A stretch of DNA of 64,000 nt, taken from the NCBI RefSeq assembly GCF_900091585.1, contig NZ_FMHT01000003.1:3277501-3341500 (forward strand), written 5' to 3'. Below, piece by piece: positions 1-64,000 of this stretch. This stretch comes from Micromonospora nigra. GTDB lineage: Bacteria > Actinomycetota > Actinomycetes > Mycobacteriales > Micromonosporaceae. The translations under genes and the position numbers were made by a program. Under the pieces are notes generated by a model. The model made no database searches. It was not told the DNA's origin and saw nothing but the letters and a program-made list of their open reading frames with translations. Each line of letters begins with the position of its first letter. Position 1 is the stretch's first letter.

Positions 1-158
1 GCTGTCGGGAGCGCCGGGGCCGCGGCCCTGGCGCCGGGCGGTTCCGGCCGCTGTCGGGAGCGGCGGGACCGCACCCGCTGCCGGGCGGTTGCGGGCGGCG
101 ACGAGCCGGTCCACCTCCCGGGCCCCGGTGGGCCGGTCCACCTCCCGGGCCCCGGTGG
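1..158. repeat. Short direct repeats downstream of the terpene synthase
   Basis: This edge segment carries no gene I can support. It holds two perfect tandem copies of a 27-bp GC-rich unit (105-131 and 132-158), the second ending directly at the stop codon of the terpene synthase on the other strand. A looser direct repeat, GCTGTCGGGAGCG, occurs at 1-13 and again near 50-62. The tandem copies could fold in the 3' untranslated region of the terpene synthase mRNA, but no clear intrinsic terminator is formed. Function unknown. Confidence 0.6.
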
Positions 159-1139
159 TCAGCCGACCGAAGCGGATGCCAGGTCGGGGCCGGGGTAGCG
201 GGCGCTCTCCAGCGTCCACTCGACGGTGCCGACCACGGCGGCGGCCACCACGTCGAGGTGGTCGCCGACGGCCTCGTTCAGCGCCGCCCCGAAAGACGGC
301 ACGGCGGCACGCAGCTCCTGGAAGCGGTGCATCGCCTCGCGCCAGCGCTCCGCCGCCAGCCGCACCGCCGCAGCCTCCGGGACGCGCCGCTCGGCGGCCA
401 GCGCCAGCACCAGGTTGTGCCCGCCGGAGGTCGCCCGGTCCCGGTCGAGCGAGGCGATGTCGTTGTACCAGGACACCAGGTCGTTGCCGGTGGCGGCGAT
501 CCGGCGCACCGACGGGTGGTGGTAGACCGCGTCCGGCAGCAGCCGCCCGGTCACGAACTCCACCAGCGGGTACGACACGTAGGTGGCAGCGGTCGCCCGG
601 CGCAGCTCGACGTACTCGGCGACGCCGGGAACATGGCCGGTGTCCTTGTTGACCGCCTCCCGCCAGGTGCCGTCGAGATGGTGGGCGACCGCGTCGGCGA
701 ACCGCGACCGCCAACGGGCCGGCATCCGGCGGCGCGGCTCCCGCCACGCCCTGAGCAGCAGCCGGCGCAGCGGGCCGGTCAACCCGGCGTGCCGCAGCCG
801 GGGGTCGCCGCGCAGCACTCCCAGCGTGCCGTCGCGCAGCGCCCGGATCCGCTCGGGTGGCAGCCTGTCCGGCCCGTCACAGGCGTCGTCGACCAGGAAG
901 AACCAGGTGAACAGGGCGGTCAGCACGCGCAGGTCGGGCTCGGTGGCGTCGGGATACAGCCGGCCGGCGTACCGGGCGAACCGGGCCTTCGACAGCCGCT
1001 CCCGTCCGGCCGCGTCGAGCGGCAGGCCGACCTGCGGCAGCCAGTCGAGCAGCCACTCCTGCACCCCGTCGGCGTGCGGGGACAGCCGGGCCGGGAGCGG
1101 ACACTGCGCACGCAGGGACCAGAGGACCTCGCCCGTCAT
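159..1139 (-). CDS. Type I terpene synthase (sesquiterpene cyclase family)
   Basis: A 326-residue class I terpene cyclase, expected to ionise a linear prenyl diphosphate (probably farnesyl or geranyl diphosphate) with a Mg2+ cluster and cyclise it in the cytoplasm. The aspartate-rich motif is FLVDDACD (DD at residues 84-85, D88). The second metal motif is NDIASLDRD at 226-234, with Asp instead of the usual final Glu, followed by the expected NLVL stretch. The C-terminal RY pair that senses the diphosphate is at 314-315. The ATG at 1139 is chosen because a GGGAGAGGA Shine-Dalgarno precedes it and family homology begins there; a longer reading upstream would run into the divergent ubiX-like gene. 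No prenyltransferase or P450 is adjacent, so the product cannot be predicted. It looks intact. Confidence 0.9.
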   Translation of the reverse strand: MTGEVLWSLRAQCPLPARLSPHADGVQEWLLDWLPQVGLPLDAAGRERLSKARFARYAGRLYPDATEPDLRVLTALFTWFFLVDDACDGPDRLPPERIRALRDGTLGVLRGDPRLRHAGLTGPLRRLLLRAWREPRRRMPARWRSRFADAVAHHLDGTWREAVNKDTGHVPGVAEYVELRRATAATYVSYPLVEFVTGRLLPDAVYHHPSVRRIAATGNDLVSWYNDIASLDRDRATSGGHNLVLALAAERRVPEAAAVRLAAERWREAMHRFQELRAAVPSFGAALNEAVGDHLDVVAAAVVGTVEWTLESARYPGPDLASASVG

Positions 1140-1214
1140 CCCGGGTTCCTCTCCCGCAGTTGCTTCCGGTGGATCGCTTTCGAGGCAGCATCCCAGATCG
1201 GAATGATTCTCGCT

Positions 1215-1226
1215 TACCGGTCGGTA
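1215..1226. promoter_or_regulatory. Palindromic TetR-like operator candidate
   Basis: TACCG-GT-CGGTA is an inverted repeat with 5-bp arms and a 2-bp centre, in the divergent region between the terpene synthase and the ubiX-like gene, 76 bp upstream of the terpene synthase start. Short symmetric ACCGGTCGGT-type sites are common operators for TetR-family repressors, but no such regulator lies in this part of the window. Assignment is inference only. Confidence 0.25.
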
Positions 1227-1317
1227 CGTCAGGACACAAGCGGCAATCCGGAAGGCGCGGACTAACGGGGTGGGGGCGGGCGGTTCTCCCCGGCGGTGGT
1301 CAGGCAGGCTGTACGGC

Positions 1318-1947
1318 ATGCGCGAACCATGGGTGGTCGGTGTCTCGGGAGCGTCCGGCACGCCGTACGCGGCGGCGGTCGTCCGCGGGCTGCTCGACGC
1401 GGGTCAGCCGGTGGACCTGATCGTCTCCCGGGCGGCCCGGCTGACCGTGCTCGACGAGACGGGCCGCCCGTTCCGGGACGCCCACTGGGCCGACGACCTG
1501 GCCGCCTGGCTGGGTCGTGACCTCGACGGGGCCGACGTGCGGCACTGGCCGGCCGGCGACCTCGCGGCCGGGCCCAGCAGCGGCTCCTACCGGGTACGCG
1601 GCATGGCGGTGGTGCCCGCCAGCACGGCCGCCTGCGCCGGCATCGCCATCGGACTGTCCAAGGACCTGTTGCAGCGGGCTGCCGAGGTCAACCTCAAGGA
1701 GCGCCGCCCACTGGTCGTGGTGCCGCGGGAGACCCCGGTGACCCGCAGCCACCTGGAGCACCTGATCGCGCTGCACGACGCGGGAGCGGTCGTGCTTCCC
1801 GCCAGCCCCGGCTTCTACGGTGCCGGTGCGGCGGCCTCCGCCGCGCAACTCGTCGACTTCGTGGCCGGAAAGGTGCTGGACGCGCTCGGGGTCCCGCACA
1901 CGCTGTTCCACCGCTGGGCGGGACAGCTGAACGCGGACCGGACCTGA
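1318..1947 (+). CDS. ubiX: UbiX-like flavin prenyltransferase
   Basis: A 209-residue flavoprotein of the UbiX/Pad1 family, which attaches a dimethylallyl group to FMN to make the prenylated cofactor of UbiD decarboxylases. The N-terminal GVSGASGTPYAAAV loop binds FMN; PASTAACAGIAIG and the basic VNLKERRPLVVVPRETP segment are family signatures for phosphate and FMN binding. Start chosen at the ATG 1318, where homology begins. In futalosine-pathway actinomycetes UbiX and UbiD homologues accompany the mqn genes and act on the 1,4-dihydroxy-6-naphthoate branch; mqnE, mqnA and mqnC in this window support that role. The UbiD partner and MqnP prenyltransferase are not in the window and may lie to the left. 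Confidence 0.88.
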   Translation: MREPWVVGVSGASGTPYAAAVVRGLLDAGQPVDLIVSRAARLTVLDETGRPFRDAHWADDLAAWLGRDLDGADVRHWPAGDLAAGPSSGSYRVRGMAVVPASTAACAGIAIGLSKDLLQRAAEVNLKERRPLVVVPRETPVTRSHLEHLIALHDAGAVVLPASPGFYGAGAAASAAQLVDFVAGKVLDALGVPHTLFHRWAGQLNADRT

Positions 1948-1977
1948 AGCCCGGCCCGCGTTCCGATACGCACCAGA

Positions 1978-2244
1978 TCAGTACATGCCCGCGTTGGCCG
2001 GGCCGGGCCCGGTGGAAGCGGCCGGGCCCGCGTTGCGCGGTCTGCCCATGTCGTCCGCCTCGTCCAGCATGCCCTCCCCCTCAAGCAGGGCCCGCACCTC
2101 GGATTCCCGAAACCGGCGATGCCCGCCTGGAGTCCGGATGCTGCCTATCCGGCCGGCCGCCGCCCATCTCGTCACAGTTTTCGGGTCCACCCGAAACAGC
2201 GCAGCGACCTCACCCGGTGTCAGCAGGCGATCTCCAGTGTCCAC
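1978..2244 (-). CDS. BldC-like MerR-family DNA-binding regulator
   Basis: An 88-residue protein built around a BldC-type MerR helix-turn-helix: LLTPGEVAALFRVDPKTVTRW followed by the wing SIRTPGGHRRFRESEVRALL. Proteins of this type bind direct repeats cooperatively and control sporulation timing in streptomycetes. It has no effector domain; the C-terminal 35 residues are Gly/Pro/Ala-rich and probably disordered. The GTG at 2244 is chosen because GAGGAGGGGG precedes it and homology begins within ten residues. It converges on the ubiX-like gene and diverges from an Lrp-type regulator. Whether it is the orthologue of BldC or a paralogue cannot be told from this window. Confidence 0.85.
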   Translation of the reverse strand: MDTGDRLLTPGEVAALFRVDPKTVTRWAAAGRIGSIRTPGGHRRFRESEVRALLEGEGMLDEADDMGRPRNAGPAASTGPGPANAGMY

Positions 2245-2513
2245 AGCCCCCTCCTCGCGTCGACGAAGCCCCCGGCTGAACACACTGCCCCCGGCCGGTG
2301 CGAGCCCAGAGCCGTCATGAGGGACGTATGGCAATTACAGCACCAGGGAACTGGCGTGTCCGCCAAACGCGAAAAACGCACGGAGTGGGAAGTTAGTAAA
2401 TGGTACCGGCGTGGATCCCCCTAGACCGACCGTCTGCGAACTGTCACCTGCTGTCATGTGCAACGGACGCCGAACGCCCGGCGTTACGCCGCTGCGACTA
2501 GGGTCTACAGTCC

Positions 2514-2972
2514 GTGGACGCCATCGACCTGAGCCTCGTGGACCTCCTGCGGGGCAACGCCCGCCTGTCGTACGCCGAACTGGCCCGCCAGGTCGGACTC
2601 TCCGCCCCGGCAGTGCACGAACGCGTCGGGAAGCTCGAGTCCGGCGGCGTGATCCGGGGCTACCGGGCCGAGGTCGAGCCCGAGTCCATCGGGCTCGGCG
2701 TCACCGCCCTGATCGGCATCGTCGAGGACTCGGCCGCAGACACCGACGACGTGCTGGAGGCCTTCCGGCGGATGCCGGAGATCGAATCCTGCTACTTCAT
2801 GGCGGGCGTCGAGTCGTTCCTGCTCAAGGCCCGGGTGGGCACGATCGCCGAACTTGAGCAACTGATCGTCCGGCTGAACCGCGTTGCCGGGGTGGCCTCC
2901 ACCCGTACCGGGATCGCCCTGTCGACGAAGTGGGAGAACCGACCCCAGCCGGTCAGCACGCCGACCACCTGA
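2514..2972 (+). CDS. Lrp/AsnC family transcriptional regulator
   Basis: A 152-residue leucine-responsive-type regulator. The N-terminal winged helix-turn-helix (residues about 3-55, DLSLVDLLRGNARLSYAELA and LSAPAVHERVGKLESGGVI) is followed by the RAM ligand-binding fold (about 60-145), seen in GYRAEVEPESIGLGVTALI and the acidic central strand. These proteins assemble as octamers and respond to amino acids. GTG start. The region upstream (2245-2513) is relatively AT-rich for the window and probably carries promoters for this gene and the divergent BldC-like gene. An AsnC-type gene near ubiX also occurs in the equivalent Streptomyces region as I recall it, but its target is unknown. Confidence 0.9.
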   Translation: MDAIDLSLVDLLRGNARLSYAELARQVGLSAPAVHERVGKLESGGVIRGYRAEVEPESIGLGVTALIGIVEDSAADTDDVLEAFRRMPEIESCYFMAGVESFLLKARVGTIAELEQLIVRLNRVAGVASTRTGIALSTKWENRPQPVSTPTT

Positions 2973-3147
2973 TCCCCGCCAGCCCGACCACCGTCGCGGC
3001 TCCCGGATGCGGCGACCGGCCACTGGTGCCGCCCCCGCACGCGGCGGTAGCGTGCGGCGATGGGAGGTCCGCAGCCCGCACCCGCCGCGAAGAGGCGCCC
3101 GACAGACGCGACCGTGGTGACCGGGTGGCCGTGGTGACGGGGCGACC

Positions 3148-3972
3148 GTGGTGACCGGCGCAGCCGTCGTGACCGGAGCGGCCGGCGGCCTGGGACGGGC
3201 CATCGCCGTCGCCCTGCACGCCGACGGCTGGCCCGTTCTCCTCACCGACACCGACGCCGGGGCGGTCGCCGAGGCCGCCGCTCCGCTCGGTGGTTGGTCC
3301 CGGCCCCTGGACGTCCGCGACGAGGCGGCCTGCACGGCCGTCGCCGTCGAGGCCGCCGCACGCCACCCCGACGGGTTGGGCCTGTGGGTGAACAACGCCG
3401 GGATCCTGGTGACCGGGCCGAGCTGGGAGCAGGATGCCGGCACCCGCCGCCGGGTGGTCGAGGTGAACGCGCTCGGCGCGATGAACGGCACCCTGGCGGC
3501 GTTGGCCGTCATGCGTGCCCGGGGGCGCGGCCACGTGATCAACATCGTGTCGTTGGCCGGGCTGGTCGCCGCGCCCGGCGAGACCCTCTACGCGGCCAGC
3601 AAGCACGCCCTCGTCGCCTTCAGCATCGGCACCCTCGCCGACCTGCGGCTGGCCGGGCACCGGGGCGTACACGTCTCGTGTCTGTGCCCCGACGGGATCT
3701 GGACCCCGATGCTGCACGACAAGCTCGACGACCCCGGGGCGGCGGCGTCCTTCACCGGGACGCTGCTGACGCCGGAGCGGGTCGCCGGACGCGTGGCGCG
3801 GCTGGCCCGGCGACCCCGCCCGGTGGTCAGCGTGCCGCGCTGGCGCGGCGCGCAGGTTCGGTTCCTCGACGCGCTGCCCGGCCTGGCGCTGCGTCTCGCC
3901 CCGCTGATCCTCGCCGTCGGGCGGGCCGGCCAGCGCCGGCAAGGCCGCAGGACCGGCGGCCACTCCGGCTGA
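3148..3972 (+). CDS. Short-chain dehydrogenase/reductase
   Basis: A 274-residue classical SDR, an NAD(P)-dependent oxidoreductase of unknown substrate. The Rossmann glycine motif TGAAGGLG is at residues 9-16, the NNAG structural motif at 82-85, and the catalytic set is Ser135, Tyr148 and Lys152 (YAASK). The last 40 residues are basic and hydrophobic. The start is a GTG pair at 3148/3151; a 17-bp sequence spanning the start is also present at 3108-3124, so the 5' boundary carries a small duplication. It stands between the Lrp regulator and a Cds1-like gene on the same strand without clear coupling. Confidence 0.88.
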
Positions 3973-4055
3973 TCCGCCCGGGTCACCGGGCCGGTGCCCC
4001 GCCCGCGTCACGGGCCGGTGCCCCTGCGCTCGGGCCTCCTTGCTACGTTTCCCGC

Positions 4056-5147
4056 GTGACTCAACTCGACCGGTGCGACGAAGCGGGCCGGGCCTGGGTG
4101 ATGGAGGCGATCGCCGCCGTCGAGGCGGACGCCAACCGCTCCGCCGACACCCACCTGCTGCCGTTCCCGCTGCCCCGGAAGTGGGGAATCGACCTCTACC
4201 TCAAGGACGAGTCGGTGCACCCGACCGGCTCGCTCAAGCACCGGCTGGCCCGGTCGCTGTTCCTCTACGGGCTGTGCAACGGCTGGATCGGCCCGCAGAC
4301 CACGATCGTCGAGGCGTCGTCCGGGTCGACGGCGGTCTCCGAGGCGTACTTCGCGCGGATGCTCGGGTTGCCCTTCATCGCGGTGATGCCCGCCTCCACC
4401 TCGCCCGAGAAGATCGCCCAGATCGAGTTCCAGGGGGGCCGCTGCCACCTGGTGGACGACCCGGCCAAGGTGGTGGTCGAGGCGCGCTGGCTGGCCGAGG
4501 ACTCCGGCGGGCACTTCATGGACCAGTTCACCTACGCCGAGCGGGCCACCGACTGGCGGGGCAACAACAACATCGCCGAGGCCATCTACGCGCAGCTCGC
4601 CCTCGAACGGCACCCCGTCCCCGCCTGGGTCGTGGTCGGCGCGGGCACCGGCGGCACCAGCGCCACCATCGGCCGGTACGCCCGCTACCGGCGGCTGCCC
4701 ACCAAGCTCTGCGTGGTCGACCCGGACAACTCCGCCTTCTACCCGGCCTGGCGGGCCGCCGACTGGTCGGTGTGCACCGGGCGGCACTCACGGATCGAGG
4801 GGATCGGCCGACCCAGCGTGGAACTGTCCTTCCTACCCTCGGTCGTGGACCGGATGGTGCAGGTGCCCGACGCCGCGTCACTGGCCGCGATGCGGGCCGG
4901 TTCGGCGGTACTCGGACGCCGGGTGGGCGGCTCGACCGGCACCAACCTGTGGGGGGCGTTCGGGCTGATCGCCGGGATGCTCGCCGAGGGCCGGCACGGC
5001 TCCGTGGTCACCCTGATCTGCGACGCCGGCGACCGCTACGCCGACACCTACTACTCCGACGCGTGGGTGGCCGCGCAGAACCTGGATCTGGCCCCCCACC
5101 TGGCCACCGTCGAGCGCTTCCTCGACACCGGCGACTGGCCGGCCTGA
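4056..5147 (+). CDS. cds1: PLP-dependent cysteine desulfhydrase, Cds1-like
   Basis: A 363-residue fold-type II PLP enzyme of the cysteine synthase superfamily. The PLP lysine is Lys61 in the TGSLKHR motif; the phosphate-binding loops are [11 protein letters not shown] and [14 protein letters not shown]. Overall it most resembles the mycobacterial L-cysteine desulfhydrase Cds1 (Rv3684 type), which degrades cysteine to pyruvate, ammonia and H2S, rather than CysK/CysM; the substituted [12 protein letters not shown] region and the longer C-terminus fit that subgroup. GTG start at 4056 chosen from homology. No cysE or other sulfur gene is adjacent. The exact reaction is inferred from resemblance. 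Confidence 0.8.
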
Positions 5148-5195
5148 CCGCGCCGCCGCGGGTGGCGCGGTGGCGACCCGTCGGGCGCAGACGCC

Positions 5196-5825
5196 TCAGC
5201 GCGGGTCGATCCGCTCGGCCAGCCCGGGGTAGCGCACCACGAACCCGTCGGCGTCGACGTCGATGTCGGCGGTGAACGTGTCACTGGTGAAGCGCACCCG
5301 CCCGGTTCCGAGCCCGGTGTAGACCTGTTCGGCGGGGAGCACGGTCAGACTCGGCACCAGCACCCACGCGACCGTCACCCGGTGGGCAGTGTCGGCCGGC
5401 GCGGCGGCCAGCCCGAGCCGGCGTACCGGAAGGGTGTTGAACAGCGGTGAGCCGCCGAGGTCGAGGTCGCGGGCCTCGGCCAGCCGGTCCGCGTCGTCGG
5501 TGCCCGGCAGCCCGACCCCGGGATGCCCCCCGGCGGTCAGGGCAGCGTCGAGGTCACCCTGTTCGGCGGCCGTCACCCGCCACCGGTCCACGGCCCGTTC
5601 CAGACGTACGCTGCGCCACCAGCCCGCCCCCTCGACCTCGACCTCCAGCCGCAGGCTCGCCCAGTCGTGGTCGGTGGCGAGCTGGTAGCGGCAGGTGAAG
5701 GGAACAGGGTCCACGGCCAGCTGCGTGCCGTAGGCCGTCAGCCCTCGACGGTCGTCGAAGCGGACGTGTTCGGCCCCGGCGGTGTCGGTCCTGGACCAGA
5801 GCAACGACTTCGGCATTGTCGGCAT
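5196..5825 (-). CDS. Putative glycolipid-binding domain protein
   Basis: A 209-residue protein matching the pattern of the putative glycolipid-binding family (PF06475): an N-terminal LLWSRTDTAGAEHVRF segment, a central FTCRYQLATDHDWASLRLEV strand pair, the FNTLPVRRL motif and a C-terminal FTADIDVDADGFVVRYPGL. There is no signal peptide or membrane segment, so it is expected in the cytoplasm. Biochemical function is not established for most members. It converges on the cds1-like gene (48-bp gap). The start could be the first ATG or the one three codons later. Confidence 0.75.
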   Translation of the reverse strand: MPTMPKSLLWSRTDTAGAEHVRFDDRRGLTAYGTQLAVDPVPFTCRYQLATDHDWASLRLEVEVEGAGWWRSVRLERAVDRWRVTAAEQGDLDAALTAGGHPGVGLPGTDDADRLAEARDLDLGGSPLFNTLPVRRLGLAAAPADTAHRVTVAWVLVPSLTVLPAEQVYTGLGTGRVRFTSDTFTADIDVDADGFVVRYPGLAERIDPR

Positions 5826-5916
5826 GGACCGACGCTACGCCACCGGACCGAGACCGGCAGTGGATGCGACGAACGCCGCCGCGAAGCGTGGGCTCCGCGA
5901 CGGCGTCCGCGTCGGA

Positions 5917-7512
5917 TCAGTGGGTACGCGCCGGCGGTCGGCCGCCGAAACCACGCCGCTCGCCCTGCGGCCGGTCGTCCCGGCCCCGGCCCTCGGGCCG
6001 GAACCCGCCCCGGTCGCCGAAGCGTCGCTCACCCTGCGGCCGGTCGCCGTGACGCCGTTCGCCCCGGTCACCGAAGGTGCGGCTCTCGGTCGGCCGGTCG
6101 CCGTAGCGCCGTTCGCCCCGATCGCCGAAGGTGCGACTCTCGGTCGGCCGGTCGCCGTGACGCCGGTCGCCGCGGGCCTCCCGGTCGCCGTAGCGGCGCT
6201 CGCCCTGCGGCCGATCGCCGAACCGGCGCGGGCCGCCCGGCCGATCGCCGTACCGACGCGGCTCCTCAGGCTCCTCGCGTACCGGCACGCCGCTCGGCTC
6301 CCGGGCGCCGGTCAACTCGGACAGGACCGGATCGCCGGCCCGCACCCGGGACTGTGCCGGTTCCACGCCCGCCTTCTCCAGCATCGCCAGGGTGGTACGG
6401 CGCTGCTTGGGCAGCACCAGCGTGGCCACCGCGCCGGACTCGCCCGCGCGGGCCGTACGCCCCGCCCGGTGCAGGTAGTCCTTCGGGTCCTTCGGCGGGT
6501 CGACGTGCAGCACCAGCGAAACGCCGTCGACGTGGATCCCCCGGGCCGCCACGTCGGTGGCGACCAGCACGTTCATCCGGCCCTCACGGAACTCGGCCAG
6601 CGTGCGCGTACGCATCCGCTGGGTCTTGCCGCCGTGCAGGCCACCGGCGCGCACCCCCACTGCGGCGAGCTGCGACACGAGGCGGTCCACCCCGAGCTGC
6701 GTACGGGCGAAGACCATGGTCCGGCCCTCGCGGGCCGCGATGGCCGCGGTCACCGGGAACTTGTCGTGCGGCGGGATCAACAGCATGTGGTGGTCCATGG
6801 TGGACACCGACGCGGTCGACGGCGCGGTCGAGTGCGTCACCGGGTCGGACATGAACCGCTTGACCAGAGCGTCGACGTCGCCGTCCAGGGTGGCGGAGAA
6901 GAGCAGCCGCTGGGCGTCCACCGGCGTCTTCGCCAGCAGCTCGGTGACCTCCGGCAGGAAACCCATGTCGGCCATCTGGTCCGCCTCGTCCAGCACGGTG
7001 ACCTCGACATCGTCGAGGCGGCACACGCCCCGGGCGATCAGGTCGCCCAGCCGGCCCGGGGTCGCCACGACGATCTCCACGCCCCGGCGCAGGGCGTCGA
7101 TCTGCCGGTCGTAGGGCACCCCGCCGACAGCGGTCTTCAGGAACACGCCGACAGCCTTGCCGAGCGGCACCAGGGCGTCGTTGACCTGCATGGCCAGCTC
7201 ACGGGTGGGCACCAGGACCAGGGCCCGCGGGTGCAGCGGCCGGGCCCGGTTGCGCTCGGCGACGCGGGCCAGCAACGGCAGGCCGAAGGCGAGAGTCTTG
7301 CCGGAGCCGGTCTGCCCCCGGCCCAGCACGTCCCGGCCGGCGAGCGCGTCGGGCATCGTCGCCTGCTGGATCTCGAACGGAGTGGTGATGCCCTGCCGGG
7401 CGAGGACCCGCACCAGCGGCTGCGGCAGGCCGAGGGCGGCGAAGTCGGGGACGGCCTGCTCGGCCTGGTCGAGGACGGACGGGGAGGTGCCGGGAACAGC
7501 AGAGATGGTCAA
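5917..7512 (-). CDS. DEAD-box ATP-dependent RNA helicase with R/G/D repeat tail
   Basis: A 531-residue DEAD-box helicase that remodels structured RNA using ATP. Visible motifs: Q motif near residues 28-50, Walker A GQTGSGKT at 66-73, PTRELA at 102-107, DEAD at 175-178, SAT at 206-208 and HRAGRTARAG in domain 2. From about residue 425 the tail is an Arg/Gly/Asp/Glu low-complexity region with repeated GDRPxGERRxGDR and GDRPTESRTFGDRGERR units, a likely RNA-binding or phase-separating extension. The start is a TTG at 7512 preceded by AAAGG with 6-nt spacing; no ATG/GTG gives a better start. Such helicases are often cold- or stress-induced. Confidence 0.93.
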   Translation of the reverse strand: MTISAVPGTSPSVLDQAEQAVPDFAALGLPQPLVRVLARQGITTPFEIQQATMPDALAGRDVLGRGQTGSGKTLAFGLPLLARVAERNRARPLHPRALVLVPTRELAMQVNDALVPLGKAVGVFLKTAVGGVPYDRQIDALRRGVEIVVATPGRLGDLIARGVCRLDDVEVTVLDEADQMADMGFLPEVTELLAKTPVDAQRLLFSATLDGDVDALVKRFMSDPVTHSTAPSTASVSTMDHHMLLIPPHDKFPVTAAIAAREGRTMVFARTQLGVDRLVSQLAAVGVRAGGLHGGKTQRMRTRTLAEFREGRMNVLVATDVAARGIHVDGVSLVLHVDPPKDPKDYLHRAGRTARAGESGAVATLVLPKQRRTTLAMLEKAGVEPAQSRVRAGDPVLSELTGAREPSGVPVREEPEEPRRYGDRPGGPRRFGDRPQGERRYGDREARGDRRHGDRPTESRTFGDRGERRYGDRPTESRTFGDRGERRHGDRPQGERRFGDRGGFRPEGRGRDDRPQGERRGFGGRPPARTH

Positions 7513-7694
7513 GAAATGCCTTTCGAGCGGGGCGCATCTTCGCGATGGCCCGCCACGGCATCGTGCCGCCGGATCGCCCGCAAGATCGCCCAGGGGCGCG
7601 CGGAGCGCGCCGGGTCAGTGATCCCGACCAGTGTACGGCGATTGTCCGACGCGCACCGGCCACGCCTGGCGGTAGTGGGCGGGCTCACCCGCAT

Positions 7695-9332
7695 TCAGCC
7701 GCTCAGCATGCCCCCGACAAGTCCACCCATGGCGTCGTCGGCCAGCAGCACCACCACGACGCCGATCGCCACCAGCAGGCCCAGCGCGGCGGCGAGGGCG
7801 ATCACCACCCGGGTCGTGCTCGACCGCTCCTGGTTCGGGTTCTCGGTCCAGCCCTGGGCCAGGATGTGCCCGGTCAGGGAACCGGAGTTCTCCAGCGGGC
7901 TGCTGGACGGGAAGGACACCGTCGCGTGGCCGGGCCCGTCGGGGTTCGCCCGGTAGAACGTTCCCAGGTCGCCGTCGTACCGCCCGGAACGGCCCGCGTT
8001 CCCGGCCGACCCGGGCGGTGCCGGGGCCACGCCACCGGGCAGGGACACGGTCCGGTCAGCGCCGGTCGCGTCGGGTAGGGCGGTCGTCCGGTCGGTGCCG
8101 GTCGCGTCGGGCACGGCCGTCGTCCGGTCCGTGGCCGCCGGCCGCTCGGGCAGGGCCGCTGTCCGGTCCGTGGCGGTCCTGTCGGGCGTGGCCGTCGTCC
8201 GGTCCGGGACGACCGGGGCGGTGTGGCCGGTCGGCGGGAGGACGCTCGGCCGCTCGGTCGACGGCAGGAGGCTCGGCCGTACCGAGGCCCGGGGGACGGC
8301 GCTCGGTGATGCGCCGGGTTCGCTGCCGGCCGGGGCATCCCGGCGGCTGCCGGGGTTCGTCGGCGGCGGCCAGGCCGGCAACGCCGGCGCGGGCACGACC
8401 GGGGCGGCGGCCCGGGTGGCGGGTGGGGGCGGGAACGGGGGCGCGGGCATCGGCCCCGGGGGCGGTGGCGGAGCGGGGACAGGGGGTCCCGGAGGCGGCG
8501 TGGGTGGTCCGGGCACCGGCGGAACCGGAGGGCCGGGCCGTGGACCGGGTCCGGGCGGCACCGGCCCCGGTGGGAGCGGCCCGGGTGCCGGCGGCGTCGG
8601 TCCGGGTACCGGCGGGTTCGGGGCGGGCGGCGTCGGCCCGGGTACCGGCGGGACGGGAGCCGGTGCGGGTTCCGGCTCGGGCGTGGGTGGCGTCGGCGGC
8701 TCGGCCGGCTGCGGCGGCTGTGCGGGCTCCGGGGGCTCGGGGTCGGTGGGCGCGGAGCGGTACACCTTCGCGGTGGCGGACCGGGGCCCGGCGGCTCCGG
8801 CCTCGTCGGCGGTGACCCGACTCGCCCCGGGCACGGTGGCGCTGGCCCGCGCCGACCGCTGGCCTGGCACGTCGGCTCGGCGTGGCGTCTCGGCCTGGCC
8901 TGGTCCACTGGCCCGGCCCGGTGTGTCGGTCCGGCCCGGTGTGTCGGTCCGGCCCGGTGTGTCGGTCCGGTCTGGTGCGTCGGCCCGGCCCGGGGCGTCG
9001 GTGGGGGCGGGGGACTCGGCCTGGGCTGCCTGTGCGGCAGCCGACCCGCCGGTTGGCGGCCCCACGTCCTCCGCCGTACCGACCGGTGTGGTGGCCCGGT
9101 AGGTGGTGCCGACGGGGACGCCGGCCGGGCGGGAGGCACCCCCCTGTGGAGGAGCGACGGCAGTCGGCACGCTGACCCGGGCCCGTGCCGAGCCGGCCGG
9201 CGCAACTTCGGGTCGTTCACCGGTGGCGGTGCTGGCCGGTGCTGCGGACGTCGGCCGGTCGGCGACGGGGGCGGCCGGACCGGACGCCGATCCGGGCCCA
9301 CCCGGCTGCGCCGGAACCACTTCGTCGGCCAT
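7695..9332 (-). CDS. Proline-rich, C-terminally tail-anchored membrane protein
   Basis: A 545-residue protein of very low complexity. Residues 1 to about 110 are Ala/Pro/Thr-rich; then come TDTPGR hexapeptide repeats (coded by an 18-bp unit near 8911-8980), a long proline tract with PGPTPPAP and PPVPGPP runs, and a Thr/Asp/Arg repeat of the form TDRTxxLPxxTG. The last hundred residues are ordinary, and the only membrane helix (VVIALAAALGLLVAIGVVVVLL) sits 15-20 residues from the C-terminus, with most of the chain predicted on the cytoplasmic side. The ATG at 9332 has GGAGGGCG before it. The opposite strand is also open, but the sensible C-terminal domain, start and stop favour this strand. 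I do not recognise a family. Confidence 0.7.
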   Translation of the reverse strand: MADEVVPAQPGGPGSASGPAAPVADRPTSAAPASTATGERPEVAPAGSARARVSVPTAVAPPQGGASRPAGVPVGTTYRATTPVGTAEDVGPPTGGSAAAQAAQAESPAPTDAPGRADAPDRTDTPGRTDTPGRTDTPGRASGPGQAETPRRADVPGQRSARASATVPGASRVTADEAGAAGPRSATAKVYRSAPTDPEPPEPAQPPQPAEPPTPPTPEPEPAPAPVPPVPGPTPPAPNPPVPGPTPPAPGPLPPGPVPPGPGPRPGPPVPPVPGPPTPPPGPPVPAPPPPPGPMPAPPFPPPPATRAAAPVVPAPALPAWPPPTNPGSRRDAPAGSEPGASPSAVPRASVRPSLLPSTERPSVLPPTGHTAPVVPDRTTATPDRTATDRTAALPERPAATDRTTAVPDATGTDRTTALPDATGADRTVSLPGGVAPAPPGSAGNAGRSGRYDGDLGTFYRANPDGPGHATVSFPSSSPLENSGSLTGHILAQGWTENPNQERSSTTRVVIALAAALGLLVAIGVVVVLLADDAMGGLVGGMLSG

Positions 9333-9520
9333 GCTCGCCCTCCGCACCACGTCCGCACCCGGACCCGTCGCGTCGGACCGGGAGTGCCTGACTGTCACCG
9401 TGCCACATTCGCACCTCGTCGCACAGCCGGAGTGGTCATCGACTCCGCAGGTCACCGGGACAGCTTGCACCGGGACCAGGTGGCGATCCGCTCCGGGTGC
9501 CCGGGACGGTGGCCCGCAGG

Positions 9521-11218
9521 TCAGCTCCCGGTGCTCGCCGAAGGACTGGCCGAGGTGCTGGTCGTGGGACTGGTCGAGGCGCTGGCGCTGGTCGAGGCGC
9601 TGGTCTCCGGCCCCGCGCTGCTGCTCGCCGCCGTGGTGGCGGGGACGCTGGTGCTGGCTCCGACGCTCGGCGAGGAGCCCGCCGAGGGCGACGCCTGCCC
9701 GGTCGGCTTCGGCAGCGGAGAGGTGGAGCCGGAGGCCGACGGGGACGCCGAGCCGGAGGGCGCCAGGGAGGCCGAGGCGGAGGCCGTCGGGACAGCCGAG
9801 CCGGAGGGTGACGCCTGGCCGGTCGGCGACGGGGAGGTCGAGCCGGAGGGCGAGGGCGACGGTGAGTCGGTCGGGCTGGGCGTGGGGCTCGGGGTCGTCG
9901 GGGTCGGCTTCGGCTTTCCGGTAGGGGTCGGCGTCGGCGTGGTGGGCTTCGACGGCGTGGGCTTCGGAGTGGGCTTCGGCTTCGGCTTCGGCGGGGTGGA
10001 CGGGGCGGGAACCGCACCGACCACCCGGGTCGCCGCGTAGAGCCGGGACCAGCTCACCGTCGAGATCTTGACGACGTCACCCGTGGTCGGTGCATGGATC
10101 ATCTTGCCGCCGCCGATGTACATCCCCATGTGGTGGATGCTCGTCCAACTGCTGCCGGAGGCGAAGAAAACGAGATCGCCGGGGAGCAGGGCGTTGCGGG
10201 CCACCGTCCGCGACCGGGTGGCGTAGTACTGGTCGCGGGAGACGCGGGGCAGGTCGTAGTAGCCCGCCGACCGGTAGGCGGCCCAGATCAGGCCGGAGCA
10301 GTCGAACCGGTCGGGGCCCTCGGCCGCCCAGAGGTAGGGGTCGCCGAGCTGCCGCTTCGCGTACGCCAGGGCAGCCAGTGCCGTCGGGTGAGCGGCCAGC
10401 CCGTCGACGGACTCGCCGCCGAGGTACCCGGCACCGAGCTGCTGCTCGACCGCCTCCTGCTGACGGGCCAGCTCGACCAGCCGCGCGGAGTGTTCCTCCC
10501 GCAGCTTGAGCAGCTTCGCCTCCTCGGCGCGCAGCGCCTTCTCGGTGGCGGCGTACTGCTCCTGGATTCCCTTGGCCCGCGACTCGGCCGACAGGTACGC
10601 CTGGTAGGCCGTCTGCTCGTCGGTGCGGGCGCGGGTGAGCTGGCTGGCGGCGGCGTTGGTGGACTCCTCGCGGCGGTCACCCCTGTGCAGCCGCTGGAGC
10701 ATGGTCAGATCGCGCAGGTCGGTCGCGAACTCGCCGGGTGGCAGGGCGGCGGCGGCCTTGAGTGCCTGGGCGGCGGCGGTGTCGGCGCGCCGCTGCGCCC
10801 CGGTGAGGGCGTCGCGGGCGAACTCCAGGTCGCGTTCGGCGGTGCGTAGCTGCGTCTCGGCCTCGGTGCGCTGCTGTTCGAGTTGCAGGAGCTGGGTGCC
10901 GAGCTGACCGATGCGGGTCTCGACAGCGGTGATCTGTGCCTGGAGCGGATCGGTGGCCGGCGCGGCGACCCCCGGCGCGGGCTGTCCGGGCAGGCCCGGG
11001 GCGGCGACGCCGCCGGGCAGCAGCAGCGGGCTCGACACGGTGGGGCGGGAGCCGCTGTCCGGGACGGTGACGGGCACGCCGGGCTCGGCGTACGCGGGGG
11101 CGGCGAGGACGGCGGCGGCGACGGCGCCGAGGAGAGCGGACCAGAGCATCGGCCGGAGCACCGGCGAGATCACCGGGTCACGTCGTCGCTGCCGTCGCCC
11201 GCGCCCGCTGTCGACCAT
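9521..11218 (-). CDS. Secreted NlpC/P60 peptidoglycan hydrolase (RipA-like)
   Basis: A 565-residue exported endopeptidase expected to cut peptide stems of peptidoglycan. It has a basic N-terminus and signal peptide ending near residue 44 (APAYA), a long coiled coil (about 93-262), and an NlpC/P60 domain (about 275-403) with catalytic Cys307 in DCSGL, His362/363 in IHHMGMYIG and a further His375. The coiled coil resembles the autoinhibitory N-terminal part of RipA-type hydrolases. From residue 403 a Lys/Pro/Thr then Ser/Pro/Ala-rich tail of about 160 residues runs to the end, unusual for RipA-like proteins and probably a cell-wall spacer. ATG start preceded by GGGGAG. Divergent from mqnE. Confidence 0.92.
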   Translation of the reverse strand: MVDSGRGRRQRRRDPVISPVLRPMLWSALLGAVAAAVLAAPAYAEPGVPVTVPDSGSRPTVSSPLLLPGGVAAPGLPGQPAPGVAAPATDPLQAQITAVETRIGQLGTQLLQLEQQRTEAETQLRTAERDLEFARDALTGAQRRADTAAAQALKAAAALPPGEFATDLRDLTMLQRLHRGDRREESTNAAASQLTRARTDEQTAYQAYLSAESRAKGIQEQYAATEKALRAEEAKLLKLREEHSARLVELARQQEAVEQQLGAGYLGGESVDGLAAHPTALAALAYAKRQLGDPYLWAAEGPDRFDCSGLIWAAYRSAGYYDLPRVSRDQYYATRSRTVARNALLPGDLVFFASGSSWTSIHHMGMYIGGGKMIHAPTTGDVVKISTVSWSRLYAATRVVGAVPAPSTPPKPKPKPTPKPTPSKPTTPTPTPTGKPKPTPTTPSPTPSPTDSPSPSPSGSTSPSPTGQASPSGSAVPTASASASLAPSGSASPSASGSTSPLPKPTGQASPSAGSSPSVGASTSVPATTAASSSAGPETSASTSASASTSPTTSTSASPSASTGS

Positions 11219-11458
11219 TCCGCTCCCCGTCCGGCGTGCTGGGTCCGCGCTGTCACGGGCGCGGCCGTGGGGACGGTACCAGTGTGTCGTCCCCCACCCT
11301 TGTTTACCTCAGCCGCGTAACGATGTCGATGTCTCGGCGGGTAACAGGAGGCTGAGAGTTCGTGGGGTGGGCCGCCCTCGGACGACCGTGCTGTGAGCCG
11401 GTCGGACGACCGACGTAGGCTCGACTCCGACCGCAGGTGGAAGGGACGTGGCTTGCAG

Positions 11459-12628
11459 ATGGACGCCGGGCTCAAGCGTGACCTCGAAGCGAAGGTGTAC
11501 GCCGGCGAGCGGCTGACCCGCGAGGACGGCATCGCCCTGTACGACAGCGACGACCTGGCCTGGCTGGGCCGGCTGGCGCACCATAAGCGCACCGAGCTGA
11601 ACGGCGACCGGGTGATGTTCAACGTCAACCGTCACCTGAACCTCACCAACGTGTGCAGTGCGAGCTGCGCGTACTGCTCCTTCCAGCGCAAGCCGGGCGA
11701 GAAGGACGCGTACACGATGCGCATCGACGAGGCCGTGCGCAAGGCCAAGGAGATGGAGGACGAGCAGCTCACCGAGCTGCACATCGTCAACGGCCTGCAC
11801 CCGACCCTGCCGTGGCGCTACTACCCGAAGGTGCTCAGTGAGCTGAAGGCGGCGCTGCCGAACGTCAAGCTGAAGGCGTTCACCGCCACCGAGGTGCAGT
11901 GGTTCGAGAAGATCAGCGGGCTGGGCGCCGACGAGATCCTCGACGAGCTGATGGCGGCCGGTCTGGAGTCGCTGACCGGCGGCGGCGCGGAGATCTTCGA
12001 CTGGGAGGTCCGCCAGCACATCGTCGACCACGCCTGCCACTGGGAGGACTGGTCGCGGATCCACCGGCTGGCCCACTCGAAGGGCATGAAGACCCCGTCG
12101 ACCATGCTCTACGGCCACATCGAGGAGCCCCGGCACCGGGTCGACCACGTGTTGCGGCTGCGTGAGCTGCAGGACGAGACGGGCGGCTTCGTGGTCTTCA
12201 TCCCGCTGCGCTACCAGCACGACTTCGTCGACTCGGCGGACGGCAAGGTGCGCAACCGGATCCAGGCGCGCACCACGATGGCCGCGCCGGCCGAGTCGCT
12301 GAAGACGTTCGCGGTGTCCCGGTTGCTGTTCGACAACGTCCCGCACGTCAAGTGCTTCTGGGTGATGCACGGGCTGTCGGTGGCCCAGCTCTCGCTGAAC
12401 TTCGGCGTCGACGACCTGGACGGGTCGGTCGTGGAATACAAGATCACTCATGACGCGGACTCGTACGGCACCCCGAACACCATGCACCGCGACGACCTGC
12501 TGCACCTCATCTGGGACGCCGGTTTCCAGCCGGTGGAGCGCAACACCCGCTACGAGGTGGTCCGCGAGTACGACGCCGCCCCGTCGCTGGCCGAGCGCCG
12601 CGCCGAGCCTCAGCAGGTCTGGGCCTGA
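11459..12628 (+). CDS. mqnE: Aminodeoxyfutalosine synthase MqnE
   Basis: A 389-residue radical SAM enzyme of the futalosine menaquinone pathway; it joins 3-(1-carboxyvinyloxy)benzoate (the MqnA product) to SAM-derived adenosine, giving 6-amino-6-deoxyfutalosine. The cluster motif is Cys66-x3-Cys70-x2-Cys73 (CSASCAYC), followed by FQRKPGEKDAY and the family segments HIVNGLHPTLPWRYYP and LTGGGAEIFD. A TTG two codons upstream (11453) has a better-spaced GGAAGGGA, so the true start may be there; ATG 11459 is given as the conservative choice. It is followed after 25 bp by a small membrane-protein gene. Confidence 0.95.
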   Translation: MDAGLKRDLEAKVYAGERLTREDGIALYDSDDLAWLGRLAHHKRTELNGDRVMFNVNRHLNLTNVCSASCAYCSFQRKPGEKDAYTMRIDEAVRKAKEMEDEQLTELHIVNGLHPTLPWRYYPKVLSELKAALPNVKLKAFTATEVQWFEKISGLGADEILDELMAAGLESLTGGGAEIFDWEVRQHIVDHACHWEDWSRIHRLAHSKGMKTPSTMLYGHIEEPRHRVDHVLRLRELQDETGGFVVFIPLRYQHDFVDSADGKVRNRIQARTTMAAPAESLKTFAVSRLLFDNVPHVKCFWVMHGLSVAQLSLNFGVDDLDGSVVEYKITHDADSYGTPNTMHRDDLLHLIWDAGFQPVERNTRYEVVREYDAAPSLAERRAEPQQVWA

Positions 12629-12653
12629 GCCGGGCACGTACCCTGACAGGGCC

Positions 12654-13076
12654 ATGACCGAGCAGCAGGCCGGGTTTCCCCGGCGCGACGCGCAGGGGCG
12701 CATCCGTGTCCCGGGCGACCTGGTCGGGGTGGCCCTGGCCGGCCTCGTGATCGGCCTGCTCGCCCTGGTGCTGTTCGACGGGTTGTTCACCTGGCTCGGC
12801 GACGGTGGGTTCGGCGGTGCCAACGGCTGGTTGGCGGTCATCCTGCCGGCGTGGCTGTTCCTGGACGACTTCCGGGCCTGGGAGTTCGGCGCGGCCCGGG
12901 TGGTGGCCGCCCTGTCGGCCGCGACGCTGGCGGTGGTGACCGGGCTGGTGGTGGCCGGGCTGGGCGGCGCGCTGCCGTCGTTGGCGTCCGGAGCGCTGGG
13001 GGCGGCCACGTTCACCCTGGTGTATGCGGTGGTCTGGTTCCACGGCGTCCGTTGGCTGGCTCGCCGGACGGGCTGA
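12654..13076 (+). CDS. Small integral membrane protein, four helices, unknown function
   Basis: A 140-residue protein with a polar N-terminus (about 20 residues) and four predicted membrane helices: VGVALAGLVIGLLALVLF, GWLAVILPAWLFL, VVAALSAATLAVVTGLVVAGL and GAATFTLVYAVVWFHGV. No catalytic motif is visible and I do not recognise the family. It follows mqnE closely and is followed by a DUF4229 gene, so the three may be co-transcribed; that would suggest a link to menaquinone or membrane metabolism, but this is only positional. The stop codon lies inside the first of three CGGACGGGCTGA repeats (13065, 13084, 13101). Confidence 0.75.
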   Translation: MTEQQAGFPRRDAQGRIRVPGDLVGVALAGLVIGLLALVLFDGLFTWLGDGGFGGANGWLAVILPAWLFLDDFRAWEFGAARVVAALSAATLAVVTGLVVAGLGGALPSLASGALGAATFTLVYAVVWFHGVRWLARRTG

Positions 13077-13152
13077 ACAGGCCCGGACGGGCTGACCGCG
13101 CGGACGGGCTGACATCGCCGCCGGATCGACCGGCGTCGGGGAAGGGAGAAGG

Positions 13153-13428
13153 GTGAGCGGGGCCGTCAAGTACACGCTGGGCCGGATCGGGTTGTTCGTC
13201 ATCGTGCTGCTGGCACTGTGGCCGGTGGAGTTGAACTTCCTGCTGAAGCTGATGCTCGCGGTGATCTTCTCCGCGGCGGCCTCCTTCTTCCTGCTGCGTC
13301 AGTGGCGGGAGGAGATGGCCACGGAACTGGCCGCGGCGGCGCAGCGGCGGCGGGCCGAGAAGGACCGGCTGCGTTCCGCCCTGGCCGGCGAGGACGAGCA
13401 GGACGGTGACCCCGGCCGCCGGGCGTGA
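13153..13428 (+). CDS. DUF4229 family membrane protein
   Basis: A 91-residue protein with two membrane helices (LFVIVLLALWPVELNFLL and LMLAVIFSAAASFFLL) followed by a charged Arg/Glu/Lys helical tail (residues about 48-90). The arrangement matches the actinobacterial DUF4229 family, which is often found near mqnE and other menaquinone genes. Function unknown. GTG start preceded by GGGAGAAGG. It is the likely last gene of a mqnE-containing unit. Confidence 0.8.
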   Translation: MSGAVKYTLGRIGLFVIVLLALWPVELNFLLKLMLAVIFSAAASFFLLRQWREEMATELAAAAQRRRAEKDRLRSALAGEDEQDGDPGRRA

Positions 13429-13482
13429 CCGGCGTCGCCGGACTCCCCGACCCGCCGCCCTCCCCCACCCCGCCCTTCGGCT

Positions 13483-13540
13483 CTGTGGCAGGGGAACCTT
13501 CCGGGCGGCCCGCCCTCCGGTGACCCTGTGGCAGGGGAAC
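13483..13540. repeat. Paired 15-bp repeats upstream of the carboxypeptidase
   Basis: CTGTGGCAGGGGAAC occurs at 13483-13497 and again at 13526-13540, 43 bp apart (about four helical turns). Each copy contains the small palindrome CTG-TGG-CAG. Copies on one face of the helix upstream of a promoter are typical of regulator binding, but the binding protein is unknown. Confidence 0.45.
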
Positions 13541-13563
13541 ATGTCGCCGAAGTGACGATCAGG

Positions 13564-13592
13564 TTGGGATGAGCCGAGCAACGATCGATATT
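13564..13592 (+). promoter_or_regulatory. Candidate promoter of the M14 carboxypeptidase
   Basis: TTGGGA (13564-13569) and GATATT (13587-13592) are separated by 17 bp and each match four of six positions of the primary sigma consensus. They lie in an unusually AT-rich patch of this GC-rich region and would start transcription about 65 bp before the carboxypeptidase ATG. Prediction by eye only. Confidence 0.4.
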
Positions 13593-13662
13593 GATATGAC
13601 CATGTGACCGGTGGTGGGCTGTCCTCCACCGGGCGGGTCCGCCCGCACCTCGAGGAGGTTCC

Positions 13663-15537
13663 ATGGCCTTCCGCTCCATCCCTCTGCGCCGTGGTCTGGC
13701 GCTCGTCATCGCGGCCGGGCTGGGCCTGCTCACGCTCGCCGCCCCGCCCGTGTCCGCCCGGCCCGCCCCCGACCGGGACGCGCAACCTGCCGCCGTGCCC
13801 TACCGGGTGCTCGGCCCGAAGACCCTCGCCGACCGCGACGCGGTGGCCCGTACGGGCGCCGCGATCGACTACTCCGAACACGGCGTCCTGCACATCTCGG
13901 CCACCCGGGCCGAGGCGGCGGCCATCAGCCGTCTCGGGTTCCGGCTGGAGGCGGTCGCCGCGCTGCCCACCGACCGGGGTCAGGCCGAGGCCGGCACGCT
14001 GGCCTTCCCGCCCGCCGACTCCAACTACCACGACTACGCCGAGCTGACCGCCGTGGTCAACAAGGTGGTCGCCGACCACCCGACGATCGCCCGGAAGATC
14101 AGCATCGGCACCTCGTACCAGGGCCGTGACCTGATGGCGGTGAAGATCTCCGACAACGTCGCCTCCGACGAGAACGAGCCGGAGATCCTGTTCAACTCCC
14201 AGCAGCACGCGCGGGAGCACCTGACCGTCGAGATGGCGATCTACCTGCTCAACCTGTTCACCGACAACTACAACTCCGACTCCCGGATCCGGGACATCGT
14301 CAACACCCGGGAACTGTGGATCGTCCCGACGGTCAACCCGGACGGCAGTGAGTACGACATCGCCACCGGCTCGTACCGGTCGTGGCGTAAGAACCGCCAG
14401 CCGAACAGCGGCTCGTCGTACGTCGGCACCGACCTGAACCGCAACTGGGGCTACCTGTGGGGCTGCTGCGGCGGCTCGTCCGGCTCCACCTCGTCGGACA
14501 CCTACCGGGGCCCGTCGGCGTTCTCCGCGCCGGAGACCCAGGCGCTGCGCAACTTCGTCAACAGCCGCGTCGTCGGTGGGACGCAGCAGATCAAGGCCAA
14601 CATCGACTTCCACACGTACTCGGAGCTGGTGCTGTGGCCGTTCGGCCACACCACCAACAACACCACCACCGGGATGACGGCCGACCAGTACAACACCTTC
14701 GCCACCATCGGCCAGCAGATGGCGGCCACCAACGGCTTCACCCCGCAGCAGTCCAGCGACCTGTACATCACCGACGGTGGCAGCATCGACTGGATGTGGG
14801 CGGCGCACGGCATCTGGGCGTACACCTTCGAGCTGTACCCGGGCTCGGCCTCCGGCGGCGGCTTCTACCCGCCCGACGAGGTGATCCCCGCGCAGACGTC
14901 GCGTAACCGGGAGGCGGTGCTGATCCTCAGCGAGTACGCCGACTGCCCGTACCGGGCGATCGGCAAGCAGTCGCAGTACTGCGGCGGCGGTGGCGGTGGC
15001 ACCACGGTCTGGTCGGACACCTTCGAGACCGCGACCGGCTGGACGATCAACCCCGGCGGCACGGACAACGCCACCACCGGCCAGTTCGAGCGGGGTGCCG
15101 CGCAGGCGACCAACTCCGGCGGCGCCAAGCAGCTCACCCCGTACGCGGGCAGCAACAGCCTGGTCACCGGCGCGCCGGCCGGCAGTGGTGCCGGTTCCTA
15201 CGACATCGACAGCGGTGCCACCAGCGCCCGGTCCCCGGCGGTGACCCTGCCGTCGAGCGGCACCCTGACCCTGTCGCTGGCCTGGTACCTGGCGCACGCC
15301 TCGAACTCGTCCTCGGCCGACTACTTCCGGGTCAGTGTGGTGCACAACGGCGGCACCACGACCCTGCTCAACCAGGCCGGGGCGGCGACCAACCGCAACG
15401 GTTCCTGGACGGTGTCGAGCCTCAACCTCACCCCGTACGCCGGGCAGTCCGTCCGGATCCTGGTGGAGGCTGCGGACGCCTCGGGCGCGAGCCTGGTCGA
15501 GGCGGCTGTGGACAACGTCACCATCACCGCCTCCTGA
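13663..15537 (+). CDS. Secreted zinc carboxypeptidase (M14) with C-terminal jelly-roll domain
   Basis: A 624-residue exported metallocarboxypeptidase. A signal peptide ends near residue 33 (PPVSA). After a propeptide-like region (about 40-118) comes the M14 domain with zinc ligands His182 and Glu185 (HAREH), His317 (DFHTYSE), substrate-binding DLNRNW at 257-262, NPDG at 225-228 and catalytic Glu390 in TFELYPG. A Gly-rich linker then joins a beta-sandwich domain (about 448-624) of the carbohydrate-binding/MAM-like type. It should trim C-terminal residues from extracellular peptides. Start is the ATG after CGAGGAGG. Typical of Streptomyces/Micromonospora secreted degradative enzymes and complete. 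Confidence 0.95.
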
Positions 15538-15543
15538 TCCGGC

Positions 15544-15615
15544 GGGGCCCCGTTCCACCCCCGACGGGGCCCCGTCCCACCCGGCAGGGCCCCGTTCCAC
15601 CTCGGGCAGGGCCCC
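15544..15615. repeat. Four tandem degenerate GGGGCCCC repeats after the carboxypeptidase
   Basis: Four copies of a 20-22-bp unit, each with a GGGGCCCCG or AGGGCCCCG core (starting at 15544, 15566, 15586 and 15608) and most followed by TTCCACC or TCCCACC, lie just after the stop codon. The cores are self-complementary, so the transcript could form several alternative GC stems and block 3' exonucleases or read-through into the riboswitch. No U-tract follows, so it is not a classic terminator. Confidence 0.5.
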
Positions 15616-15734
15616 GATCCGGCAGGAAAGCGGATGAATCCCCGTCGAGTGGTCGTCGTCTCCCGCCCCCGCGCAGGAGTCGGCGGCCGCTCGGCGGGGA
15701 TCGCTGCGTGACCAGGAAGAGGGCCGCGCGGCGT

Positions 15735-15850
15735 GCGCTACCGTCTTACCGACCACGCCACAGCGAAGCCGGTGCGAAACCGGTGCTGTCCCGCAACTGT
15801 GATGCCCCTGCCGGGGACGAGCCAGGTCGCCTGCGGTGCGGTCGCGACCC
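15735..15850 (+). ncRNA. Cobalamin riboswitch aptamer
   Basis: The leader of the btu operon contains the conserved cobalamin aptamer elements in order: GAAGCCGGTGCGAAACCGG (15765-15783), the GCTGTCCCGCAACTGTGA core (15785-15802) and the B12 box GAGCCAGGTCGCCTGC (15819-15834). Adenosyl- or other cobalamin binding is expected to repress the downstream uptake genes. Outer boundaries are approximate because the P1 stem was judged by eye. Confidence 0.92.
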
Positions 15851-15890
15851 GCGCTCTCGAGGAAGGGCGCCTCGCGGACGGACGTACGCG

Positions 15891-15926
15891 TCCTGTCGGC
15901 GAAGCACCACCTCGACCGACAGGAGG
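15891..15926 (+). promoter_or_regulatory. Shine-Dalgarno-sequestering hairpin of the riboswitch
   Basis: TCCTGTCGG (15891-15899) is perfectly complementary to CCGACAGGA (15916-15924), and the right arm contains the first four bases of the AGGAGG ribosome binding site (15921-15926) of the substrate-binding-protein gene. The stem would hide the site, implying translational control. An alternative small stem, GGACG-TACG-CGTCC, uses the first bases of the left arm and could be the competing form. Pairing is seen; its control by the aptamer is inferred. Confidence 0.6.
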
Positions 15927-15930
15927 ACCG

Positions 15931-16869
15931 ATGTTCAGACGTACCCCCCGGATCTTCGCCGCCACCCTCGCGGTGGCCGCGCTGACCCTCGGTGCCTGCG
16001 CCGAGAAGACCTCGGACACGCCCACCCCCGATGCCGGCGGTTCTTCCGCCGCCGCCTTCCCCGTCACGGTCGGCTCGCTGACCCTCCAGGAGCGGCCCGA
16101 GAAGATCGTGTCGCTGTCGCCGACGGCCACCGAGATGCTGTTCGCCATCGGCGCGGGCCCCCAGGTCACCGCCGTCGACGACCAGTCGAACTTCCCGGCC
16201 GACGCGCCGAAGACCGACCTGTCCGGCTACCAGCCGAACGCCGAGGCCATCGCCGCGCGCAACCCCGACCTGGTGGTGCTCGCCAACGACACCAACAAGA
16301 TCGTCGACCAGCTCACCGCGCTGAAGATCCCGGTCCACCTGAACCCGGCCGCGAAGACGCTGGACGACTCCTACCGGCAGATCACCGAGCTGGGCGCGCT
16401 GACCGGCAACGTCGACGCCGCCGCCGACGTCACGAAGCGGATGAAGGACGACATCGCCAAGATCGTCGCCGAGGTGCCGGAGCGGGCCGAGAAGCCGACC
16501 TACTTCCACGAGCTGGGCCCGGAGCTGTACACCGCCACCAGCAAGACCTTCATCGGCTCGCTCTACACGCTCGCCGGCCTGGAGAACATCGCCGACGCGG
16601 CCGACGCCGACGGCAGCAACGGTGGCTACCCGCAGCTGTCCCAGGAAGTCATCGTCGACGCCGACCCGGACTTCATCTTCCTCGCCGACACCAAGTGCTG
16701 CCAGCAGAGCCCGGAGACCGTCAAGGCCCGCGGCGGCTGGTCCGGCATCACCGCGGTGAAGAACAACCAGATCGTGGCCCTCGACGACGACGTGGCCTCC
16801 CGTTGGGGGCCGCGCGTGGTGGACCTGCTGCGCGCCATCGTCGACGCCACCGCCACGGCGACCCCGTGA
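15931..16869 (+). CDS. btuF: Cobalamin ABC transporter substrate-binding lipoprotein (BtuF-like)
   Basis: A 312-residue lipoprotein: lipobox LGAC with Cys23 as the modified residue, a Ser/Pro/Ala linker, then a class III periplasmic-binding fold (EKIVSLSPTATEMLFAIGAG opening, NPDLVV hinge). Members bind cobalamin or ferric siderophores; the cobalamin riboswitch directly upstream decides for vitamin B12 or a corrinoid. It should sit on the outer face of the membrane and deliver ligand to the permease encoded 13 bp downstream. ATG preceded by AGGAGG with 4-nt spacing. Confidence 0.92.
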   Translation: MFRRTPRIFAATLAVAALTLGACAEKTSDTPTPDAGGSSAAAFPVTVGSLTLQERPEKIVSLSPTATEMLFAIGAGPQVTAVDDQSNFPADAPKTDLSGYQPNAEAIAARNPDLVVLANDTNKIVDQLTALKIPVHLNPAAKTLDDSYRQITELGALTGNVDAAADVTKRMKDDIAKIVAEVPERAEKPTYFHELGPELYTATSKTFIGSLYTLAGLENIADAADADGSNGGYPQLSQEVIVDADPDFIFLADTKCCQQSPETVKARGGWSGITAVKNNQIVALDDDVASRWGPRVVDLLRAIVDATATATP

Positions 16870-16882
16870 CGGACGCCCGCCG

Positions 16883-18015
16883 GTGACCACGGCCCTGCCC
16901 GTGACCGGAGGTGACCGCCGCCGCGAGCGGCAGCCGACCACGCCGCTGCGGTCGGCCGGGACGCCCGTCGCGTCCCGGCCGGCCGGGCTGCGCCCGCGCT
17001 GGCTCGTCGCCGGTGTCGCCGCGGTGCTGGTCGCCCTGGTCGTCGGGGTGTCGCTCGGCCCGGTCGCCCTGCCGCCGGGCAGCGTCGCGGCCGAACTGCT
17101 CAACCTCATTCCGGGGGTACGCCTCGACAGCGGGCTGACCGAGCGGGAGATCGCCATCGTCACCGAGCTGCGGCTGCCCCGCGTCGTGCTCGGCCTGCTC
17201 GTCGGCGGGCTGCTCGCCCTGGCCGGCGGCTGCTACCAGGGGGTGTTCCGCAACCCGCTGGCCGACCCGTACCTGCTCGGCGTCGCCGCCGGCGCCGGCC
17301 TGGCGGTCACCGCCGTGATCACCCTCGGCGGGGCGGCCGGCGGCACGCTCACCGGCCTGCCCGTCACCATCCCGCTGGCCGCGTTCGTCGGGTCGCTCGG
17401 CGCGGTGCTGCTGACCTACCTGCTCGGCGTGTCCGGTGGGCGGGGTCGCTCCCCGGCCACCCTGATCCTGGCCGGCGTGGCCGTCTCCGCGTTCTTCTCC
17501 GCCGGGCAGACCTACCTGCTCCAGCGGAACTCCGACAGCATCCAGCAGGTCTACTCCTGGCTGCTCGGTCGCCTCGCCACCGCCGGCTGGGAGGACGTCC
17601 GCCTGGTGCTGCCGTACTTCCTGGTCACCAGTCTGGTGGTGCTGCTGTACCGGCGGGAGATGGACGTGCTCTCCGTCGGCGACGACGAGGCCGCCAGCCT
17701 CGGGCTGCACCCGCAGCGGTCCCGCTACCTGCTGATCGCCGCCGCCTCGCTGGGCACCGCCGCCGCCGTCTCCGCGTCCGGGCTGATCGGCTTCGTCGGG
17801 ATCATCGTCCCGCACACCGTTCGGCTGCTCGCCGGGTCGAGCTACCGGGTCATCCTGCCCCTGTCGCTGCTGTTCGGCGGGGCGTTCCTCGCGCTGACCG
17901 ACGTGGTGGCCCGCACGGCCGCCGCCCCGCAGGAGATTCCCATCGGCGTGGTGACCGCGCTGCTCGGTGGCCCGTTCTTCGTACTCGTGCTGCGTACCAC
18001 CCGGCGGGTGCTGAC

Positions 18016-18019
<4 letters not shown>
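16883..18019 (+). CDS. btuC: Cobalamin ABC transporter permease (BtuC/FecCD family)
   Basis: A 378-residue permease of the FecCD/BtuC family, about ten membrane helices after a 35-residue cytoplasmic N-terminus. Family segments include ELRLPRVVLGLLVGGLLALAGGCYQG, NPLADPYLLGVAAGAG and the ATPase-coupling region GFVGIIVPHTVRLLAG. It forms the channel of the corrinoid importer. GTG start 13 bp after btuF; its stop overlaps the ATPase start by 4 bp, so the three genes are one operon under the riboswitch. Confidence 0.93.
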
Positions 18020-18861
<842 letters not shown>

Positions 18862-18872
18862 GAACTTGTTGA

Positions 18873-19652
18873 TCAACCCTGCCGGGAGGGGGTGGGGTGG
18901 GTGGTTACGGCGAACAGGGCGCCTTCAGGGTCGCGGAGGACGGCTTGCCGGCCCGTCGGCACGGGGCGCGGCGGGACCAGGATCGTGCCACCCTGCTCGG
19001 CCGCGCGGGCGGCGGTGGCGTCGGCGTCGGCCACGGCGAAGGACACCGACCAGTACGCCGGCCCGTCGAGCGGGGACCCGCCCGCCGGCGGCGACACCAT
19101 CCGGGCCACCACCCGGTCCCCGAGCCGCCAGGCCGCGTACGTGCCCGGCCCCGGCCGCTCGTCGTAGGGCTGCCAGCCGAAGACCAGCCCGTAGAACTCC
19201 TTCGCGCCCTCGGGGTCGGGGGTGACCAGTTCCGTCCAGCTCATCGTGCCGGGCCGGTCGGACATCTCGGTCCCACCGAAGGTCATCGGCTGCCAGACAC
19301 TGAACGCGGCCCCGGCCGGGTCGGCGAAGACGGCCATCCGGCCCCGGTCGAACACCGGGAACGGCGGCACCACGACCTGCCCGCCGGCCCGGCGCACCCG
19401 CCCCACGACCAGGTTCGCGTCGTCGGTCGCCACGTACGTCGACCAGATCGGCTCCTGGTCGGGCACCGCTGGCGGTCCCGCGCCCGCCACGGCACGCCCG
19501 GAGAGCAGGAAGACGGTGTACCCGCCGGCCTCCGGTTCCGGGTCCACCCGGCCGGTCCACCCGAACAGCTCAGGGTAGAACCGCCGTGCCTCGTCCAGGC
19601 CCGGGGTGGCGAGGTCGACCCAGCAGGGCGTACCCGGCGGGACGGTGCTCAC
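18873..19652 (-). CDS. Two-domain VOC (glyoxalase/bleomycin-resistance fold) protein
   Basis: A 259-residue protein with two vicinal-oxygen-chelate domains in tandem: the first opens CWVDLATPGLDEARRFYPELFGW, the second SWTELVTPDPEGAKEFYGLVFGW. Such tandem VOC proteins of actinomycetes are mostly uncharacterised; enzymes and antibiotic-binding proteins both occur. The GTG at 19652 is preferred because GAGGGG precedes it by five bases and homology begins four residues later; an ATG 54 bp upstream would add an unconserved leader. It lies downstream of, and on the same strand as, an ABC exporter pair. Confidence 0.85.
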   Translation of the reverse strand: MSTVPPGTPCWVDLATPGLDEARRFYPELFGWTGRVDPEPEAGGYTVFLLSGRAVAGAGPPAVPDQEPIWSTYVATDDANLVVGRVRRAGGQVVVPPFPVFDRGRMAVFADPAGAAFSVWQPMTFGGTEMSDRPGTMSWTELVTPDPEGAKEFYGLVFGWQPYDERPGPGTYAAWRLGDRVVARMVSPPAGGSPLDGPAYWSVSFAVADADATAARAAEQGGTILVPPRPVPTGRQAVLRDPEGALFAVTTHPTPSRQG

Positions 19653-19751
19653 GTCGACCCCTCTCGGCGCGGGGGTGGCCCCGACCGGCCGGGCCCCTTC
19701 GGGCATGGTGGCACCGGTACGCCGCCGCGCGGGGCGGAAACGGTCGTCTGG

Positions 19752-20489
19752 TCAACTGAACCGGCGACCCTCGTCCCGCCGGTACGCCCACCCGGCCAGC
19801 GCGGCCAGCCCCACCACCCACACACCCAGCATCACCAGCGCCAGCGGGTTGACCGGGTAGTCGCCCACGGTCGCCCACATCAGCTCCACGGCCCCCCGGG
19901 TCGGCACGAACGGCGCCACCGCCTCGATGAACCCGGGGGCCTGGTCGGGAGCGCTGAGCAGGCCACCGCCGAAGGCCAGCGGGAAGAACACGAGCTGCGC
20001 CACGACGATCGCCGCCTTGCTCGGCAGCGAGTATCCGATGGCGAGGCCCATCAGGGTGAACGGCACCGAGATCACCGCCACGGTGGGCAGCGCGAGCAGG
20101 AGGGCGCCCGGGGTCGTCCGGGCGGCGGTCAGCGTCGCGCCGATCAGCACCACCGGCACCAGCGAGAGATAGGTGATCGCCAGCCCGGCCAGTACCCGGC
20201 CGGCGAAGCGCGGCGCGGCGCCGGCCGGAAGCGTCCGGGTGTACGGGTTCCACGGCTGGTCACGGTCCTCGGCGACGCCGACGCCGTACTGGAAGATGTT
20301 GGCACTCATCACCGAGAAGGTGACCATCGCGGCGGTCGCGTAGGTGGCGCCGACGGGATCCTTCCCGGCGAAGGGCACCACGAAGAAGAGCATCGCGGCG
20401 GCGGGGAAGAAGGCGCTGCCGAAGATGGCGATCGGAATCCGGACGGTTTCCAGTAGCTGGTAGCGGGCGTGGACCAGGGTGAGTTGCAC
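19752..20489 (-). CDS. ABC-2 type transporter permease
   Basis: A 245-residue permease with six predicted membrane helices, ABC-2/daunorubicin-resistance type, opening MQLTLVHARYQLLETVR with a cytoplasmic amphipathic helix. Paired with the ATPase encoded just upstream (9-bp gap, same strand), it should form an exporter; the substrate is unknown. A possible link with the HelD/HelR helicase encoded further upstream as part of a drug-response set is only positional. Confidence 0.88.
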   Translation of the reverse strand: MQLTLVHARYQLLETVRIPIAIFGSAFFPAAAMLFFVVPFAGKDPVGATYATAAMVTFSVMSANIFQYGVGVAEDRDQPWNPYTRTLPAGAAPRFAGRVLAGLAITYLSLVPVVLIGATLTAARTTPGALLLALPTVAVISVPFTLMGLAIGYSLPSKAAIVVAQLVFFPLAFGGGLLSAPDQAPGFIEAVAPFVPTRGAVELMWATVGDYPVNPLALVMLGVWVVGLAALAGWAYRRDEGRRFS

Positions 20490-20498
20490 GTCGTCTCC

Positions 20499-21386
20499 TC
20501 AGGCGGGGGCCGGTTGGGCGGCGTCGTCGGCGGTGATCGCGAGGAAGGCCTCCTCCAGCGAGGTGGGACGCACCTCCAGGTCGTGGAAAGCCACCCCGGA
20601 GGTGACCAGGTCGCGGACCAGTTGGTCGGCGTCGGCGGTGAGCAGGTGGGTGCGGCCGTCGACCCGCTCGGTGCGCACCACGCCGGGCAGCGCCGGCAGC
20701 GTGTCGGCGACGAGACTGACCCGGCGTACGCCGACGACGGCCCGCACCGCCGCGACGGTGTCGTCGACGAGCACCCGGCCGTGCCCGATCACCACCACCC
20801 GCTGGGCCAACGCCTCCACCTCCTCCAGGTAGTGGCTGCTCAGCAGGACCGTCCCGCCGTCGGCGTGGAACGCCCGGATCGCCTGCCACAGGGCGTGCCG
20901 CGCCTCCACGTCGAGGCCGGTGGTCGGCTCGTCGAGGACGACCAGCCGGGGACGGCCGACGAAGGCCAGCGCCACGGCGAGGCGCCGCCGCTGCCCGCCG
21001 GACAGCCCGCCGCACTGCCGCCGGACCAGTTCGCCGAGGCCGAAACGGTCCAGGAGTTCGGCCCGGGGCACCGGATCGGGGTAGTGGGCGGAGACGAAGT
21101 CGACCACCTCGCCGACCCGCAGCGTGCCGGGCAGGCCGGTCTCCTGCGGGGTGACCCCGATCCGCAGCCGGGACGCCGGGTCGCGCGGGTCACCGCCGAA
21201 CAGCTCGACCCGCCCGGAGGTCGGTCGGCGCAGCCCGACCAGCAGGTTGAGCAGGGTGCTCTTGCCGGCCCCGTTCGGCCCGAGCAGGCCGACCAGTTCG
21301 CCGGCGCGCACGTCGAGGTCGACGCGGTCCAGCGCGAGCACGTCGCCGTAGCGGCGGGTGGCCTGTTCGGCGCGGGCGAGGATCAT
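20499..21386 (-). CDS. ABC-2 type exporter ATP-binding protein
   Basis: A 295-residue ATPase of the DrrA/CcmA type. Walker A GPNGAGKST at 36-44, signature LSGGQ in GGLSGGQRRRLAVALAF, Walker B LVVLDEPTTGLD, and a C-terminal domain of about 80 residues typical of drug and lipid exporters. It lies downstream of HelD/HelR (61-bp gap, same strand) and upstream of its permease, so the three could form one transcription unit. Confidence 0.92.
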   Translation of the reverse strand: MILARAEQATRRYGDVLALDRVDLDVRAGELVGLLGPNGAGKSTLLNLLVGLRRPTSGRVELFGGDPRDPASRLRIGVTPQETGLPGTLRVGEVVDFVSAHYPDPVPRAELLDRFGLGELVRRQCGGLSGGQRRRLAVALAFVGRPRLVVLDEPTTGLDVEARHALWQAIRAFHADGGTVLLSSHYLEEVEALAQRVVVIGHGRVLVDDTVAAVRAVVGVRRVSLVADTLPALPGVVRTERVDGRTHLLTADADQLVRDLVTSGVAFHDLEVRPTSLEEAFLAITADDAAQPAPA

Positions 21387-21447
21387 TGCTGCTCCTTGGC
21401 GTCGGCGGGGAGGTGCCGGCCTCCGGCCGTGGCCGGGCCGGTCGCGC

Positions 21448-24715
<3,268 letters not shown>

Positions 24716-24739
24716 GCTTTCCCCACCGCCCCCGGAGGG

Positions 24740-25675
24740 TCAGGTGGCGCTGCGGAGCAGTGCCTTGGTGACCTTCCGGCAGTTGTCCATGCCGTACTCG
24801 TAGCCCCTGCCGATGGGGTAGCGGAGCATGACGCCCATGGTCCAGGTGTCGCCGATCGCCAGGCAGTTGACGTGGATCTCCTGTTCGCGGATGCGGTCGA
24901 CCCAGCCGTTCTTGATGGCGATGGTCTTGCGCTCGGCGCTCGGGAACGCCTTGCGGATGCCGAAGTCGCCGGCGCCGCGCACCAGGCGCATCTCCTTGAG
25001 CAGCCAGCTCGTCCACTCCTTGCCGGCGGCCTTACCGTCGGCGATGCAGTCCCCGAGGCGGGCCGTGTCCCGGGGGGACAGCGCGGTTCGGCTCCAGCCC
25101 TTGTCGGGAGCGACGTTGCTGTCGGTCAACGTGCAGGTCTTCAGCAGCCGCTTGATCGACTCGGACCGGCCGATCTCCGTGTAGAGCTGCTCGGTCCGGG
25201 TGTTGTCGCTGTCCCGGATGATCTTCGTGAGGTCGGCGAGCTTCGCCTCGGTCGGCTTTCGGCCGGCCTCGTCGGTGCGCCGCAGGTAGTCGGCGACGAT
25301 CCAGGCCTTGATCATCGAGGCGGTGGTGCTCGTCTCGGCCATGTCGGGGGAGCCGACGATCTCGCCGGAGCGCCGGTCCAGCAGGCTCCAGCCGTACCAG
25401 CCGTCGAGGTCGAGGTCGAGGTCGCGGGGGACGAACGGCAGCGGTTCCGGCGACGGGCTGGGCGAGGGTGACGGGCGCGAACGACGAGTGGCGGGGCCGT
25501 CGTCGGTGATGGCGGTGCCGCCGCCGACGCCGCCCCAGGTCGCGGCGGCCGAGGATTCGAAGGGGGAGCCGGGCAGCAGGCGCAGGGAGACGAGGACGAG
25601 ACCGATCAGCACGGCAGCCGTTACGATGATCTTCGCGGGGGAGGGGTCGCCCGGCCCGCCGCGGCGGCGGGCCAT
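24740..25675 (-). CDS. Membrane-anchored serine beta-lactamase-fold protein (paralogue A)
   Basis: A 311-residue protein with one N-terminal membrane helix (about 14-34), a Ser/Pro-rich linker (about 62-82) and a beta-lactamase/transpeptidase-like domain outside the cell. The active-site motifs are S120-M-I-K123 (SxxK), S156-D-N158 (SDN) and K255-N-G257 in the place of KTG. An omega-loop ExxxN of class A enzymes is not evident, so penicillin hydrolysis is doubtful; a D,D-peptidase-like or sensor role is possible. ATG overlaps the stop of the paralogue upstream (ATGA on the minus strand), so the two are translated together. Confidence 0.85.
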   Translation of the reverse strand: MARRRGGPGDPSPAKIIVTAAVLIGLVLVSLRLLPGSPFESSAAATWGGVGGGTAITDDGPATRRSRPSPSPSPSPEPLPFVPRDLDLDLDGWYGWSLLDRRSGEIVGSPDMAETSTTASMIKAWIVADYLRRTDEAGRKPTEAKLADLTKIIRDSDNTRTEQLYTEIGRSESIKRLLKTCTLTDSNVAPDKGWSRTALSPRDTARLGDCIADGKAAGKEWTSWLLKEMRLVRGAGDFGIRKAFPSAERKTIAIKNGWVDRIREQEIHVNCLAIGDTWTMGVMLRYPIGRGYEYGMDNCRKVTKALLRSAT

Positions 25676-26649
25676 CAGAGCTTCCCGGCGGGCTGCTGGG
25701 GCACCTTGAGGGCGGCGCCGGGCTGCGGGGTCACGAGCTGCGTGGCGACGCCCGCGCAGACCCGGGCCCCGTACTCGAGCCCGCTCTTGTGCGGGTAGCG
25801 CAGCATCACCGACAGGCTCCACTTCCCGGTCACTGCGAGGCAGCTGATGTGCCAGTTCCCGTCGTAGTACAGCTTGGTCCAGCCGTTCTTCATGCTGACC
25901 GGGCCCTGGGACTTGATCTCGGCGGGCAGGCCGTCGATGATGCCCCACCTGCCGCCGCCGGACTTGACCTGCTGGCTCTTGACGCTACCGCGCACCTTGG
26001 ACATCTCGTCCAGCAACCAGCTGGTCCATTTCGGCCCTGCCGCCTTGCCGTCGGCGATGCAGTCGCCGAGCCGGACGGCGTCCCGGGGGGACATCCTGGT
26101 GAAGCTCCAGTAGCCCTCGTACCCCTTGACGTTGCCGCGCTTGGTGTCGGTCAGGCCGCAGATGCCGATCGCCCGCTTGATCACCGGATTCGGTTGGCCG
26201 TCCGGCGACTTGCGGTAGGAGCCGCCGGCGGCGTAGTAGACGGCGTTCGCGGCGTCGTCGTCACTGTCCCGGATGGCGAGGCTGGCCTGGCGCTTCAACT
26301 TTGCCGACGGCTCCTTGTCGCCGAGCTGGCGCAGGTAGTCGGCGACGATCCAGGCCTTGATCATCGACTCGGTGGAGCTGGTGGCGGTCATGTTCGTCGA
26401 CCCGGAGACCTGGCCGGTCTGCCGGTCCAGCAGAGCCCAGGAGAAGAACTCGCCCTTGAAGTTCACCGAGACCGGGCCGGCGGCCAGGGTCGGGGGCGGC
26501 GGGACCGTGGGTGCGGGGGCGGCCACGCTCTGGGCGCCGCCGGTGCCTCCGTCGGTGGCGGCGAGCCGGGCGTAGGCGGCGGGCACGAGCATGACGCCTC
26601 CGAGGAGGACCGCCACGACGGCGAGCACCAGGGTCACGCGGGATCGCAT
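25675..26649 (-). CDS. Secreted or anchored serine beta-lactamase-fold protein (paralogue B)
   Basis: A 324-residue homologue of the following gene. It has an N-terminal signal or anchor helix (VTLVLAVVAVLLGGVMLVPAAYA) and a Pro-rich linker. Its motifs are S95-M-I-K98, S129-D-D131 where the sister has SDN, and K254-N-G256. Both share WIVADYLR, MSPRDAVRLGDCIADGKAAGPKWTSWLL and CLAVTGxW-type segments, including paired cysteines probably forming a disulfide. The 3' end overlaps the sister gene by 1 bp. Transcription comes from the 358-bp region shared with the divergent paa operon. Substrate unknown. Confidence 0.85.
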   Translation of the reverse strand: MRSRVTLVLAVVAVLLGGVMLVPAAYARLAATDGGTGGAQSVAAPAPTVPPPPTLAAGPVSVNFKGEFFSWALLDRQTGQVSGSTNMTATSSTESMIKAWIVADYLRQLGDKEPSAKLKRQASLAIRDSDDDAANAVYYAAGGSYRKSPDGQPNPVIKRAIGICGLTDTKRGNVKGYEGYWSFTRMSPRDAVRLGDCIADGKAAGPKWTSWLLDEMSKVRGSVKSQQVKSGGGRWGIIDGLPAEIKSQGPVSMKNGWTKLYYDGNWHISCLAVTGKWSLSVMLRYPHKSGLEYGARVCAGVATQLVTPQPGAALKVPQQPAGKL

Positions 26650-27007
26650 GAGCGGACGAGCTCCAGGTGTCAGGGCCGGGGGACCGGCTGTTGCCAGGAC
26701 TGACCGGCGGACCGTCAGGGCCGGGGGAGGTGGCCCCTTGTCGAGCTGGCGATCGTCGTCAGCCGATCGGTGTGACGCAGGAAGTCTACGTGTGGTTCGG
26801 CGGCACGCCAGGCCTCGACACCGGCCAACTCACGATGAAGTCGGGACAACGAGCCTTTGCGCGGGTGTTGTGAGGATTTATCAGGTTTTTGTGACGCGAG
26901 TCATAGCTGGTGCGCGTCACGGGTCGCGACGGGCACGTGACCGGGGGCGTCGTCGAATCCTGTGACACCCTCTGGTGTCGAGGGCTGCAAGCTGTAACAC
27001 TGAACGC
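26650..27007. other. Divergent intergenic region upstream of paaA
   Basis: No gene is supported here. The left part is the leader of the beta-lactamase-fold gene pair. The right part, from about 26860, is less GC-rich and should hold the paa promoter. The clearest element is the perfect palindrome GACACC-CTCT-GGTGTC (26964-26979), 28 bp before the paaA ATG. A GTGACGCG...CGCGTCAC pair (about 26891-26920) may be a second regulator site. I do not find the ACTxACCG-type site described for PaaR repressors of actinobacteria. Confidence 0.5.
26964..26979. promoter_or_regulatory. Perfect palindrome before paaA
   Basis: GACACC and GGTGTC flank CTCT, ending 28 bp before the paaA start codon. The location overlaps the expected promoter or early transcript, fitting a repressor operator for phenylacetate catabolism. 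The regulator is not in the window. Confidence 0.35.
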
Positions 27008-28072
27008 ATGTATGGCAACGACTTCTCCGCCGAGGACACCCCCGGCGGCGGCCTGCTCGGTGAGGTCGAGGCGGCGGAAGCGGCGCTGCGCGAGGCCGCC
27101 GAGCGCGGCCGGCGCGGCGCGGCCGGGCCCGACGACGACCTGGCCGCCTACTTCGCCGAGGTCATCGACGCCGACCAGAAGATCGAACCGCGGGACTGGA
27201 TGCCCGAGGCGTACCGGAAGACCCTGATCCGGCAGATCGCCCAGCACGCCCACTCCGAGATCATCGGCATGCAGCCGGAGGGCAACTGGATCAGCCGGGC
27301 CCCCTCGCTCAAGCGCAAGGCGATCCTGCTGGCCAAGGTGCAGGACGAGGCCGGCCACGGCCTCTACCTGTACGCCGCCGCCGAGACCCTCGGGATCAGC
27401 CGCGACGAACTGGTCGACCTGCTGCTCGACGGCCGGCAGAAGTACAGTTCGATCTTCAACTACCCGACTCTGACCTGGGCCGACGTCGGTGCGATCGGGT
27501 GGCTGGTGGACGGCGCGGCGATCGTGAACCAGGTGCCGCTCTGTCGCTGCTCCTACGGTCCGTACGCCCGCGCGATGATCCGCGTCTGCAAGGAGGAGTC
27601 CTTCCACCAGCGGCAGGGCTACGAGATCCTGCACACGATGGCGCACGGCACCCCGGAGCAGAAGGCGATGGCCCAGGACGCCGTCGACCGCTGGTGGTAC
27701 CCGTCGCTGGCGATGTTCGGCCCGCCCGACGGCGACTCCACCCACTCCGGGCAGTCCATGGCCTGGAAGATCAAGCGCTTCTCCAACGACGAGCTGCGCC
27801 AGCGCTTCGTCGACATGTGCGTGCAGCAGGCGGAGATCCTCGGCCTGACCCTGCCCGACCCCGACCTGCGCTGGAACGAGGACCGGCAGGCGTACGACTA
27901 CACCCAGCCCGACTACGACGAGCTGATGCGGGTGATCAAGGGCGAGGGGCCGTGCAACCGGCAGCGGATGGCACACCGCCGCCGCGCCCACACCGAGGGT
28001 GCCTGGGTCCGCGAGGCCGCCGCGGCGTACGCGGCCAAGCAGGCGAGGAAGAAGGAGAAGGTCGCCGCATGA
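27008..28072 (+). CDS. paaA: Phenylacetyl-CoA epoxidase catalytic subunit PaaA
   Basis: A 354-residue di-iron oxygenase subunit that forms the 1,2-epoxide of phenylacetyl-CoA with PaaB, PaaC and PaaE. The ferritin-like core shows the iron-binding ExxH pairs in [14 protein letters not shown] and [14 protein letters not shown], and the conserved [23 protein letters not shown] segment. The N-terminal 45 residues are a variable extension rich in Ala/Glu/Gly. ATG 27008 lacks a strong Shine-Dalgarno; a leaderless or near-leaderless mRNA is possible. First gene of paaABCDE, overlapping paaB by 4 bp. Confidence 0.97.
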
Positions 28073-28353
28073 CCGAACAGTCGCCCCTGTGGGAGGTCTT
28101 CGTGCGAGCCCGGCGCGGGTTGTCGCACACCCACGTCGGCAGCCTGCACGCACCCGACGCCGAGCTGGCCCTGCGTAACGCCCGCGATCTCTACACCCGC
28201 CGCCAGGAGGGTGTCTCGATCTGGGTGGTGCCGGCGGGCGCGATCACCGCGTCCAGCCCCGACGAGAAGGACGCCTTCTTCGACCCGGCGGCCGACAAGG
28301 TCTACCGCCACCCGACCTTCTACGAGGTGCCGGACGGGGTGGCCCACCTGTGA
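28069..28353 (+). CDS. paaB: Phenylacetyl-CoA epoxidase subunit PaaB
   Basis: A 94-residue subunit of the epoxidase, structural rather than catalytic. The family pattern is clear: [20 protein letters not shown] at the start, [22 protein letters not shown] in the middle and [16 protein letters not shown] at the end. ATG overlaps the paaA stop, and the stop overlaps the paaC start, so translation is coupled on both sides. Confidence 0.96.
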
Positions 28354-29078
28354 CCGCCGACCTGTTCGAGTTCACCCTCGGCCTCGGCGACGACGCGTTG
28401 GTCGCCGCCCAGCGGCTGGCCGAGTGGACCACCCGGGCACCGGAGCTGGAGGAGGACGTCGCGCTGGCCAACATCGCCCTCGACCAGCTCGGCGCGGCAC
28501 GCCTGCTGCTGACGTACGCCGGTACGCTGGAGGGTGCCGGCCGGGACGAGGACGCGTTGGCGTTCCTGCGCGACGACCGGGAGTTCCGCAACTGCCTGCT
28601 GGTGGAGCTGCCCAACGGCGACTTCGCGGTGACCATGGCGAAGCTGCTGTTCCTGTCGGCCTACCAGCTGCCGCTCTACACCGCGCTGGCCGGCTGCGAC
28701 GACGAGCGGCTGGCCGCGATCGGGGCGAAGACGCGCAAGGAGTCGGCGTACCACCTGGATCACGCCTCGCGGTGGGTGACCCGGTTGGGCGACGGCACCG
28801 AGGAGTCACACCGGCGGATGCAGGCGGCCGTGGCCGAGGTGTGGCCGTACACCCACGAGCTGTTCGCGGCGGCCCCGGCGGCCCCGGTCGACCCGGCCAC
28901 GCTCCGCCCGCGGTTCGACGCGACGGTCGACGAGGTGCTGGCCGAGGCGACGCTGACCCGGCCGGCGACGACCTGGTCGCCGGCCGGCGGGCGGGACGGT
29001 GTGCACACCGAGCACCTGTCGTACCTGCTCACCGAGATGCAGGTGCTGCACCGTGCCCACCCGGGGGCGGCGTGGTGA
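28350..29078 (+). CDS. paaC: Phenylacetyl-CoA epoxidase structural subunit PaaC
   Basis: A 242-residue ferritin-fold partner of PaaA; in characterised complexes it stabilises PaaA but lacks the di-iron site. Segments LEEDVALANIALDQLGAARLLLTYAG, RDDREFRNCLLVELPNGDFA and KESAYHLDHASRWVTRLGDGT are typical. GTG start overlapping paaB. Its TGA stop forms part of the GTGA that begins the 57-bp repeat array before paaD. Confidence 0.96.
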   Translation: MTADLFEFTLGLGDDALVAAQRLAEWTTRAPELEEDVALANIALDQLGAARLLLTYAGTLEGAGRDEDALAFLRDDREFRNCLLVELPNGDFAVTMAKLLFLSAYQLPLYTALAGCDDERLAAIGAKTRKESAYHLDHASRWVTRLGDGTEESHRRMQAAVAEVWPYTHELFAAAPAAPVDPATLRPRFDATVDEVLAEATLTRPATTWSPAGGRDGVHTEHLSYLLTEMQVLHRAHPGAAW

Positions 29079-29245
29079 GCGCGAGGAGTGCAGCGCAGCG
29101 GAGCCCCGCAGTCGCGAGCGAGGGCGATGTGGTGAGCGCGAGGAGTGCAGCGCAGCGGAGCCCCGCAGTCGCGAGCGAAGGCGATGTGGTGAGCGCGAGG
29201 AGTGCAGCGCAGCGGAGCCCCGCAGTCGCGAGCAAAGGCGATGCG
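29075..29245 (+). repeat. Triple 57-bp tandem repeat between paaC and paaD
   Basis: Three near-identical 57-bp units (29075-29131, 29132-29188, 29189-29245). Each begins GTGAGCGCGAGGAGTGCAGC, contains CCCCGCAGTCGCGAGC and ends in a purine block (GAGGGCGATGTG, GAAGGCGATGTG, AAAGGCGATGCG). The unit is 19 codons, so the array stays open in the paaD frame and every unit starts with an in-frame GTG. The first GTGA is the overlap with the paaC stop. The array belongs to the same family as the single copies inside the nuo operon. Confidence 0.93.
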
Positions 29246-29725
29246 GTGACCAGCCCCGGGGAGGCCGTCGCGGCGGTGGTGGACCCGGAGATCCGGGTGG
29301 TCACCATCGCCGACCTGGGCATCCTGCGGGCGGTCGAGGAGGACCGGGCCACCGGCCGGGTCGTCGTCACCATCACCCCCACCTACACCGGGTGCCCGGC
29401 GATGGACGTGATCCGCGCCGACATCCGCCGGGCACTGGCCGCCGTCGGTCACCCGGACGCCGAGGTGCGGACGGTGCACAGCCCGGCGTGGAGCACCGAC
29501 TGGATCTCCGAGGCCGGGCGGGCCAAGCTCGCCGCCGCCGGCATCGCCCCGCCTGCCCCCGCGACGTCCGGCGGCGGCGCGGTGCCGCTGACCCTGGCCG
29601 TGCGCTGCCCACGCTGCGGGTCCCCGGAGACCGAGCAGATCAGCCGTTTCGGCTCCACCGCCTGCAAGGCACTGTGGCGTTGCCGCTCCTGCTCCGAACC
29701 CTTCGACCACCTGAAGGCGCTGTGA
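29246..29725 (+). CDS. paaD: Phenylacetate degradation maturation factor PaaD
   Basis: A 159-residue protein with an N-terminal MIP18/DUF59 fold (AAVVDPEIRVVTIADLGILRAV, TYTGCPAMDVI) and a C-terminal zinc-finger-like part (CPRCGSPETE and CRSCSEPF). PaaD is required for active epoxidase, probably in Fe-S or di-iron maturation. The GTG at 29246 is preferred: homology begins there and the last repeat supplies AAAGGCG. A GTG at 29075, overlapping the paaC stop, is also in frame and would add 57 residues encoded by the repeat array. The stop overlaps paaE. Confidence 0.92.
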   Translation: MTSPGEAVAAVVDPEIRVVTIADLGILRAVEEDRATGRVVVTITPTYTGCPAMDVIRADIRRALAAVGHPDAEVRTVHSPAWSTDWISEAGRAKLAAAGIAPPAPATSGGGAVPLTLAVRCPRCGSPETEQISRFGSTACKALWRCRSCSEPFDHLKAL

Positions 29726-30831
29726 CTGTCTCCATCACCAGGCCGGTCCGTCGCCGGCCGGTCTTCCACCCGCTGCCCGTCCGCGCCGTCGACCGGCTGA
29801 CCGCCGACGCGGTGGCGATCACCTTCGCCGTACCCGAGGAACTGCGGGGCACCTTCGCGTTTGCCGCCGGTCAACACCTGACCGTGCGCCGCGTCGGCGA
29901 GGGCGGCGAGGATGTGCGGCGGTCGTACTCGATCTGTTCGACCCCGGACGACCTGGCCCGGCACGGCCGACTGCGGATCGGGGTGCGGGAGGTCCCCGGT
30001 GGGGCCTTCTCCGCGTACGCGTGCCGGGCCCTGCGGCACGGCGACACGGTGGAGGTGCTGCCGCCGCTGGGGCACTTCACCACCGCCTTCGCGCCGGACC
30101 GGGCCCGCCACTACGGCGCGGTGGTCGCCGGCTCGGGCGTCACCCCGGTGCTGTCGCTGGTCGCGACCGCCCTGGCCGTCGAGCCGGCCAGCACGTTCAC
30201 CCTGGTGTACGGCAACCGCACGGCCAACTCGGTGATGTTCGCCGAGGAACTGGCCGACCTGAAGGACCGTTACCCGACCCGGCTGCACCTGGTGCACGTG
30301 CTGTCCCGGGAGCAGGGCGAGTCGCCGCTGCTGTCCGGGCGCGTCGACGCGGAGCGGCTGGGTCGGCTGCTGGACACCATCGTGCCCGGCGAGGCCATCG
30401 AGGAGTGGTTCCTCTGCGGGCCGTACGGCATGGTGGTGGACGCCAGGGCGGTGCTGGCGCAGCGTGGTGTCGTGGACTCGGCGGTGCACACGGAGCTGTT
30501 CCATGTCGACGCCCCGCCGGAGCCGGTGCGCCGGCCGGACGACGAGCCCGGCGTCGGCGCCGAGGTGACCATCGTGCTGGAGGGCCGCTCGTCGGTCTTC
30601 ACGATGGGCCGCGACGAGCGGGTCCTGGACGCGGCGCTGAAGGTGCGTGGCGAGCTGCCCTACGCCTGCAAGGGCGGGGTCTGCTCGACCTGCAAGGCGA
30701 AGGTCGTCGACGGCGCGGTCCAGATGGCCCGCAACTACGCGCTGGAGCCCGACGAGGTGGCCGCCGGGTACGTGCTGACCTGCCAGTCCACCCCACTCAC
30801 CGACACCCTCACGATCGACTACGACGCCTGA
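29722..30831 (+). CDS. paaE: Phenylacetyl-CoA epoxidase reductase PaaE
   Basis: A 369-residue NADPH-dependent reductase that feeds electrons to PaaA. It has an FAD-binding barrel (RRSYSICS motif), an NAD(P)-binding domain (GSGVTPVLSL, then FLCGPYGMV) and a C-terminal plant-type 2Fe-2S domain with CKGGVCSTCKAKV and the last ligand in YVLTCQS. GTG start overlapping paaD by 4 bp. It is the last gene of the operon; ring-opening and beta-oxidation genes (paaZ, paaGHJ) are not in the window. Confidence 0.96.
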   Translation: MTVSITRPVRRRPVFHPLPVRAVDRLTADAVAITFAVPEELRGTFAFAAGQHLTVRRVGEGGEDVRRSYSICSTPDDLARHGRLRIGVREVPGGAFSAYACRALRHGDTVEVLPPLGHFTTAFAPDRARHYGAVVAGSGVTPVLSLVATALAVEPASTFTLVYGNRTANSVMFAEELADLKDRYPTRLHLVHVLSREQGESPLLSGRVDAERLGRLLDTIVPGEAIEEWFLCGPYGMVVDARAVLAQRGVVDSAVHTELFHVDAPPEPVRRPDDEPGVGAEVTIVLEGRSSVFTMGRDERVLDAALKVRGELPYACKGGVCSTCKAKVVDGAVQMARNYALEPDEVAAGYVLTCQSTPLTDTLTIDYDA

Positions 30832-30901
30832 CAGGATTCGCTCTCTCCGCCGTTGCGCCGGGTGGTGATCCGCCCGGGTCGGCAGCGAGAGTGAGCCTCC
30901 G

Positions 30902-31048
30902 ATGATCGTTCCGGAGTTGTCCGGCGCCACCTGGCGCAAGTCGGGTCGCAGTGGGGATCTGCTGCTCTACCGGCGCGTCGACCGGGTGCCCGTGCGGGCG
31001 CCGGGACGGACCTCGGCGTTCGTACGGCGTCCGGGGCCTGCGCCATGA
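30902..31048 (+). pseudogene. Possible truncated DUF397 gene
   Basis: A 48-codon reading frame opens MIVPELSGATWRKSGRSGD, which resembles the start of DUF397 proteins (WRKSSxSGG pattern), small partners of helix-turn-helix regulators abundant in actinomycetes. The conserved CVEVA and late DSKDP...F motifs are missing, and the rest is Arg/Pro-rich, so it is probably a decayed or frameshifted remnant. No good Shine-Dalgarno and no XRE partner nearby. Low confidence. The rest of the 370-bp gap between paaE and mqnC shows nothing else recognisable. Confidence 0.35.
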
Positions 31049-31201
31049 TCACGATCGGGGTTCCGCCGGACGTCATCACGCGGTCGCTCACTTTCCGCTA
31101 CACGTTGTGGGAACGCCGTCAGACCGGGTCCGTAGGGCGTTCGTCACCGGTGGTGGTGCCCGGTGCGGTGGGTACCACAGGCGACGTAGGCTCGGGGGGT
31201 G

Positions 31202-32389
31202 ATGGTGAGCCGGGAGATCGACGACATCCTGCGGCGCGGCGCGGACGGCGGGCGGATCACGCCCGAAGAGGCACTGCTGCTCTACACGGAGGCACCGTTC
31301 CACGCGCTCGGCGAGGCGGCCGACGCGGTGCGCCGGCGGCGCTACCCGGACAACATCGTCACCTACCTGATCGATCGCAACATCAACTACACGAACGTCT
31401 GCGTGACGGCGTGCAAGTTCTGTGCCTTCTACCGGGCCCCGAAGCACCGGGAGGGCTGGACCCACCCGACCGAGGAGATCCTGCGCCGCTGCGGCGAGGC
31501 GGTCGAGCTGGGCGCCACCCAGGTCATGCTCCAGGGCGGACACCATCCGGAGTACGGCGTGGAGTACTACGAGGAGCTGTTCTCCTCGGTCAAGAAGGCG
31601 TACCCGCAGCTGGCCATCCACTCGATCGGCCCCAGCGAGATCCTGCACATGGCGAAGGTGTCCGGGGTGGGGCTGGACGAGGCCATCGCCCGGATCAAGG
31701 CCGCCGGCCTGGACTCGATCGCGGGGGCCGGCGCGGAGATGCTGCCGGAGCGCCCCCGCCGGGCCATCGCCCCGCTCAAGGAGTCGGGTGAGCGCTGGCT
31801 GGAGGTCATGGAGCTGGCCCATCGGCAGGGCGTCGAGTCCACCGCCACGATGATGATGGGCACGGGTGAGACGGCTGCCGAGCGGATCGAGCACCTGCGG
31901 ATGATCCGGGACGTGCAGGACCGCACGCAGGGCTTCCGCGCCTTCATCCCGTGGACGTACCAGCCGGAGAACAACCACCTCAAGGGCCGCACCCAGGCCA
32001 CGACGCTGGAGTACCTGCGGCTGGTCGCCGTGGCCCGGTTGTTCTTCGAGACCGTGCCGCACCTGCAGGCGTCCTGGCTGACCACCGGCAAGGACGTGGG
32101 TCAGCTCGCGCTGCACATGGGCGTGGACGACCTCGGTTCGATCATGCTGGAGGAGAACGTGATCTCCTCGGCGGGTGCCCGGCACCGCTCCAACCTGCAC
32201 GAGCTGATCGGGATGATCCGTTCCGCGGACCGGATCCCGGCCCAGCGGGACACGCTCTACCGCCGGCTGGCCGTGCACCGGACGCCGGCCGACGACCCGA
32301 CCGACGAGCGGGTGGTGTCGCACTTCTCCTCGATCGCCCTGCCGGGCGGCGGTGCCGGGAAGTCCCTGCCGCTGGTCGAGGCGCGCTGA
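31202..32389 (+). CDS. mqnC: Cyclic dehypoxanthinyl futalosine synthase MqnC
   Basis: A 395-residue radical SAM enzyme that closes the spiro ring of dehypoxanthinyl futalosine in menaquinone synthesis. The Fe-S motif is Cys67-x3-Cys71-x2-Cys74 (CVTACKFC), followed by FYRAPKHREGW; further signatures are QVMLQGGHHPEYGVEYYEEL, SIAGAGAEMLPERPR and FIPWTYQPENNHL. GTG 31199, ATG 31202 and GTG 31205 are all in frame after a GGGGGG stretch; the ATG is listed. Stands alone between the paa operon and the surface-protein genes. Confidence 0.95.
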   Translation: MVSREIDDILRRGADGGRITPEEALLLYTEAPFHALGEAADAVRRRRYPDNIVTYLIDRNINYTNVCVTACKFCAFYRAPKHREGWTHPTEEILRRCGEAVELGATQVMLQGGHHPEYGVEYYEELFSSVKKAYPQLAIHSIGPSEILHMAKVSGVGLDEAIARIKAAGLDSIAGAGAEMLPERPRRAIAPLKESGERWLEVMELAHRQGVESTATMMMGTGETAAERIEHLRMIRDVQDRTQGFRAFIPWTYQPENNHLKGRTQATTLEYLRLVAVARLFFETVPHLQASWLTTGKDVGQLALHMGVDDLGSIMLEENVISSAGARHRSNLHELIGMIRSADRIPAQRDTLYRRLAVHRTPADDPTDERVVSHFSSIALPGGGAGKSLPLVEAR

Positions 32390-32793
32390 CCGGAGGGCCC
32401 GGTCCGGTGGCGGCAACCGCCGCCGGGTGAGGGGCAGCGGGGATCCGGGTCGGCGGCTCGGGTCGGGCGTTCGCCGTATGCCGGACCCGCGGGCTCGGGT
32501 CGGGTGTTCGCCCCTGCGCTGCGTGCGGAGGGCTGCGCGCTGCGTCATGAGTAGATGCCCGACCGGGCATCGTCCGAACGGTCTGCCGCTACCGTCCGTG
32601 CAGTTCGATCCGATCGCCCCGGTCGGGTCTCCCAGGGCTCAAGTGGGAGAGCAAGGGCCATCAATCCGGACAATCTTTAAGTGATCTTTAGGTGGGCAGT
32701 TGGCGACACCTGCGATCGGGGGTGGCGGCGATGATCGTGGGCCGCTAACGTGCGGCGCGCGACCCTTCCGCTCATCCCACGGGGGAACAGCCA
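32390..32793. other. Non-coding region with several repeats upstream of the LPVTG genes
   Basis: No gene is supported in this 404-bp stretch. It holds a 21-bp direct repeat with one mismatch (32455-32475 and 32492-32512, GGCTCGGGTCGGG core), a small palindrome ATGCCC-GACC-GGGCAT (about 32553-32568), and, nearer the gene, a tandem 11-mer (32673-32694). The right half is the only AT-rich patch nearby and should contain the surface-protein promoter. Confidence 0.55.
32673..32694 (+). promoter_or_regulatory. Tandem 11-bp direct repeat, response-regulator-like site
   Basis: ATCTTTAAGTG is followed immediately by ATCTTTAGGTG (one mismatch). Head-to-tail 11-bp repeats are the usual binding geometry of OmpR/PhoP-type response regulators, although the sequence is not the classic PHO box. 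It lies 100 bp upstream of the first LPVTG gene. Function inferred. Confidence 0.4.
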
Positions 32794-33987
32794 ATGACCT
32801 TCCGTAATCGGCCGCTGGTGCGGCTCGGTGCCGCCGCCCTGCTGGCATCCGGCGCACTGACCGTTCTCGGCACGCCCGCCCACGCGGCCGGGGCCACCGA
32901 CCTCTCGCTGGACGTGGTGGGCACCAGGCTCGCCGCCGGCGTCGAGGGGAAGGTCGCCTTCGCGAAGATCACCAACAGGGGCGACGCCACGCCGGGTTCC
33001 CTGACGGTGGGCATCGACGTGTCGAAGGTGGACTTCGACAAGGTGGCGGCGCTCCCGCTCGCCGACAAGTGCGATGTGGAGGGCGAGGGCAGGCCGGTCC
33101 GCTGGACCTGTGACATACCCGGCGCCGACCTGCCGGGCCCGGGCGAGACCATCGACGTGCCGGTGGTCATCTTCAGGAACGTCGAGATCAAGGGCAGCTA
33201 CGGCGCCCCGGTCACCGTGACCATCGAGTCGCCGGACGACACCGACGAGTCCAACAACAGCACGTCCGCCACCGTCGAGCTGACCGGCGTCAACGGGCCC
33301 GATCTGCTGGTGCTTGCCGAGGACGTCAAGCGGGGCATCACCATCGCCGACGACGGCGCCACCGTCCACGACGACCTGAAGGCCGGCCAGTACGCCGAAC
33401 TGCTGTACACCGCCTTCAACCAGGGCGACCAGACCAGCGTCGGCCTCCGGAGCACCGTCAAGCTGCCCGAGGGTGTCACCTTCACCACCCCGATGGACGG
33501 CTGTGACTTCGCCGAGGACCAGACCTCGGTCGTCTGCACCTGGGACGACCTGGTGATGATCCCGACGCAGGACGACACCAACGGCGAGGACGACGCCTTC
33601 TCCGGCGTCGAGGTCAGCATGCTGGTCCGGGTCGCCAAGGACGTGAAACCGGGTGCCCTGGGCGGTTCCGTCGCCGTGGCCTCGCTCGGGGTGCAGCAGA
33701 CCCGTCCGAAGATCACCAAGGCGCAGCTGCCCGAGCAGGTCAGGGGTGTGCAGGCCGAGGACGTCGACGCCAGCGACAACACCGACGCCTTCGCCTTCAT
33801 CGTGGTCGACGGGTCGAACGGCGGTGGTGGCGGCGGCGACGGCGGCCTGCCGGTGACCGGCCCGCAGGCGACGCTGATCGGTGGCCTCGGGGCGACCGTG
33901 ATCGCCGCAGGTGCCGCGATGTTCCTGGTGACCCGCCGTCGCCGGGTGGTCCTGGTGACTCCGGGTGACGAGAAGACCATTACCTGA
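32794..33987 (+). CDS. LPVTG-anchored surface protein, paralogue 1
   Basis: A 397-residue exported protein with a signal peptide (cleavage near residue 31, THAA-like APAHAA), two Ig-like repeat regions (about 33-165 and 168-340, each with DESNNSTSATVEL or related strands and a Cys pair), a Gly-rich spacer, then LPVTG, a membrane helix and a basic tail [14 protein letters not shown]. The LPxTG signal predicts covalent attachment to peptidoglycan by a sortase. The cytoplasmic tail is longer than usual and conserved in the sister gene. No sortase is in the window. No enzymatic motif is visible. Confidence 0.9.
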   Translation: MTFRNRPLVRLGAAALLASGALTVLGTPAHAAGATDLSLDVVGTRLAAGVEGKVAFAKITNRGDATPGSLTVGIDVSKVDFDKVAALPLADKCDVEGEGRPVRWTCDIPGADLPGPGETIDVPVVIFRNVEIKGSYGAPVTVTIESPDDTDESNNSTSATVELTGVNGPDLLVLAEDVKRGITIADDGATVHDDLKAGQYAELLYTAFNQGDQTSVGLRSTVKLPEGVTFTTPMDGCDFAEDQTSVVCTWDDLVMIPTQDDTNGEDDAFSGVEVSMLVRVAKDVKPGALGGSVAVASLGVQQTRPKITKAQLPEQVRGVQAEDVDASDNTDAFAFIVVDGSNGGGGGGDGGLPVTGPQATLIGGLGATVIAAGAAMFLVTRRRRVVLVTPGDEKTIT

Positions 33988-34175
33988 GGCCCCGTCCTCC
34001 ATCGGTCCATGAGGGCCGTTCACATAACGCACCACGGTGGAGGCGGGACGGGTGACCGTTCCGCCTTCGTCGTCCGCCCACCAGCCTCGGCGCGGAGCGC
34101 ACTGGCGCGCCACGACGAGCTCGGTTACCGTCCGCTCGATTCCGCAACCTGCCAATCCCTATCCCCGGGGGATCG

Positions 34176-35381
34176 ATGTCACTCCGTCGTACCTTTCTCA
34201 CCCGCGCCGGCACCGTCGCGCTGCTCGCGACCGCCGGCCTGGCCGTACCGGCCGCCCCGGCGCTCGCCGCCGACCAGGCGGACCTCCTGCTCACTCCGCT
34301 CAGCTACGAGCTGGCCAAGGGCGTTTCCGAAGCCAAGGCCAAGCCGTTCAAGTTCCAGGTCGGCAACACCCGTGGCACCGTCGACGCCACCGGCGTCCGG
34401 GTGACCGTCGAGACGAAGGGCCTCAAGGACCGCAAGGTCGGGGTCGTCGTACCCGAGGGCTGCGAGGTCGAGGGCACCTCGTTCAGCTGCCTGCTCGGCG
34501 ACCTGGCCGCCGGCACCACCGAGGACTTCGGCATCCCGCTCTTCTCCACCACCGGCAGGCGGGGTGACGCGGGCACGCTCGTGGTCACCGTCAGCGCCGC
34601 GACCGCCGACCCGAATCCCGAGGACAACACCGTCGAGCACGACATCACCGTCGCCAGGCCGGGCTACGACCTCACCACCTGGGTGCAGGACGTGTACGCC
34701 GATGTCGCGGTCGACGGCGACGAGGCCGACGAGTCCGGGCTCACGCCGGTGCGACCCGGCCAGACCGCGCCGCTGGACTGGGCCGTCTACAACGGCGGTA
34801 GCCGGCGGGCCAGCGGTGTCGCGTACGGCATCACCCTGCCGGCCGGCGTCACCTTCGCCGAACTGCCTGAGGGCTGTGTCGAGCAGGAGTTGGGCGGGTT
34901 CGCGCAGGCGTACTGCGAGGACCGGGGCGTCATGCTCAGGCCCGGACAGTTCTACACGGCTGACATCCGGGTGAAGGTGGCCGAGGGGGTGACCGAGGCG
35001 GTGCTGCGTCCCGGCTTCCTGTTCGCCGCCGGGCTGGACGACTCCGAGGGGGAGCCGCAGGAGCAGCCGAAGGTCGCCAGCGGTGCCCAGCGCAGGGCCT
35101 TCACCGAGGTCGACCCGACCGACAACCAGGCACAGTTCGACGTCTTCGTCGACCTGACCGCCGAACCGACTCCGGACCCTTCGGGCGAGCCGACCCCGAC
35201 GCCGAGCACCACCCCGGGCACCGGCGGTGACGGTGGCGGGCTGCCGGTGACCGGCACGCAGGTCGGCCTGATCGGCGGGATCGGCGCTGCCGTGCTGCTG
35301 GCCGGCGGCGGCCTGCTGCTGCTCTCCCGGCGACGCAGGGTCGTCCTGGTGCCCCCCGGCGACGAGAAGTCGACCGACTGA
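34176..35381 (+). CDS. LPVTG-anchored surface protein, paralogue 2
   Basis: A 401-residue sister of the preceding gene with the same plan: signal peptide ending near APALAA, two Ig-like regions (about 30-155 and 160-325) with internal Cys pairs, a Thr/Pro linker ([20 protein letters not shown]), LPVTG, a membrane helix and the tail [14 protein letters not shown]. The 188-bp gap from the first copy suggests either read-through or a separate promoter; the pair probably arose by duplication. It ends in a strong hairpin terminator. Confidence 0.9.
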
Positions 35382-35424
35382 CGTTCGATCCGATCGGCCC
35401 GCCACGGGTCGTCTGCGAACACCC

Positions 35425-35466
35425 CGCCTCCGTGGCGGGACGGCTGACCGTCCCGCCACGGAGGCG
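35425..35466 (+). terminator. 19-bp perfect-stem terminator after the LPVTG pair
   Basis: CGCCTCCGTGGCGGGACGG at 35425-35443 is exactly complementary to 35448-35466 across a CTGA loop and is followed by TTTCC. The stem is unusually long; the short T-run is normal for actinomycetes. It isolates the surface-protein genes from menG. Confidence 0.8.
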
Positions 35467-35566
35467 TTTCCGGCTTGCGGGTTCGCTGGCTGGTTCGGTG
35501 GTCCCGGTCGGGAACGGCGGTGACCCTCCGCCCGGTTGGCTCGGCCCGGCTGGCAGAGTGGGGGGG

Positions 35567-36277
35567 GTGAGTCGTACCCCGCAGGGCCAGCGCGCCAGCC
35601 TGGACAAGCAGCCGCACGAGGTCGCCGCGATGTTCGACGGCGTGGCCGCCCGCTACGACCTGACGAACACCGTGCTCTCCTTCGGACAGGACCGGTGGTG
35701 GCGACGGGCCACCCGGGCCGCGCTGGGGTTGCGCCCCGGTGAGCGGGCCCTGGACGTCGGCGCGGGCACCGGGGTCTCGACGGAGGAACTGAACCGCTCC
35801 GGGGCGTACGTGGTGGGTGCCGACCTGTCCCTCGGCATGCTGTACGCGGGCAGACGCGCCCGGCCCGGGGTGCCGCTGCTGGCGGGCGACGCCCTTCGCC
35901 TGCCCTTCGCCGACGCCAGCTTCGACGCGGTGACGATCTCCTTCGCGTTGCGCAACGTGAACGACACCGACGCCGCGTTGCGCGAACTGGCCCGGGTGAC
36001 CCGGCCCGGTGGCCGGTTGGTGGTGTGCGAGTTCAGCACCCCGGTCAACCCGGCGTTCCGCACGGCCTACCTGTCGTACCTGATGCGGTCGCTGCCCTCG
36101 GTGGCGCGGGCCGTCTCCAGCAACCCGGACGCCTACGTCTACCTGGCGGAGTCGATCCGGGCGTGGCCGGACCAGGCGGCCCTGGCGGCGCGGGTGTCGG
36201 CGACCGGTTGGGGCCGGGTGGCCTGGCGGAATCTCACCGGGGGGATCGTCGCCCTGCACCGGGCCGTCCGCACCTGA
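35567..36277 (+). CDS. menG: Demethylmenaquinone methyltransferase MenG/UbiE
   Basis: A 236-residue SAM methyltransferase for the last ring methylation of menaquinone. Typical opening [24 protein letters not shown] motif I LDVGAGTG at 62-69, [24 protein letters not shown], and the end region [34 protein letters not shown] start at 35567 after a run of seven G's that may act as the ribosome binding site. Its location between mqnC and the nuo operon fits the respiratory theme. Confidence 0.94.
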
Positions 36278-36330
36278 GCAATTTCGTGAACGCTCCCGCT
36301 TTGGTCTGTTTTGTTCCGTACGCTCGCCCC

Positions 36331-36549
36331 ATGACCCACCGGGACGAAGCGGCCACCGACGATGCCGCGGAACTGATCGCGCAGCTGCGGGAGCTGGCCG
36401 GCGCGGATCCTGCCGACGTGCGTCAGGTGGTGGCCGAGGTGCTCTCCGCCCTGGATCGCGCCGCCGGGGGCGCGTTGCGCGAGCACCTGCCCGAGGCGAT
36501 CCGGGTGGACGCGGGCCTCGACTCCGCCGCCAGCCCGGCCGGCCGCTGA
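36331..36549 (+). CDS. Small acidic hypothetical protein
   Basis: A 72-residue acidic, Ala/Glu/Asp-rich protein predicted mostly helical (AELIAQLRELAGADPADVRQVVAEVLSALDRA forms an amphipathic helix pair). No family recognised and no membrane segment. ATG 36331 lacks a strong Shine-Dalgarno but lies 54 bp after menG and has the expected third-position GC bias. Could be a real small gene; not certain. Confidence 0.5.
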   Translation: MTHRDEAATDDAAELIAQLRELAGADPADVRQVVAEVLSALDRAAGGALREHLPEAIRVDAGLDSAASPAGR

Positions 36550-36754
36550 CCCACCCCGCCGCCGACCCGATCCGGAGCCGCTGACCCGTCCGCCGCCCGC
36601 CCGGCCCGTTGGACGGCCCGTCGCTCACCGGCCGTGGTCGGCCCGCCGCGGAGGGCGTAATCGACTCCCGCACGGTGTCGGGTCGGGCACCCGGTGTCAC
36701 GGGCGGGCGTGACGAACCGGAGCCGCCCTGGTCTGGACGGGGGTCTCCGGCAAG

Positions 36755-36768
36755 TAAGGCATGCCTAA
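36755..36768. promoter_or_regulatory. Palindrome TAAGGC-AT-GCCTAA
   Basis: A 14-bp near-perfect inverted repeat (one internal mismatch) in the 302-bp gap before the reductase gene. The AGGC/GCCT arms recall half-sites of iron-responsive DtxR/IdeR operators, but the match to the 19-bp consensus is incomplete. It could also be part of a promoter. Confidence 0.3.
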
Positions 36769-36814
36769 TCCGGCGAGCTCGCGGCACCGGTCATAGACTC
36801 CTCCCCGGCTGGCT

Positions 36815-36830
36815 TGTGAAGCAATTCACG
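36815..36830. promoter_or_regulatory. Rex-type operator candidate
   Basis: TGTGAA-GCAA-TTCACG matches the Rex operator TGTGAAnnnnTTCACA at 11 of 12 arm positions; with flanks the symmetry is CTTGTGAA/TTCACGAG. It lies 22-37 bp before the ATG of the reductase gene that precedes nuoA. Rex is the actinomycete NADH/NAD+ sensor repressing respiratory genes at low NADH. Sequence match is seen; binding is inferred. Confidence 0.6.
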
Positions 36831-36851
36831 AGCATGCGGGAGGAGGCGCGG

Positions 36852-38126
36852 ATGACCGCGGTGGAGAACGACGCCGACGTTATCGTCGTGGGCGCCGGTC
36901 CCGGTGGCTCGGCGACCGCGTACCACCTGGCTCGGCACGGCGTCCGGGTGTTGCTGCTGGAGAAGACCGAGTTCCCCCGGGAGAAGGTCTGCGGCGACGG
37001 GCTGACCCCGCGCGCGGTGCGGCAGCTGATCCGGATGGGGGTCGACACCTCGCCCGAGGCCGGCTGGCTGCACAACAGGGGCCTGCGGGTGATCGGCGGC
37101 GGCGTCCGGCTCGAACTGGACTGGCCCGACCTGGCCAGCTTCCCCAACTACGGCCTGGTGCGCACCCGGCTCGACTTCGACGACCTGCTCGCCCAGCGGG
37201 CGGTCACCGCCGGCGCGGAGCTGCGCACCGGTGTCAACGTGATCGGTCCGGTGCTCGACGGCGCCAACCGGGTGGTCGGCGTCGAGGCCGAGGTCGGCCA
37301 GGACGGTTCCCCCGCCACCTTCCGCGCGCCGCTGGTGGTCGCCGCCGACGGGGTCTCCGGGCGGTTCCCGCTCGCGCTGGGGCTGGCCAAGCGGGAGGAC
37401 CGCCCGATCGGCGTGGCCGTCCGGCGCTACTACCGCAGCGCGGCCAAGCACGACGACGACTACCTGGAGTCCTGGTTGGAGCTGCGGGCCAAGGGCAGCG
37501 ACGCCCTGCTGCCCGGGTACGGCTGGATCTTCGGCCTCGGCGACGGTCGGGTCAACGTCGGGCTGGGTGTGCTGAACTCCTCCTCGGCCTTCGGGAAGAC
37601 CAACTACCGGCGGCTGCTGACCGACTGGCTCGCGAACACCCCCGAGGAGTGGGGGATGACCGACGAGACCAACGCGGAGGGGCCCATCCTCGGCGCGGCG
37701 CTGCCGATGGGCTTCAACCGGGTGCCGCACTACACTCGCGGGGTCATGCTGGTCGGCGACTCCGGCGGCATGGTCAACCCCTTCAACGGCGAGGGGATCG
37801 CGTACGCCATGGAGTCGGGCGAGCTGGCCGCGGAGATCGCGGTGCAGGCCCTGGCCCGCCCGGCCGGCGCCGAGCGGGAGCGGGCGCTGATGGCGTACCC
37901 GCAGGAGCTGAAGGCGCGGTTCGGTGGCTACTACCGGCTCGGCGGCGTCTTCGTGAAGCTCATCGGCCGCCCGGAGATCATGCGGCTGGCCACCAAGCAC
38001 GGCATGCCGCACCCGACCCTGATGCGTTTCGTGCTCAAGCTGCTGGCCAACCTGACCGACCCGCGTGGTGGGGACGCCATGGACCGGGTCATCAACGCGA
38101 TGACCAAGGCGGCACCGGCGGTGTAG
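36852..38126 (+). CDS. Geranylgeranyl reductase-family flavoprotein (possible menaquinone side-chain reductase)
   Basis: A 424-residue FAD-dependent oxidoreductase. The N-terminal dinucleotide motif is VGAGPGGS (13-20); KVCGDGLTPRAVRQL is the GGR-family active-site motif; GDSGGMVNPFNGEGIAYAMESG is the second FAD motif. Homologues adjoining nuo operons include mycobacterial MenJ, which saturates one isoprene unit of menaquinone. ATG 36852 chosen for GGGAGGAGG before it. It ends 112 bp upstream of nuoA and may be co-transcribed with it. Substrate assignment is from context. Confidence 0.9.
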   Translation: MTAVENDADVIVVGAGPGGSATAYHLARHGVRVLLLEKTEFPREKVCGDGLTPRAVRQLIRMGVDTSPEAGWLHNRGLRVIGGGVRLELDWPDLASFPNYGLVRTRLDFDDLLAQRAVTAGAELRTGVNVIGPVLDGANRVVGVEAEVGQDGSPATFRAPLVVAADGVSGRFPLALGLAKREDRPIGVAVRRYYRSAAKHDDDYLESWLELRAKGSDALLPGYGWIFGLGDGRVNVGLGVLNSSSAFGKTNYRRLLTDWLANTPEEWGMTDETNAEGPILGAALPMGFNRVPHYTRGVMLVGDSGGMVNPFNGEGIAYAMESGELAAEIAVQALARPAGAERERALMAYPQELKARFGGYYRLGGVFVKLIGRPEIMRLATKHGMPHPTLMRFVLKLLANLTDPRGGDAMDRVINAMTKAAPAV

Positions 38127-38238
38127 TGGACCTTCGGACGATCGATGCACCCCCCCGCCGACGGCCGCCGGGCGGGATGTGAATAGTGTGACTTTTTGTC
38201 AATGAGCAAGGGCAGGGAAGGACGAGCAGGAGAAGAAG

Positions 38239-38604
38239 ATGTCGCTCTCGCCGTACGCACCCATCATCGGGCTGTTCGCCCTCGCTGCGGGGTTCTCGCT
38301 GTTCTCCGTGGCCGCTGCCCGCTTCGCCGGCCCCCGCCGGCTCAACAAGGCCAAACTCGAGGCGTACGAGTGCGGCATCGAACCCAGCCCGCAGCCGATC
38401 GGCGGCAGCCGGTTCCCGGTCAAGTTCTACCTGACGGCGATGCTCTTCATCGTCTTCGACGTGGAAATGATCTTCCTCTACCCGTGGGCGGTGTCGTTCG
38501 ACGCGCTGCCGATGTTCGGGTTCATGGCGATGTTGGTGTTCATCGGTGCGGTCTTCGTCGCGTACGCCTACGAGTGGCGACGCGGCGGCCTGGACTGGGA
38601 CTGA
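38239..38604 (+). CDS. nuoA: NADH-quinone oxidoreductase subunit A
   Basis: A 121-residue membrane subunit of complex I with three helices. The loop between helices 1 and 2 carries the conserved [27 protein letters not shown], which borders the quinone site. ATG after AGCAGGAGAAGAAG. First gene of the 14-gene operon. The 112-bp leader contains a TAGTGT hexamer and the palindrome TGAC-TTTTT-GTCA (38189-38201), possible control elements. Confidence 0.96.
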
Positions 38605-38618
38605 GGGAGGAACGGCAG

Positions 38619-39290
38619 ATGGGTATCGAGGAGAAACTTCCCGCCGGAGTCCTGCTCACCTCGGTGGAGAAGCTGGTCAACTGGTCGCGCAAGTCGTCGG
38701 TCTGGGGGGCCACCTTCGGTCTGGCCTGCTGCGCCATCGAGATGATGGCCGCCGGTGGTCCGCACTACGACATGGGCCGATGGGGCATGGAGGTCTTCCG
38801 CGCCTCGCCCCGGCAGGCCGACCTGATGATCGTCGCCGGCCGGGTGAGCCAGAAGATGGCCCCGGTCCTGCGCCAGATCTACGACCAGATGGCCGAGCCC
38901 CGCTGGGTGCTCTCGATGGGTGTGTGCGCCAGCAGCGGCGGCATGTTCAACAACTACGCGATCGTGCAGGGCGTCGACCACGTCGTCCCGGTCGACATGT
39001 ACCTCCCGGGCTGCCCGCCCCGCCCGGAGATGCTCATCGACGCCATCCTCAAGCTGCGCGAGAAGATCGGCCACGAGCCGCTCGGCCCGAACGGCCGCAA
39101 GATGCTCGAGGCCCGCCAGGCGCGCGGCGACGTGCCGGTCGTGCCGTACGGCTCGATGCCGTCGTCGTACCGCAACGACAAGGCCCGCCGCGCCGAGTGG
39201 ACCCAGGCGGTCCGGGAGGGCCGCGAGGAGCAGCTGCGGATCGAGAACTGGATGAAGGCGCAGAACCACCTCCGGGGGAGTGTGAAGTGA
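38619..39290 (+). CDS. nuoB: NADH-quinone oxidoreductase subunit B
   Basis: A 223-residue peripheral subunit holding the terminal cluster N2 that reduces menaquinone. Ligand cysteines: the adjacent pair Cys37-Cys38 (ACCAIEMM), one in [14 protein letters not shown] and one in PGCPPRPE. The C-terminal 50 residues are a charged extension typical of actinobacterial NuoB. ATG with AGGGAGG; overlaps nuoC by 4 bp. Confidence 0.97.
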
Positions 39291-40021
39291 CGTCCGACGA
39301 CAAGGTGCCCGGTGGCGGCGTACCCGTGCCGGTGACCCCGGCCGGAGCCACCAGCGGTGCCCCCGCCGAGTTCCCGCCGGACACGCCCGCCGGGCGCGGC
39401 ATGTTCGGCAACCAGGGCAGCGGCGACGTCTCCGGCTTCGGCGGCCTGGTCCGCCAGCGGCCGACCGTCGAGGATTCCCCCCGGCCGTACGGGAGCTACT
39501 TCGACGAGGTCCGCGACGCGCTGGAGGAGGCGTACCCGGCCTTCGGCGACGCGATCGAGAAGGTCGTGGTCGACCGGGGTGAACTGACCCTGCACGTCCG
39601 GCCGGAGCGCATCGCCGAGGTCTGCCAGGTGATGCGGGACGACCCGGCGCTGCGGTTCGAGCTGTGCTCCTCGGTGTCCGGGGTGGACTACCTCGGCGCG
39701 GACGCCCGCCGGCTGCACGTGGTCTACCAGCTCACCTCGATGACCTACCGGCGTCGGGTGCGGCTGGAGGCGGCGGTCTCCGTCGAGGAACCGCACCTGC
39801 CCAGCGTCACCTCCGTCTACCCGACGGCGGACTGGCAGGAGCGCGAGGCGTACGACATGTTCGGCATCGTCTTCGACGGCCACCCCGGCCTGACCCGGAT
39901 CCTCATGCCGGACGACTGGGAGGGCCACCCGCAGCGCAAGGACTACCCGCTCGGCGGCGTGCCCGTCGAGTACAAGGGCGCCGAGATCCCGCCGCCGGAC
40001 CGGAGGAGGTCCTACCAGTGA
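39287..40021 (+). CDS. nuoC: NADH-quinone oxidoreductase subunit C
   Basis: A 244-residue 30-kDa-type subunit of the hydrophilic arm. The signature [20 protein letters not shown] and [16 protein letters not shown] is near the C-terminus. The first 60 residues are a Pro/Gly-rich extension before the conserved domain. GTG start overlapping nuoB; stop overlaps nuoD. Separate from nuoD, unlike the fused NuoCD of enterobacteria. Confidence 0.96.
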
Positions 40022-41343
40022 GTGCCTCGAACTACGCCACCGAGCGCGACACCACCGAGGGCAAGGTCTTCACCGTCACCGGCGGTGACTGGGACGAGGT
40101 CGTCTCGGGTGTCGACCCGATCAACGAGGGTCGCATCGTCGTCAACATGGGTCCGCAGCACCCGTCCACCCACGGCGTGCTCCGGCTCATCCTGGAGCTG
40201 GAGGGCGAGACGGTCCGCGAGGCCCGCTCCGTCGTCGGCTACCTGCACACCGGCATCGAGAAGAACCTGGAGTACCGCAACTGGGTCCAGGGTTCGACCT
40301 TCGTGACCCGGATGGACTACCTTGCCCCGATCTTCAACGAGACGGCGTACAGCCTCGCGGTGGAGAAGCTGCTGGGCATCGAGGACCAGATCACCGAGCG
40401 GGCCAACACCATCCGGGTGCTCATGATGGAGCTGAACCGGATCTCCTCGCACCTGGTCTGGGTGGCCACCACCGGCATGGAGCTCGGCGCCATCTCGGTG
40501 ATGCTGTACGGCTTCCGCGAGCGGGAGTACATCCTCGAGATCTTCGAGCTGATCACCGGCCTGCGGATGAACCACGCGTACGTCCGCCCCGGCGGCGTCG
40601 CGCAGGACGTGCCGGACGAGGCGATCGTCAAGATCCGCGAGTTCCTCAAGCTCATGCCGAAGAAGCTCAAGGAGTACGAGGACCTGCTCTCCGAGCAGCC
40701 GATCTGGACCCAGCGCACCCAGGGCGTCGCGGTGCTCGACGTGACCGGCTGCGTCGCGCTCGGCGTGACCGGGCCGGTGCTGCGTTCCGCCGGCCTGGCC
40801 TGGGACCTGCGCAAGACCATGCCGTACTGCGGCTACGAGTCGTACGAGTTCGACGTACCGACCCACCCCGACGGTGACGTGTGGGCCCGTTACCTGGTCC
40901 GGCTCGCCGAGATCCGCGAGTCGCTCAAGCTGGTCGAGCAGGCGCTGGACCGGCTCAGGCCGGGCCCGGTGATGGTGGCCGACAAGAAGATCGCCTGGCC
41001 CGCGCAGCTCGCCATCGGCGTCGACGGCATGGGTAACTCGCTGGAGCACGTCGCCAAGATCATGGGTCAGTCGATGGAGTCGCTGATCCACCACTTCAAG
41101 CTGGTCACCGAGGGGTTCCGGGTTCCACCGGGCCAGGTCTACGTCGGCATCGAGGCACCCCGTGGAGAGTTGGGCGTGCACGCGGTCTCCGACGGTGGCA
41201 CGCGGCCCTACCGGGTGCACTACCGGGAGCCGAGCTTCGTCAACCTCCAGGCCCTCCCGGCGATGGCCGAGGGCGGCCTGATCGCCGACGTGATCGCCGG
41301 CGGCGCCTCGCTGGACCCCGTCATGGGAGGTTGTGACCGGTGA
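40018..41343 (+). CDS. nuoD: NADH-quinone oxidoreductase subunit D
   Basis: A 441-residue 49-kDa-type subunit that forms most of the quinone pocket with NuoB. Conserved [15 protein letters not shown] carries the quinone-contacting His, and [15 protein letters not shown] follows; the C-terminus ends in the [13 protein letters not shown] motif. GTG start overlapping nuoC, with GGAGGAGG before it; stop overlaps nuoE. Confidence 0.97.
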
Positions 41344-42458
41344 GCACCTTTACCGAACAGACCCGCGAGCGGGCCCGGGAGATCATCGCCCGGTACCCGG
41401 CCGACCGGTCCCGCTCGGCGCTGCTGCCGCTGCTGCACCTGGTGCAGGCCGAGGAGGGCTACGTCTCCCCGGCCGGGGTGGCGTTCTGCGCCGAGGTCCT
41501 CGGGCTGAACAAGGCCCAGGTCGGTGCGGTCGCCACCTTCTACACCATGTACAAGCGCCGGCCAACCGGTGACTACCTGGTCAGCGTGTGCACCAACACC
41601 ATGTGCAACGTGCTGGGCGGCCAGGAGGTCTACGACACCCTCGCCGAGCACCTCGGCGTCGGGCACGACGAGACCACCGCCGACGGCACGATCACCCTGG
41701 AGCACGCCGAGTGTCTGGCGGCCTGCGACTACGGGCCGGTGATGACCGTCAACTACGACTTCTTCGACGGCGTGGACCCGCAGACCGCGGTGGGTGTCGT
41801 CGAGGAGTTGCGCGCGGGCGGGCAGCCGACGTCGAGCCGGGGCGCCCGGCTCTGCACCCTGAAGCAGATGTCGGTGCAGTTGGCCGGCTTCGCCGACGAG
41901 CGGGAGGGTGCGGTCGCCGACGGCGTGCCGGGTGAGCCGACCCTGCGCGGCCTGCGGCTGGCCCAGGAGCACGGCATCTCGGTGCCGGGCTTCGACCCGA
42001 ACACTCCCATCCGCAGCAAGGCGGAGGCGGACGCGGCGGCGGAGCAGGCCAAGGCCGCCGCACCGGCCGCCAGGGCCGCCGCCCCGGCTGCGGGCAAGGC
42101 CGGGGTCGGCGAGTCGGCCCCCGCCGCCGCGGCCACCGGCACCACCGCTCCCGACGTTGCCGGACCCGACCGGAAGTCGCCCGAGGTGCGGGCGGCCGAG
42201 ACCCGCCAGCCGGACGCGCAGACCCCGGTGCCGGACGCCCCGGGCACCAAGGTGCCGGTCGACGGCGCTCCGGCGGAGCCGGCCGACGCTCGGGCGGCCG
42301 AAGCCGCCGGCGTGGCGGACAACCCGGTGGCCGGTGACGGCAAGCCCGCCGGCGACGACGCCGACGCGCAGGAGCGCAACCTCAGGGACGCGGAGGCGAG
42401 CGCGGGCAGCGAGCCCGCGAGCCCCGCAGCCGGGAGCGAAGGGGGAACCCGACAGTGA
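41340..42458 (+). CDS. nuoE: NADH-quinone oxidoreductase subunit E with long disordered tail
   Basis: A 372-residue 24-kDa-type subunit. Residues 1 to about 220 are the thioredoxin-like domain with the N1a 2Fe-2S ligands Cys84, Cys89, Cys125 and Cys129. From about residue 225 a low-complexity Ala/Pro/Glu/Lys tail of roughly 145 residues follows, nearly doubling the usual length. The last 20 residues are encoded by a copy of the dispersed repeat (42396-42445). GTG start and stop each overlap the neighbouring genes by 4 bp, so the tail is truly in frame with the operon. Confidence 0.95.
42396..42445 (+). repeat. Dispersed junction repeat, copy inside the nuoE 3' end
   Basis: GCGAGCGCGGGCAGCGAGCC begins a diverged copy with the CCCGCAGCCGGGAGCGAAGG block near its end. 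It is read as the last codons of nuoE ([17 protein letters not shown]) and its purine-rich end lies about 9 bp before the nuoF GTG. Confidence 0.7.
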
Positions 42459-43771
42459 CGACGCCTCGGCCGGAGACGCTGGCCAAGCTGACGCCGGTGC
42501 TGACCAAGCGCTGGCTGTCGCCCGACGCCTGGCGGATCGGCACCTACGAGAAGCTGGACGGCTACGCCGCCCTGCGCAAGGCGCTCAAGGCCCACCCCGA
42601 CGACCTGATCCAGCTGATCAAGGACTCGGGGCTGCGCGGTCGTGGCGGTGCGGGCTTCCCCACCGGCCTCAAGTGGGGTTTCATCCCGCAGGGCGACGGC
42701 AAGCCGCACTACCTGGTGGTCAACGCCGACGAGGGCGAGCCGGGCACCTGCAAGGACCTCCCGCTGATGACGCACGACCCGCACTCGCTGGTCGAGGGCG
42801 TCATCATCGCGTCGTACGCGATCCGCGCCAACCGCGCCTACATCTACATCCGGGGCGAGGCGGTGCACGCCGCCCGCCGGCTGCGCAACGCGGTGCAGGA
42901 GGCCCAGGCCAAGGGCTACCTCGGGCGGAACATCCTCGGCACCGGGTTCGACCTGGAGCTGGTGGTGCACTCGGGAGCCGGAGCGTACATCTGCGGCGAG
43001 GAGACGGCGCTGCTGGACTCGCTGGAGGGGTTCCGGGGGCAGCCCCGGCTGCGCCCGCCGTTCCCGGCGACCCACGGCCTGTACGCCAGCCCGACGGTGG
43101 TCAACAACGTCGGCACCATCGCCAGCGTTCCGTACATCGTGCTGGGTGGGGCGGACTGGTGGAAGACGATGGGCACGGAGAAGTCCTCCGGGCCGATGAT
43201 CTACTCGCTGTCCGGGCGGATCGCCAACCCGGGCCAGTACGAGTGCACGATGGGCGTGACGCTGCGCGAGCTGCTGGAGCTGGCCGGTGGCATGCAGCCC
43301 GGCCACCAGCTGCGGTTCTGGACCCCGGGCGGCTCCTCGACGCCGCTGCTCACGGCCGAGCACCTGGACGTTCCGCTGGACTTCGAGGGGGTGGCCGCCG
43401 CCGGGTCGATCCTCGGCACGACGGCCACGCAGATCTTCTCCGACCAGGACTGCCCGGTGTACGCGACGTACCGGTGGCTGGAGTTCTACCACCACGAGTC
43501 GTGCGGCAAGTGCACCCCGTGCCGGGAGGGCAACTACTGGATGGTCCGGGTGTACCGGCGGATCCTCGCCGGGCAGGGCACCCACGAGGACCTGGACACC
43601 CTGCTCGACACCTGCGACAACATCCTCGGTCGCTCGTTCTGCGGCCTGGGTGACGGTGCGACCAGCTCGGTGACCTCCTCCCTGAAGTACTTCAAGCAGG
43701 ACTACCTCGACTACATCGAGGGTCGTACCGCGCCGAAGCTGTCGGACAAGCAGTTGGTGGGAGCCCACTAA
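42455..43771 (+). CDS. nuoF: NADH-quinone oxidoreductase subunit F
   Basis: A 438-residue 51-kDa-type subunit that binds NADH and FMN and carries cluster N3. [18 protein letters not shown] is the NADH-binding glycine motif, [12 protein letters not shown] the FMN motif, and [12 protein letters not shown] plus the later Cys in [10 protein letters not shown] bind 4Fe-4S. GTG start overlaps nuoE; TAA stop shares one base with the nuoG ATG. Confidence 0.97.
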
Positions 43772-46272
43772 TGACCGATGTAGTCAAGGCCCCGGAAACC
43801 GTCACGCTGACCATCGACGGCGTCGAGGTCACCGCCCCGAAGGGGGCGCTGCTGATCCGGGTCGCCGAGCAGTTGGGGACCGAGATCCCCCGGTTCTGCG
43901 ACCACCCGCTGCTGGCCCCGGCGGGTGCCTGCCGGCAGTGCCTGGTCGAGGTGGAGGGCCAGCGCAAGCCGGTCGCCTCCTGCACCCAGACCGTCTCGGA
44001 CGGCATGGTGGTCCGCACCCAGCTCACCTCCCCGGTCGCCAAGAAGGCGCAGGAGGGGGTCATGGAGCTGCTGCTGATGAACCACCCGCTCGACTGCCCG
44101 ATGTGTGACAAGGGCGGCGAGTGCCCGCTGCAGAACCAGGCGATGTCCACCGGCCGCACGGACTCGCGGTTCCACGAGCACAAGCGGGAGTACCCGAAGC
44201 CGCTGCCGATCAGCACCCAGGTGCTGCTCGACCGCGAGCGCTGCGTGCTCTGCCAGCGCTGCACCCGGTTCTCCGACGAGATCGCCGGCGACAAGTTCAT
44301 CGACCTGATGGGCCGGTCGTCCGCCGAGGAGATCAACATCTACCGGGACGAGGAGTACGGCGGGCAAGCGGACGAGGGCGATGACGGCGATGTGCCGTTC
44401 AACTCGTACTTCTCCGGCAACACGGTGCAGATCTGCCCGGTCGGCGCGCTGACCGGCGCCCAGTACCGGTTCCGGGCCCGCCCGTTCGACCTGGTCTCCA
44501 CCCCGAGCGTCTGCGAGCACTGCTCGGCCGGTTGCGCCCAGCGCACCGACTGGCGGCGCGGCAAGGTGCTGCGCCGGCTGGCCGGCGACGACCCGCAGGT
44601 CAACGAGGAGTGGAACTGCGACAAGGGGCGGTGGGGCTTCCAGTACGCCCGCGCCTTCGACCGGCTCACCACCCCGCTCGTGCGCGACCGGCACACCGGC
44701 GAACTGCGCGAGGTGTCCTGGAGCGAGGCGCTGAGCGCCGCCGCCGAGGGGCTGCGCGCCGCCCGGGACGCCGGCCAGGGCACCGCCGTGCTCACCGGCG
44801 GTCGGCTGACCGTCGAGGACGCCTACGCGTACGCGAAGTTCGCCCGCGTGGCCCTGCACACCAACGACATCGACTTCCGGGCCCGGCCGGTGTCCCGTGA
44901 GGAGACCGACTTCCTCGCCAGCACGGTCGCCGGAGCCACCGACGTCACCTACGCCGACGTGGAGAACGCGCCGGCGGTGGTGCTGGTCGGCCTGGAGCCG
45001 GAGGAGGAGTGCCCCATCCTCTTCCTGCGGCTGCGCAAGGCGTACCTGAAGAAGAAGCTGACGGTGTACGCGATCGCGCCGTTCGCCACCCGCGGCCTGG
45101 AGAAGCTCGGGGCCAAGCTGGCCCGGGTGGTGCCGGGCGAGGAGGCCAGCGTGCTCGCCGAGCACGCCACGGTCGCCGAGGCGCTGGGCACCCCGGGCGC
45201 GATCCTGATCGTGGGCGAGCGGCTGGCCACCGTGCCGGGCGGGCTCTCCGCCGCCGTGGCGGTGGCCCGGCGTACCGGAGCGAAGCTGGCCTGGGTGCCG
45301 CGGCGTGCGGGTGACCGCGGTGCCGTCGACACCGGCTGCCTGCCCAACCTGCTCCCCGGCGGACGCCCGGTCACCGAGCCGGCCGCCCGAGCCGAGCTGG
45401 GCGAGGCGTGGGACATCCCGGCGGGGGTCATCCCCAGCCAGGCCGGCCGGGACACCGACGGCATCCTCGCCGCCGCCGTGAACGGTCAGCTCGGCGCGCT
45501 GGTGGTGGCCGGCGTCGACCCGGCCGACCTGGCCGACCCGCGCCTGGCGGAGCAGGCTTTGGACGCGGTGCCGTTCCTGGTGAGCCTGGAGCTGCGCAAC
45601 TCGGCGGTGGCCCGCCGGGCGGACGTGGTCCTCCCGGTCGCCCCGGTGGTCGAGAAGGCCGGCAGCTTCCTGGACTGGGAGGGCCGGCTGCGCACCTTCG
45701 AGGCGGTGCTGGACACCCCCGCGATGACCGACGGTCGGGTGCTCGACGCGCTGGCCGCCCAGCTCGACGTGCGGCTGGGCACGGGCGACGTGCTCAGCGT
45801 CCGGCGGGAGCTGGGCGGGCTGCCGGCGACCCGGGTGGCGCGTACCGCCGCGCCGTCGGTGGAACCGGGCACCGTGCCGCAGCCCGGTGCGGGTGCGGCC
45901 GTGCTCGCCACCTGGCACCAGCTGATCGACCTGGGCAGCCTCACCGACGGCGACGAGCACCTCGCCGGCACCGCCCGCCCGCCGGTGGTCCGGCTGGGCA
46001 AGGGCACGGCGGAGGCGCTCGGCGTGGCCGATGGCGAACCGGTGACGGTGGGCACCGACCGGGGGGCGCTGACCCTGCCGGTGGTGATCACCGAGATGCC
46101 GGACGGCGTCGTCTGGCTGCCGACCAACTCACCCGGCTCGACCGTCCGGCGCAGCCTCGGTGCGGCGTCCGGCTCGGTGGTACGGATCTCCGTGCCCGCC
46201 GCGACCGGGTCCGCCACCCCGGAAGCCGCCGGCCGGCCGGGCCCGCTCCTCAACTCCGGGGGTGCCCAGTGA
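43771..46272 (+). CDS. nuoG: NADH-quinone oxidoreductase subunit G
   Basis: An 833-residue 75-kDa-type subunit. The ferredoxin part binds 2Fe-2S through Cys43, Cys54, Cys57 and Cys71; His105, Cys109, Cys112 and Cys118 form the His-ligated cluster; [10 protein letters not shown] with CPVGAL forms the next; and CEHCSAGC with a later Cys forms the extra N7 cluster. The rest is a molybdopterin-oxidoreductase-like domain without cofactor. TGA stop lies in the GTGA that begins a dispersed repeat copy. Confidence 0.97.
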
Positions 46273-46295
46273 GCCCCGCTGTCGCGAACGAAAGG
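46269..46295 (+). repeat. Dispersed junction repeat, short copy between nuoG and nuoH
   Basis: GTGAGCCCCGCTGTCGCGAACGAAAGG: only the outer parts of the element remain. GTGA overlaps the nuoG stop and the GAACGAAAGG end supplies the Shine-Dalgarno for nuoH. Listed in two parts: GTGAGCCCCGC and TGTCGCGAACGAAAGG. Confidence 0.8.
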
Positions 46296-46303
46296 TGGGC
46301 CCA

Positions 46304-47650
46304 GTGCTGACCTACCTGGCCCAGGATCCGACGCTGGCCGACTTCGGCCGGGACCCCTGGTGGCTGGTCCTCGGAAAGATCCTCTTCGCCTTCGTCTTCG
46401 GTCTGCTCGCCACCCTGCTCGGCGTCTGGTTCGAGCGGCGGGTCGTGGGCTTCATGCAGGTGCGGCCCGGCCCCAACCAGGTCGGCCCGTTCGGTCTGCT
46501 GCAGACCCTCGCCGACGGCCTGAAGATGGCCTTCAAGGAAGACATCCTGCCGAAGTCGGCGGACAAGGTCGTCTACTTCTTCGCCCCGGCGATCTCGGTG
46601 ATCTGCGCGGTCACCGCGCTGTCGGTGATCCCGTTCGGCCCGATGGTGAGCATCTTCGGTCACTGGACGCCGCTCCAGGTCACCGACGTGCCGGTGGCGG
46701 TGCTGGTGGTGCTGGCCTGCTCGTCGATGGCGGTGTACGGCATCGTGCTGGCCGGCTGGGCGTCCGGCTCGACCTACCCGCTGCTCGGCGGGTTGCGCTC
46801 CACCGCCCAGCTCATCTCGTACGAGGTGGCGCTGGGGCTGTCCATCGTGGCGGTCTTCATGCTCTCCGGCACGATGTCGACCAGCGGGATCGTCGCCGCC
46901 CAGGGGGACGGCACCCGGCTCACCCTGTTCGGCGCGGACGTCCAGGGGCCCGGCTGGTATGCGCTGCTGCTCTTCCCGAGCTTCGTGATCTTCTTCATCT
47001 CCATCGTGGGTGAGACCAACCGGCCGCCGTTCGACCTGCCCGAGGCGGAGTCGGAGCTGGTCGCCGGCTTCATGACGGAGTACAGCTCGCTGAAGTTCGC
47101 GCTGATCATGCTCTCTGAGTACGTCGCGATGGTGACCATGTCGGCCTTCACCGTGACGCTGTTCCTCGGCGGCTGGCGGGCACCGTGGCCGATCACCTTC
47201 TGGGAGGGGGCGAACAGCGGCTGGTGGCCGATGCTCTGGTTCTTCGGCAAGGTCGTCCTGCTGGTCTTCGTCTTCGTCTGGCTGCGGGGCACGCTGCCCC
47301 GGCTGCGGTACGACCAGTTCATGCGGCTGGGCTGGAAGGTGCTGATCCCGGTCAACCTGGTCTGGATCGTCGTCCTGGCGGGCTTCCTGAAGACGCAGGG
47401 CTGGGAACGCGCCGACCGGCTGGTGGTCTACGGGATCATCGCCGGGGTGGTGCTGCTGGCGACGCTGTTCTGGCCGAGCCGGAAGCCCCAGCCGCAGGCG
47501 CCGCTCCAGGAGCAGGTCGACAACCGGCCGTCGGGCAGCTTCCCGCTGCCCCCGATGGACCTGCAGGTTCCACCGAGCCCGCGCACCAGGCGCGTGGTCG
47601 CCGAGCGGGAACCGGCCAACATCGCCGGCCCGGACTCCAGGGAGGTGTGA
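46304..47650 (+). CDS. nuoH: NADH-quinone oxidoreductase subunit H
   Basis: A 448-residue membrane subunit joining the two arms, about eight to nine helices. The amphipathic quinone-channel region [23 protein letters not shown] and the acidic loop [21 protein letters not shown] are conserved. The last 50 residues after the final helix are a Pro/Arg-rich soluble extension. GTG 46304 after AAAGG from the repeat; 1-bp gap to nuoI. Confidence 0.97.
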
Positions 47651-47651
47651 C

Positions 47652-48293
47652 GTGGGCGCGATCACCGGAACGTTCAAGGGCTTCGGTGTCACCTTCTCGC
47701 ACATGTTCAGGAAGGTCGTCACCACCGACTACCCGTTCAAGCCGCCGGTCTCGGCGCCGCGCTACCACGGGCGGCACATCCTCAACCGGCACCCGGACGG
47801 CCTGGAGAAGTGCATCGGCTGTGAGCTGTGCGCCTGGGCCTGCCCGGCCGACGCGATCTACGTCGAGGGTGGCGACAACACCGACGAGCAGCGGTTCTCG
47901 CCGGGCGAGCGGTACGCCAGCATCTACCAGATCAACTACGCCCGGTGCATCTTCTGCGGACTCTGCATCGAGGCGTGTCCGACCCGGTCGCTGACCATGA
48001 GCAACGAGTACGAGCTGGCCCGGGACAACCGGCAGGATCTGATCTTCACGAAGGAGCAGCTGCTCGCGCCGCTGCTGCCCGGCATGGAGCAGCCGCCGCA
48101 CCCGATGCGCCTGGGCGACAGCGAGAAGGACTACTACGTCGGCGCGCTCACCAACCCGGGCACGTCGGCCGGTGCGGAGACCTCCCCGATGGGTCCGGGC
48201 CGCTACCGGCTCGACGAGCACCCGGGTGTGGAGTTCCCCGGCGCCGAGCAGGCCGCCCAGCGGGCCGAGGCGGGCAAGGGAGAGACGGCATGA
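47652..48293 (+). CDS. nuoI: NADH-quinone oxidoreductase subunit I
   Basis: A 213-residue ferredoxin-like subunit with two 4Fe-4S clusters (N6a/N6b type): Cys54, Cys57, Cys60, Cys64 and Cys99, Cys102, Cys105, Cys109. The C-terminal 60 residues, rich in Gly/Pro/Glu, are an actinobacterial extension. GTG after AGGGAGGTG. Its stop overlaps nuoJ by 4 bp. Confidence 0.97.
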
Positions 48294-49060
48294 CCACGCA
48301 GACCGTGCTCGCCGCGACCGGCGCGGTGTCCGGCGGGGAGGCGGTGACCTTCTGGATCCTCGCCCCGCTGGCGTTGCTCGGGGCGATCGGGATGGTGATG
48401 GCCCGCAACGCCGTGCACTCGGCGCTCTGGCTGGTGCTGACCATGCTCAGCCTGGGCGTGTTCTACGTGCTCCAGGCCGGGCCGTTCATCGGCATGGTGC
48501 AGATCATCGTCTACACCGGCGCGATCATGATGCTCTTCCTGTTCGTGCTGATGCTGGTGGGCCGGGACGCCTCCGACTCGTTGATCGAGGTGCTCCGCGG
48601 GCAGCGGGTGGCCGCGATCGTGCTGGGTGCCGCCTTCGCGACGCTGCTCGGCAGCGGGGTGTACCGGGCCACGCAGGGCGGCACGGCGGTCGGCCTGGAG
48701 CAGGCCAACGCCGGGGGCAACGTGCAGAGCATCGCGCGGCTGCTGTACACCGACTACGTCTTCGCGTTCGAACTCACCGCGGCGCTGCTGATCACCGCCA
48801 CGATCGGTGGGATGGTGCTCGCCCACGTCGAACGGCGCAAGGAGGACAAGCGCGACCAGGTGGCCACCATGAAGGCCCGCTTCGCGCCCGGCAACTACCC
48901 CGGCCCGAAGCCCGGCCCCGGTGTCTTCGCCACCTCCTCGTCGGTGGCCACCCCGGCGCGCCTGCCCGACGGCCGACTGAGCGAGCAGAGCACCCCGGAC
49001 ATCCTCCCGGTGCGTGAGCTGAGCGCCGAGGAGACAACGCTGAAGGGGACTGACAAGTGA
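48290..49060 (+). CDS. nuoJ: NADH-quinone oxidoreductase subunit J
   Basis: A 256-residue membrane subunit with five helices in the first 170 residues, including [22 protein letters not shown] with the conserved pi-bulge segment. A charged, Pro-rich cytoplasmic tail of about 80 residues follows, longer than in enterobacteria. ATG overlaps nuoI; its TGA is part of the GTGA of the next repeat copy. Confidence 0.96.
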
Positions 49061-49104
49061 GCGCGAGGAGCGGGCCGGCGGGCCCTGTGGTCGCGGACGG
49101 AAGG
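49057..49104 (+). repeat. Dispersed junction repeat between nuoJ and nuoK
   Basis: A full-length single copy. It begins GTGAGCGCGAGGAGCGGGCC, with GTGA overlapping the nuoJ stop, and ends GTGGTCGCGGACGGAAGG, eleven bases before the nuoK ATG. The end block is the only Shine-Dalgarno-like sequence for nuoK. Confidence 0.85.
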
Positions 49105-49115
49105 CGGTTGCGCTG

Positions 49116-49433
49116 ATGGGCGACTTCTTCTCGGTCGAACCGAACTACTACCTGGTCCTCGCCGCGGTGCTGTTCACCATCGGCGCGGTCGGCGTGCTCG
49201 TCCGGCGCAACGCGATCGTGCTGTTCATGTGCATCGAGCTGATGCTCAACGCGGCCAACCTGACGCTGGTCACCTTCGCCCGGATCAACGGTGACCTGAA
49301 CGGCCAGATCATGGCGTTCTTCGTGATGGTGGTGGCGGCGGCCGAGGTCGTGATCGGGCTCGCCATCATCATGGCGATCTTCCGGACCCGACGCTCGGCG
49401 AGCGTCGACGACGCCAACCTGCTGAAGTACTAG
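49116..49433 (+). CDS. nuoK: NADH-quinone oxidoreductase subunit K
   Basis: A 105-residue, three-helix proton-channel subunit related to MrpC. Conserved glutamates lie in [14 protein letters not shown] and [16 protein letters not shown] 49116. Separated from nuoJ by 55 bp that consist mostly of the dispersed repeat; 10 bp to nuoL. Confidence 0.97.
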
Positions 49434-49443
49434 AGGGGCCCCG

Positions 49444-51399
49444 GTGGACGAGATTCTGACGTACGCCCAGGCGGAGCCGACGGGAACCGTCGCCTACGCG
49501 ACGGCGGACGGCCTGCTGAGCAGTGTCTGGCTGCTGGTGGCGATCCCGCTGCTCAGTGCGACGGTCCTGCTGCTGCTCGGCCGCCGGGCCGACCGCTGGG
49601 GCCACTGGCTCGGCGTGGCCGCCATCGGCGCCACCTTCCTGCTCGGCCTGACCTACTTCCTGGGCCTGCGCGGCCTGGAGAACAAGTCCGTCGAGCTGAG
49701 CCTGTGGGACTTCATCGCGGTCGGCGGTCTGCGGGTCGACTTCGGCCTGCTGTTCGACCCGCTGGCCGCGGTCTTCGTCCTGCTGATCACCGGGGTGGGT
49801 TTCCTGATCCACCTCTACGCGGTCGAGTACATGGCGCACGACGCGGGCCGACGGCGGTTCTTCGCCTACTTCAACCTGTTCGTCGCCGCCATGCTCCTGC
49901 TGGTGCTCGGCAACAACTACGTGATGCTCTACTTCGGCTGGGAGGGCGTCGGCCTGGCGTCGTACCTGCTGATCTCCTTCTGGTCCGACCGGCCCAGCGC
50001 CGCCACGGCCGGCAAGAAGGCGTTCCTGATGAACCGGGTCGGCGACGCCGGCCTGGCCATCGGCATCTTCATCATGTTCGCCACCCTCGGCACCACCCAG
50101 TACGACGAGGTCTTCAACGGTGTCGGCGCGCTGGCCGGGGGCACCGTGCTCGCGCTCGGCCTGCTGCTCCTGCTCGGCGCGTGCGGCAAGTCCGGCCAGT
50201 TCCCGCTCCAGGCGTGGCTTCCGGACGCGATGGAGGGCCCGACCCCCGTGTCGGCCCTCATCCACGCCGCGACGATGGTCACCGCCGGCGTCTACCTGAT
50301 CGCCCGGTCCAACCCGGTCTTCTCGGCGAACTCGACGCTCCAGCTCGTGGTCGTCAGCGTCGGCGCGCTGACCCTGCTGCTGGGCTGCGTCATCGGCGCC
50401 GCGAAGGACGACATCAAGCGGGTGCTGGCCTGGTCCACGGTCAGCCAGATCGGCTACATGTTCCTCGGCGTCGGGCTGGGCGGGGGCGCGTACGCCCTGG
50501 CCATCGTGCACCTGCTCGCGCACGGCTTCTTCAAGGCCAACATGTTCCTCGGCGCGGGCTCGGTCATGCACGGCATGAAGGACCAGGTGGACATCCGCCG
50601 CTTCGGCGGCCTGTCCAAGTACATGAAGATCACCTGGTTGACCTTCGGCGCGGGCTGGCTGGCCATCATCGGCATGTTCCCGTTCTCCGGCTACTTCTCC
50701 AAGGAGCCGATCATCGCGGCGGCCTTCGAGCGGGAGGGCTGGACCGCCTGGCTGTTCGGCGGGGCCGCGCTGCTCGGTGCCGGGCTGACCGCGTTCTACA
50801 TGACCCGGCTGTTCGTGCTGACCTTCCACGGCCCGAAGCGGTGGACGGAGGACGTGCACCCGCACGAGTCCCCGCTGCTGATGACGGTCCCGCTGATCCT
50901 GCTGGGGCTCGGCTCCGTGGGCGCGGGCTTCCTGCTGGCCACCTCCGTGCCGGACTGGCTCACCGCCACCGCCGGCCTGGGCGGCGAGGAGGAGGCACAC
51001 TCGGCGGTCCTGTCGCACACGGCGGTCACCATCCTCTCCCTGGGGATCACCGTGCTGGGGGCCGGGCTCGCCTGGTTCCTGTTCCGCAACGGCACGGCGA
51101 CCACGCCGCAGCCGGCCGGGGTGCTGGTCACCGCCGCCCGCCGGAACCTCTACACCGACACGGTCAACGAGGCGGTCTTCGAGAAGCCCGGCATCTTCCT
51201 CACCCGGGCGCTGGTCTACCTGGACAACCGGGGCATCGACGGGCTGGTCAACGGCCTCGCCGCAGCGGTCGGCGGCGGCTCGGGCCGGCTCCGGCGGATG
51301 CAGACCGGCTTCGTCCGGTCGTACGCGACCTCGATCCTGACCGGCGCGCTGCTGGTGGTGGCCGCCTTCCTGGCCGTGCAGGCGGGGTGGTTGGCGTGA
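49444..51399 (+). CDS. nuoL: NADH-quinone oxidoreductase subunit L
   Basis: A 651-residue antiporter-like proton-pumping subunit with about 16 helices. The FGWEGVGLASYLLISFW segment carries the key Glu, PLQAWLPDAMEGPTPVSALIHAATMV the half-channel residues and KRVLAWSTVSQIGYM a pumping Lys. The C-terminal part includes the long lateral amphipathic helix region. GTG start after GAGGGGCC. Confidence 0.97.
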   Translation: MDEILTYAQAEPTGTVAYATADGLLSSVWLLVAIPLLSATVLLLLGRRADRWGHWLGVAAIGATFLLGLTYFLGLRGLENKSVELSLWDFIAVGGLRVDFGLLFDPLAAVFVLLITGVGFLIHLYAVEYMAHDAGRRRFFAYFNLFVAAMLLLVLGNNYVMLYFGWEGVGLASYLLISFWSDRPSAATAGKKAFLMNRVGDAGLAIGIFIMFATLGTTQYDEVFNGVGALAGGTVLALGLLLLLGACGKSGQFPLQAWLPDAMEGPTPVSALIHAATMVTAGVYLIARSNPVFSANSTLQLVVVSVGALTLLLGCVIGAAKDDIKRVLAWSTVSQIGYMFLGVGLGGGAYALAIVHLLAHGFFKANMFLGAGSVMHGMKDQVDIRRFGGLSKYMKITWLTFGAGWLAIIGMFPFSGYFSKEPIIAAAFEREGWTAWLFGGAALLGAGLTAFYMTRLFVLTFHGPKRWTEDVHPHESPLLMTVPLILLGLGSVGAGFLLATSVPDWLTATAGLGGEEEAHSAVLSHTAVTILSLGITVLGAGLAWFLFRNGTATTPQPAGVLVTAARRNLYTDTVNEAVFEKPGIFLTRALVYLDNRGIDGLVNGLAAAVGGGSGRLRRMQTGFVRSYATSILTGALLVVAAFLAVQAGWLA

Positions 51400-51478
51400 T
51401 CGACCTCAGGGGGCTGACAGCCTCTCAGGCGGCCGTCGCCGGCGGACCGCACAGTGACGACGGAGGTAAGGCCGCATA

Positions 51479-53011
51479 ATGTCCGACTTCCCGTTCCTCT
51501 CGGTGCTCACCGTGGCGCCGCTGGTGGGTGCCCTGGTGGTCGCCCTCCTGCCGCGCAGCCGGCCGGTGCTGGCCAAGCAGGTGGCGCTCGGCTGGTCGTT
51601 GCTGGTGCTGGCGCTGTCGGTGGTCATGTGGATCACCTGGCAGGTCGGCGGCGACCGGTTCCAGTTCCGCGAGTCGTACCCGTGGATCCCGAACTGGGGC
51701 GTCAGCTTCACCCTCGCCGCCGACGGCATCGCACTCGTGATGCTGATGCTGATCGCGGTGCTGGTGCCGCTGGTGATCCTGGCGTCCTGGCACGACGCCG
51801 AGAGCTCCAGGCGGTCCGTGCCGGCCTACTTCGCGCTGCTGCTCGTCCTCGAGTGCACGATGATCGGCGTCTTCGCCGCCGCCGACGTCTTCCTGTTCTA
51901 CGTGTTCTTCGAGGTCATGCTCGTGCCGATGTACTTCCTCATCGGCAGCTACGGCGGCCACCAGCGGCAGTACGCGGCCGTGAAGTTCTTCCTCTACTCG
52001 CTGGTCGGCGGCCTGTTCATGCTGGCCGCCGTGATCGGCCTGTGGGTGGTCGGCGGGAAGACCTTCGACTGGGTGGCGCTGTCGGAGGTGGACATCTCCA
52101 CCGGGGCCGAGCGCTGGCTGTTCCTCGGCTTCTTCGTCGCCTTCGCGATCAAGGCACCGTTCTTCCCGTTCCACACCTGGCTGCCGGACGCCGGTGGTGC
52201 GGCTCCGGCCGGCGCGGCGGCGCTGCTCGTCGGCGTACTGGACAAGGTCGGCACCTTCGGCATCCTGCGTTACTGCCTGCCGCTGTTCCCCGACGCGGCG
52301 AAGTGGTTCGCCCCGTGGGCACTGGCCCTGGGCCTGATCGGCATCATCTACGCCGCGTTGCTGGCCGTCGGCCAGAACGACCTGAAGCGGCTGGTGTCGT
52401 ACACGTCGATCGCGCACTTCGGCTTCATCGGGGTCGGCATCTTCGCCTTCACCACGCAGGCCGGCACCGGCGCGGTGCTCTACATGGTCAACCACGGCCT
52501 CGCCACCGGGCTGCTCTTCCTGGTCGTGGGCATGCTGATCGCCCGCCGGGGTTCGGCGCTGATCAGTGACTTCGGGGGTGCGGGCAAGCTGGTGCCGGTG
52601 CTGGCCGGGGTGCTGTTCTTCGCCGGTCTGGCGTCGCTCGCGCTGCCGGGCACCGCGCCGTTCGTCTCCGAGTTCCTGGTGTTGATCGGCACGTTCACGG
52701 TGAACAAGCCGGTGGCGATCATCGCCACGCTCGGCATCATCCTGGCGGCGGCGTACGTGCTGTGGATGGTGCAGCGCACCACCCAGGGCACGCTCAACCC
52801 GGCGCTGACCGAGATCGACGGCATGAAGCGGGACCTCAACCTGCGCGAGAAGGTCGTCGTCGCCCCGCTGATCGCGCTGATCGTGGTGCTCGGCTTCTAC
52901 CCGAAGCCGGTCACCGACGTGATCAACCCCGCCGTCCAGGCGACCATGGAGGACGTCGGCAGGACCGACCCCGCTCCCGAGGTCGGCGGCGTCCAGGAGG
53001 CGAGCCGGTGA
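51479..53011 (+). CDS. nuoM: NADH-quinone oxidoreductase subunit M
   Basis: A 510-residue antiporter-like subunit with about 14 helices. Glu in YVFFEVMLVPMYFLIG, Lys in AIKAPFFPFHTWLPDA and DLKRLVSYTSIAHFGFIGVG are the pumping residues. ATG with GGAGGTAAGG before it. The 79-bp gap from nuoL holds no repeat copy. Its stop lies in the GTGA of the next repeat. Confidence 0.97.
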   Translation: MSDFPFLSVLTVAPLVGALVVALLPRSRPVLAKQVALGWSLLVLALSVVMWITWQVGGDRFQFRESYPWIPNWGVSFTLAADGIALVMLMLIAVLVPLVILASWHDAESSRRSVPAYFALLLVLECTMIGVFAAADVFLFYVFFEVMLVPMYFLIGSYGGHQRQYAAVKFFLYSLVGGLFMLAAVIGLWVVGGKTFDWVALSEVDISTGAERWLFLGFFVAFAIKAPFFPFHTWLPDAGGAAPAGAAALLVGVLDKVGTFGILRYCLPLFPDAAKWFAPWALALGLIGIIYAALLAVGQNDLKRLVSYTSIAHFGFIGVGIFAFTTQAGTGAVLYMVNHGLATGLLFLVVGMLIARRGSALISDFGGAGKLVPVLAGVLFFAGLASLALPGTAPFVSEFLVLIGTFTVNKPVAIIATLGIILAAAYVLWMVQRTTQGTLNPALTEIDGMKRDLNLREKVVVAPLIALIVVLGFYPKPVTDVINPAVQATMEDVGRTDPAPEVGGVQEASR

Positions 53012-53100
53012 CCGCGAGGAGCGGGCTGGCGAGCCCCGGCTGCCCGCGCGAGGAGCGAGTCCCGCGGTCGTGGGCACACCACGCAGTCGTGAACGAAAGG
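53008..53100 (+). repeat. Dispersed junction repeat, double copy between nuoM and nuoN
   Basis: A compound copy: GTGACCGCGAGGAGCGGGCT opens the first unit (GTGA overlapping the nuoM stop) and CGCGAGGAGCGAGTCCCGCG begins a second, rearranged one; the end GCAGTCGTGAACGAAAGG gives the Shine-Dalgarno for nuoN, eight bases before its GTG. Confidence 0.82.
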
Positions 53101-53108
53101 TTGGTCCA

Positions 53109-54662
53109 GTGACCGAGCTCCAACTGCCGTCGATCGCCTACGGGGCGCTCGCGCCCACCCTGATCATGCTGGGCGCCGCGGTGATCGGGGTGCTGGTCGA
53201 GGCGTTCGCGCCCCGGCGGCTGCGGCACCCGGTGCAGCTGACGTTGGCGCTGCTGGCGGTGCTCGCCGCGCTGACCATGGTGGTCCTGAACGCCGACGAG
53301 CGGCTGATCACCATGGGCGGGGCGATCGCCGTGGACGGGCCGACGCTGTTCCTCCAGGGCGCGATCCTGGTGCTCGCCGCGGTGGCGCTGCTGCTGATCG
53401 GCGAGCGCGCGGTCGAGCGCGGCGGGGCGTTCGTCGCCCAGGCCGCGGTCACCGCCGACTCGCCCGAGGACCGGCGGCAGGCCGAGGGGCAGAACGGCGC
53501 GACCGAGGTCTACCCGCTGACCACCTTCGCGATCGGCGGCATGCTGATCTTCGTGGCGGCGAACGACCTGCTCACCATGTTCATCGCGCTGGAGGTCTTC
53601 TCGCTGCCGCTGTACCTGCTCTGCGCGCTGGCCCGCCGCCGGCGACTGCTGAGCCAGGAGGCCGCGCTGAAGTACTTCATGCTCGGCGCGTACGCCTCGG
53701 CCTTCTTCCTGTTCGGGGTGGCCCTGATCTACGGCTTCACCGCCGGCCTGCCGAACCGCCCGGCCGGGGTGGACTTCGCCACCGTCAACGCCGCGGTGGC
53801 CGACTCCACGGCCAGCCAGGTGCTGCTGTTCGCCGGCATGGCCCTGATCGCCATCGGCCTGCTGTTCAAGGCGGCGGCGGCTCCGTTCCACGTCTGGACG
53901 CCCGACGTCTACCAGGGTGCCCCGACCCCCGTGACCAGCTTCATGGCCGCCTGCACCAAGGTCGCCGCGTTCGGCGCCCTCCTGCGGGTGTTCCACGTGG
54001 CCTTCGAGGGGGCCCGGTGGAACTTCACTCCCGTGCTCGGGGTGGTGGCGGTGCTGACCATGCTGGTCGGTGCGGTGCTCGCGGTCACCCAGACCGACAT
54101 CAAGCGACTGCTGGCGTACTCGTCGATCGCCAACGCCGGCTACCTGTTGGTGGGTGTGCTCGCCCCCGGGCGCGACGGCCTCTCCGGCACGATGTTCTAC
54201 CTGGTCGCGTACGGCTTCTCGGTGCTCGCCGCGTTCGCCGTGGTCACCCTGGTGCGCGACGCCGACGGCGAGGCCACCCACCTGTCCCGCTGGGCGGGTC
54301 TGGGCCGGCGGTCGCCGTTCTTCGCGGCGGTGTTCACCTTCATCCTGCTGGCCTTCGCCGGGATCCCGCTGACCAGCGGCTTCATGAGCAAGGTCGCGGT
54401 CTTCGGCCCGGCCATCGACGGCGGTCAGACGTGGCTGGTGATCGCAGGCGTGCTGACCAGCATGGTGCTGGCCTTCCCGTACCTGCGGGTCGTGGTGATG
54501 ATGTGGCTCTCCGAGCCGGGTGAGTCGACCCCCACCGTCACCGTGCCCGGCGGGCTGACGTCGGCGGCACTGGTGATCGGCGTGCTCGCCACCCTGGTCC
54601 TCGGCGTCGCCCCGGCGCCGCTGCTGGACCTGACGGCGGGGGCGGCGGAGTTCGTCCGCTAG
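53109..54662 (+). CDS. nuoN: NADH-quinone oxidoreductase subunit N
   Basis: A 517-residue antiporter-like subunit with about 14 helices, last gene of the operon. Glu in FIALEVFSLPLYLLCAL, Lys in FKAAAAPFHVWTPDVYQGAPTP and DIKRLLAYSSIANAGYLLVG are the conserved charged residues. GTG 53109 chosen since the preceding repeat provides GAACGAAAGG. Followed by a hairpin terminator. Confidence 0.97.
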   Translation: MTELQLPSIAYGALAPTLIMLGAAVIGVLVEAFAPRRLRHPVQLTLALLAVLAALTMVVLNADERLITMGGAIAVDGPTLFLQGAILVLAAVALLLIGERAVERGGAFVAQAAVTADSPEDRRQAEGQNGATEVYPLTTFAIGGMLIFVAANDLLTMFIALEVFSLPLYLLCALARRRRLLSQEAALKYFMLGAYASAFFLFGVALIYGFTAGLPNRPAGVDFATVNAAVADSTASQVLLFAGMALIAIGLLFKAAAAPFHVWTPDVYQGAPTPVTSFMAACTKVAAFGALLRVFHVAFEGARWNFTPVLGVVAVLTMLVGAVLAVTQTDIKRLLAYSSIANAGYLLVGVLAPGRDGLSGTMFYLVAYGFSVLAAFAVVTLVRDADGEATHLSRWAGLGRRSPFFAAVFTFILLAFAGIPLTSGFMSKVAVFGPAIDGGQTWLVIAGVLTSMVLAFPYLRVVVMMWLSEPGESTPTVTVPGGLTSAALVIGVLATLVLGVAPAPLLDLTAGAAEFVR

Positions 54663-54683
54663 CCGCCCGGGACACTGGCGGGA

Positions 54684-54711
54684 GGGGTCGGCACCAGGGG
54701 GTGCCGGCCCC
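54684..54711 (+). terminator. Terminator of the nuo operon
   Basis: GGGGTCGGCACC (54684-54695) pairs with GGTGCCGGCCCC (54700-54711) around an AGGG loop; 12 bp with one G-T pair, followed by TTCC. Lies 22 bp after the nuoN stop. Confidence 0.75.
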
Positions 54712-54752
54712 TTCCGCGTATCCCCCGCCCAGGCAGGTCGAGGAGGTGTGGC

Positions 54753-55835
54753 ATGGTTGAGGGCGTGGGTAATCCGGCTGGCGAGCGTTCAGGTGCCACC
54801 GGCTCCGGCGAGCGCCGGGACCGGGAGGGCATGAGGCACTTCGGCGCGCTCGGCCTGCATCTCGCCGACCCCGGCGTCGAGGCGTCCGTGCTGGGAGTGC
54901 TGGAGAGCGTCGAGGCCGATCTGCGGTCCAGCGTCGACAGCGCCGACCCGCTCGTCGCCGAGGCGTCCCGACACCTGGTGGAGGCCGGCGGCAAGCGGTT
55001 CCGTCCCCTCCTGGTGGCGTTGGGGGCCCAGTTCGGCGATCCGGCCGCCGCGCAGGTGGTGCCGGCGGCGGTCGTGATGGAGCTCACCCACCTGGCGACC
55101 CTCTACCACGATGACGTCATGGACGAGGCCGCCGTGCGGCGGGGGGCGCCCAGCGCCAACTCCCGCTGGACCAACTCGGTCGCCATCCTGGTCGGCGACT
55201 ACCTCTTCGCCCGCGCCGCGGACATCGCCGCGGACCTGGGGCCCGAGGCGGTACGCCTCCAGGCCCGCACCTTCGCGCGACTGGTGCACGGGCAGATCGC
55301 GGAGACCGTCGGTCCCCGGTCCGAGGACCCGGTGGCGCACTACCTTGGCGTGATCGCCGAGAAGACCGGCTCGCTGATCGCCACCTCGGCCCGGTTCGGC
55401 GGCATGTTCGGCGGGGCGTCCGCCGAGCACACCGAGGCCCTCGCCGGTTACGGCGAGACGATCGGGATGGCCTTCCAGCTCTCCGACGACCTGCTCGACA
55501 TCGCCAGCGAGTCGGGGCAGTCAGGCAAGACCCCCGGCACCGACCTGCGCGAGGGTGTCCCCACCCTGCCGGTGCTCTACGCCCTGGCCTCCGACGACTC
55601 CGACGCGGCCTCGGTGCGGCTGCGCGAGATCCTGGCGACCGGGGCGCTGACCGACGACGACCTGCACGCCGAGGCCCTCGGCCTGCTGCGGGAGTCGCCG
55701 GCGCTGAAGCGGGCCAGGGAGACGGTCCGCAGCTACGCCGAGGATGCCCGCGCCCAACTCGCTCCGCTGCCGCCGGGCCCGGCCCGCCGGGCGCTCGAGT
55801 CCCTTTGCGACCACATCGCCGACCGCACCAGCTGA
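54753..55835 (+). CDS. Long-chain polyprenyl diphosphate synthase
   Basis: A 360-residue trans-prenyltransferase that should make the octa- to decaprenyl side chain of menaquinone. First aspartate-rich motif DDVMD at 120-124, second in QLSDDLLDIASESGQSGKTPGTDL, plus GGKRFRPLL and the small residues before the first motif that allow long products. ATG 54753 has AGGAGG six bases upstream; the first 26 residues are a Gly/Glu/Arg-rich extension. Downstream of the nuo terminator, so separately transcribed. Confidence 0.92.
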   Translation: MVEGVGNPAGERSGATGSGERRDREGMRHFGALGLHLADPGVEASVLGVLESVEADLRSSVDSADPLVAEASRHLVEAGGKRFRPLLVALGAQFGDPAAAQVVPAAVVMELTHLATLYHDDVMDEAAVRRGAPSANSRWTNSVAILVGDYLFARAADIAADLGPEAVRLQARTFARLVHGQIAETVGPRSEDPVAHYLGVIAEKTGSLIATSARFGGMFGGASAEHTEALAGYGETIGMAFQLSDDLLDIASESGQSGKTPGTDLREGVPTLPVLYALASDDSDAASVRLREILATGALTDDDLHAEALGLLRESPALKRARETVRSYAEDARAQLAPLPPGPARRALESLCDHIADRTS

Positions 55836-55901
55836 CCCGGCTGTCTCACCCGCCCGCGCGGACGAGGAGCACACCGGCTCGCGTGGCGCGCTCCGCCCGG
55901 G

Positions 55902-57098
55902 TCACCGGGCAGGGCCGGCTGCCGCGGCGGGAGTGAGCAGCCGGCTGGCGGTGAGCATGAGGGCGGCGGCGGTGAGCATCGCGCCCGCCGCGCTCAGCCA
56001 CATCGCCGGGTAGCCCGCCGCCGCGGCGAGGGCGCCGAAGGCCAGCGGGCCGAGGCAGCCGCCCGCGTACACCCCGGTCTGGGTGATCGAGGTGGCGGCG
56101 GCCGGCGCCTGCGGGTGCAGCCGGACCACCGCGAAGTTCATCAACCCCGGCCAGGCCCAGCCGAGGCCGAAGCCGAGCACCACCCCCGCCACCAGCGGCC
56201 CGGAGCCGGCTGCCGCGAGCAGACCCAGCCCGGCCGAGCCGATCACCAGCATTCCGGCGATCACGGCGACGTGACCGCCCGCCCGGCGGTCGGCGAACCA
56301 GCCCACGCCTATCCGGCCGGCGACGCAGACCGCGCTGCCGAGGGTCAGGGTCAATCCGGCGAGCCCCGGTGACAGCCCTCGCCCGGCGGAGGAGTCGACC
56401 AGGAAGGTGCCCAGCGCGTTCGCCGCCGCCGCCGCGAGCGTGGCCGCCATCCCGACCACCACCAGGGCGGCCGTGGCGCCTCCGGGGCGGGCGGGCGCGC
56501 GACGGCCGGGTCGGGGCTCCCGCGCGGGCACGGCGGCCAGCGCGGCCAGGGCGACCCCCGCCGCCGCCACGAACGCCCAACGCCAGCCGACGGTCAGCGC
56601 GACCGTGGGCACCGCCGCGCCGGCCAGCAACGTCGACAGCGGGATGGCGGCCTGCTTGACACCGAACGACAGCCCCTGCCGTCGGGGTGGCACGTGCCGG
56701 GCCAGCGCGGCGTTGCTGGCCAACTGTCCCAGCGCGTTCGCGACGCCGCTGAGCGCCAGCAGGCCGACCAGCACCGGGTAGGAGCGAGCCAGGGTCGCCA
56801 CGGCGAGCAGGCAGCCGGCGGACAGCAGGATGCCGGCGCGGGCGACGACCGCCGCCCCGTAGCGCTCGGCGAGCCGGCCCGACGGCACCGAGGCGAGTGC
56901 CCCCACGCCGAAGTGGAGGGACACGGCCAGGCCCAGGCCGGCGGGGGAGAAGCGGAGTTCGTCGCCCAGCTGCACGGCCAGCCCGCCCACCAGGAAGACC
57001 GGCAGTACACAGGCGATGGTCACGACGACGGCGTGGAGGCCGGCCCGGACCGGCCGGAGGGTGACGCCCGAGGTGGGCGGCACGGCGATGTCGGTCAT
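55902..57098 (-). CDS. Major facilitator superfamily transporter
   Basis: A 398-residue permease with 12 predicted membrane helices. GRLAERYGAAVVARAG between helices 2 and 3 is the MFS signature loop, repeated as GWFADRRAGGHVAVIAG in the second half. It resembles CynX/drug-efflux-like carriers; substrate unknown. Divergent from an IclR-type regulator that probably controls it. Confidence 0.9.
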   Translation of the reverse strand: MTDIAVPPTSGVTLRPVRAGLHAVVVTIACVLPVFLVGGLAVQLGDELRFSPAGLGLAVSLHFGVGALASVPSGRLAERYGAAVVARAGILLSAGCLLAVATLARSYPVLVGLLALSGVANALGQLASNAALARHVPPRRQGLSFGVKQAAIPLSTLLAGAAVPTVALTVGWRWAFVAAAGVALAALAAVPAREPRPGRRAPARPGGATAALVVVGMAATLAAAAANALGTFLVDSSAGRGLSPGLAGLTLTLGSAVCVAGRIGVGWFADRRAGGHVAVIAGMLVIGSAGLGLLAAAGSGPLVAGVVLGFGLGWAWPGLMNFAVVRLHPQAPAAATSITQTGVYAGGCLGPLAFGALAAAAGYPAMWLSAAGAMLTAAALMLTASRLLTPAAAAGPAR

Positions 57099-57140
57099 GG
57101 TGTGGCCAACCTACGTGAGCCGCCCTCGACTCACGCAGAG

Positions 57141-57153
57141 TATCTGTCGGATA
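57141..57153. promoter_or_regulatory. TATC-TGTCG-GATA inverted repeat between MFS and IclR genes
   Basis: A short inverted repeat in the 154-bp divergent region, 42 bp from the MFS start. Location suits an IclR-family operator. An AT-rich TATGGT (57221-57226) could be the -10 of the regulator gene. Confidence 0.3.
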
Positions 57154-57252
57154 GACGATCCGTGGATGGTGATCTGCCCGATCTACCCGAGCAGGCATTT
57201 CGCGGCGAGCTGGTTTTTCATATGGTGTAAGTCCCCGGCGTCGGAGGTGGTT

Positions 57253-58035
57253 GTGCGCGACCCCTTGGCGGAGCCTTCGGACCTCATCCGGAGTGTGTCC
57301 CGCGCGCTACGAGTGCTCGAGGCGGTCGGCCGTGCCCCGCGCGGCCTGACCGTCAAGCAGATCGCCCGGCGCTGCGAGCTCACCGTGGCGACGACCTACC
57401 ACCTGGTGCGCACCCTGGCCTATGAGGGCTACGTGATCCGCCGGGAGGACGGCACGTACATCGTCGGCCTGGAGATCGCCGACCGCTACCGCGAGCTGGT
57501 CACCGCCTTCCGGGGCGCGCCGGCCGTCGGTGAGGCGCTGCGGCGGGCCGCCGTGGAGACGGGCTGGAGCCACTACCTGGGCCGGTTCGTCGGCGGCCAG
57601 GTGGCGGTCACCGCGGTCGCCGAGGGGCACCGCTCCCCGTACCTGGAGGAGGTCGTCCCCGGCTTCGACGAGGGCGCCCACGCGACCGCCCTGGGCAAGG
57701 CGCTGCTCGCCACCCTCACCGTCGAGCAGCGCCACCGCTACCTGCGCGAGTACGGCATGCGTCCCTTCACCAACGCCACGCTGACCACCCCGGAGGCGTT
57801 CGAGGCCGACCTGGCCGCCGGGGACCGGCGCGGCATGCAGATGGAACTGGGCCAGTTCCGTCAGGGCGTGGCCTGCGCCGCCGTGCTGGTGGCCCCCGAC
57901 AAGGACATGGAGCGCCGGGTCGTGCTGGCCTGCGCCCTGCCGGCCAGCGAGATGATGACCTCCGCCCGGGTGGTCCGCGCCAAGCTGCTGACGGCCGCCC
58001 GGGCCATCGCCGACGGCATCGCCGCCGACACCTGA
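57253..58035 (+). CDS. IclR family transcriptional regulator
   Basis: A 260-residue regulator with an N-terminal winged helix-turn-helix (about 12-75; LTVKQIARRCELTVATTYHLVRTL) and a C-terminal effector domain (HATALGKALLATL is the family motif). GTG 57253 chosen because GGAGG lies five bases upstream. The divergent MFS gene is the likely target; effector unknown. Confidence 0.92.
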   Translation: MRDPLAEPSDLIRSVSRALRVLEAVGRAPRGLTVKQIARRCELTVATTYHLVRTLAYEGYVIRREDGTYIVGLEIADRYRELVTAFRGAPAVGEALRRAAVETGWSHYLGRFVGGQVAVTAVAEGHRSPYLEEVVPGFDEGAHATALGKALLATLTVEQRHRYLREYGMRPFTNATLTTPEAFEADLAAGDRRGMQMELGQFRQGVACAAVLVAPDKDMERRVVLACALPASEMMTSARVVRAKLLTAARAIADGIAADT

Positions 58036-58090
58036 CCGGCCGGGGTCACCGACGGATGTCGCCCATGCGCCGAGCCCCTCCCCATGCGAC

Positions 58091-58121
58091 GAGGCCCCCT
58101 CCCAGGCGGGGAGGGGGCCTC
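58091..58121. terminator. Bidirectional terminator between iclR-type gene and phoX
   Basis: GAGGCCCCCTCCC (58091-58103) is perfectly complementary to GGGAGGGGGCCTC (58109-58121) with a five-base loop. It lies between convergent genes, 55 bp after one stop and 38 bp after the other, and would serve both. Confidence 0.85.
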
Positions 58122-58159
58122 GCGGTGGCGGCCGGGGGTGGGGGGCCGCCGGAGGGGGG

Positions 58160-60286
58160 TCAGCTACCGATCGGGCCGCCGTCCAGACGCCAGGTGACCA
58201 CCACGCCCGGCTTGGCGTAGTCGCCGTCCGGCCAGGTCGACGCCGGGTTCTCGACGGTGGCGCCGGTCAGCTCACCGGGGTGCTGCACGGCCACGAACAG
58301 CGAACGGTTGTCGTCGGTGACGAACGGCCCGCAGGTCTCCGCGCCGACCGGCACGGTGAGGAACTGCTTCAGGTGGCCCTTCTCCGGCCCCTCGATCGCC
58401 GTGGCGAAGAGACCGTCGTTGCTGCCCAGGGCGTTGCCGTCGGTCGAGATCCACAGGTTGCCGGTGGCGTCGAACATCAGGTTGTCCGGGCAGGAGATGG
58501 GGGAGACCTTCGACTTGTCGTACCCGGCGTAGTAGGTCGACGGGTCGGCCGGGTCGCCGCAGACGATCGGCAGCGACCAGGTGAAGGTCTCGGCGGTGTT
58601 GTCCCCCCGGTCCTCGACCAGCTCCGCGATCTGGCCGTGCCGGTTCGCGGTACGCGGGTTCATCTCGTCCGGCTTCGGGTTGCTGCCGGTGCCCCGGCTG
58701 CTGTTGTTGGTCAGCGCCACGTACACCTTGCCCGTGGCCGGGCTGACCTCGACCTCCTCCGGCCGGTCCATCTTGGTCGCGCCGACCTTGTCGGCGGCGA
58801 GGCGGGTGAAGACCAGCACCTCGTCGGCGGTCATCCCGTCCACGTACGACCGGTTGCCCCGGACCAGCTTGATCCACCGGCCCCGGCCGTCGAACGCGCC
58901 GTCGGAGGGCAGTTTGCCCGAGCCGTCGATCTCGTCGGCGCTGGTCTGGTCGAACTGGGCGACGTACAGGGTGCCGGACTCCAGCAGGGTCAGGTTGTGC
59001 CTGCGGGCGATCCAGGAGTTGCCCTTCATGAACTTCTTGTCGGAGACGAACTTGTAGAGGTAGTCGAACCGCTCGTCGTCGCCCATGTACGCCACGACGT
59101 GCCCGTCCCGCGCGACGTGCACGTTGGCGCCCTCGTGCTTGAACCGGCCCATCGCGGTGTGCTTGCGCGGCCGGCTGTCCGGGTCGTACGGGTCGATCTC
59201 GACGATCCAGCCGAACCGGTGCGCCTCGTTGGGGTGCTTCGCCAGGTCGAACCGCTCGTCGGCGCGTTCCCACTTGCGGCTGCCGCCCGGGTACCGGGCC
59301 GTGGTGTTGATGCCGTAGCGGGCCAGCCGGGGCTTCAGCTCGGCCGGCGCGGCGTCGCCACCGACGAAGTACTGGTTGAAGTTCTCCTCGCCGGAGAGCA
59401 CCGTGCCCCACGGGGTGACGCCGCCCGCGCAGTTGTTCAGCGTGCCGACGACCACCCTGCCGCGTGGGTCGGCGGCCGTCCGCAACCACGCCGATCCGGC
59501 GGCCGGGCCGGTCAGTTCGAACTTCGTGGTGTGCGCGGTGACCCGCCGGTTGTACGGCCGGCGGCCCCGCTCGACCGGCCGCCACTGCCCGGTGCCGCCG
59601 ACCCGCTCGATCTCCACGACCGACATGCCGTGCGCGGCCATGGCCACCCGTAGCTGCTCGACGGTCATCGCGTCCGGCGTGGTGTAGCCGGGGAACATCA
59701 GGTCCTCGTTGGTGTACTCGTGGTTCACCACGAGCAGCCCTCGCCTGCCCTGGCGGTCCAACGGCAGCGCGGCGACGAAGTCGTTGTTGTAGCCGAACTG
59801 CTTCGACTGCGCGGCGGCGCTCTGCCCGTGCAGGTCGAACTCGGGGGCACCGGGCAGCACCGGGTCGCCCCACCGGATGACGACGGCGTGGTCGTAGCCG
59901 TTCGGCACCACGAACGTGTCGAGGGTGTTCGGGGGGATGGGCTTGAAGTCGAGGGCACCGGTGCCGACGTCCGGGCGGCCCGGTGCGCGGCGGGCGGCCT
60001 CGGGAGCGACCGGGGTCGCCGGGGCGGCTGCGGCGGGCGCGGCACCGGCCAGCGCGCCGGCTGCGGCACCGCCGAAGCCCAGCACCATCGCGCCGACCGC
60101 GCCGGCGCGGACCACGCCCCGGCGGGTGACCTCGGCGTTGACCACGTCACCGAAGTACGCGTTGTCGGAGGTGTTCGGAACCGGGTGGTCGCAGGCGTTG
60201 CCGCAGCGGTAGAGACAGGTCATGGCGTCACGGCTGCCGTGGCGTGTGGTGCCGAGCAGCGGGAGCAGCCGGGGACGGTCGCTCAT
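58160..60286 (-). CDS. phoX: Alkaline phosphatase PhoX family protein
   Basis: A 708-residue exported phosphatase of the PhoX family (formerly DUF839), which uses Ca2+ and Fe3+ and releases phosphate from organic esters outside the cell. A twin-arginine signal is seen: RR at 55-56 in VTRRGVVRAGAVGAMVLG, after a 50-residue N-terminal region that is typical of the family. Conserved GEENFNQYF, NEAHRFGWIVEIDPYDP, GRFKHEGANV and CPDNLMFDATGNLWISTDG. ATG start. Probably phosphate-regulated; no clear PHO box was found. Confidence 0.93.
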   Translation of the reverse strand: MSDRPRLLPLLGTTRHGSRDAMTCLYRCGNACDHPVPNTSDNAYFGDVVNAEVTRRGVVRAGAVGAMVLGFGGAAAGALAGAAPAAAAPATPVAPEAARRAPGRPDVGTGALDFKPIPPNTLDTFVVPNGYDHAVVIRWGDPVLPGAPEFDLHGQSAAAQSKQFGYNNDFVAALPLDRQGRRGLLVVNHEYTNEDLMFPGYTTPDAMTVEQLRVAMAAHGMSVVEIERVGGTGQWRPVERGRRPYNRRVTAHTTKFELTGPAAGSAWLRTAADPRGRVVVGTLNNCAGGVTPWGTVLSGEENFNQYFVGGDAAPAELKPRLARYGINTTARYPGGSRKWERADERFDLAKHPNEAHRFGWIVEIDPYDPDSRPRKHTAMGRFKHEGANVHVARDGHVVAYMGDDERFDYLYKFVSDKKFMKGNSWIARRHNLTLLESGTLYVAQFDQTSADEIDGSGKLPSDGAFDGRGRWIKLVRGNRSYVDGMTADEVLVFTRLAADKVGATKMDRPEEVEVSPATGKVYVALTNNSSRGTGSNPKPDEMNPRTANRHGQIAELVEDRGDNTAETFTWSLPIVCGDPADPSTYYAGYDKSKVSPISCPDNLMFDATGNLWISTDGNALGSNDGLFATAIEGPEKGHLKQFLTVPVGAETCGPFVTDDNRSLFVAVQHPGELTGATVENPASTWPDGDYAKPGVVVTWRLDGGPIGS

Positions 60287-60456
60287 GTGCAGGAGCCTCC
60301 AGGAGAGGGGGGTCGGTGCACGCCGGACCAGCTCACCGGCGTGCGTACCCGCCGGACGCTAGGAGTGCACGGTGAGCGCGCGTCGGCGTCGATGTGAACC
60401 AGGCGTGAACACCTTTGCCGAGAGTGCCCCGGTGACCTGCGGCTGAACCGTTCGTC

Positions 60457-61035
60457 GTGACGGCACGTATGTCCCTGCGTACCGCCCCGCCGGCTGCGGC
60501 CGAGAGCGAGGAGACCGCCATCACCGACGACGACGCCCACCTGCTCCGCGCCCTGCACGACGAGCACGCGGAGGCGCTGTACGCCCACGCCCTGCGGCTG
60601 GTCGACGGCGACCGGCAGCGCGCCGAGGACCTGGTGCAGGAGACCCTCCTGCGGGCCTGGCGGCACCCCGAGTCGCTCGACCCGCGTCGGGGCTCGGTGC
60701 GGGCCTGGCTGTTCACCACCGCGCGCAACCTGGCCATCGATGCCTGGCGACGCCGCTCGACGAGGGTCGGCGAGGTCTACACCGACGAGCTGCCCGAACC
60801 GCCGGAGGTCGTCGACGAGACGGAACGCGCGGTCGAGGCGTGGACCGTCGCCGAGGCCCTGAGCCGCCTGAGCCCCTCCCACCGGGACGTCCTGGTGGAG
60901 TGCTTCTACCAGGGGCGTTCGGTCGCCGAGGCGGCCTCGCGCCTGGGGGTGCCCCCGGGCACGGTGAAGTCCCGCACCCACTACGCACTGCGCTCACTAC
61001 GGTTGGTCCTGGCCGAGATGGGGGTGACCGGATGA
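60457..61035 (+). CDS. ECF RNA polymerase sigma factor, SigL-like
   Basis: A 192-residue extracytoplasmic-function sigma factor. Region 2 contains AEDLVQETLLRAWRHPESL and FTTARNLAIDAWRRR; region 4 contains LSPSHRDVLVECFYQGRSVAEAASRLGVPPGTVKSRTHYALRSL. It resembles mycobacterial SigL (Rv0735) paired with RslA. GTG 60457 is listed; ATG 60469 is a possible alternative. The upstream region contains three TGAACC/TGAACA hexamers like the SigL -35. The ATGA overlap with the next gene shows translation coupling to its anti-sigma. Confidence 0.92.
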   Translation: MTARMSLRTAPPAAAESEETAITDDDAHLLRALHDEHAEALYAHALRLVDGDRQRAEDLVQETLLRAWRHPESLDPRRGSVRAWLFTTARNLAIDAWRRRSTRVGEVYTDELPEPPEVVDETERAVEAWTVAEALSRLSPSHRDVLVECFYQGRSVAEAASRLGVPPGTVKSRTHYALRSLRLVLAEMGVTG

Positions 61036-61730
61036 CCCGCTGCGAGTTCGCACACGACGACGGCGCGTACGTGCTGGGCGCCCTGGCCCCCGCCGAACGG
61101 GCCGCCTACGAACGGCACCTGGCCTCCTGTCCCACCTGCCAGCAGGCGGTGTCCGAGATCGCCGTGCTGCCCGGCCTGCTGGGTCGCCTCGACCCGGCCA
61201 CCCTGGAGCAGTTCCTGCCCCTGCCGGAGAACCCGCGGGTGCCCGAGCTGCTCGGCACCGCCCGCGAGCGCCGGCGCCGCGAGCGGTCGGCCACCCGCCT
61301 GCGGTACGCGGTCAGCGCCCTGGCCGCCGCCACCGTCACCCTGGTGGTGGGCGTGGGGCTGGCGACGGTCCTGCCCGGACAGCGGTCGCCCGCGCCGCCG
61401 CCCGTGGCGCAGGTGCGGATGGTGGAGATGGAGCCGGTGGCCGGGTCGGTGCCGGTGCACGCCGAGATCGGCCTGACCGGCCGCGACTGGGGCACCGAGA
61501 TCACCATGCGCTGCGGGTACGACGCCCGCACTGGCTACCAGAAGGCGTACGCGTTCCGGCTCGTGGCCCGGGGCGCGGACGGCGCGACGGAGCAGATCGG
61601 CTCGTGGCTCGCCGCCCCCGGCGACGACCTGCGGATCACCGGCGCGACGCGGTTCACGGCCGCCGACCTGGTCCGCCTGGAACTGGTCCGCGCCGACGGC
61701 ACCCCGGTGCTCGCCTACGACGTCCGCTGA
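61032..61730 (+). CDS. Zinc-binding membrane anti-sigma factor
   Basis: A 232-residue single-pass membrane protein. The cytoplasmic zinc anti-sigma domain has His29, Cys33 and Cys36 (HLASCPTC), with Cys4/His8 near the N-terminus; a membrane helix spans about 92-114; the outer domain (about 120-232) is beta-rich, RskA-like. It should hold the upstream sigma factor inactive until an envelope or redox signal releases it. ATG overlaps the sigma stop. Confidence 0.92.
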   Translation: MTRCEFAHDDGAYVLGALAPAERAAYERHLASCPTCQQAVSEIAVLPGLLGRLDPATLEQFLPLPENPRVPELLGTARERRRRERSATRLRYAVSALAAATVTLVVGVGLATVLPGQRSPAPPPVAQVRMVEMEPVAGSVPVHAEIGLTGRDWGTEITMRCGYDARTGYQKAYAFRLVARGADGATEQIGSWLAAPGDDLRITGATRFTAADLVRLELVRADGTPVLAYDVR

Positions 61731-61795
61731 GGCGCCCACGTCGGCCGTCGCTCATGGGTGACTGCGCACCGCACCGCACGCCTGCGCGCGTCCGC

Positions 61796-62716
61796 TCATC
61801 GGATGGCGGCGGGTACGGCGGCGACCGGCGGGTGCGGATGGCGGCGGCGGGTGTGGCGGAGGGCGTCGACGGTGAAGACGATCAGGGCCAACCAGACCAG
61901 GGCGAAGCCGGCCAGCCGGGCCGGGGGCATCGGCTCGTGGAAGATCAGCACCCCGCAGCCGAGCTGGATGATCGGGGCGACGTACTGGAGCATGCCCAGG
62001 GCCGTCAGCGGCAGCCGGTTGGCGGCCCCGGCGAACAGCAGCAGGGGGATCGCGGTGGCCGCGCCGGCCAGCACCAGCAGCGCGGTGTGCCCCGCGGAGA
62101 CCCGGCCGAAGGTGGCGTCACCGGCCGCGGACAGCCAGCCCAGGTATGCCAGTGCGGGCAGCGCCAGCACCGCCGACTCGACGAACAGCCCTTCGGCGGC
62201 GGGCAGCCCGAGCCGCTTCTTCACCAGCCCGTAGCCGCCGAAGCTCACCGCCAGGGTCAGCGCCAGCCAGGGCGGCCGACCGTAGTCGACGGTCAGCACC
62301 ACGACGGCGAGCCCGCCCACGGCCAGCGCCGCCCACTGCGCCGGGCGCAGCCGCTCCCGCAGCACGACCACCCCGAGCAGCACCACGACGAGGGGGTTGA
62401 CGAAGTAGCCCAGTGCCGTCTCCACCACCCGGTCGGAGTTGACCCCGTAGATGTAGGTGCCCCAGTTCACGGCGATCAGCGTGGCGGCGGCCCCGATGCC
62501 AGCCAGGGCGGAGCGGCGGCGTGCCAGGGCCCTGAGGAAGCCCACGTTGCGCAGGGCGGCGAGCAGCAGCGCGACGAAGGCCAGGGACCAGACGATCCGG
62601 TGGGCGAGGATCTCCGGTGGGGAGGCCGGGCGCAGCAGCTTGAAGTAGAGCGGGAAGAACCCCCACAGCAGGTACGCACCGAGGCCGAAGAGGTATCCGA
62701 GGCGGAGCGGCGTCAC
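61796..62716 (-). CDS. rarD: RarD/EamA family permease
   Basis: A 306-residue transporter with ten membrane helices in two EamA halves. Opening GYLFGLGAYLLWGFFPLYFKLL and NWGTYIYGVNSDRVVETALGYFVNPL are RarD signatures. Named after chloramphenicol-sensitivity protein; the substrate of these proteins is not known. ATG overlaps the stop of the upstream acetyltransferase gene by 3 bp, so they are co-expressed. Confidence 0.92.
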   Translation of the reverse strand: MTPLRLGYLFGLGAYLLWGFFPLYFKLLRPASPPEILAHRIVWSLAFVALLLAALRNVGFLRALARRRSALAGIGAAATLIAVNWGTYIYGVNSDRVVETALGYFVNPLVVVLLGVVVLRERLRPAQWAALAVGGLAVVVLTVDYGRPPWLALTLAVSFGGYGLVKKRLGLPAAEGLFVESAVLALPALAYLGWLSAAGDATFGRVSAGHTALLVLAGAATAIPLLLFAGAANRLPLTALGMLQYVAPIIQLGCGVLIFHEPMPPARLAGFALVWLALIVFTVDALRHTRRRHPHPPVAAVPAAIR

Positions 62717-63204
62717 GCCTCCACCGTAAGGGGCGAACGGTCGCTCGGCTCCTTGCCGGTGACCGGGTTCACCGGCCGCCGGTCCAGCTCCATCCAGCGG
62801 TCGGCCCGTACCGGAGTGAACCCGACCTTCGCATACAACCCGTGCGCGTCGTTGGTGGCCAGCACGATCCGGCGTACGCCCAGGGCGGCCAGGTGGTCGC
62901 GGACCGTGCCCGCGAGCCAGCTGCCCAGCCCCCGACCCCGCTCGGCGCGGTCGACGTAGACGTCGCAGAGCCAGGCGAAGGTCGCCCCGTCGGTGACCAC
63001 CCGGGCCACGGCGACCTGCCGCCCGTCGCCGGGCCGGTAGACCCCGAAGGGCACCGACCCGGCGAATGCCCGCCGCACCGTCTCCCGGTCCCGCCCCAAC
63101 GCCCAGTACGCGTCGGTGGAGAGCCAGTGGTGCACCAGATCCAGGTCGAGACGCGCCGGGTCGGTGCTGATCAGGTAGCCGTCGTCACGGGTCAGGTCGG
63201 ACAC
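62713..63204 (-). CDS. GNAT family N-acetyltransferase
   Basis: A 163-residue acetyl-CoA-dependent acyltransferase. Motif A is CDVYVDRAERGRGLGSWLAG, with the pyrophosphate loop RGRGLG; motif B is ATNDAHGLYAKVGFTPV. It belongs to the group close to YP-type GNATs of unknown substrate. GTG 63204 chosen where homology starts; Shine-Dalgarno weak. Overlaps rarD. Confidence 0.9.
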   Translation of the reverse strand: MSDLTRDDGYLISTDPARLDLDLVHHWLSTDAYWALGRDRETVRRAFAGSVPFGVYRPGDGRQVAVARVVTDGATFAWLCDVYVDRAERGRGLGSWLAGTVRDHLAALGVRRIVLATNDAHGLYAKVGFTPVRADRWMELDRRPVNPVTGKEPSDRSPLTVEA

Positions 63205-63323
63205 CCTGGCGACGTTAGCCCGTCCGCCGGCCCCGCTGGTCGGCCGATCCCCGGCATCTGGTCGCCGGACGCGGACGGCGGGGGACGTGTGGCCGTCCGG
63301 GGGTGAACCCGGCCCGGGGCGGT

Positions 63324-63710
63324 TCAGTCGCGGTCGAGGATCGCGCCGAGGATCCAGGTGACCACACTGACGAAGAGCGCGCCGAGCACCGCGGCGGGCC
63401 AGAAACCTTCCACGTCGAACGGCAGCCCGGCCTGGTCGGCGATCCAGGCGGTGAGCAGGAACAGCAAACCGTTGACCACCAGCGCGATCAGCCCGAGGGT
63501 CAGCAGGTAGAAGCCGCAGCCGACGGTCTTGATGATCGGTTGGAGCACCGCGTTGACCACGCCGAAGATGACCGCGACGAGGAGCACCGTGGTGACCGTC
63601 TCCGTGGTCGAGGCCGCGTCCAACGTGATGCCCGGGATGAGCAGCGTGGCCAACCAGAAGGCCAGCGCCGTCGCGCCCAGCCGGATCAGCAGTCCCTTGA
63701 CAAAACCCAT
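63324..63710 (-). CDS. Four-helix membrane protein, phage-holin superfamily IV (PF04020 type)
   Basis: A 128-residue protein with four membrane helices matching the mycobacterial 4-TMS holin-like family: LLIRLGATALAFWLATLLIPGI, TVLLVAVIFGVVNAVLQPIIK, GFYLLTLGLIALVVNGLLFLLT and AAVLGALFVSVVTWILGAIL. Most members are chromosomal and not phage; function unknown. ATG 63710. No phage genes nearby, so it is not a lysis gene. Confidence 0.85.
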   Translation of the reverse strand: MGFVKGLLIRLGATALAFWLATLLIPGITLDAASTTETVTTVLLVAVIFGVVNAVLQPIIKTVGCGFYLLTLGLIALVVNGLLFLLTAWIADQAGLPFDVEGFWPAAVLGALFVSVVTWILGAILDRD

Positions 63711-63746
63711 GGCGGGGATCGTGCCACGCCGGGGCACCCGGCGGAA

Positions 63747-63832
63747 CCCGTCGGCCGAGGCACCGGGGGAAGGCACGGGCCCGGCATACCCCGTCGGCCG
63801 GCGCAAAGGGGGAAGGCACGGGCCCGGCGCAC
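63747..63832. repeat. Two tandem 43-bp repeats upstream of the holin-like gene
   Basis: Units 63747-63789 and 63790-63832 share CCCGTCGGCCG at their start and GGGGGAAGGCACGGGCCCGGC at 63765-63785 and 63808-63828. They fill the space between the unidentified gene on the right and the holin-like gene. Could affect transcription of the latter. Confidence 0.6.
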
Positions 63833-63871
63833 CCGGCGGGCACCCACGGGACCGTGGCCGCGGTGACGCGG

Positions 63872-64000
63872 TCAGTGCCGGGACGGGTGACCGATCAGCT
63901 GCGACTCGATCGGGGTGGGGGAGAGCAACGCCCACCGCAGCGCACGCCGGTTCACCACCGCCACCATGCCGTCCCGGATCCGGGTCAGCCACTCGGCGGA
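63872..64000 (-). CDS. 3' end of an unidentified gene (partial)
   Basis: The last 42 codons of a minus-strand gene enter from the right edge, ending in ALLSPTPIESQLIGHPSRH and a TGA stop. The segment is basic and helical at first (EWLTRIRDGMVAVVNRRALRW). Third-position G/C bias supports coding. The family cannot be recognised from this fragment. Confidence 0.55.
   Translation of the reverse strand, partial: SAEWLTRIRDGMVAVVNRRALRWALLSPTPIESQLIGHPSRH

Follow-up and report, generated by a model that had tools for sequence, protein, structure and literature searches.

REP, BIME and REPIN elements are short dispersed repeats that lie between genes. The mycobacterial interspersed repetitive units (MIRUs), reportedly described by Supply et al. 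in 1997, have 'DTGA' as their target. A review describes MIRUs as inserting at start codons and carrying an inner open reading frame (ORF) coupled at −4, with a likely minimal impact on expression (PMC12548453), and in another paper a class I MIRU makes up a gene's entire 5′ UTR (PMC4128351). Here we analyze a repeat of comparable placement in a 64,000-nucleotide stretch of the Micromonospora nigra genome (the window; contig NZ_FMHT01000003.1, positions 3,277,501 to 3,341,500).

The repeat is dispersed and often tandem, with a unit of mostly 54–65 bp and the core consensus GTGAGCGCGAGGAG...GAGCCCCGCAGTCGCGAACGAAGG. A model built from the sequences of 29 repeat units (R1) yields eight matches in the window, every one on the + strand with E ≤ 0.0012; four of these copies were in its training set. 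A sequence-only reading of the window had placed the repeat at five sites, and related copies are present at all five, those in the nuo gaps at 46269-46294 (nuoG–nuoH), 49057-49103 (nuoJ–nuoK) and 53008-53099 (nuoM–nuoN). The parts as delimited here are:

29075..29245, + strand: triple array of three tandem 57-bp units in the paaC–paaD gap (unit starts 29075, 29132 and 29189)
42396..42442, + strand: copy at the 3′ end of nuoE, inside the gene as an in-frame C-terminal tail
46269..46303, + strand: shortened copy between nuoG and nuoH; 13-codon frame with a −4 overlap to nuoG and −7 to nuoH
49057..49117, + strand: copy between nuoJ and nuoK; 19-codon frame with a −4 overlap to nuoJ and TGATG (−1) to nuoK
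53008..53112, + strand: long copy between nuoM and nuoN; 34-codon frame with a −4 overlap at either side

The same reading had the element begin with GTGA in the four gaps, and in all four the TGA is indeed the stop codon of the upstream gene. The common end block that it described before the next start is present, though looser than claimed (GTCGCGGACGGAAGG at nuoJ–nuoK, GCCGGGAGCGAAGG in nuoE). Within the window alone, the end block GTCGCGARCRAARG occurs eight times at up to two mismatches against 4.8 expected, which is not significant (13 of 100 shuffles reach eight), and the start block occurs seven times against 2.2 expected, which is significant (one of 100 shuffles has as many). A feature that this reading had missed is the open frame formed by the element, which overlaps the genes at both sides, its GTG on the upstream stop and its TGA on the downstream start. 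The paaC–paaD array forms a 216-codon frame that runs from the GTG at 29075, on the paaC stop, continuously in frame with paaD, and nuoE with its repeat tail retains the GTGA overlap with nuoF. R1 picks up the nuoM–nuoN copy as two pieces, which we read as one copy nested in another; nested-looking copies of this kind, about 57 bp longer and with the frame intact, also occur at nuoD–nuoE in three relatives (L037, L049 and L050) and at nuoC–nuoD in two (L046 and L050).

We regard it as probable that the repeat is a small element that moves, or once moved, and for which the stop/start overlap within an operon serves as a safe site, translational coupling surviving the insertion by way of the small ORF. 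Ribosomes finishing the upstream gene would restart on the small ORF and then again on the downstream gene, so that coupling would outlive the insertion, which would therefore be close to neutral; the peptide itself is probably dispensable. Both the translation of the small ORF and the movement of the element are inferred here from comparison of sequences.

The M. nigra genome contains 60 R1 matches at E ≤ 1, of which the 46 at E < 0.02 group into 27 sites, many of them tandem, such that site counts for this genome leave out the 14 weaker matches; units in the arrays that were read are spaced 54–60 bases apart. The 14-mer GTGAGCGCGAGGAG has 17 exact matches in the 6.36-Mb genome and its reversed control none. 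The 19-mer GTGAGCGCGAGGAGTGAGC occurs exactly in 193 of 354 genomes of the family, comprising 159 of 160 from the genus and 34 of 194 from other genera, and its reversed control in none of the 354. In a search with matches per genome capped near 50, R1 matches all 73 same-genus genomes (M. nigra included) and, weakly, one of 48 others. A NuoJ scan supplied the nuo relatives (the best 80 of 565 related stretches), and in the 70 nuo loci searched with R1 (L101–L110 left out), 88 of 90 matches lie on the strand of the operon. Few fall outside Micromonospora, Verrucosispora, Salinispora and Plantactinospora; the outliers are Phytohabitans (L064), Paractinoplanes (L087) and Catellatospora (L089), together with a weak antisense match in Actinoplanes (L080). 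A literature search that covered part of long result lists, chiefly outside the subscription journals, found no such repeat in Micromonospora, and the text matches to four 11–14-mers of the element concern, judged by title, unrelated subjects. At one M. nigra site (L023, near 4152704–4152790), which lies outside any assignable junction, there are two copies of the core whose complementary ends are longer (CTCGGGA...TCCCGAG).

Placement at stop/start overlaps holds genome-wide. In M. nigra, 20 of the 27 sites have the sense orientation and lie at an NTGA overlap of stop and start: at 18 the repeat begins at the stop codon of a long upstream frame, from which a chain of overlapping frames leads to the next gene, and two further sites of that chain type (L018 and L139) were assigned by hand and script. 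Three others (L010, L021, which is nuoE, and L022) are in-frame C-terminal tails that keep the overlap with the next gene, two (L009 and L020) are leader-like, and one (L011) starts 6 bases past a TAG. Gene starts in this analysis were placed by homology. An automatic test for an upstream stop followed by a chain, whose classes hinge on length and G+C cut-offs, was applied to 47 of 49 arrays in a genome of the same genus (G022) and 21 of 25 in one from another genus of the family (G382). It assigned 31/47 and 13/21 arrays, respectively, to the junction class; together, these 44 of 68 compare with 14 of 327 random GTGA of the same loci (Fisher p about 1e-28), and no array of the 68 falls in the antisense junction class. 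The other 24 fail the strict class as three C-terminal tails, three with a stop that does not overlap, eight leader-like (an uninformative class, as 178 of the 327 random GTGA also land there), six with a left stop and no chain, and four in no class; the last two groups are plain misses. The first refuting condition set by the sequence-only reading, a lack of enrichment of copies elsewhere at stop/start junctions, does not hold, and its insertion part is not refuted. One array of G382 (G382:C1:5033326-5033739) comprises seven units and, by in-frame fusion, makes up the N-terminal portion of a 357-codon frame.

The relatives provide the corresponding empty sites. Depending on the species, seven nuo junctions hold either a filled gap or an overlap, the latter mostly of −4, −1 or −7. 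A clean pair at nuoC–nuoD (L034 and L038) differs by 59 extra bases with GTGA at either side, and sister species (L045 and L043) form a clean filled/empty pair at nuoG–nuoH. The paaC–paaD loci examined, 20 of 31 and from the genus, comprise 10 with an overlap, seven with 31–167 bases and three with 10–22 bases, and none of the ten gaps is 0 mod 3. Another gene pair (that of L008) overlaps by 4 in 12 of 25 loci and by 1 in one, has gaps of 0–2 in three, and carries units in nine: one unit in five of these, two in two and three in two. Placement at GTGA overlaps, as first proposed, is supported, more exactly at NTGA, and the same gene pairs mostly overlap in relatives without the element. Two loci (L004 and L015) hinted at a longer target duplication, an idea that we abandoned, as NTGA alone is seen in most filled/empty pairs. 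At the level of sequence, these comparisons establish the pattern of the inserts, which are sense-oriented, are placed at NTGA and have at least TGA at either side, with a single NTGA overlap in relatives; they likewise establish that presence varies between close species and that copies multiply in tandem.

Whether copies spread by transposition is a separate matter. Recombination and gene conversion between junctions, with expansion via slippage, could disperse the repeat without it, and we consider such a route unlikely, though a serious contender. It would accommodate the tandem arrays of near-identical units and the right end GGCGRCTCTG-ATGA common to the nuoD–nuoE and nuoF–nuoG copies. 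A tree of 33 nuo regions from 33 species, scored at 210 junctions with 64 of them filled, requires at fewest 45 changes of presence across the seven junctions, counted without telling gain from loss, and so leaves room for the same route. Against it are the clean filled/empty pairs seen at unlinked loci, which have NTGA at either side, and the different length types at the one junction nuoM–nuoN. This alternative concerns the spread of copies and can coexist with coupling as proposed in the insertion model, so that our confidences in the two overlap.

In the window and 32 relatives, filled nuo gaps other than nuoL–nuoM, left out because R1 does not match them, are 1 mod 3 in length in 59 cases, 2 mod 3 in three and 0 mod 3 in two. 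A strict chain of −4 or −1 overlaps alone extends to the following gene at 62 of these 64 junctions, via one small ORF in 58, two in two and a fusion in two. Deletion of one base in silico breaks the chain in 54/64 and lets it pass in 10/64, and deletion of two turns 55/64 into fusions. A laxer criterion that accepts starts inside the gene passes 61/64 real junctions, but also 31/64 with one base deleted and 56/64 with two. The two strict misses are nuoG–nuoH of the window, whose −7 overlap lies outside the criterion, and nuoJ–nuoK of L051, where the start is set too far upstream and the array ends in ATGA. Because the species are related, these counts are not independent; as distinct pairs of junction and length, 39 of 41 give the full chain. 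The nuoL–nuoM gap of the window (51397-51479) has a 27-codon frame joined via GTGA and TAATG overlaps, and such a frame is present at all 32 gapped nuoL–nuoM junctions, whose gaps measure 61–100 bases and are 1 mod 3.

Unit lengths are held to the same rule. Among 93 distinct units (97 matches), 64 are 2 mod 3, 24 are 0 mod 3 and five are 1 mod 3; 77 of the 97 end at a junction, 12 continue into the next unit, three fuse to a gene and five misfit, four of the last being matches that begin within a longer unit. All 68 matches of 2-mod-3 units end at a junction, and those of 0 mod 3 (24) end at a TGATG junction in nine cases, enter the next unit in 12 and fuse to a gene in three. By their total length, the inserts are open frames that tie the upstream stop to the small ORF, and this in turn to the downstream start, by overlaps or, less often, are fused in frame to a neighbor. 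Such conservation of the frame would, we infer, keep translational coupling.

The sequence-only reading had proposed the opposite: genes uncoupled by the element, the downstream one gaining a Shine-Dalgarno start of its own. A strong Shine-Dalgarno does come with the element: the median anti-Shine-Dalgarno duplex energy is −9.4 (n = 62) at downstream starts behind it, slightly above the strength at empty downstream starts (−8.6, n = 87), with −8.8 (n = 62) at small-ORF starts and −2.3 (n = 1240) at random positions. The original Shine-Dalgarno is now that of the small ORF, and the downstream gene is served by the one that the element brings. This half of the proposal holds. Uncoupling, however, would not maintain a small frame with its overlaps, yet both are maintained (62/64 strict chains, lengths held to frame), which counts against it and makes it improbable.

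A useful micropeptide as the product of the small ORF and the object of selection is more doubtful again, although the frames are open everywhere and the ORF of a second family described below is constant, at 27 codons in most loci. In Micromonospora, subfamily cores whose lengths differ by other than a multiple of three diverge in reading frame past the hinge and have compensating tails that restore the stop. Cores of class 53 carry a 6-base tail in 23/28 units, an 8-base tail follows class 51 in 17/25 and class 57 in 6/9, and class 48 (31 units) has mixed tails (8 bases in 13, 6 in nine and 9 in seven). As the subfamilies read the same DNA in different frames, it is the unbroken frame that is kept and not the peptide. 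The ready change of presence among close species and the fusion of certain copies to neighboring genes also speak against a selected product. That the repeat works as a structured RNA or a REP-like hairpin, in attenuation or processing, can hardly be credited and was rejected, for although pairing of the ends CGCGA / TCGCG is feasible in most units, at 93.8% of cells, folding is the same as in dinucleotide shuffles (z −0.06, −0.09, 0.00 and +1.01), covariation is not above that of shuffled partners, and the sole Rfam match in the window at gathering scores is a cobalamin riboswitch elsewhere (RF00174, 35.6 bits, 15714-15852).

A second family occupies the same kind of site. Phytohabitans maris has at nuoC–nuoD (L064:1992-2075) an 80-bp repeat with about 50 matches in its genome. 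It resembles the Micromonospora repeat in its NTGA at both ends, −4 overlaps, 27-codon ORF and tandem copies (spacing 80), but differs in sequence and length, in the dominance of ATGA over GTGA and in its constant length. Of 25 distinct loci (from 30 fetched, L300–L329), 16 combine a chain with an upstream stop at the left edge, four have the chain only and five fail. The 26 bases at its start occur, with one mismatch allowed, in 182 of the 354 family genomes (reversed control, 0). By eye, bases 1 and 23 of this 26-mer seem linked (ATGA...AATC, GTGA...AACC), with exceptions. Other nuo gaps in the Micromonosporaceae hold further open frames of unlike sequence (for example, nuoE–nuoF of L062 and nuoB–nuoC of L077). 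The second family and these other inserts support, without proving, a wider reading that we advance tentatively: stop/start overlaps may be a general landing niche in actinobacterial operons, where unrelated families (those of Micromonospora and Phytohabitans, and the MIRUs) would converge on a single rule of 3n+2 bases at NTGA, an open frame and a Shine-Dalgarno, movement being aimed at the overlap and the operon scarcely affected.

What had been a mycobacterial curiosity extends to other genera, with a sharp and testable rule, that the frame is kept and the peptide is not. The nuo operon offers many natural filled/empty pairs for measuring translational coupling, and annotators of these genomes should be warned that certain 'genes' of 19–40 codons, as well as certain N- or C-terminal extensions, are repeat units.

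Like REP, BIME and REPIN elements, the Micromonospora repeat is short, dispersed and intergenic; unlike them, its unit has a single orientation and an open frame and lacks a palindrome or fold signal. The closer parallel is to MIRUs. A MIRU motif matches 16 of 298 genomes of the order, 15 of them in one genus, presumably Mycobacterium, and the same overlap chain is present at 13 of 20 motif loci fetched (19 places, as two overlap); three MIRU-motif strings gave no text match in the literature searched. Against a hand-written consensus of the repeat found by that motif, three element types score no better than shuffles (294, 61 and 340 of 500 shuffles score at least as high), and identity as a MIRU by sequence was rejected. 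R1, in turn, weakly matches just one of the 48 non-genus genomes, an order sample that includes the genus with the MIRU motif. The two nevertheless share a short unit, dispersed and tandem, between operon genes; an orientation with the flanking genes (88/90 sense in nuo loci, antisense 0/68); a small ORF overlapping both neighbors, as in the account of the MIRU inner ORF (PMC12548453); and, in the leader copy L009, a resemblance to the class I MIRU as 5′ UTR (PMC4128351). The Micromonospora repeat, found in another genus and unrelated by sequence, is a new family of this known kind and would work in the manner of a MIRU.
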